This document shows, piece after piece, positions 1 to 23,264 of a DNA stretch of 23,264 nucleotides. Source of the DNA: a virus; the IMG/VR virus record IMGVR_UViG_3300025889_018465, positions 1-23,264 of that record; one strand, given 5' to 3'. A program made the translations under genes and the position numbers. Under the pieces are notes generated by a model that made no database searches, was not told the DNA's origin, and worked only from the letters and a program-made list of their open reading frames with translations. The first letter of the stretch is position 1. Every line of letters begins with the position of its first letter.

Positions 1-542
1 TGCCAGGTTTCCGGCAAATAATCCCACACCAGCGCTTGGTGATAGGTGATCGACATCGCATCCGACTCGTGAAAGATCCATACCCGCGACTCATCAAAAC
101 GCACCACATCCGCCGTGCCCCGCCACATCATGTACTGCGTCTTGCCCGCCGAATTCCCCCCCAGCAGCAAGCCCAACTGGTACGGCCCCGCATCGATCGC
201 CGCCTTCAATGCCGCATCCCGCACCCACTCCTGAAGCAACACCTGCACCCGTGGCCGAAAATCATACACCGGAATCATGCGCTCAATGCGCTTCACAAAC
301 ACATCATAGCCGATAAAGCCCAGCAACACATCCGCCAGCAACCAGGTCGGCAACTGAAAGCCATAATTGAGCGGGTCCGACTTCTCGGCCCGAATCGCCG
401 CATTGCGCCGCCGCTGGAACTCCGCCAGCGCTTCCAAGCCGTGCTGCGCCACAATCGCACAAGCCTGCTCCTGTGTAAGCTCTGGCCGAATCGGATGCTT
501 CGGCTCGACCGGACGTTCAATCTGTATTTGTGGCTGTGTCAT
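1..542 (-). CDS. Phage terminase large subunit, N-terminal part (runs off the left edge)
   Basis: The reading frame is open from the ATG at 542 to the window edge, giving about 180 residues. Near residues 126-136 it has a P-loop of the form LLGGNSAGKTQYM, which matches the GGNRSGKT-type Walker A of terminase large subunits, the ATPase/nuclease motors that pump DNA into phage heads. The following stretch, with WRGTADVVRFDE and the segment RVWIFHESD, fits the ATPase core. The Walker B motif and the nuclease domain would lie beyond the edge. The N-terminal 110 residues are mostly helical and charged. The start is only weakly supported by a Shine-Dalgarno sequence (AGAGA about 12 bases upstream). 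It follows the 73-residue gene by four bases and is the last visible gene of the leftward operon, so portal and head genes are expected next. The family assignment rests on the P-loop and context; the rest is inference. Confidence 0.82.
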   Translation of the reverse strand, partial: MTQPQIQIERPVEPKHPIRPELTQEQACAIVAQHGLEALAEFQRRRNAAIRAEKSDPLNYGFQLPTWLLADVLLGFIGYDVFVKRIERMIPVYDFRPRVQVLLQEWVRDAALKAAIDAGPYQLGLLLGGNSAGKTQYMMWRGTADVVRFDESRVWIFHESDAMSITYHQALVWDYLPETW

Positions 543-546
543 TGGT

Positions 547-768
547 TTAACTGTTCTCTGATGAATCCTTACGCCGCCAATATAGGGCATTCACTGCCAC
601 CGTTGTTAGGACTCGCAGGCTTTCTTTTTCGTCTCGATCTCGGTCGAGTTCTTTCCATAGCATTTCTTTGCACGCTCTGATGTCTCTTACATCACGAAGC
701 CAGCGAACAAAGCGATGCAGACAATGACTGGCTGCGTGGGCTTTGCGCCTTTTAATCAGGTTGCTCAT
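547..768 (-). CDS. Small basic protein of unknown function between the terminase genes
   Basis: This 73-residue frame begins with ATG at 768, directly after the TGA of the preceding gene at 769, and has a good AAAAGGA ribosome-binding site that lies inside that gene's end. The product is rich in Arg, Lys and Trp/Leu (for example CLHRFVRWLRDVRDIRACKE) and is predicted to be helical, with no membrane segment. I do not recognise a family. Its position between a candidate small terminase and the large terminase suggests a packaging or nucleic-acid-binding accessory, but nothing in the sequence proves that. Confidence 0.6.
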   Translation of the reverse strand: MSNLIKRRKAHAASHCLHRFVRWLRDVRDIRACKEMLWKELDRDRDEKESLRVLTTVAVNALYWRRKDSSENS

Positions 769-1506
769 TCAATTTTGTTTCCTTTTCATTTGTTCATCGT
801 TAAGCTTAATCACTGTAACTGGCTTGGACAAATACTTTAACCCATGCCGCTGGAGCCCTAAAATTAAACACGTTGTCGAAACGCCAATTTTACGCGCACA
901 ATCGCTCAAGCGATAGCCCTCGTCATTGATCATTTTCACGACCTGCTCAGGCGTCCATTTAATCCGCCGCCGCCCAGGCAGCGACTTTTTCCCCTTAGTT
1001 GGCTCAGGCTCAGGCTCAGGCTCCGGCACTGGCACCGGCACTGGCACCGGCTTCGGCTTCGGCTTTGGCTTCGGCGTTATCCGCGCCACCAAGTCCTTGC
1101 TCGCCGGGCGATACCAGCTCGTATCCGATTGCCCTGGATTTACCTCCAAAATTTTACGCATAAGCCGGTAAGTGTCCGGCGCATTCGTGCCCCGGCACCA
1201 ATCCAAACCCACTTCCGCCAAAAACCGCTCTTCCAACTCATCCCAGCGCTCAATTAAAGCCGCCCACTCCGGCGACAACTGCGCCAACTTTGGAAACGCC
1301 CCCCGCACCCCCGGCACACGCGCCAGCAATAACAAGCAGCGATTCAGATCATCGACATCCGCAGGCCAACTGCGCTTATAAGTGCCTGGCAGATCCAGCG
1401 CCACCGCCGCCATCGTCTTACTCGATTTACCCACCCGGCCATAAATAAACCAAAGCAGCAACTCCTCTATCATATTCCCACCACCCTTTTCATATTCAGT
1501 ACTCAT
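769..1506 (-). CDS. Phage DNA-binding protein with Xaa-Pro linker and C-terminal HTH; candidate small terminase
   Basis: The 245-residue product has three parts. Residues 12-125 form a compact helical domain (starting IEELLLWFIYGRVGKSSKT) of a kind I recall from uncharacterised phage proteins. Residues 146-169 are a perfect (KP)4(VP)4(EP)4 linker that should be stiff and extended. Residues 182-224 resemble a helix-turn-helix (EQVVKMINDEGYRLSDCARK followed by IGVSTTCLILGLQRHGL). The start at 1506 has GAAAGGG six bases upstream; an internal ATG at residue 12, preceded by GGTGGG, is an alternative. Position just upstream of the large terminase gene makes a small-terminase (packaging-site recognition) role attractive. 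A transcription regulator is the main alternative. Small terminases usually carry the HTH at the N-terminus, so the order is unusual here. Confidence 0.72.
   Translation of the reverse strand: MSTEYEKGGGNMIEELLLWFIYGRVGKSSKTMAAVALDLPGTYKRSWPADVDDLNRCLLLLARVPGVRGAFPKLAQLSPEWAALIERWDELEERFLAEVGLDWCRGTNAPDTYRLMRKILEVNPGQSDTSWYRPASKDLVARITPKPKPKPKPVPVPVPVPEPEPEPEPTKGKKSLPGRRRIKWTPEQVVKMINDEGYRLSDCARKIGVSTTCLILGLQRHGLKYLSKPVTVIKLNDEQMKRKQN
1000..1071 (-). repeat. Hexanucleotide repeats encoding the (KP)4(VP)4(EP)4 linker
   Basis: Twelve consecutive 6-bp units encode four Lys-Pro, four Val-Pro and four Glu-Pro dipeptides. On the plus strand they read as GGCTCA, GGCACT/GGCACC and GGCTTC-type units. 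Such short in-frame repeats expand and contract easily by slippage, in steps of two residues. Confidence 0.9.
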
Positions 1507-1536
1507 TTTTTCCCTTTCATTTGTTTTGATTATACC

Positions 1537-3309
1537 TCATTGCACATACACCTTCACCTCATGCTCTGGATCGTGCCAGAGCTGCTTTGCCGAAGGGTGA
1601 AACCACAAGCGCCGCATCGGCTTAATAAAATCGCCCGCCGCATTACGCTGCTTCATGCAGTACAGCGTACTATCATGCACACACTCCAGAGCCTCCAAGT
1701 CATCCCGCAGCGCATTCATTTTATCCAGATCCGCCTGATTAAACTCGCCCCCCTTGCCCTCCAGCAAGCGCAGCGACTCATGCGCATCCCGCATACCAAA
1801 CAGCTTCACGTCATTCATGTACACACTCACCAGATTAAAACATAGGTTAGCGATCTCACCCGCGCCACGCACATCCTGCGGACGCACCGGCTTGCGAATC
1901 TGCGTCTTCTCCTCTTGCACCTTTTTCGGATGCGCCACCAGAAACAAGTGCGCGTCATACGTCTCGCAAAAAATCTTCAGCCGCTGCGCCATCTCCTTTT
2001 CCCGCTCATTGGCCGATTCACCCATTCCCAAATCACTCTGCAGCATCATTAAGCTATCCAGCACAAACACCCGGCAACCAAAGCGCTGCGCCGTATATGC
2101 AAACAGCTTGAGCACCTCACTAAGCTTCACAAAGCCCACCTTATTATAGCAAAACACCCGCTCATTCATCCAGTCCACACAGCGATCAAACCAAGCCTCA
2201 TCCGGATCGCCCGAAGGCAGCTTAACCGGGCGCACACAGCCCATAGCCTGCTGAAACATCACCGAAAAATTCTTTGCTGGGTCTGCCTCCAGTGAGGCCA
2301 CACAAGAGCGCACCCCATACTGCGCCGCCAGATCCACTATTTGATGCCCCAGCCAAGTCGTCTTCCCATGTCCCTCATAGCCCGTCACCAAAGTCCACTC
2401 ACCCAGCCGCCAGCGCAAATGGTCGCCCATACCATGCACCTCAAAGCCCTCCGTTTCACCCTCCCGGCCAAACAACTTCACCCAAATTTTGTCCCGCATA
2501 TTCCGCACCTGCGCCAACTCCGACGGCGTCGGCTCTTTCGCAGCCGCCAACAATCTCAAAATATGCCCCTTATCCATCGCAAATAAATCATACACCTCCG
2601 TGCCCTCCACCGCCTTCGGCCATACATCCGTCACCCGCGCCAACTTGCGCCGCAGCCCCTCCGGCAAGCGCCTAAAAATCGTCTCCTCAGCCGCAGCCAC
2701 CCCCTCGACATGCCCAAAACAAAGCACCACCTCCTCAAGTGACTCTAAAAAATCCCAATCCGCATCCAGCCATCGATTCGTTGCACACTCCTTGCCATCC
2801 CCACCATCCGGGCGCGGACGCCACGGCAGCGCCAGCGCCGGCACCCCCGCCGACCAACACGCCAACCAACTCAACTCACACCCACACAATACCACCGACT
2901 TATGCACTTGCGGATCAATCAAGCCCTGACCCACCAAATGGCAGGCATCCCCCCGCCGCATCGCATTCCGTGAAGCTTCCCCAGGCACCTCCGCCTCTAA
3001 ATCCAGCGCAAAATACTTCGCACTCACCAAATCCTTCGTGCCCGGAGCATAAATCGGCACCACCCAACACTCCGCCGCCGCCGCACGCCCCCGCAACTGC
3101 ACAGTCGCTTCACCAATCCCCGCCCGGTGCAGCACCCGCCCATCAAAGCCACACTCATCCACCAAATACTGCCACACCCGCGATCCCTCCACCAACGGCG
3201 TAAAATCACACGTCACGCGCCGCGCCGCCGCCTGGCGCAAATCCTTCACACCCTCTGAACGCCCCCCTAAACGCTCCCAGCCCATCCGTACTTTATTTGA
3301 ACCACTCAT
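1537..3309 (-). CDS. Twinkle/DnaB-family replicative helicase with degenerate TOPRIM domain
   Basis: The 590-residue product has the architecture of phage T7 gp4-like primase-helicases. Residues about 136-215 look like a TOPRIM fold: the glutamate strand is kept (VVLCGCELSWLACWSAGVPA, Glu145), but the usual Asp-x-Asp strand reads LCFGHVEG, so both aspartates appear lost. The helicase domain has Walker A GYEGHGKTTW at 310-319, Walker B VFVLDSL at 414-420, a sensor-like LFLVAHPKK at 455-463 and RPQDVRGAGEI at 476-486. No N-terminal zinc-binding domain is visible. It should unwind DNA 5' to 3' at the phage fork; primase activity is doubtful, so priming probably depends on the host or another gene. 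Its ATG at 3309 overlaps the TGA of the upstream gene by four bases, implying translational coupling. Confidence 0.9.
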   Translation of the reverse strand: MSGSNKVRMGWERLGGRSEGVKDLRQAAARRVTCDFTPLVEGSRVWQYLVDECGFDGRVLHRAGIGEATVQLRGRAAAAECWVVPIYAPGTKDLVSAKYFALDLEAEVPGEASRNAMRRGDACHLVGQGLIDPQVHKSVVLCGCELSWLACWSAGVPALALPWRPRPDGGDGKECATNRWLDADWDFLESLEEVVLCFGHVEGVAAAEETIFRRLPEGLRRKLARVTDVWPKAVEGTEVYDLFAMDKGHILRLLAAAKEPTPSELAQVRNMRDKIWVKLFGREGETEGFEVHGMGDHLRWRLGEWTLVTGYEGHGKTTWLGHQIVDLAAQYGVRSCVASLEADPAKNFSVMFQQAMGCVRPVKLPSGDPDEAWFDRCVDWMNERVFCYNKVGFVKLSEVLKLFAYTAQRFGCRVFVLDSLMMLQSDLGMGESANEREKEMAQRLKIFCETYDAHLFLVAHPKKVQEEKTQIRKPVRPQDVRGAGEIANLCFNLVSVYMNDVKLFGMRDAHESLRLLEGKGGEFNQADLDKMNALRDDLEALECVHDSTLYCMKQRNAAGDFIKPMRRLWFHPSAKQLWHDPEHEVKVYVQ

Positions 3310-3593
3310 GTATTCACAACCTCCAAACGATTATCAAAATGGACCGAATACAGATCCCAGCCCGGTGCCCGCGAATCCAGCGCATTCACCGCATCCTGCG
3401 CAGCACCATGCTCCATCGCCTGTATAAACCGATGTTTACGAGCCACTGCATCCACACTGCGCACATCGCCCGCCATACACAAAATAGGCAACTGCCGCCG
3501 ATACCAACGCGCCACCAAATGCGGCTCATGCACCCCTTCCGCACAAAACACCCGCACCCGGATGTGAAACTCAACCTCATTATCACTAAACAC
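3306..3593 (-). CDS. Hypothetical protein translationally coupled to the helicase gene
   Basis: The 95-residue frame starts with GTG at 3593, preceded by a strong AAAGGTAAAGGG ribosome-binding region, and ends in an ATGA overlap with the helicase start. The product mixes beta-type strands (EVEFHIRVRVFCAEG, RWYRRQLPILCMAG) with helices, and has no membrane segment. I do not recognise the family. Tight coupling suggests a product used together with the helicase, such as a loader or a nucleic-acid-binding partner, but that is inference from position only. Confidence 0.68.
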   Translation of the reverse strand: MFSDNEVEFHIRVRVFCAEGVHEPHLVARWYRRQLPILCMAGDVRSVDAVARKHRFIQAMEHGAAQDAVNALDSRAPGWDLYSVHFDNRLEVVNT

Positions 3594-3606
3594 GCCCTTT
3601 ACCTTT

Positions 3607-3777
3607 CTACTGATCGCGACCGGCCAAATACCAATCCAAATTTGGCAACCGCATCGCCCAATTCACCAGCGGCCGCGCCAGTCGAGGAGACCGACACGAC
3701 AGCACCGCACATACCGCCAGCAAGCCTAATTCAAACACGGCCATAAACGGCACACATACTATTTTTAACACCCTCAC
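3607..3777 (-). CDS. Small membrane protein (56 residues, GTG start)
   Basis: A GTG at 3777 is preceded by a near-perfect AAAGGAGG ribosome-binding site at about six bases spacing, and overlaps the TGA of the 63-residue gene by a GTGA junction. Residues 3-27 (beginning VLKIVCVPFMAVFELGLLAV) form one hydrophobic membrane-spanning segment, followed by a basic tail with RSPRLARPLVNW. It fills an otherwise empty gap in a tightly packed operon. It could be a small inner-membrane protein such as a superinfection or lysis accessory; no family is recognised. The strong start signal is the main argument that it is real. Confidence 0.62.
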   Translation of the reverse strand: MRVLKIVCVPFMAVFELGLLAVCAVLSCRSPRLARPLVNWAMRLPNLDWYLAGRDQ

Positions 3778-3965
3778 TGGTCGCCTCCTTTCGGTTCATT
3801 TTTATATACCATATTCAAACAATCGGTCATTTCCGGCAGATCCCGCAGCGTCACCAACAAGCGATCTACAAACTGCTTCGGGAAATCCCCTTTCGGCGTC
3901 GGCGCATCGGCCCAGCGTGTGACCTGTCGGCATACGTCGATCAAATTTTCAAGTTCTGCTTTCAT
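3774..3965 (-). CDS. Small acidic hypothetical protein, paralogous N-terminus to the gene at 5852
   Basis: The 63-residue frame starts at an ATG with GAAAGGACTAG directly upstream. Its first 19 residues (MKAELENLIDVCRQVTRWA) match 10 of 19 positions of the small protein at 5852-5995 (METEIENLVDVQRLVRLIA), which indicates a duplicated small-gene family in this operon. The remainder is helical and charged, with no membrane segment or zinc site. The function is unknown. It overlaps the following GTG-start gene. Confidence 0.65.
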   Translation of the reverse strand: MKAELENLIDVCRQVTRWADAPTPKGDFPKQFVDRLLVTLRDLPEMTDCLNMVYKNEPKGGDQ

Positions 3966-3980
3966 CTAGTCCTTTCATTT

Positions 3981-4010
3981 GGTTTTAGGTTTTAGGTTTT
4001 AGGTTTTAGG
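3981..4010. repeat. Tandem TTTTAGG repeat (four copies)
   Basis: The plus strand reads GG followed by four perfect copies of TTTTAGG, just upstream (in the operon sense) of the 63-residue gene's ribosome-binding site at about 3970. It resembles a telomere-type G-rich repeat, but at this length it may simply be a slippage-prone leader. Confidence 0.9.
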
Positions 4011-4030
4011 TGGTCGTCATAGATGGACAT

Positions 4031-4050
4031 TTTCCACCTATTCAACTGTT
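4031..4050. repeat. 20-bp dispersed repeat, copy A
   Basis: TTTCCACCTATTCAACTGTT at 4031-4050 recurs with one change as TTTCCAGCTATTCAACTGTT at 5671-5690 and at 5828-5847. Read on the minus strand, copy A supplies the last codons and TGA stop (AAC AGT TGA) of the zinc-ribbon gene. Confidence 0.9.
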
Positions 4051-4293
4051 ATCTAAAATTAAAAGAAGCTCATCGAGTGAATGGTCTCCCCTTAGCTTAC
4101 CCACTCTCCTTGCAAGGTCAGAATTCCCTGCCTTTGGCCCCTGAGATCCACACTTCATGCACTCCATAAAATGAATTGGCCCTTCATCATCACAAGGCTC
4201 CCATTCCGCTCGCATCTCTCCTCCGCAATACGGACAAGATAACAAGTCGCTGGAATCAACCTCGATTACATCTTCTTTGTTTCTCATAGTCAT
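4042..4293 (-). CDS. Lar-like zinc-ribbon protein (putative restriction alleviation protein)
   Basis: The 83-residue product has a two-Cys/two-Cys zinc ribbon: CPYCGGE at residues 20-26 and ECMKCGSQGP at about 44-53. The layout, CPxCGGE, then a charged loop with His/Phe, then CxxCGxxGP, is that of the Lar family of phage/Rac prophage proteins known to relieve or modulate type I restriction. The short length (Lar is about 60-70 residues) and phage context fit. The ATG at 4293 overlaps the TGA of the upstream gene (ATGA). The assignment is from motif only; a generic phage zinc-finger protein is the alternative. It ends within copy A of the 20-bp repeat. Confidence 0.65.
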   Translation of the reverse strand: MTMRNKEDVIEVDSSDLLSCPYCGGEMRAEWEPCDDEGPIHFMECMKCGSQGPKAGNSDLARRVGKLRGDHSLDELLLILDNS

Positions 4294-4673
4294 TGGCTCG
4301 GCGATTCAGCTTTCACGTTCGCGTGATGAAGCTCGGCCACTTGGTCCACGTATTCGATCATCGCGTCCTTGAGTGTCTTGCGCTCGGTCGTCCCGGTCTT
4401 CGGCAGCCACACGATCCAGCAGGGGTATCGTCCATCCATGCTCTGCTGCTGCACGTAGCGGGGGCGCATCGTGTGCATGATCTCGTCGAGTTCCCCGAAG
4501 ATTTGGAGCAGCTTCTCGTGATCAGCACAACGCGAACAAGCCAGCGATGGCGACGCCTGACCGCGGTCTTGTTGAATTTCGTCACTCATGGTTCGGGATC
4601 GTATTGGGGTTCGGGCGGGCCGCCATTGTTCGGGCGTCGAGGCTGCCCCCGTATTTTCGTTATCAGTAGTCAT
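4290..4673 (-). CDS. Hypothetical protein with 12-codon segment duplicated at 5688
   Basis: I place the start at the ATG at 4673 (MTTDNENTGA), preceded by GAAAGAATAAAT. A TTG at 4712 in the same frame would add 13 residues. The product is about 127 residues. The first 50 are polar and low in structure, residues around 46-70 contain a CSRC pair and a helix, and the C-terminus holds YVDQVAELHHAN. Those 12 codons (4317-4352) are repeated exactly, in frame, at 5688-5723. I do not recognise a family. It overlaps the zinc-ribbon gene by four bases. Confidence 0.62.
   Translation of the reverse strand: MTTDNENTGAASTPEQWRPARTPIRSRTMSDEIQQDRGQASPSLACSRCADHEKLLQIFGELDEIMHTMRPRYVQQQSMDGRYPCWIVWLPKTGTTERKTLKDAMIEYVDQVAELHHANVKAESPSQ
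4317..4352. repeat. 36-bp exact direct repeat, copy 1
   Basis: These 36 bases are identical to 5688-5723. They correspond to exactly twelve codons (YVDQVAELHHAN on the minus strand) and sit near the 3' end of an intact gene here, but in a broken small frame at the second copy. Confidence 0.95.
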
Positions 4674-4708
4674 ATTTATTCTTTCGTTGATGTTTAAGAT
4701 TCTGGCGT

Positions 4709-4969
4709 TCAAGCCTCGTCACGACTGGACTTGTCGTTCGCCTTCCAAATTTCAAGGATCGTCTTGCAGAGTTGTCCCCGGAAAACCATGTAGGGCGCTC
4801 CGCAATGTTGCCCCCATGTGTCGAGGAAGGATTTAAGTTCCGGCAGGGCGTGTTCCATTTCGTCGCAGAAACAATCCCAGTTGATCCGCTCAGACAGGCG
4901 AAAAAGGCGCTGCATGGAACGGCGATCAACGCCTCTCTTGCCATCTATCACTGATTTTTCGCCGTCCAT
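4709..4969 (-). CDS. Hypothetical 86-residue protein
   Basis: A longer frame extends upstream to 5413, but its N-terminal part is Arg-rich and lies out of frame across the methyltransferase gene, so I place the start at the ATG at 4969, five bases after the TGA of the methyltransferase. The product begins MDGEKSVIDGKRGVDRRSMQ and is helical, with three Cys residues (WDCFCDEMEH and WGQHCGAPYM) and a second helix LCKTILEIWKAND. No catalytic motif is recognised. It does not supply the missing C-terminal methyltransferase motifs. Its TGA at 4709 abuts the next gene. Confidence 0.58.
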   Translation of the reverse strand: MDGEKSVIDGKRGVDRRSMQRLFRLSERINWDCFCDEMEHALPELKSFLDTWGQHCGAPYMVFRGQLCKTILEIWKANDKSSRDEA

Positions 4970-4973
4970 GAGC

Positions 4974-5417
4974 TCAGTCGTTAGATGAAAAAATGACATT
5001 AATCGAATCGGCGTTCTGCAAATCAAGTAGCACGCCCTCCGAGTCTTCGCCCGACACAGTGCCCGCACACGCTCCCTTCGTATCCTGGCACGAAGTAGAA
5101 TCTGCGCTTTTCCCGTTTCCCGCAGATGACGCATTCCCCTCGTCCTGCGCGTTCCCTTTCGCGCCTCCCGCCGTGCTAATATCCTGACAGGGAAAGCCGC
5201 CAGAAACCACTTCAACACGTCCTCGCCACGGTCGCCCGTCGAAGGTTCGCACGTCGTCCCAGATCGGGAAGGGGTCGAGGCTTCCATCGTCCTGTCTGGA
5301 TTTGAGAACAGATCGCGCGTATTCATCGAACTCGACGGCGCAAACACATTTCCACCCAAGGAGTTTTCCTCCGAGAATGCCGCCACCAGCGCCTGCGAAT
5401 AATGCCAGCTCATTCAT
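4974..5417 (-). CDS. C5-cytosine DNA methyltransferase, N-terminal half only
   Basis: The 147-residue product has motif I LALFAGAGGGILGGK (residues 4-18, AdoMet binding), motif II AVEFDEYA (27-34), motif III-like IWDDVRTFDG (52-61) and motif IV GGFPCQDIST (73-82), with the catalytic Cys at 77. After residue 85 the sequence becomes Gly/Ala/Ser/Asp-rich and unrelated. Motif VI (ENV), motif VIII (QxRxR), the target-recognition domain and motifs IX-X are absent. Complete enzymes are usually 300-400 residues, so this is a truncated or fused remnant, probably inactive alone, unless a separate gene elsewhere completes it. The ATG overlaps the preceding gene by eight bases. Neighbouring Lar-like and RadC-like genes suggest restriction avoidance as the original role. 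Confidence 0.8.
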   Translation of the reverse strand: MNELALFAGAGGGILGGKLLGWKCVCAVEFDEYARSVLKSRQDDGSLDPFPIWDDVRTFDGRPWRGRVEVVSGGFPCQDISTAGGAKGNAQDEGNASSAGNGKSADSTSCQDTKGACAGTVSGEDSEGVLLDLQNADSINVIFSSND

Positions 5418-5634
5418 TTTCTACGTTTGAAGTTTTCTGATCGTTCGGGAGAGAACAAGACGGCTTAACCTCTTTCACCTTTCCGCTTTGAATGATCGTC
5501 TTGCCGTTCGTAAGGAACTTGGTATGCCCGTTCGACATCAGCCGAGACAACATTCCATTTGGTTCTAGTTCGTAGATATGCCCCTTGGTGATGTTTAAGG
5601 TGCGGTCGGTTTTTAGTGCTTCGTATCGTTTCAT
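5410..5634 (-). CDS. Hypothetical 74-residue protein
   Basis: The frame starts at the ATG at 5634 without a clear Shine-Dalgarno sequence (upstream bases AAAACTTAAATT). The product, beginning MKRYEALKTDRTLNITKGHI, appears to be a small beta-rich domain: repeated turns such as ITKGHIYELEPNGM and FLTNGKTIIQSG resemble a compact barrel of the SH3/KOW sort, followed by a polar tail. No membrane segment is present. The fold call is a guess from strand pattern; the function is unknown. It overlaps the methyltransferase gene by eight bases. Confidence 0.6.
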   Translation of the reverse strand: MKRYEALKTDRTLNITKGHIYELEPNGMLSRLMSNGHTKFLTNGKTIIQSGKVKEVKPSCSLPNDQKTSNVENE

Positions 5635-5670
5635 AATTTAAGTTTTAGGCGTTCTGCGTGTTCGTAATAA

Positions 5671-5690
5671 TTTCCAGCTATTCAACTGTT
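5671..5690. repeat. 20-bp dispersed repeat, copy B
   Basis: TTTCCAGCTATTCAACTGTT, identical to copy C at 5828-5847 and one base different from copy A at 4031-4050. It directly adjoins the second copy of the 36-bp repeat. Confidence 0.92.
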
Positions 5691-5782
5691 CGCGTGATGA
5701 AGCTCGGCCACTTGGTCCACGTAGCGTGCTTTATTAAGCTCGGGGCTTCGCCGTGTTGGTCAGTGATTGGTTCTTGTATCAT
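5678..5782 (-). pseudogene. Broken minigene containing the duplicated YVDQVAELHHAN segment
   Basis: The ATG at 5782, preceded by AGAGAAAGAAAAACC, opens a 34-codon frame (MIQEPITDQHGEAPSLIKHA then TWTKWPSFITRTVE). The neighbouring frame over the same 3' half reads SPELNKARYVDQVAELHHAN and stops after one more Ser, repeating the 12 codons of the 4290-4673 gene. The simplest reading is a small gene with a shift of frame near the GCCCCG run at about 5743, so that MIQEPITDQHGEA was once joined to the YVDQ segment. It could also be noncoding spacer; confidence is modest. Confidence 0.4.
5688..5723. repeat. 36-bp exact direct repeat, copy 2
   Basis: Identical to 4317-4352. Here the twelve codons are followed at once by AGT TGA from the 20-bp repeat, giving a frame that ends HHANS. 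It lies outside any convincing intact gene. Confidence 0.95.
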
Positions 5783-5827
5783 GGTTTTTCTTTCTCTTGT
5801 GTGTTTTATTTGTGTCAGTCATAAGTC

Positions 5828-5847
5828 TTTCCAGCTATTCAACTGTT
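5828..5847. repeat. 20-bp dispersed repeat, copy C
   Basis: Same 20 bases as copy B. It begins four bases after the stop codon of the 47-residue gene (minus strand) and lies in the leader of the broken minigene. Confidence 0.92.
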
Positions 5848-5851
5848 CTCT

Positions 5852-5995
5852 TCAAAATCGCAGTGCGTCCCATGCGTGCGCAACCACTTGCGGACCCTCT
5901 TGGAACTTGCAGGTGTCGCAAGACTTTGACCAGTGTGCTGCGATAAGCCGAACAAGACGCTGGACATCCACTAAATTTTCAATCTCAGTTTCCAT
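5852..5995 (-). CDS. 47-residue protein, paralogous N-terminus to the gene at 3774
   Basis: The ATG at 5995 opens METEIENLVDVQRLVRLIAA, ending at TGA 5852. Ten of the first nineteen residues match the 63-residue protein at 3774-3965, which supports both as genuine. The C-terminal half has a CDTCKF Cys pair and ends HAWDALRF. The ribosome-binding signal is weak (GAGG about 12 bases upstream). The function is unknown; it may be a short helical binding protein. Confidence 0.55.
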   Translation of the reverse strand: METEIENLVDVQRLVRLIAAHWSKSCDTCKFQEGPQVVAHAWDALRF

Positions 5996-6015
5996 TGGTC
6001 AAACAAGCCTCACAT

Positions 6016-6192
6016 TTATGGTTTCAGCCTGCATAGCCTTTTTAGGGATTCACGATCTGGGAAAACCAGCAGTAGTGCATTTTCATGCGTTGTAAGGCCA
6101 ATATCGTTAATTTCCTGATCACTCAAAGGGTCATAATCGTCGGCAGTTGTGAGCTGGCCGGCCATCCATTTGTCTATTTTTATTGTATCCAT
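6016..6192 (-). CDS. 58-residue acidic hypothetical protein
   Basis: The ATG at 6192 is preceded by a strong GAAAGGACTAA site identical in style to other starts in this operon. The product (MDTIKIDKWMAGQLTTADDY, then DPLSDQEINDIGLTTHENAL and a hydrophobic LLLVFPDRESLKRL) is acidic at the N-terminus with a helical C-terminus. No family is recognised. It fits exactly between its neighbours with 13- and 20-base gaps. Confidence 0.62.
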   Translation of the reverse strand: MDTIKIDKWMAGQLTTADDYDPLSDQEINDIGLTTHENALLLVFPDRESLKRLCRLKP

Positions 6193-6205
6193 TTAGTCCT
6201 TTCGG

Positions 6206-6460
6206 TTAGTTTCCATCACTTTTACCTTTCCGTACGACCACAATTTCAACATCAGTACCCGCCTGCTGTGCCCGCAACTGCTGCTCTAAAAGCTTCGATA
6301 CAAAGCGCGTCGCCCGCTCCATACGGTCCAGCCGTTCACATAAGTTCATGAGCGCAATCCGCTCCGGCGTCGTATGCACAAAGCGCCGCAGCACCTTGCG
6401 CACCTGCATCGGCGAGCCCTCACCCAAAATTTTCAAATCCTGCTCAGTCAATAGGCTCAT
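6206..6460 (-). CDS. Helical hypothetical protein
   Basis: The 84-residue product is almost wholly helical. Residues 21-70 (QVRKVLRRFVHTTPERIALM through CERLDRMERATRFVSKLLEQ) look like a coiled coil, and the end EIVVVRKGKSDGN is a short basic tail. The ATG at 6460 overlaps the TGA of the upstream gene (ATGA), so translation is coupled. No family is recognised; a small oligomeric DNA-binding or scaffold protein is possible. Confidence 0.65.
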   Translation of the reverse strand: MSLLTEQDLKILGEGSPMQVRKVLRRFVHTTPERIALMNLCERLDRMERATRFVSKLLEQQLRAQQAGTDVEIVVVRKGKSDGN

Positions 6461-6726
6461 TTCACACCCCCTTTTCCGTCATATAAGTGAATAACACCCC
6501 TAAATCGAATCCCCAGAAGCATCTTCACCCACTTGAGTAAATCTGCTGGCGGCGGGTCTTTAAAAATAATCCAGTGCCAATCCATTCCCTCAAAACGATC
6601 GCGATCATTTCGCCAGACATCGTAGCTGTAAAACTCTGCTAGAGACCCATCTACTTCTGCAAAAAATCCAGATTGAGGCGAATGAGGCGAACCCTCATAA
6701 AATACTAATGCACTACAGAATTTCAT
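6457..6726 (-). CDS. Hypothetical 89-residue protein
   Basis: The product begins MKFCSALVFYEGSPHSPQSG and is rich in aromatic residues (SYDVWRNDRDRFEGMDWHWI), with a PPPADLLKWVKMLLG helix. It seems a small soluble alpha/beta domain with no membrane segment or metal site. It overlaps both neighbours by four bases (ATGA at each side), so it belongs to a three-gene translationally coupled set at 6206-7076. The function is unknown. Confidence 0.63.
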   Translation of the reverse strand: MKFCSALVFYEGSPHSPQSGFFAEVDGSLAEFYSYDVWRNDRDRFEGMDWHWIIFKDPPPADLLKWVKMLLGIRFRGVIHLYDGKGGVK

Positions 6727-7076
6727 TTCACACCCTCATCCATATTTTTAAGCCATTCCGCCATTTCATGCTGCCAGGCCACCAAGCGCGGCTCCGCAGC
6801 ATCCCCCTGCACCTGAATCAAGCCACAGGCCACCTCATTCGCCGTGCGCAGCAGCTCCTGCGCCTGCAATAACTTAGCATTCTTGAGGCCCCTATGCCGC
6901 ACCTGACGACATTCCGGCAACACCGCCTGGATTTTATCCACCCTTCGACGCAACTCACGATTCAGGCCCCGCAGCTCACGATGCCCCTGATCAATCAACT
7001 CGGTGCGTTCCTGGTCCGTCAGCGCCGCCCGATTCAAAACAGCAAGCGCATCCCACGATACTTTTCTCTTCTTCAT
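6723..7076 (-). CDS. Coiled-coil hypothetical protein
   Basis: The 117-residue product is basic and helical: MKKRKVSWDALAVLNRAALT, then a long Arg/Leu-rich heptad region (RELRGLNRELRRRVDKIQAV) and QAQELLRTANEVACGLIQV. The start at 7076 has an excellent AAAGGAAAGGGAG site. It is the first gene of the three-gene ATGA-coupled group. Coiled-coil character suggests a dimer that could bind nucleic acid or a partner; nothing identifies the role. Confidence 0.68.
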   Translation of the reverse strand: MKKRKVSWDALAVLNRAALTDQERTELIDQGHRELRGLNRELRRRVDKIQAVLPECRQVRHRGLKNAKLLQAQELLRTANEVACGLIQVQGDAAEPRLVAWQHEMAEWLKNMDEGVK

Positions 7077-7100
7077 TTTTCTCCCTTTCCTTTGTTTTGT

Positions 7101-7394
7101 TTAGTGGTTTCCTTTGATTTTGCCGATATGGCCGATATGGCCGTAGACCTTGCCACCAATATTGCCGCTGACATAGCCGCCGATATTGCCGTTGACATAA
7201 CCGTTTAGATTCCCTTCGAGATCCCCTTCGAGATCCCCTAAGAGATTGCCGCGGACATTGCCGTAGACATTGCCGTGCAATTCGTAGACATCGCCGTAGA
7301 TAGGTCCGTAAACATCATTAATTACCCACTCCCCATTTGGGCCTATCTTAAAGCTCACAAGCTTTTCAATTTCCTCTAGACTTGGTTTTTCCAT
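7101..7394 (-). CDS. Tetrapeptide-repeat (G-x-[VLI]-x) protein, copy 1
   Basis: The 97-residue product starts MEKPSLEEIEKLVSFKIGPN, then from about residue 29 consists of four-residue repeats of the form Gly-Asn/Asp/Tyr-Val/Leu/Ile-x (for example GNVYGNVRGNLLGDLEGDLE), ending GHIGKIKGNH. The hydrophobic residue every fourth position and regular Gly suggest a repetitive beta-roll or beta-solenoid, but the period is shorter than known pentapeptide or hexapeptide helices. The start has AAAGGGAG a few bases upstream. A homologue with the same N-terminus lies on the opposite strand at 11759. No signal peptide is visible. The role is unknown. Confidence 0.78.
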   Translation of the reverse strand: MEKPSLEEIEKLVSFKIGPNGEWVINDVYGPIYGDVYELHGNVYGNVRGNLLGDLEGDLEGNLNGYVNGNIGGYVSGNIGGKVYGHIGHIGKIKGNH

Positions 7395-7422
7395 CTTCTC
7401 CCTTTGCTTAGTTTCGATTGCC

Positions 7423-8352
7423 CTAATAATCCGGCGAAGTGTATCTCAGCGCGATTTCATCCACCCTCGACATGCGGGGGGCAGTTTTCTCGCCACGAAA
7501 GGTCTGTAGCGCCGCCGCCACTGCATCCTCGTAGTACCAATCCTGCCACACCTTCTCCGAGCAGATTGAATTTTCCATTAAGCCCACCACCACCGAAGCC
7601 GGCAAAGGCTCCCTGGGGGGATTTATTATCGACGACTTTTCGCCCTTAAAACCGCAGCACCGGGCCGCATCCCGCCGGGCCAGCATAAGCGACACCGACA
7701 AGCCCTGTTGCTGCCGATAGTCCATCCAGTGACGATAACCCTCTTCCAAAATGACCAGACTGGCAGTATTCCACACAAATCCCACCGGCGCACCACTCAC
7801 CAACTCATCCAAGAAACACTTGACCACATCCGCAACCGAATCTTCCAGCCGCCCCTTCTTACCCTTCTTTTCCTTCTTACCCTTCTTTCCTTCTTCTATA
7901 TATGTCGTTTCGTTGTCGTTTCGTTGTCGTTTCGATGTCGTTTCGTTGTCGTTTCGTTGTCGTTTCGTTGTCGTTTCGATGTCGTTTCGATGTCGTTTCG
8001 ATGTCGTTTCGTTGTCGTTTTGACTTTTTGGATTTTGGTAAATAGCCCAATTGCAAATACTTATATGATGATAACCTGTTGTCGAACTGCGGCCCGTACG
8101 GATGCCGATCGTGCCAGATTCCTTTAAATTTGCAAGCGCAGTACGCACCTTGCGAATAGAAAGATTCGTTTCTGCCGATAACCGATCCAATGTAGTAATT
8201 AATTCCCCTGGTTTCACCTCAATAGCCCGCCATTTTCCAGCCTTCCAGTTCGCCTTTAACAGCAAATGTATCAGCAGGCTTTTTGTGTTAAGGTCATGGT
8301 ACCACTCAGAATCAGTAAAACTCCGATAAAGCTGTATATAAGAATCACTCAT
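7423..8352 (-). CDS. Winged-helix phage replication protein with internal tandem repeats
   Basis: I start at the ATG at 8352, which overlaps the upstream stop (TAATG) and has GAAAGGAC before it; a longer frame to 8454 lacks such a site. Residues 1-105 resemble the winged-helix N-terminal domain of phage replication/DnaD-like proteins (YIQLYRSFTDSEWYHDLNTK, then TTLDRLSAETNLSIRKVRTA as the recognition helix region). Residues 111-150 are 11-residue repeats of the type NDNETTSKRQR, followed by a Lys/Gly tract (GKKGKKEKKGKKG) and a C-terminal helical domain. Such proteins bind the phage origin and bring the helicase; the helicase is in the same operon. Repeats in an initiator gene recall lambda O, whose gene contains the origin. 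Confidence 0.78.
   Translation of the reverse strand: MSDSYIQLYRSFTDSEWYHDLNTKSLLIHLLLKANWKAGKWRAIEVKPGELITTLDRLSAETNLSIRKVRTALANLKESGTIGIRTGRSSTTGYHHISICNWAIYQNPKSQNDNETTSKRHRNDIETTTKRQRNDNETTSKRQRNDNETTYIEEGKKGKKEKKGKKGRLEDSVADVVKCFLDELVSGAPVGFVWNTASLVILEEGYRHWMDYRQQQGLSVSLMLARRDAARCCGFKGEKSSIINPPREPLPASVVVGLMENSICSEKVWQDWYYEDAVAAALQTFRGEKTAPRMSRVDEIALRYTSPDY
7904..8024. repeat. Eleven tandem 11-bp repeats (candidate replication origin iterons)
   Basis: Ten units GTCGTTTCGTT or GTCGTTTCGAT (only position 10 varies, T or A) plus a degenerate eleventh (GTCGTTTTGAC) follow one another without gaps. Eleven bases is about one helical turn, so all units face the same side of the DNA. A long pyrimidine tract (7859-7897) adjoins on one side and a T-rich stretch (8016-8040) on the other. 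Origin function is inference. Confidence 0.85.
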
Positions 8353-8981
8353 TACATTTGTCCTTTCACTCTCGGCGAACGCCCCTCCAGCATCCATACA
8401 TTCGCACCATAGCCCACCGGTTCCCGTACCCGTAACGGCATCCCGGTCCGCCATTTTCGATTATCCCGCACCCGCACCCGCAGTACACCCTCCACCGCAT
8501 CCGAGGCACACTCCAAAATAAAGCGATTGCGCGTCTGCCGCACCACCCGCGCCACCACCACCCGAGGCTTCACCACCTTAAAGGGCTCTTTTTGCGCCAC
8601 GCTTGGCAAAACCGCTTCATTTTGGCCCGTTTCGGCCGCCTTAGCCCCAATACCCACATCGCCACCCTCAGCCCCGTCAGCAGCCGCCACACAAGCCGTT
8701 TCCAGGGGGGTGCTATTTTCGCTTGAATCAGCCACCAGCGGCCCCTCAACCGGGGCAGGAGTCGCCTTCTCGGTGGGGGGTATGTTTTCCGCCGCAGAAT
8801 CGATCGTCGCTTGCACCAGCTCAATGCCCGCAGGCTTTAAATATATCCGGTTATTCGAGCCCCGTTTCCAATGCGTTCCATGCACCAGCGGAATGGTCTC
8901 GCGCAACTGTTTGATCACTGCCCGGCTCAACCCAAGCTGCGCCGCCACATCTCCCTCAAAGACTGTATGTTCATTTGTCAT
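8352..8981 (-). CDS. Two-domain phage protein, HTH-like N-terminus
   Basis: I choose the ATG at 8981, which has AAAAGGGGATT upstream, rather than the frame's first Met at 9020. The 209-residue product begins MTNEHTVFEGDVAAQLGLSR, an HTH-like region with a possible recognition helix (AVIKQLRETIPLVHGTHWKR). Residues about 60-135 are an Ala/Glu/Pro-rich flexible linker. The last 70 (VVVARVVRQTRNRFILECAS, then VLRVRVRDNRKWRTGMPLRV) are a compact beta-type basic domain. I cannot name the family. Position just before the replication protein suggests a regulator or replication accessory; C-terminal RVRVRDNRKW-type domains occur in other uncharacterised phage proteins as far as I recall. Confidence 0.65.
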   Translation of the reverse strand: MTNEHTVFEGDVAAQLGLSRAVIKQLRETIPLVHGTHWKRGSNNRIYLKPAGIELVQATIDSAAENIPPTEKATPAPVEGPLVADSSENSTPLETACVAAADGAEGGDVGIGAKAAETGQNEAVLPSVAQKEPFKVVKPRVVVARVVRQTRNRFILECASDAVEGVLRVRVRDNRKWRTGMPLRVREPVGYGANVWMLEGRSPRVKGQM

Positions 8982-9028
8982 AATCCCCTTTTGTAAAAAA
9001 AAATTGTCTAGCTGAACCAATCACTATG

Positions 9029-9826
9029 TCAGCGTCCCCGACGATCACCGAGCCCCCCCCCCGGTACCTCTATACCCTCACCCGAACCCGCCGCATCCTG
9101 CTCCAGTTGACTAGTTGTCAACTGATCACTTGCCGCAACACCTTGATTATCAATTACTTGCTTAACAGCATCCGATTTAGTGCCCGATTCTTGGCTGATG
9201 ACTGACCTGGAGGCGTCAATCAGCGCATCCGCATCACCGGCTAAATCATCGCCATTACCCAGCTCAATCACCGCATCGCCGCTTTTTGTGCCGGTCTCTG
9301 TCCCAGTCTGAACCGGTTGAGCGGGTAGTAATCCAGCAATGTAGTCGGTAACGTCGAGCAGATCAGGAGCATCGATCTTGACAATGTGTGTAGGATCGCC
9401 ATCCAGATCACGCGCAATATCCTTGCCAATACCGGCGATCACCATAATCGATTTAGCGTCGGTTGCGCTAGTGATGGAGCAGGTGTCAATGTACTCCATC
9501 ACTTTGTCCATTGCCGCCCGGTTAATCTGCGATGCCAATCTACCGCCTATTTTTTTTCCGGCTGCTACAATCTCAGGCTTGGCGGCGGCGATTGCGTTGA
9601 CGGTGTACCATTGCAAATTGAGCGATGACGCAACATCCGTTGTTGAGTAACCGGCCTGGAGCAGCATCTGGGCTGCATTGTAAATCTCAGGGCGTTGGCT
9701 TTCGAGTCTGGCTGATGTGTATCTATTAGCCTCCTCGTCTCGGGCAATTGTACGCGACAAAATGCCGCCCTCCGGCTCTGCGCCCATTTGCTCCTCAATG
9801 GTCAATAGATTGGTTTGCTGCTCCAT
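9029..9826 (-). CDS. Phage protein with central HTH-like segment and disordered acidic tail
   Basis: The start is placed at the ATG at 9826 (MEQQTNLLTIEEQMGAEPEG), 18 bases after the previous stop; the longer frame to 9892 overlaps that gene and is less likely. The product is about 265 residues. Residues 45-80 (YNAAQMLLQAGYSTTDVASS, then LNLQWYTVNAIAAAKPEIV) look like a resolvase/transposase-type helix-turn-helix. A helical region with KSIMVIAGIGKDIARDLDGD follows. The last 90 residues are Asp/Gly/Thr-rich and probably disordered. No catalytic motif is visible. It is the third gene of the early operon, so a transcription or replication regulator is likely. Confidence 0.65.
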   Translation of the reverse strand: MEQQTNLLTIEEQMGAEPEGGILSRTIARDEEANRYTSARLESQRPEIYNAAQMLLQAGYSTTDVASSLNLQWYTVNAIAAAKPEIVAAGKKIGGRLASQINRAAMDKVMEYIDTCSITSATDAKSIMVIAGIGKDIARDLDGDPTHIVKIDAPDLLDVTDYIAGLLPAQPVQTGTETGTKSGDAVIELGNGDDLAGDADALIDASRSVISQESGTKSDAVKQVIDNQGVAASDQLTTSQLEQDAAGSGEGIEVPGGGLGDRRGR

Positions 9827-9843
9827 GATTTTGCGCAAAAAAA

Positions 9844-10065
9844 TTAACCCCCTGAATTGGGGTCGTATTGTAGCCGGTGACGCTCCACCCATGATTGATA
9901 GGCCGACAGCGGGATTGATACCGTGCCGTTGTCATGCCAGATCACTGACGCAAATTGACCGGCCTCGCACCAGCGCTTGACGGTCGACCTACTTACCGCG
10001 TGCACGGCACCGATCACGGTACCGGGAATCATCGGCTCAATAATCTGTTTTTTGAGCCTAGGCAT
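9844..10065 (-). CDS. Small HTH protein, excisionase/AlpA-like
   Basis: The 73-residue product (MPRLKKQIIEPMIPGTVIGA, then VHAVSRSTVKRWCEAGQFAS) has the MerR/AlpA-type HTH in which the helix SRSTVKRWCEAGQF is followed by a wing (VIWHDNGTVSIPLSAYQSWV) ending in a Trp helix. Excisionases and AlpA regulators share this pattern, but so do small Cro-type regulators. Second gene of the leftward early operon; its ATG overlaps the previous stop by eight bases. A role in regulation or integrase directionality is inferred. Confidence 0.72.
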   Translation of the reverse strand: MPRLKKQIIEPMIPGTVIGAVHAVSRSTVKRWCEAGQFASVIWHDNGTVSIPLSAYQSWVERHRLQYDPNSGG

Positions 10066-10246
10066 TGGCAGGCTCAGCTAGTGCAGGCTCGGGCGCCTGC
10101 GTCTGGTTGTGATCATCAGTTGCTCGTGACGCGAGATAAAGCGCCGCCACATCTGCCGGCGGCAACTGCAACGCATCGGCCGCGCGAAATATTTGCACCA
10201 TCGATTGTGTGCTAATGTCGGCGTAATTGATAGGGGTATCCGTCAT
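10058..10246 (-). CDS. First early-operon protein, candidate Cro-like regulator
   Basis: The 62-residue product (MTDTPINYADISTQSMVQIF, then RAADALQLPPADVAALYLAS) is helical with a possible degenerate HTH, and ends in an Ala/Pro/Glu tail. The ATG at 10246 lacks a Shine-Dalgarno sequence. With a TTGACA -35 at 10280-10285 and a plausible -10 (AATAGT at 10256-10261, minus strand), transcription would begin only a few bases before the ATG, so the message may be leaderless. Its position opposite the repressor candidate fits an antagonist or Cro role. Confidence 0.55.
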   Translation of the reverse strand: MTDTPINYADISTQSMVQIFRAADALQLPPADVAALYLASRATDDHNQTQAPEPALAEPANA

Positions 10247-10355
10247 AATGATGTAACTATTGCACCATAATTACATCATTGTCAACCTACATCGCAAAAA
10301 AAAAAAAAAAAAATAATTGTTGATGTACTGCACCAAATGGTGCAAGTTGTAGATA
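10247..10355. promoter_or_regulatory. Divergent control region with operator-like inverted repeats
   Basis: Between two divergent regulator genes lie: an inverted repeat AATGATGTAACTAT (10247-10260) against ATAATTACATCATT (10267-10280), with one mismatched pair; a run of 18 A (10296-10313), probably curved or stiff; and a perfect palindrome TGCACCAAATGGTGCA (10329-10344) just before the rightward gene. TGATGTA and GCACCA recur in both sites, so the same protein could bind both. TTGACA for the leftward promoter lies at 10280-10285 on the minus strand, overlapping the first inverted repeat. Confidence 0.75.
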
Positions 10356-10837
10356 ATGGAGATTACAAAACACAGCCTCGAGCAATGGTTGACCGATAAC
10401 TATCATACACGTGACTGGCTCGCAGAGCAGTTGACGATACGGTGCGCGACCAATGTATCACGGCGCACGGTTGATAATTGGTTACGCTCACCTCGGCCGA
10501 TACCTAAATCTAAGTTGCCACATATCGCAGCACTCATGCAGGACGATCAAGATCGAGCTATGTCCAGGGGAGACTCACAAGTGATAACATTACGGTTTGA
10601 CGATGAGCATTTTGACGCCATCGAGCAGGCAGCCCTCCGCGCACGCAAAACGGTCCGCCAGTGGGCCACGAACTCACTCAACGAGATGGCCCAACTGACA
10701 ACAGAGGAGATCATTGAGCGGGTACGCGAGCAGCAATCACGCGCTTGGGAGGCTGAGCACGATCCGAGGGTCCTGGCTAACATTAGACAGCAGCTCGATC
10801 AGATGGCCCAAGAGGACAATAACGAGCAGGCCGCGAA

Positions 10838-10841
<4 letters not shown>
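10356..10841 (+). CDS. Phage repressor candidate: HTH-like N-terminus plus ribbon-helix-helix C-terminal domain
   Basis: The 161-residue product has an N-terminal helical domain that looks like an HTH (SLEQWLTDNYHTRDWLAEQL, then SRRTVDNWLRSPRPIPKSKL). From about residue 74 it continues SQVITLRFDDEHFDAIEQAA with LRARKTVRQWATNSLNEMAQ, matching the beta-strand/helix/helix of Arc/Mnt-type ribbon-helix-helix repressors. A coiled C-terminus with REQQSRAWEAEHDP follows. It reads away from the early operon across two operator-like palindromes, the usual arrangement of a lysogeny repressor. There is no Shine-Dalgarno sequence before the ATG at 10356, as in some repressor messages. No RecA-cleavage domain is seen. 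Confidence 0.75.
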
Positions 10842-11173
<332 letters not shown>

Positions 11174-11225
11174 AAACGCTTGATTGATAGTCAATAAAAA
11201 ATAAACAAAAAATACTTTAAACGTG

Positions 11226-11255
11226 TTGACAAAACTAAAAAGGTGACTACATTAT
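11226..11255 (+). promoter_or_regulatory. Candidate promoter for the rightward A+T-rich genes
   Basis: TTGACA at 11226-11231 is followed at 16-18 bases by TACATT/CATTAT (11248-11255), about 55 bases before the start of the gene at 11311. The -35 is perfect and the -10 is moderate. Confidence 0.6.
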
Positions 11256-11265
11256 ATTATAACAA

Positions 11266-11279
11266 TGAGGGTAGCCTCA
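11266..11279. promoter_or_regulatory. Inverted repeat TGAGG-N4-CCTCA upstream of the gene at 11311
   Basis: TGAGGGTAGCCTCA forms a 5-bp stem 31 bases before the start codon. A similar but longer palindrome lies 28 bases before the gene at 11759. They could be operators or RNA hairpins in the leaders. Confidence 0.5.
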
Positions 11280-11310
11280 AAAATAAAACCAACCAAAAAA
11301 AGGACACAAA

Positions 11311-11718
11311 ATGAACACAGAAACATATAACGAAATGAAAAGCCGCCAAGAAGCAGAAATGAACGCATTTGATGGCATATTTTTCGCTTTTAACAAAAAA
11401 CAATTTGAAAAGGGAATCAAAAAAGTAGGTGCAAGCCCCACAAATAAAGTTGTAAAAATAGAGGCGGGTGGGTTTATCCTAAAAAAACGTATAACAGCTT
11501 TTAAGGCGCTGCTGCAAAGACACAAAGAAGAGCGCAAAAAACATCGTGCTAATAAAAAGAATTTGCTTGATGCACTTATCTATGAATTAAATAATCATGA
11601 ATACGTTATCACAGGCAATCCACAAGACGCTCTTAACGCTTTAGGTTTAACCCTTGAGGATGTGCCGAATAATTTATTAAACGATGCCTGTCATAAAGCG
11701 CTTGCATTATCTCATTGA
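11311..11718 (+). CDS. DUF7659-like protein of unknown function
   Basis: The 135-residue product begins MNTETYNEMKSRQEAEMNAF with DGIFFAFNKKQFEKGIKKVG, then KIEAGGFILKKRITAFKALL and a C-terminal part DALIYELNNHEYVITGNPQD. This pattern (FFAF then a QFxxG helix, a GGFI strand, and a YELxNHEY helix) agrees with what I recall of DUF7659, a small family found on phages and plasmids with no known function. The start has AAAAAAGGACACAAA, the same leader as the RadC-like gene. Codon use is A+T-rich compared with the leftward operon. Soluble, with no membrane segment. Confidence 0.65.
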   Translation: MNTETYNEMKSRQEAEMNAFDGIFFAFNKKQFEKGIKKVGASPTNKVVKIEAGGFILKKRITAFKALLQRHKEERKKHRANKKNLLDALIYELNNHEYVITGNPQDALNALGLTLEDVPNNLLNDACHKALALSH

Positions 11719-11730
11719 GGATAATCCTCA
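11716..11730. promoter_or_regulatory. Perfect 15-bp palindrome overlapping a stop codon
   Basis: TGAGGATAATCCTCA has 7-bp arms around a single central base, begins with the TGA of the upstream gene and ends 28 bases before the next ATG. It resembles the TGAGG...CCTCA repeat at 11266-11279. Confidence 0.6.
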
Positions 11731-11758
11731 GAAACCAAAACCACAAAAAGGAGACAAA

Positions 11759-11989
11759 ATGGAAAAACCAAGTCTAGAGAAAATTAAAGAGCTTGTGAGC
11801 TTTAAGAAAGACCAAAATGGAGAGTGGGCAGTTAATCATGTATACGGCAATGTTCATGGCCATGTTCATCGCAATGTTTATGGCCATGTTGGTGGCAATG
11901 TTCATTGCCATGTTGGTGGATCTGTTAATGGATCAGTCTGTGGCCAAGTTGATGGATCTATTGGCAGCAAAAAATGGCGTAAGGTATAA
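11759..11989 (+). CDS. Tetrapeptide-repeat protein, copy 2
   Basis: I start at the ATG at 11759, preceded by AAAAAGGAGACAAA, instead of the frame's first Met at 11684, which lies inside the previous gene. The 76-residue product begins MEKPSLEKIKELVSFKKDQN, matching the N-terminus of the opposite-strand protein at 7101-7394, and then shows G-x-V-x repeats (YGNVHGHVHRNVYGHVGGNV), ending with a basic GSIGSKKWRKV. The DNA repeat is 12 bases (GGCAATGTTCAT-like). It has fewer repeats than copy 1, which suggests repeat-number change since duplication or independent acquisition. The role is unknown. Confidence 0.78.
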   Translation: MEKPSLEKIKELVSFKKDQNGEWAVNHVYGNVHGHVHRNVYGHVGGNVHCHVGGSVNGSVCGQVDGSIGSKKWRKV

Positions 11990-12026
11990 CCATCACCCAC
12001 AACGGATTCCACGATAAATTTGACAA

Positions 12027-12200
12027 ATGCGAAATAAAATACTCCACATACGAATCACCGAAGCAGAAAAGCAGCAGCTAAATCGCTTGGCCCAGCAGGC
12101 TGGGTTCAAATCCGTCAGCAACTACATCCGCTCGCTGGCGGGCTTGTCGGTAAAAACCCCAAAAATGATTCCAAATCCAGAAAACCGGAAACCGTACTAA
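12027..12200 (+). CDS. Ribbon-helix-helix protein, MobC/plasmid-mobilization-like
   Basis: The ATG at 12027 opens a 57-residue protein, MRNKILHIRITEAEKQQLNR with LAQQAGFKSVSNYIRSLAGL, which has the strand RITEAE, helix and second helix (SNYIRSLAG) of the ribbon-helix-helix fold seen in MobC-type relaxosome and small regulatory proteins. The last codons (ENRKPY and stop) are supplied by the 31-bp direct repeat at 12181. There is no strong ribosome-binding site (TTTGACAAATG). It may bind the nearby repeats; alternatively it is a phage regulator. Reading continues straight into the attachment region. Confidence 0.6.
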   Translation: MRNKILHIRITEAEKQQLNRLAQQAGFKSVSNYIRSLAGLSVKTPKMIPNPENRKPY

Positions 12201-12211
12201 AAACCGGAATC
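12181..12211. repeat. 31-bp direct repeat, left copy
   Basis: Identical to 12579-12609 over 31 bases, then diverges. The unit contains CGTACTAAAAACCGGAATC. It overlaps the 3' end of the ribbon-helix-helix gene and lies left of the tRNA-derived segment. Confidence 0.93.
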
Positions 12212-12256
12212 TAAATCGCGAACCATTGAAAATACTAGGCTTTAAAGCCATTGAAT

Positions 12257-12303
<47 letters not shown>

Positions 12304-12309
12304 GAACAG

Positions 12310-12382
<73 letters not shown>

Positions 12383-12556
12383 CACTTCATAAGTTGCTTT
12401 AAATTATGAACTTATAACCTTGGATAGAGCGCTTTAAAAACTCTAAAACGTGCTTAATCCAGTTTTTCAATCGATATCCTGGCAAAAATAATGCAAAAAA
12501 ATAATGATTGAAACACTTGACAAAGTCGTGATTTGTGGGTAATTTTACAGGATAAG

Positions 12557-12565
12557 TGATACAAT
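12557..12565 (+). promoter_or_regulatory. Candidate extended -10 promoter for the RadC/integrase operon
   Basis: TGATACAAT at 12557-12565 is an extended -10 (TGnTACAAT). A TTGACA lies at 12517-12522, too far for normal spacing with it. Transcription would start near 12572, at the beginning of the 19-bp repeats, so these could act as an operator. Confidence 0.5.
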
Positions 12566-12571
12566 AAAAAT

Positions 12572-12609
12572 CGTACTAAAAACCGGAAACCGTACTAAAA
12601 ACCGGAATC
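12572..12609. repeat. Two tandem 19-bp units; includes right copy of the 31-bp direct repeat
   Basis: CGTACTAAAAACCGGAAAC (12572-12590) is followed by CGTACTAAAAACCGGAATC (12591-12609). Bases 12579-12609 repeat 12181-12211 exactly. They lie between the promoter and the RadC gene, on the other side of the tRNA segment from the left copy. Integrase arm-type sites or operators are both possible. Confidence 0.9.
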
Positions 12610-12647
12610 CAAACACCAAAAATAACGACAACAAAAAAGGACACAAA

Positions 12648-13103
12648 ATGAAAATATATGAAGCCAAAATCAGCTACAATTTACTTCGCATGGGTGAAGA
12701 ATGCCAATTGGATTGCCAAGAGAAAGTGGTCGAATACATGGCCGGCGCTTTTGATGAAGATCCCACTATCGAATGGATCTATGTGATTGAATTGAATCGC
12801 AAAAATTTACCGCTAGGTCGAACGGTTATCACCAGGGGCACCGCAAGCAGCACACTTTTCCACCCTAGGGAAGTACTAAGGCCGGTTATATTAGCAAACG
12901 CCCCAGCTTTCATCCTTGTACATAATCACCCATCTGGTGATCCAACTCCCAGCAGAGCAGATATACAAATCACGAGGCAAATGAAACAAGCTGCCGAGAC
13001 AATGAATATTGATTTTTTAGATCATATTATTATAGGAGATAAAGACGTAGATCCAGAGGGGGGAGGCTACTACAGTTTTAACGAAGCCGGAATTATTATT
13101 TAA
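12648..13103 (+). CDS. RadC-like JAB/MPN-domain protein
   Basis: The 151-residue product carries the family's JAMM motif HNHPSGDPTPSRAD at residues 92-105, with the preceding strand (ANAPAFILV) and helix (FHPREVLRPVILA) in the right places. RadC-type proteins are frequent on phages, plasmids and islands. They are zinc metalloprotease-like in fold, but their reaction is unsettled; anti-restriction roles have been proposed. It lacks the N-terminal helix-hairpin-helix part of chromosomal RadC (about 220 residues), as usual for mobile versions. The start has AAAAAAGGACACAAA. It is the first gene of the rightward operon with the integrase 12 bases downstream. Confidence 0.88.
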   Translation: MKIYEAKISYNLLRMGEECQLDCQEKVVEYMAGAFDEDPTIEWIYVIELNRKNLPLGRTVITRGTASSTLFHPREVLRPVILANAPAFILVHNHPSGDPTPSRADIQITRQMKQAAETMNIDFLDHIIIGDKDVDPEGGGYYSFNEAGIII

Positions 13104-13115
13104 AAAAGGACAAAT

Positions 13116-14387
13116 ATGATACGACACGCCGGAGATTTTAGCTTAAAGCCGCGTCGCAAGGGTGCCAAGCGCGGCAACCTGTTCCGATTGGAGCATAATG
13201 GACCCATCTACTGCCGCTTTTTTTATACCGATCAAAGCGGTAAGACTAAGGAGGTTAAGCGCTGCACGGATAAAACGAGCGAAAAGGCCGCGAAAGAAGT
13301 TGCCTGGCGTATTTATCAGGATGCAACGGGCACGGCACCAGAAAATATGGTTGTGCCCGGGAAGCTGCGGAGTACCGCACCGGCATTAGCTAGCCTCGTG
13401 AATTTTATTGAGCATAACCGTACTCAGTGTTTCCCGAAAGCGGCACCTAAGACGCTTCACAATTATTTAAGCCGTTTAGCTATGGCCGTGCGCCTGGTGA
13501 CGCAGAGAGAGGACTGGCAAAGGGTGACTCTAAACACACTGGATGAAAACTTTTTGCACAAGTGGCGATCAATCCAGTACCGTCGGCGCGGACTAGATTT
13601 TGATATACAATCGCAGCGCGATTTGCACCTGAACGCGAATATAAATTCGGAATGGCAGGATGTGAAAGCGATCTTTAGCAAGCAGGCCATGCTGGCCTAT
13701 AAAAATTTTGGCTTTGAGCTTCCCGAGTGCCTGTACAGAATGCTAGCAGTGCCTCGGCTACAGTGTAAGACCGAAGGCTTTACCGAGATCCCTGCGGAAA
13801 TGGACCTACAGATGCAGGTGTGCGCTCAAGCAGCGATCCACCGTGGTCGTGGATTCGACTACGCAGTGCCGGATGGGTACCGTGTGCCGAGCCCAGAAAC
13901 CGGCGTGATCTACGAAATGGCCCGGTTTGCCGGGCTCACTCAAAAAGAAATCGTGGGCTTTTGGCGTGCCTGGCTTGCGCCTGACCGGAAACATATATAT
14001 ATTGCACCCTATAAAGATTCAAACGGAGTGAACTTTCAGACTAAAGGGAATGCAAAAAACGGATCAGTGCCGTGCAACCCGCTGCGTGTACAGTGGTGGA
14101 TCGAAGCATTGAACACGAGCGGCGAATATCTATTGCCGGGCAAGTACCCGACCACCCGGCGCAAACTCGCCGAACGCGCCGCGAATGGATGGATTGCTGA
14201 ATTTTTCGGTGGCGATCGCAAGAAGCGCCTGCACGACCTACGCAAGCAGGCCGGTAGCGACGTGTTCAAAGCCTCCAAGAGCTTGACCGCAGCGGCGGCT
14301 TTCCTGCGCGACAGTGAAGAGACCGCCCGGAAATATTATTTACCTGATGGCCATCATGCCGGTCTGTTTGGCGTGGTGGGACTCTAA
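13116..14387 (+). CDS. int: Tyrosine-recombinase-type phage integrase
   Basis: The 423-residue product has an N-terminal arm-binding-like region (residues 1-75), a SAM-like core-binding domain (about 90-195) and a C-terminal catalytic domain. Visible catalytic parts are the beta-hairpin lysine (FQTKGNAKNG, Lys310), box II HDLRKQAGSD (His373, Arg376) and the nucleophile in ARKYYLP (Tyr407 or 408). Where the first catalytic Arg is expected (usually TGLRxxE) the sequence reads FAGLTQKEIVG, and the usual GH of LGH is RD (FLRDSEET). The enzyme may thus be divergent or use another Arg. It should integrate the phage at a tRNA-Lys 3' end; the candidate attP lies 0.8 kb upstream. Start with AAAAAAGGACAAAT. 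Confidence 0.88.
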   Translation: MIRHAGDFSLKPRRKGAKRGNLFRLEHNGPIYCRFFYTDQSGKTKEVKRCTDKTSEKAAKEVAWRIYQDATGTAPENMVVPGKLRSTAPALASLVNFIEHNRTQCFPKAAPKTLHNYLSRLAMAVRLVTQREDWQRVTLNTLDENFLHKWRSIQYRRRGLDFDIQSQRDLHLNANINSEWQDVKAIFSKQAMLAYKNFGFELPECLYRMLAVPRLQCKTEGFTEIPAEMDLQMQVCAQAAIHRGRGFDYAVPDGYRVPSPETGVIYEMARFAGLTQKEIVGFWRAWLAPDRKHIYIAPYKDSNGVNFQTKGNAKNGSVPCNPLRVQWWIEALNTSGEYLLPGKYPTTRRKLAERAANGWIAEFFGGDRKKRLHDLRKQAGSDVFKASKSLTAAAAFLRDSEETARKYYLPDGHHAGLFGVVGL

Positions 14388-14406
14388 CAAAATGACAGGA
14401 ATAAAT

Positions 14407-14649
14407 ATGAGAATAATAGCTAAGATCCAAAAATGGCGACGCCAGCGAAGAAAAAAGTCGGCTCGACGAGCTGAAATAGAAGCAGAGATACGTCATATAG
14501 TAGAAATGCAAAGGCTCAATTCTGGAGTGGCTTGCGCTATGATAAATAAGGGGAGATGGCCAGCCAACTACGGGCCAGAAAAATATTTTGATTACGCTTG
14601 CGGAAAAAAGGCAATCCAAGAGCTACAACAAGAGCTACTAAATTTATAA
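14407..14649 (+). CDS. Small basic hypothetical protein
   Basis: I choose the ATG at 14407, which has AGGA six bases before it, over an earlier in-frame Met inside the integrase gene. The 80-residue product has an Arg/Lys-rich start (MRIIAKIQKWRRQRRKKSAR), a helix (EIEAEIRHIVEMQ) and a C-terminus with WPANYGPEKYFDYACGKKAI. It is probably nucleic-acid binding by charge. No family is recognised. Confidence 0.55.
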   Translation: MRIIAKIQKWRRQRRKKSARRAEIEAEIRHIVEMQRLNSGVACAMINKGRWPANYGPEKYFDYACGKKAIQELQQELLNL

Positions 14650-14663
14650 CCCAAAAAACGACA

Positions 14664-14876
14664 ATGCACCTAATAAAACTTATCCAATTTTCCAAAGCAT
14701 ATGCCAGCCTCGACAAGGAAGTCCGTGAAGCCGTCAATGAGATCATCCAAGGCCAGTTTGAAAAGATGGAATTGGAAACCATTCACCAGATTATCGGACC
14801 GCTTGGCGGCCACTCGCCTGCATTGGATGCTAAGATCAATCAAGCGCTGGCTTACTACCGCTGCCGCAAGGCTTAA
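14664..14876 (+). CDS. Small helical hypothetical protein
   Basis: The 70-residue product from the ATG at 14664 (MHLIKLIQFSKAYASLDKEV) is helical: REAVNEIIQGQFEKMELETI then a loop GPLGGHSPALDAK and a final helix. The ribosome-binding site is weak. It lies 14 bases after the previous gene and 29 before the next, in a rightward operon. Function unknown. Confidence 0.52.
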   Translation: MHLIKLIQFSKAYASLDKEVREAVNEIIQGQFEKMELETIHQIIGPLGGHSPALDAKINQALAYYRCRKA

Positions 14877-14905
14877 CTCAACCCCAAAGGAGACAAAAAC
14901 AAACA

Positions 14906-15163
14906 ATGACTACACTCAGACTTAAAAAAAGACTCACAGAAATAATCAAGAGCGATACGTGCCTAGTGTACTTATGGGCTCCACTCTTGGCGCTGATTAT
15001 CATGTGGTATATGCCGGTTGGATGGCTAATTATGATTGCCGCCACTTTTTATGATAAGGAACTACGCAAAGACGGTTGGCCTTACTGGATGATACTGGCT
15101 TACTGTATCGTCGCTACCATTCAGGTTCAGATAAATTTTCAAGTTAATACTCCGCTTGATTGA
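14906..15163 (+). CDS. Small multi-pass membrane protein (holin-like in size)
   Basis: The 85-residue product has a charged N-terminus (MTTLRLKKRLTEIIKSD) and two or three membrane segments: VYLWAPLLALIIMWYMPVGW with LIMIAATFY, then, after KELRKDGWPY, WMILAYCIVATIQVQINF. Upstream is AAAGGAGA at 13 bases. Length and topology would suit a holin, but no lysin gene is beside it, so this is only one possibility. Its end overlaps the end of the convergent giant gene by 20 bases; I see no terminator hairpin between them. Confidence 0.6.
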   Translation: MTTLRLKKRLTEIIKSDTCLVYLWAPLLALIIMWYMPVGWLIMIAATFYDKELRKDGWPYWMILAYCIVATIQVQINFQVNTPLD

Positions 15164-18100
15164 GTAACTGATCTTTTACCGCTTGCCTTGCGGCTTTACT
15201 CGGCACCGCTTGCAGTAGGCGGTACTCGAAGCTTTTGCGCATCTTATCAGCCCGCTTCCACTTGTGCTTGAGGTGTTGCATCCGGTACGGTTTTTGCTGG
15301 ATCCATTGCCACTGTTTATCGGTCAGGTCGCTGCGGCCCTGATCGTACATTTGCAGGAGCATTTTTTCGATTGCCTGGCGATCTTTTGCAGCATCTACCA
15401 GTAGTGGCTCACCGATTTCACGCGCCTTTTCGATACGGCCCCGGTTACTTACCTTCAGGAAGCGTCCGAGCGTATTCTGTACGCCTGGCGCCTTTAGTCG
15501 CCGTTCTAATTCGGTAGTGGTCGTTTGGTTGAGCGATTTACGGTCGAAACGGTGGATTAACCCACCGCCAAGCTTATTCCAGACCCACTTCCACACTTGC
15601 GTATCATCGTCGTCACCAGTGAGCATTGCATCCTGTGTAACCACTGGAGAGTTGGTAAACGAGTCTTGCGGGTTCAGGCCCGACACATAGAAATTGTACA
15701 ATCCACCAAGCACTTGAAGGAATGGATTTTCGGTAGGGAACTGATCACCGGCAAACTCCTTTAGCTCTTTAAGTGGAGTCGTGCTCTCTTCGATGGCTAC
15801 TTGCATCAGCTTACGCGCCGCGCCGTGCATCCATTTATGCCCTTCAAACAGCGGCAAGCGCAGATACTTCACTTTTTGTTGCGCTTTGTCCTCCCAGCCT
15901 ATTGGTACGATAATATAATTCGTTTTATCATATTCCGGCACAGACTTCATCTGTTCTTCGGCTTCATCGCCAGCCAGCCCCATCTCAGCCAGCATCATCA
16001 CACCCGCCGGGCCAGCCACATATGTCAGGAAACTGACACCCACACTCCACGGATTGGTTGCCACCTTCTTCCCGAAGGAGCGAATGCCCTCCCGCGCCGC
16101 ATTATAATACAGCCCGACCATCGTTTCCATGATTGGATTGCTTGACCCACGGTTTAAAAAGTCCGGCGAGCCCGCCCATTCACGGATCATTTCAGCCTTT
16201 CGGCCTTCTGGCATTGTCGGATGCTTTTGGTCGAGAAAACGCATACCCGCGATTTTCATGGTACGTTCGGCGATTTGCCCGGGAATAAAGATTGTATTCC
16301 AAGCCTTGCCAATTTTTTCAACCAGTGGCATCGCCTCCCCTTTACCCGCATGTGGATTGATTCCAAAGCGCAGCATCAATGCTTCCGAACCCGGCACCAT
16401 CCCCATCTTTTCGCCCTTCGGTGTGGCCCGGCTGATGATTACGCCGCGCTCCAGAGCTTGCTCAGTATAGGGCGCCGCGCCCCCCAGAAAGCCCCGCGCC
16501 GCATCGGCCATTGAGCCGGGAATTAATGGTAAAATTTTACGTGCCCGAGCGTCCGGTAGCTGCATAATGGCCGCACCGATGTCACGCAAAAACGCCACTG
16601 GCACGAAGCCCGGATTGTTTTGGGTAAATAGTGCTTTGCTTATATTATTGGGAATTGTAAACAAGCCAAACACCCAATCATTCATTGATTGCGCAGAGTC
16701 AAAGAAATCCGCCACTTCACGCGGCACATAATACGCCTTTGTTTCACCCGCATCCTGATACTGTAGCGTACCCACTCGATCCCCGCTAATCACCCGTGGC
16801 TTACGCCGTTTACCGTCGAAGGTGTAGCTTGCCTCCTCGATAAAATCACTGCCCTGATCAAGCATCCCCTGAACCACTGCTTTTTTAGCTTGCTCACGCT
16901 TTGCCATCCGGATCAGCGCCATATCTTTTTGCAAGGTCGCCGTGACCGGATCTTTAATTTCTCCCAACCAGCCATTTTGCCGGTAGATACGACCCGCCTC
17001 ATGGGAGCCAAAGTTAGACTCGATCAAATCACGGATCGACTCTGCCCGGCGATTCGGCTTTGCATCCAGCCCGCGCGAAAAGGTCACATACTGGTCACGC
17101 TCTAGCAAGATTTCAGTGGTTTCCGGGCTCAGTACCCCGGCTTTCATCAGCGGACTGATCACATTCTCCCGCCGCACTGCCGACCACTCTCGCCGCGCCG
17201 CCTCCAGCGCCTGCCACTGCTCATCACTCATACGCTTGCGTAGATGATCCAATTGCTCCGCCGAAGCCTTTGGATTTAAGCCCAGGGTATTGGCAATGTC
17301 TGCCCGATTATTGAAAACATGCTGGTGCAGGCTATACAGCGCCAGATCATTCAGCGATAGCCCCGCCTGCTTGATCGGCTTAAATACCCGCTCATTTACG
17401 CGGCGTAACATAAGCTCTACTCCACTATCTCTGTAGCGATAATCCCCCATCATCATCTTAGCCCGCGCAATTTCCGGCGAGCCCTTATCCAGATAGCTAA
17501 GTACGCGGCTTTGCTCCCGGAATAGCGCCCCCTGCACCCGGTTGAACGACTGCTTGAACGCCATCTTCGACATATCGGACTCATGTGCCCACTCTGCCTG
17601 CCGCTGCAACATTTCCTCCACATCCCGCATCCGCTTATCCTGTACATTGCCCGTAAGCATCAGTTCCTGGATCTGATCATACAGCCTGGAAAACTCCGGC
17701 TTATTCGCCCGGTAACGCATAAACGCATCGTAATACTTAGGCGCACGCTCCCGCAAGGCCGCCGGATTATTCAGCAAGATATTACCCATCTCGGCATACA
17801 TCTCGATCGATGTTTTAAAATAATCCGGCATTGTCTTCATGCCGTGCCACCAGGCAATCGCACCCTCGGCCTCGGCCTTCAACTCTTCGATCCAGAACAC
17901 CTGCCGCTTATTAATTTCCGCCTTCAGTAGTTCACGGTAATACTCCCGCTCACTTTTAGTCACCTTTGCCGGATCATTCTCCAACTTACGCAGGAAGGTA
18001 AACCACTTTGGCAGGTTTTCCCGCATCGCGGCCCGCACCAGCTCTTTCTTTTGCTCCGGCGTCAACCGTGCCACATAGTCATGCAGATCCGGGTCCATAT

Positions 18101-20942
18101 CCCGCGCATTGGTATTATTCCACACATTAAGGATTTCCTCCGGGCTGATATCCGTCTTTACCGCATCCGGCGACAGTTCCGCAGCCGCTAGATCCTCAGC
18201 GGCCAGCCCTTTAGCCAGCCGCCGCAAGCGCTGCCGATCCTGATCCGTCAAGGTTTGTTGCGGCCCGATCTCCCACGGGTTAAGCTGGCTTTTTAAAAAT
18301 TTCTTAGCGCTCTTAATGCGTCCCAGGATATTACCTCTCCCTTTAATCATCTTTTGCGGCAACCAGTCCACCAGGTGCATAATCTCATGGGCCAGCACTT
18401 TACTCGCGAGCACCGGTGGTTTACGCTTGGCCGCCGCCGTCGCTTCGCGCAACTGCTCCTCATACAACTGCTCCGCCAATTGCTGCACCTCCACATCCAC
18501 CTGATCTTTATTTAACTGTGCCAGCGCCTGCGCCATCGACCGCTTGCGCATCTCAGCCTTTTCCTCATCGGAGACGAGTTGAAACAGATCCGTGCGCATC
18601 TCGATTTCACCCTGTCCGCCGCGCCCGTCCGTATGTCGAAACACTCCCAGCGCCCGGCCCTTCAGTGCCCGTATCTTTTCCACCACCTTTGGATACTTAC
18701 CACCAAGCAGATCGCGGTACATCTGCACCATCTCCGGCATCTCAATCGGCAGTTCCGAGTAGTTGGGGTCATCCTTCGGAGCCACCGGAGCCTCCACCGT
18801 AGGCGCATCACCCAGCGGGCCTTGCTTAGTATTGTAGGCTTCGCCTTGTGGCTGCTCATACCCCTCTTCAGCAATACTACTGCGAGCTTGATCCAGTTCA
18901 TCCTGTTGCGCCCGAGACTTTACTCTGGGTGTGACACGCTCGCCCTCCAGCGCATAGCCCTTTGGCATCGGCATTTGCGCCGCTTTTAAAACCGAAGCGG
19001 CAAAACTTTTGCGATGCTCCACCGCATCCGCAATATACTCCTGCGGGCTTGGCCCCATCGCAAACGGGTCATCCGGATCGACCGGCTCATACGGTGCGGC
19101 ATCCACAAAATTATTATCCACATAGACCGACTCTGCCAGCGGCAGCACCAGCCGATCCTCCCCTTGCAGTACTATTTCGCCCTGATCTGGCAGTAGCTCC
19201 ACCACTTCCAAGCGTTCACCCTTTACCTGGATCGACTCGCCGACTCGCAAGCTAGAGAGCGGCACCGCATCCGTGGCCGCCTGCGCCAGCGTACGCCCCT
19301 TGTTTTCCATCAGCGCAGCGTACAGCTTGCCCTCATGCTCCAGCTTATCCATCCGCGCCGCCACCTTTGGTCGATCCTCTGCGGCCTTAGCCAATGCCCG
19401 CCACAACTCATCTGGTGATTCAAACTTAGTGCCAAAACTATCATTCAATTCACCGATCAAGGTATCTACCGGACGCCCCCCCTTATTGCGTAACATCCGC
19501 AGCACACCCTGCCCCATTGTTTCGGCATACCCATCATACTCACCACCAGAGCGATCGATTGGCGGACGAATACCGCCCAGCTCATTCACATAGTCGATCA
19601 CATCCCACTCACCATCTGCCCGCGGTGGAATCTTAAACGACGCCTTTGTTTTAGTCGCTTGCGGCTCTGGCTCCACCTGTGTAGGCCCTACCGCCCCAGC
19701 AGACTGTTGGCCCAATTGTGGCTCGACCTGCGTCTCTGCCACCGCCTCGGCCGCAGCGATAGGTGCCTGTGAAGCTTGCGCTACCTTACCCGCCGCCGTC
19801 AGCCCGCCACGCGCCGAAGCGCCGAGAATGCCACCGACAAATAGCTCAGTAACGCGCTGCTTAATGGTCTGCCAATTGACCGTATCGCGGCCATCCTGCA
19901 AAATATGTTTACCCAGTTCGTCGAGCACCTGACCTTGTGCCATCTCAGGCAATCCCTCCGCCGCAAAGCCCTTCAATAGTTCGCGGCGGATACTCGGATC
20001 AGCCAGCTTTTTCAATACATCCTTTGTCGGTCCCTGTAATTTGCGCGTGATCAGTTTAAGTGGGCCATATTCCAGTGCCCCCCCGATCACCGAGTACAGC
20101 CCTGCCATCATCTCGGTACGGCCGCGCTCCTCATCATTCATCTGGTGCAGCGGCTTACCCATACTTGCCTCTGCATCCTGTAGCGCCTCATCATACATTT
20201 GCGGCACGAGTCCGGTGCCCAGCGTCGCCATTTGCCCGACGAGCTGCACCGCACCCTCTAGTAACATTCCCTCCAGGCTATTGCGATACTCAGGATCTTC
20301 GCCATACACCTGGCCCGCCACCGTATGGATCTCTTTGGCAAATGCAGAGATAGCCTCCGGGCGTAGCTGCACCTCAGCCCGTGCGCCCCGTGGCGTAGCG
20401 GTGCCGAGTGGCAAGGTGCGCACACTCTCTTGCGCCACCTTACTGCCGATCTCAATCGCGCCCCGCAACATGGAAGCGTCCAGTCGCGCCGCAGCGGATG
20501 CAATCGTGGCCAGGCGCTTCTTAAAAAATCCAGATCCCTGCTCCGGCCGCTCGACCAGATCACCCCGTCCGTGCGCTTGAGCAATATCGGTTAAATCCGC
20601 ATGATAAGCCTGTGGCAACGCATCCAGATCCCGCTCTCCAGACTGAAGTGCCTCCCACTGGCGTTCGACCTCCGGCGCATACAAACGGCGCGTCACCGGC
20701 ACTGTATTAGTGGCCGGCACATCCGCATCCATCCCCGTCGAGCCACCCTGCCAGCGCTTGCGCCCCGTATCAATCTGCACCTGCTCAGAGTGCTTGGCAT
20801 ACCAAGCTTGCTTGACCGCCGCCAGGTGCGCATCATCCAAGCGGTTTAAATCCTGCGCCAGCCCAGGATCCCCCCGTACTGCCGTGCGCAACGCTTCATC
20901 CAGTGCGCCATAGGCCTCTTGCGAATTACTAAATACTTGCAT
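15144..20942 (-). CDS. Giant virion-type protein (1932 residues) with zinc metallopeptidase motif
   Basis: A single uninterrupted frame. Residues about 150-400 are Ala/Gly-rich helices, some amphipathic (GAVQLVGQMATLGTG, then VIGGALEYGPLKLITRK). A Pro/Ala linker near 410-440 precedes a domain beginning WDVIDYVNELGGIRPPIDRS. Around residue 850 is VLAHEIMHLVDWLP, with the HExxH zinc motif (His852, Glu853, His856), and TSIEMYAEMGNILLNNP near 1044 could give the third ligand (Glu1047). After 1100 come long helices and a region (SNFGSHEAGRIYRQNGWLGE, later NNISKALFTQNNPGFVPVAF) like the large polyvalent-protein domains of phage ejection proteins. Probably packaged in the virion and injected with DNA, the peptidase acting on a host or virion protein. 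The start lacks a clear ribosome-binding site. Confidence 0.8.
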   Translation of the reverse strand: MQVFSNSQEAYGALDEALRTAVRGDPGLAQDLNRLDDAHLAAVKQAWYAKHSEQVQIDTGRKRWQGGSTGMDADVPATNTVPVTRRLYAPEVERQWEALQSGERDLDALPQAYHADLTDIAQAHGRGDLVERPEQGSGFFKKRLATIASAAARLDASMLRGAIEIGSKVAQESVRTLPLGTATPRGARAEVQLRPEAISAFAKEIHTVAGQVYGEDPEYRNSLEGMLLEGAVQLVGQMATLGTGLVPQMYDEALQDAEASMGKPLHQMNDEERGRTEMMAGLYSVIGGALEYGPLKLITRKLQGPTKDVLKKLADPSIRRELLKGFAAEGLPEMAQGQVLDELGKHILQDGRDTVNWQTIKQRVTELFVGGILGASARGGLTAAGKVAQASQAPIAAAEAVAETQVEPQLGQQSAGAVGPTQVEPEPQATKTKASFKIPPRADGEWDVIDYVNELGGIRPPIDRSGGEYDGYAETMGQGVLRMLRNKGGRPVDTLIGELNDSFGTKFESPDELWRALAKAAEDRPKVAARMDKLEHEGKLYAALMENKGRTLAQAATDAVPLSSLRVGESIQVKGERLEVVELLPDQGEIVLQGEDRLVLPLAESVYVDNNFVDAAPYEPVDPDDPFAMGPSPQEYIADAVEHRKSFAASVLKAAQMPMPKGYALEGERVTPRVKSRAQQDELDQARSSIAEEGYEQPQGEAYNTKQGPLGDAPTVEAPVAPKDDPNYSELPIEMPEMVQMYRDLLGGKYPKVVEKIRALKGRALGVFRHTDGRGGQGEIEMRTDLFQLVSDEEKAEMRKRSMAQALAQLNKDQVDVEVQQLAEQLYEEQLREATAAAKRKPPVLASKVLAHEIMHLVDWLPQKMIKGRGNILGRIKSAKKFLKSQLNPWEIGPQQTLTDQDRQRLRRLAKGLAAEDLAAAELSPDAVKTDISPEEILNVWNNTNARDMDPDLHDYVARLTPEQKKELVRAAMRENLPKWFTFLRKLENDPAKVTKSEREYYRELLKAEINKRQVFWIEELKAEAEGAIAWWHGMKTMPDYFKTSIEMYAEMGNILLNNPAALRERAPKYYDAFMRYRANKPEFSRLYDQIQELMLTGNVQDKRMRDVEEMLQRQAEWAHESDMSKMAFKQSFNRVQGALFREQSRVLSYLDKGSPEIARAKMMMGDYRYRDSGVELMLRRVNERVFKPIKQAGLSLNDLALYSLHQHVFNNRADIANTLGLNPKASAEQLDHLRKRMSDEQWQALEAARREWSAVRRENVISPLMKAGVLSPETTEILLERDQYVTFSRGLDAKPNRRAESIRDLIESNFGSHEAGRIYRQNGWLGEIKDPVTATLQKDMALIRMAKREQAKKAVVQGMLDQGSDFIEEASYTFDGKRRKPRVISGDRVGTLQYQDAGETKAYYVPREVADFFDSAQSMNDWVFGLFTIPNNISKALFTQNNPGFVPVAFLRDIGAAIMQLPDARARKILPLIPGSMADAARGFLGGAAPYTEQALERGVIISRATPKGEKMGMVPGSEALMLRFGINPHAGKGEAMPLVEKIGKAWNTIFIPGQIAERTMKIAGMRFLDQKHPTMPEGRKAEMIREWAGSPDFLNRGSSNPIMETMVGLYYNAAREGIRSFGKKVATNPWSVGVSFLTYVAGPAGVMMLAEMGLAGDEAEEQMKSVPEYDKTNYIIVPIGWEDKAQQKVKYLRLPLFEGHKWMHGAARKLMQVAIEESTTPLKELKEFAGDQFPTENPFLQVLGGLYNFYVSGLNPQDSFTNSPVVTQDAMLTGDDDDTQVWKWVWNKLGGGLIHRFDRKSLNQTTTTELERRLKAPGVQNTLGRFLKVSNRGRIEKAREIGEPLLVDAAKDRQAIEKMLLQMYDQGRSDLTDKQWQWIQQKPYRMQHLKHKWKRADKMRKSFEYRLLQAVPSKAARQAVKDQLLNQAEY

Positions 20943-20948
20943 GTTTAA

Positions 20949-21764
20949 TTACAGTCCGAGCCGTTTAAGTACACTTTCCTGAACCGCCTCCATATCCACC
21001 GCTTGAGCCGGTGCTTCAGCCGGGGCCGCGCCATTTTCAGACTGACTTTTTTCCCAATAGGCCCGTGCATCTTCAGCAGTTGCCTGCCGTCGGCGCAGTG
21101 TGCCAAACTGATCGATCGGCTCTTCAATTGAATCCATATACAGCGCCGCCAGGGCATAATCGCCCTGCTGCAATGCCTGTAAAAAAGCGGCATGATTGCG
21201 CTGCGTAGCGGTAGGCTTAGGCGCGGCGGGAGCGGTGCCCATCTTGAGCACATCATCGGCGGCGTCGAACTGGCCCATACGGTTAAAATCGATAGCGGCC
21301 TCCAGTGCGGGATTGCGCTGCATAACGGTGCCAGTGCCGGGGTATTGCGCTTCGAGTACATCGGCGCGGCGGTTGCCGATATAGCCCTGCAGCATCGCCT
21401 CCTGTTCCGCCTGCTGGCGGGCAGCAGCATCACTGGCAAGATCCTTTTCCAGATCGTAGCGGTTGCGCTGCATATTCTGCTCCATTTGCTGGCCCAGTAG
21501 CGTGCGATTGCGGTATTGCTGGGTACGCTCTGTGCGGGCCATCGGCCCTTGACTGATCGTTTCAGTGAGACCCGCCACTCCGCCCATTTGCTGGCCCTGG
21601 GTACTATTGTGCCACTGTGCTAGGCGCTTAGGATCACGCCCACTCAGCGCAGCGGTGAGTACATCGGTCGGTACGTTTACACCAGTCACTGTGCGAGACG
21701 TCGCCTGAGCAGTATCGCGTGCGGTTGCGGATGGATAGCGGGATAAGGGTCTGTAGGGAGGCAT
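20949..21764 (-). CDS. Virion-associated hypothetical protein
   Basis: The 271-residue product (MPPYRPLSRYPSATARDTAQ) is Gln/Ala-rich. Residues 60-130 are coiled-coil-like (ERTQQYRNRTLLGQQMEQNM, then ASDAAARQQAEQEAMLQGYI) and the rest is helical with a Pro/Ala linker. No enzymatic motif is seen. It ends six bases before the giant gene's ATG, so the two are probably co-translated partners, perhaps in the ejection complex. The ATG has no obvious Shine-Dalgarno sequence. Confidence 0.65.
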   Translation of the reverse strand: MPPYRPLSRYPSATARDTAQATSRTVTGVNVPTDVLTAALSGRDPKRLAQWHNSTQGQQMGGVAGLTETISQGPMARTERTQQYRNRTLLGQQMEQNMQRNRYDLEKDLASDAAARQQAEQEAMLQGYIGNRRADVLEAQYPGTGTVMQRNPALEAAIDFNRMGQFDAADDVLKMGTAPAAPKPTATQRNHAAFLQALQQGDYALAALYMDSIEEPIDQFGTLRRRQATAEDARAYWEKSQSENGAAPAEAPAQAVDMEAVQESVLKRLGL

Positions 21765-21798
21765 CGTGGGTAGGGGTTAAAGGTTAGGTAACAGAGTA

Positions 21799-22485
21799 TT
21801 AATAGGTAAAAAAAGTAAAGCTATCGATTGAGGCATCCGATGGATCGTTTTGTGTAACGTGGGTGGCACTAGCCGAGGCAGTCGATGGACTTACCGTGTA
21901 ACTACCCAGACCGTCACCTTGCGCGTTTGCTTCACATTCACATACAAAGTGCGCACCACTTATTTGAGCATAGCCGAGTTTAACCTCTTTGTCGTAAGCA
22001 CTTGAATCCGTGCGATTAGTGGCAGAGTACAAATAAACCTTTGATCCGGTATAATCATTTACCGATCTTTTGAGCGCATTAAACACTATATTAACGCCGG
22101 GCGCTACCCCATAGCCCACAAAATTACTTTCGCTTGAAATTGCGCCATCATAGAACCGATAAATAGTAACTATATCAAATCGAAGATCTCCATTATCCTT
22201 GTAAATCGTCTTGGATACACTCAAATCATCAACTCTGGACTGCGGCTCATAACGACTAAGACCATCGACATTTAAACTACTGGAAGTCCCGTTGAGCGTA
22301 GCATTTAGTTGATAAAAATTAAAAAACAATTTTGCCGCATTGATCTGTGAGGTATCAATCTGTGCCTGAGTCGGCCCACCGGTATCATCCGCATTATATC
22401 CGCCCAAAGTTGTCCATCGAGTATAACTGCCGATATCAATCGCGGTTGACTCAAATATCCAGGCAAACTTATTGGCAGTCGGCAT
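21799..22485 (-). CDS. Beta-rich structural-type hypothetical protein
   Basis: The 228-residue product begins MPTANKFAWIFESTAIDIGS and alternates short strands with Asn/Gly/Ser/Asp turns throughout, e.g. FNFYQLNATLNGTSSSLNVD and DLRFDIVTIYRFYDGAISSE, ending SPSTASASATHVTQND and DSFTFFTY. There is no signal peptide or coiled coil. It fits a virion surface, tail or fibre component by composition and place between other late genes, but no family is recognised. It starts six bases after the stop of the preceding gene. Confidence 0.62.
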   Translation of the reverse strand: MPTANKFAWIFESTAIDIGSYTRWTTLGGYNADDTGGPTQAQIDTSQINAAKLFFNFYQLNATLNGTSSSLNVDGLSRYEPQSRVDDLSVSKTIYKDNGDLRFDIVTIYRFYDGAISSESNFVGYGVAPGVNIVFNALKRSVNDYTGSKVYLYSATNRTDSSAYDKEVKLGYAQISGAHFVCECEANAQGDGLGSYTVSPSTASASATHVTQNDPSDASIDSFTFFTY

Positions 22486-22490
22486 AGCAA

Positions 22491-23255
22491 TTAGGTAACT
22501 TCGGTGAGTTCACCGGTGAGGATAGTGGTGGTGTAGATATACTGGCCATTGATGACCAGGGTAATTTCACGCGGCCCGGCGGCCTTATTCACACCATTGG
22601 AATCCAGCGTATTAGAGCCGGTGCCCGTGGCGTATTGCTCAATATCACCGGCGAGGGTCTGGGTAATGCGGGCATAGCGGCGATTGCCTTTGCGGGCCAG
22701 CGCCACTACACCGATGGTAAAGGAGCGCTCGGCCTTGCCGCTCGGGTAGCTAATCTCACTCACTGCCGGTACTCCGGCAGTGGTGGTGGTGCGGTGCTTA
22801 ATCGTGGCAGTCGCCGCTGAGGGTGTGCCACCCGCCCGGCCCAGGGTAACCGACACTTCCAGATAGATATGCACGTAGGTGATGCCATCACTACCGGGGA
22901 AGTTATACGTGGTTACATTGCTGACGGCCGTGGCAGTGGCGGAAATATCATCCGTCACATCAATCGTGCCACCCTTAATCGTGATCTTAGGCGCACCCGC
23001 AGGCACCACCAGGAAGCCATTTGCATCCGTATCATAGACATCGTTTACAGAAATGCTAAAATCGGCCGTACCATCCGGCTCCACATCGCGCCCGTCGGGA
23101 TCTTCGCCGCTATCCGCGCTGGATAAGGCACTGGTCAGTTGCTCGATCGGACTGTACGTAGCGTTGATCGCATAGTAAGTCACCGTATCGACCACAAAGG
23201 ACACAGTGGCATTGGCCTTAGCATCGTCGTCGTCAAAAATCCAGAACCTTGCCAC
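22491..23255 (-). CDS. Beta-rich structural-type protein at the right edge (5' end uncertain)
   Basis: The 254-residue frame has a GTG at 23255, but stays open to the window edge, so the real start may lie outside. The product (VARFWIFDDDDAKANATVSF) is made of strands and Thr/Ala/Ser-rich loops, with Ig-like-looking segments such as GFLVVPAGAPKITIKGGTID and YVHIYLEVSVTLGRAGGTPS. The GGTPSAATATIKHRTTT part resembles phage structural or tail-fibre proteins. Function by context only: late virion component. Confidence 0.6.
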   Translation of the reverse strand: MARFWIFDDDDAKANATVSFVVDTVTYYAINATYSPIEQLTSALSSADSGEDPDGRDVEPDGTADFSISVNDVYDTDANGFLVVPAGAPKITIKGGTIDVTDDISATATAVSNVTTYNFPGSDGITYVHIYLEVSVTLGRAGGTPSAATATIKHRTTTTAGVPAVSEISYPSGKAERSFTIGVVALARKGNRRYARITQTLAGDIEQYATGTGSNTLDSNGVNKAAGPREITLVINGQYIYTTTILTGELTEVT

Positions 23256-23264
23256 CAGATCCGT

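Follow-up and report, generated by a model that had tools for sequence, protein, structure and literature searches.

A probable replication origin of 11-bp direct repeats inside a phage initiator gene, and a putative one-residue code for its recognition

The initiator gene, its DNA-binding domain and its probable partner

The DNA analysed here, hereafter the window, is a stretch of 23,264 nucleotides from a viral contig. Its minus strand carries, at positions 7423 to 8352, a gene of 309 residues with a likely ATG start at 8352 and a stop at 7423, which we assigned to the O-like/DnaD-like replisome organizers (initiators) from its open reading frame, PHROG profiles and tblastn searches. The protein matches PHROG_2514 (E 7.9e-23), PHROG_186 (2.1e-18) and PHROG_345, annotated as 'replication initiation O-like' (1.1e-9). 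These matches cover the N-terminal half of the protein and extend into the repeat region described below (residues 2-158 for PHROG_2514 and PHROG_186), and the C-terminal half found no match in the phage collection searched. When residues 1-109 were used as a tblastn query, relatives were retrieved from Vibrio, Cellulophaga, Listeria and Pseudomonas phages, together with gp18 of the P22-like phage ST64T; several of these relatives carry the annotation of DNA replication protein or of DnaD-like helicase loader.

The N-terminal region (residues 1-110; 8023 to 8352, minus strand) is predicted to form a winged-helix DNA-binding domain. Indeed, its AlphaFold2 model has a mean pLDDT of 90, a winged helix-turn-helix (wHTH) topology and a two-stranded wing. 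DSSP analysis of the model places the recognition helix at residues 66-79 (8116 to 8157, minus strand), and the candidate specificity residue, R67 (codon 8152-8154, minus strand; column 84 of our alignment), falls within this helix. A sequence search of the PDB gave an HTH regulator as its sole match below 0.01. At the level of folds, the closest solved structures include RepA_N initiators (4pql, Z 9.3 over 95 residues; 4pt7, 9.1; 5kbj, 8.3), but unrelated wHTH proteins score about as high as 4pql and the Foldseek E-values are weak; a fold family missing from this match list was not taken as excluded. The RepA_N Pfam domain has no match in the window protein, for which only weak hits to HTH_36 and GntR, below the cut-off, were obtained.

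A primase/helicase gene (1537 to 3309, minus strand; PHROG_239 'DNA primase/helicase', E 6e-47) is the probable partner of the initiator. It is transcribed in the same direction and lies 4 kb downstream of the initiator gene, thus not adjacent to it, and in several relatives a replicative helicase gene directly follows the initiator gene.

An array of eleven units and the tract beside it

Within the initiator gene, TRF and direct reading delimit an array of eleven 11-bp units (7903 to 8023, minus strand), which we propose as initiator-binding iterons. The plus strand shows ten TGTCGTTTCGW units (7903-8012) and then a degenerate eleventh, TGTCGTTTTGA (8013-8023); the coding-strand form of the unit is CGACAWCGAAA. 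Ten of the eleven units are exact except at a single T/A position. The initial annotation had already described ten near-identical units and one degenerate unit varying at one T/A position, and both methods agree with this description, its coordinates (7904-8024) being correct within one base. The TRF call (7903-8020) has a period of 11, 10.7 copies, 96% matches and a score of 208, and the lag-11 identity of the array is 0.96. Eleven matches to the unit with at most one mismatch are present in the window (ten in the array and one stray at 12626) where 0.99 would be expected by chance, and none of 100 shuffles reached this number. The same search found no second cluster of units outside the array in the window.

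It had also been suggested that the 11-bp spacing keeps all units on one face of the helix. The head-to-tail arrangement at 11-bp intervals is correct, but the single face is only approximate: 11 bp is not exactly one helical turn (about 10.5 bp), each unit is rotated by about 17 degrees relative to the previous one, and eleven units sweep roughly half a turn. The GC skew, put forward at the same time as a means to locate an origin, was uninformative, since along the window it follows gene direction and gives no origin signal at 7.9 kb.

Immediately downstream of the array lies a purine-rich tract (TATATAGAAGAAGGAAAGAAGGG...; 7853 to 7902, minus strand), which its stability and composition designate as a candidate strand-opening element. 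It is less stable than about 96% of the 50-bp windows of the contig, and the first 50 bp past the array are 50-80% AT and 70-100% purine per 10 bp. A comparable trend is found among the 213 relatives whose arrays could be registered: from 0 to 50 bp 3′ of the array, AT content goes up from about 0.60 to 0.71-0.81, the purine fraction of the sense strand is 0.66-0.81, and nearest-neighbour stability is -1.05 to -1.15 versus about -1.28 kcal/mol per step.

Two other functions for such an array have to be weighed here. First, a unit of 11 bp is not a whole number of codons. Adding or removing a single unit would shift the reading frame and switch the protein off, so that the array could be a slippage-prone contingency locus. 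In this phage the units are numerous and nearly perfect, which makes slippage plausible. However, the window array is the longest of the 213 (10.7 units versus a median of 4.1), and the about four imperfect units of most relatives are poor slippage substrates. Moreover, a near-identical contig, L009, has an identical array with the same number of units, and slippage leaves unexplained the residue-dinucleotide code presented below; we regard this reading as extremely unlikely. Second, segregation systems use short head-to-tail repeats bound by winged-helix proteins, and a TubR chain is among the weak fold matches. It is nonetheless exceedingly improbable that the wHTH protein binds the array as a partition centromere or as an incompatibility locus, in the manner of TubR on direct repeats: no motor gene was recognised beside the array in the window, and the initiator families and the helicase neighbours point to replication.

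The window holds several other features that we record for completeness. Fourteen perfect TCTG tetranucleotides (10845-10901) encode TDRQ repeats at the end of a minus-strand open reading frame (10838-11194); this classic slippage-prone repeat is a possible phase-variation site. Four GGTTTTA heptamers lie in an intergenic gap (3981-4011), and at positions 4048-4051 of the window L009 has about 290 extra bases (L009 6383-6671) that are absent from the window. Two paralogous small proteins (7101-7394, minus strand; 11684-11989, plus strand) both have MEKPSLE near their start and contain 12-bp DNA repeats coding for G-N-V-Y/H repeats, with no Pfam match. A C-5 cytosine methyltransferase gene (4974-5417, minus strand) looks truncated, with only its start present (profile positions 4-88 of 324). 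A tRNA-Thr (TGT) gene (12310-12383) separates two groups of genes and lies upstream of one that is RadC-like; it may be a tRNA of the phage or serve as an attachment site. Finally, for a protein of 1932 residues (15144-20942, minus strand), the sole match is a sub-threshold one to LPD38, a large polyvalent protein domain.

The 11-bp period is held at the DNA level

Relatives of the window wHTH domain were retrieved by sequence similarity among phage records and among contigs of viruses and genomes. A profile that combined eight dissimilar wHTH domains proved too divergent to find the loci and was replaced by closer sub-alignments. The 254 non-redundant relatives come from phages and prophages of many bacterial phyla; 244 were long enough for the test, which covered 180 bases around the end of the wHTH domain and beyond it. 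As later queries were picked by unit type, the frequencies of unit types are no census, but the association between residue and bases is independent of them.

In these 244 relatives, mean lag scores are 18.6 at lag 11, 13.0 at lag 22 and 10.2 at lag 33, with lags 10, 13 and 14 near 4.7, and lag 11 is the best lag in 138 of them. A lag-11 score of at least 12 is reached by 73% of the 244 initiator segments and by none of the 369 coding segments taken as controls at these loci, for which the mean score is 3.9. The sequence of the unit is specific to each phage, yet uniform inside each array.

The initial annotation left room for the array being just a protein linker, the DNA repeat being incidental to a flexible 11-residue protein repeat. 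In favour of such a reading, the array encodes a charged, low-complexity stretch between two domains of the window protein; likewise, in the pSK41-type RepA_N Rep protein, the N-terminal wHTH recognises Rep boxes located in the central part of rep, and the protein segment encoded by this origin region is described as a linker (PMC5703833). Nevertheless, steps of 11 bp do not match whole codons; the codon phase changes from one unit to the next, and a repeat needed by the protein would only require a period of 33 bp. The period found is 11 bp and it survives synonymous nulls: in 132 relatives, the lag-11 score averages 17.4 as observed and 6.6 after resampling of synonymous codons, the observed score exceeding the null in 101/132 at p<=0.05 and in 74/132 at p<=0.005, the floor of the test. 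For the window itself, the lag-11 score is 97 as compared to a null mean of 11.5 (p<0.001). Thus the repeat is held at the DNA level. In addition, a dinucleotide of the unit follows a residue that is encoded outside the array (see below). The comparison of homologues proposed to decide the matter therefore goes against a linker only, the 11-bp period of the DNA being kept while unit sequences are phage-specific, and we consider this explanation, which the synonymous nulls and the covariation contradict, as very unlikely.

We also delimited the reach of the 11-bp period. Its extension to the whole of the DnaD-like (PHROG_186) or O-like (PHROG_345) initiators was tried and rejected, as an 11-bp array is lacking in many of them. 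Members of PHROG_186 with a window-type wHTH carry the array and most others do not. As judged from the sequences, the rule belongs to the wHTH family of the window (the PHROG_2514 group) and not to PHROG_186 or PHROG_345 at large. The idea that a conserved Gln codon is always in phase with the array was also tried; the phase proved near-fixed but not exact, and the idea was dropped. Three matches were found in a plasmid collection, one of which, from Segatella (L598), has no 11-bp array. Finally, two near-identical phages (L011 and L012) have composite arrays, made of an in-frame repeat of 12 bp (CAACCTAACAAT) plus an 11-bp part, and these arrays differ by one 12-bp unit, indicating a recent change in unit number.

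One residue of the recognition helix predicts a dinucleotide of the unit

The 213 arrays were registered by circular-shift alignment, as anchoring on CA had shifted CCAAC-type arrays by one base. Their consensus is C-[A/C]-A-n-C-n-A-n-n-N9-N10, in which N9N10 is about 95% uniform within an array and variable between phages (AA 86, GA 61, GG 35, CA 11, CC 8, CG 5, and others). In each of the three codon phases, the dinucleotide agrees with the consensus of its array in 89-92.5% of units.

A single column of the wHTH alignment predicts N9N10. This is column 84, corresponding to residue 67 of the window protein in the recognition helix. Among pairs of proteins at 35-60% identity, both arrays have the same dinucleotide in 93% of cases if residue 67 is shared and in 7% if it is not, whereas the next best column gives a difference of only 0.35. 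Sorted by residue 67, Q goes with AA (76/76), R with GA (54/59), K with GG (33/33), D with CC (8/9) and M with AA (3/3), while N and S are found with mixed dinucleotides. A second coupling joins R at residue 55 and a C as the first base of the unit (44/47). In its best register, the window follows both, with GA for R67 and A for a residue other than R at position 55. Its unit is atypical in having G at position 4, where 86% have C, and this register is the best by only 0.6 bit on the invariant positions, but clearly so once N8-N10 are included (5.4 versus -1.1 bits).

This association also appears between near relatives. From the near-relative pairs we kept those whose two residues both belong to the code (Q, R, K, D or M) and call for different dinucleotides, which left 67 disjoint pairs with a mean identity of 60%. 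The dinucleotide differs in all 67, and in 63 of them both members follow the table; for instance, two proteins that are 85% identical have Q with CCAACAAATAA (L107) and R with CCAACAAACGA (L100). On a tree of the wHTH domain built without the code column, the minimum number of changes is 78 for residue 67 and 76 for the dinucleotide. This domain is short and support is weak, so that only 5-6 independent switches are located on well-supported branches; there, agreeing switches number about 5.5 out of 6 for Q/AA, 6 out of 6 for K/GG and 3.6 out of 5 for R/GA. Furthermore, 39 additional non-redundant relatives were held out, and their arrays registered with no use of the dinucleotide; all 24 testable cases among them were predicted correctly, and two more loci from the plasmid collection agree by eye (R with CAAGCAACTGA; K with CAGGCAAAGGG).

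Since the codon of residue 67 lies outside the array, this coupling cannot arise from shared coding. Most likely, each initiator reads the array in its own gene, and the table suggests a simple, readable protein-DNA code in which one residue predicts two letters of the unit.

Covariation of this kind shows that the DNA is read, but not that an origin fires. A wHTH protein bound within its own gene could obstruct transcription, and the array could be an operator through which the protein represses or times its own expression, replication starting elsewhere. We consider this unlikely, given that the protein belongs to initiator families, that the array lies within the gene body and is followed by an easily melted tract, that a second cluster of units is missing from the window, and that the lactococcal and lambda precedents described below are origins. 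A dual role as operator and origin is possible.

Comparison with known initiators and their origins

In lambda-type systems (lambda, Stx phages and P22-type gp18), as in the window, the iterons are located in the initiator gene after the part encoding the N-terminal DNA-binding domain, and in the annotated lambda origin an AT-rich tract follows the iterons in O. The iterons themselves differ: those of lambda are 18 bp long, about 20-24 bp apart and have inverted symmetry, while the window has eleven non-palindromic 11-bp direct repeats. Accordingly, the window array does not conform to the lambda-type pattern of 18-bp iterons with inverted symmetry, and no 11-bp period was detected in lambda O by the lag test. 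ST64T gp18, a sequence relative of the window N-terminal domain, contains six TGTCCA-type sites in two groups of three that are 44 bp apart, which corresponds to an 11-bp register, followed by an AT-rich stretch.

The likeness to lambda had been noticed in the initial annotation, which proposed a convergent version of it. The lambda-like arrangement stands, but convergence is not established, because the N-terminal domain has recognisable kin among the O-type proteins of lambdoid phages, for example ST64T/P22-type gp18, and common descent of the arrangement is equally possible.

The initiators of the lactococcal phages Tuc2009 and TP901-1 are reported to bind direct repeats in their own genes, which act as ori (PMC8965321). 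Like the window family, Tuc2009 Rep and r1t ORF11 have four units spaced 11 bp, and both depart from the synonymous null (p 0.0005; r1t at lag 11 and Tuc2009 at lag 22), but their N-terminal sequence family is different from that of the window. In TP901-1 ORF13, the lag test gave a 15-bp period and no 11-bp period. Right after the 11-bp array, both r1t (L189, 3252-3292) and Tuc2009 (L191, 4488-4544) have a second repeat with a period of 5/15 bp (TAGAT/TAGGA-like), which is perhaps an unwinding element. Finally, RepA_N systems differ from the window in having four Rep boxes and not an 11-bp array (PMC5703833).

An origin inside the initiator gene is already known, from a few model phages and plasmids. 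The new part, within the literature searched, is the general 11-bp geometry and the one-residue code, neither of which was found there; an earlier description of the r1t repeats is possible (Zuniga 2002).

Proposed origin function

Taken as a whole, these observations are best explained if the array is a replication origin, or its initiator-binding half, inside the initiator gene, to which we give a probability of about 85%. The possible internal origin of the initial annotation thus gains support from the conservation of the 11-bp period in the DNA and from covariation with the recognition helix, both of which, like the array, the modelled fold and the unstable tract, are direct outcomes of the computations. 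Origin function itself we infer from the initiator families and from the lambda and lactococcal precedents.

The following scheme can be proposed. Each 11-bp unit would bind one winged-helix domain of the encoded protein, one monomer per unit, so that successive monomers would follow each other head to tail at intervals of about one turn. Residue 67, which lies at the beginning of the recognition helix, would largely set specificity, R67 of the window protein reading the GA of cGA-CA. Once filled with initiator, the array would strain the adjacent AT- and purine-rich tract, which would open. The C-terminal part of the initiator and partner proteins may then recruit and load the helicase, completing the start of replication, and the origin would fire.

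More broadly, we lean towards the view, held with some reserve, that a very large initiator family spread across phyla reads 11-bp arrays in its own genes by means of a near-deterministic one-residue code (Q for AA, R for GA, K for GG and D for CC, plus R55 for C at position 1). If this is true, the origin specificity of many uncultured phages would be predictable from sequence, and so would be the compatibility of co-infecting phages and the hijacking of origins by satellites. A switch of specificity would then consist of one amino-acid change together with a concerted rewriting of all units across three reading frames. How units that span three frames change simultaneously when one recognition residue changes is an evolutionary question that this family raises.
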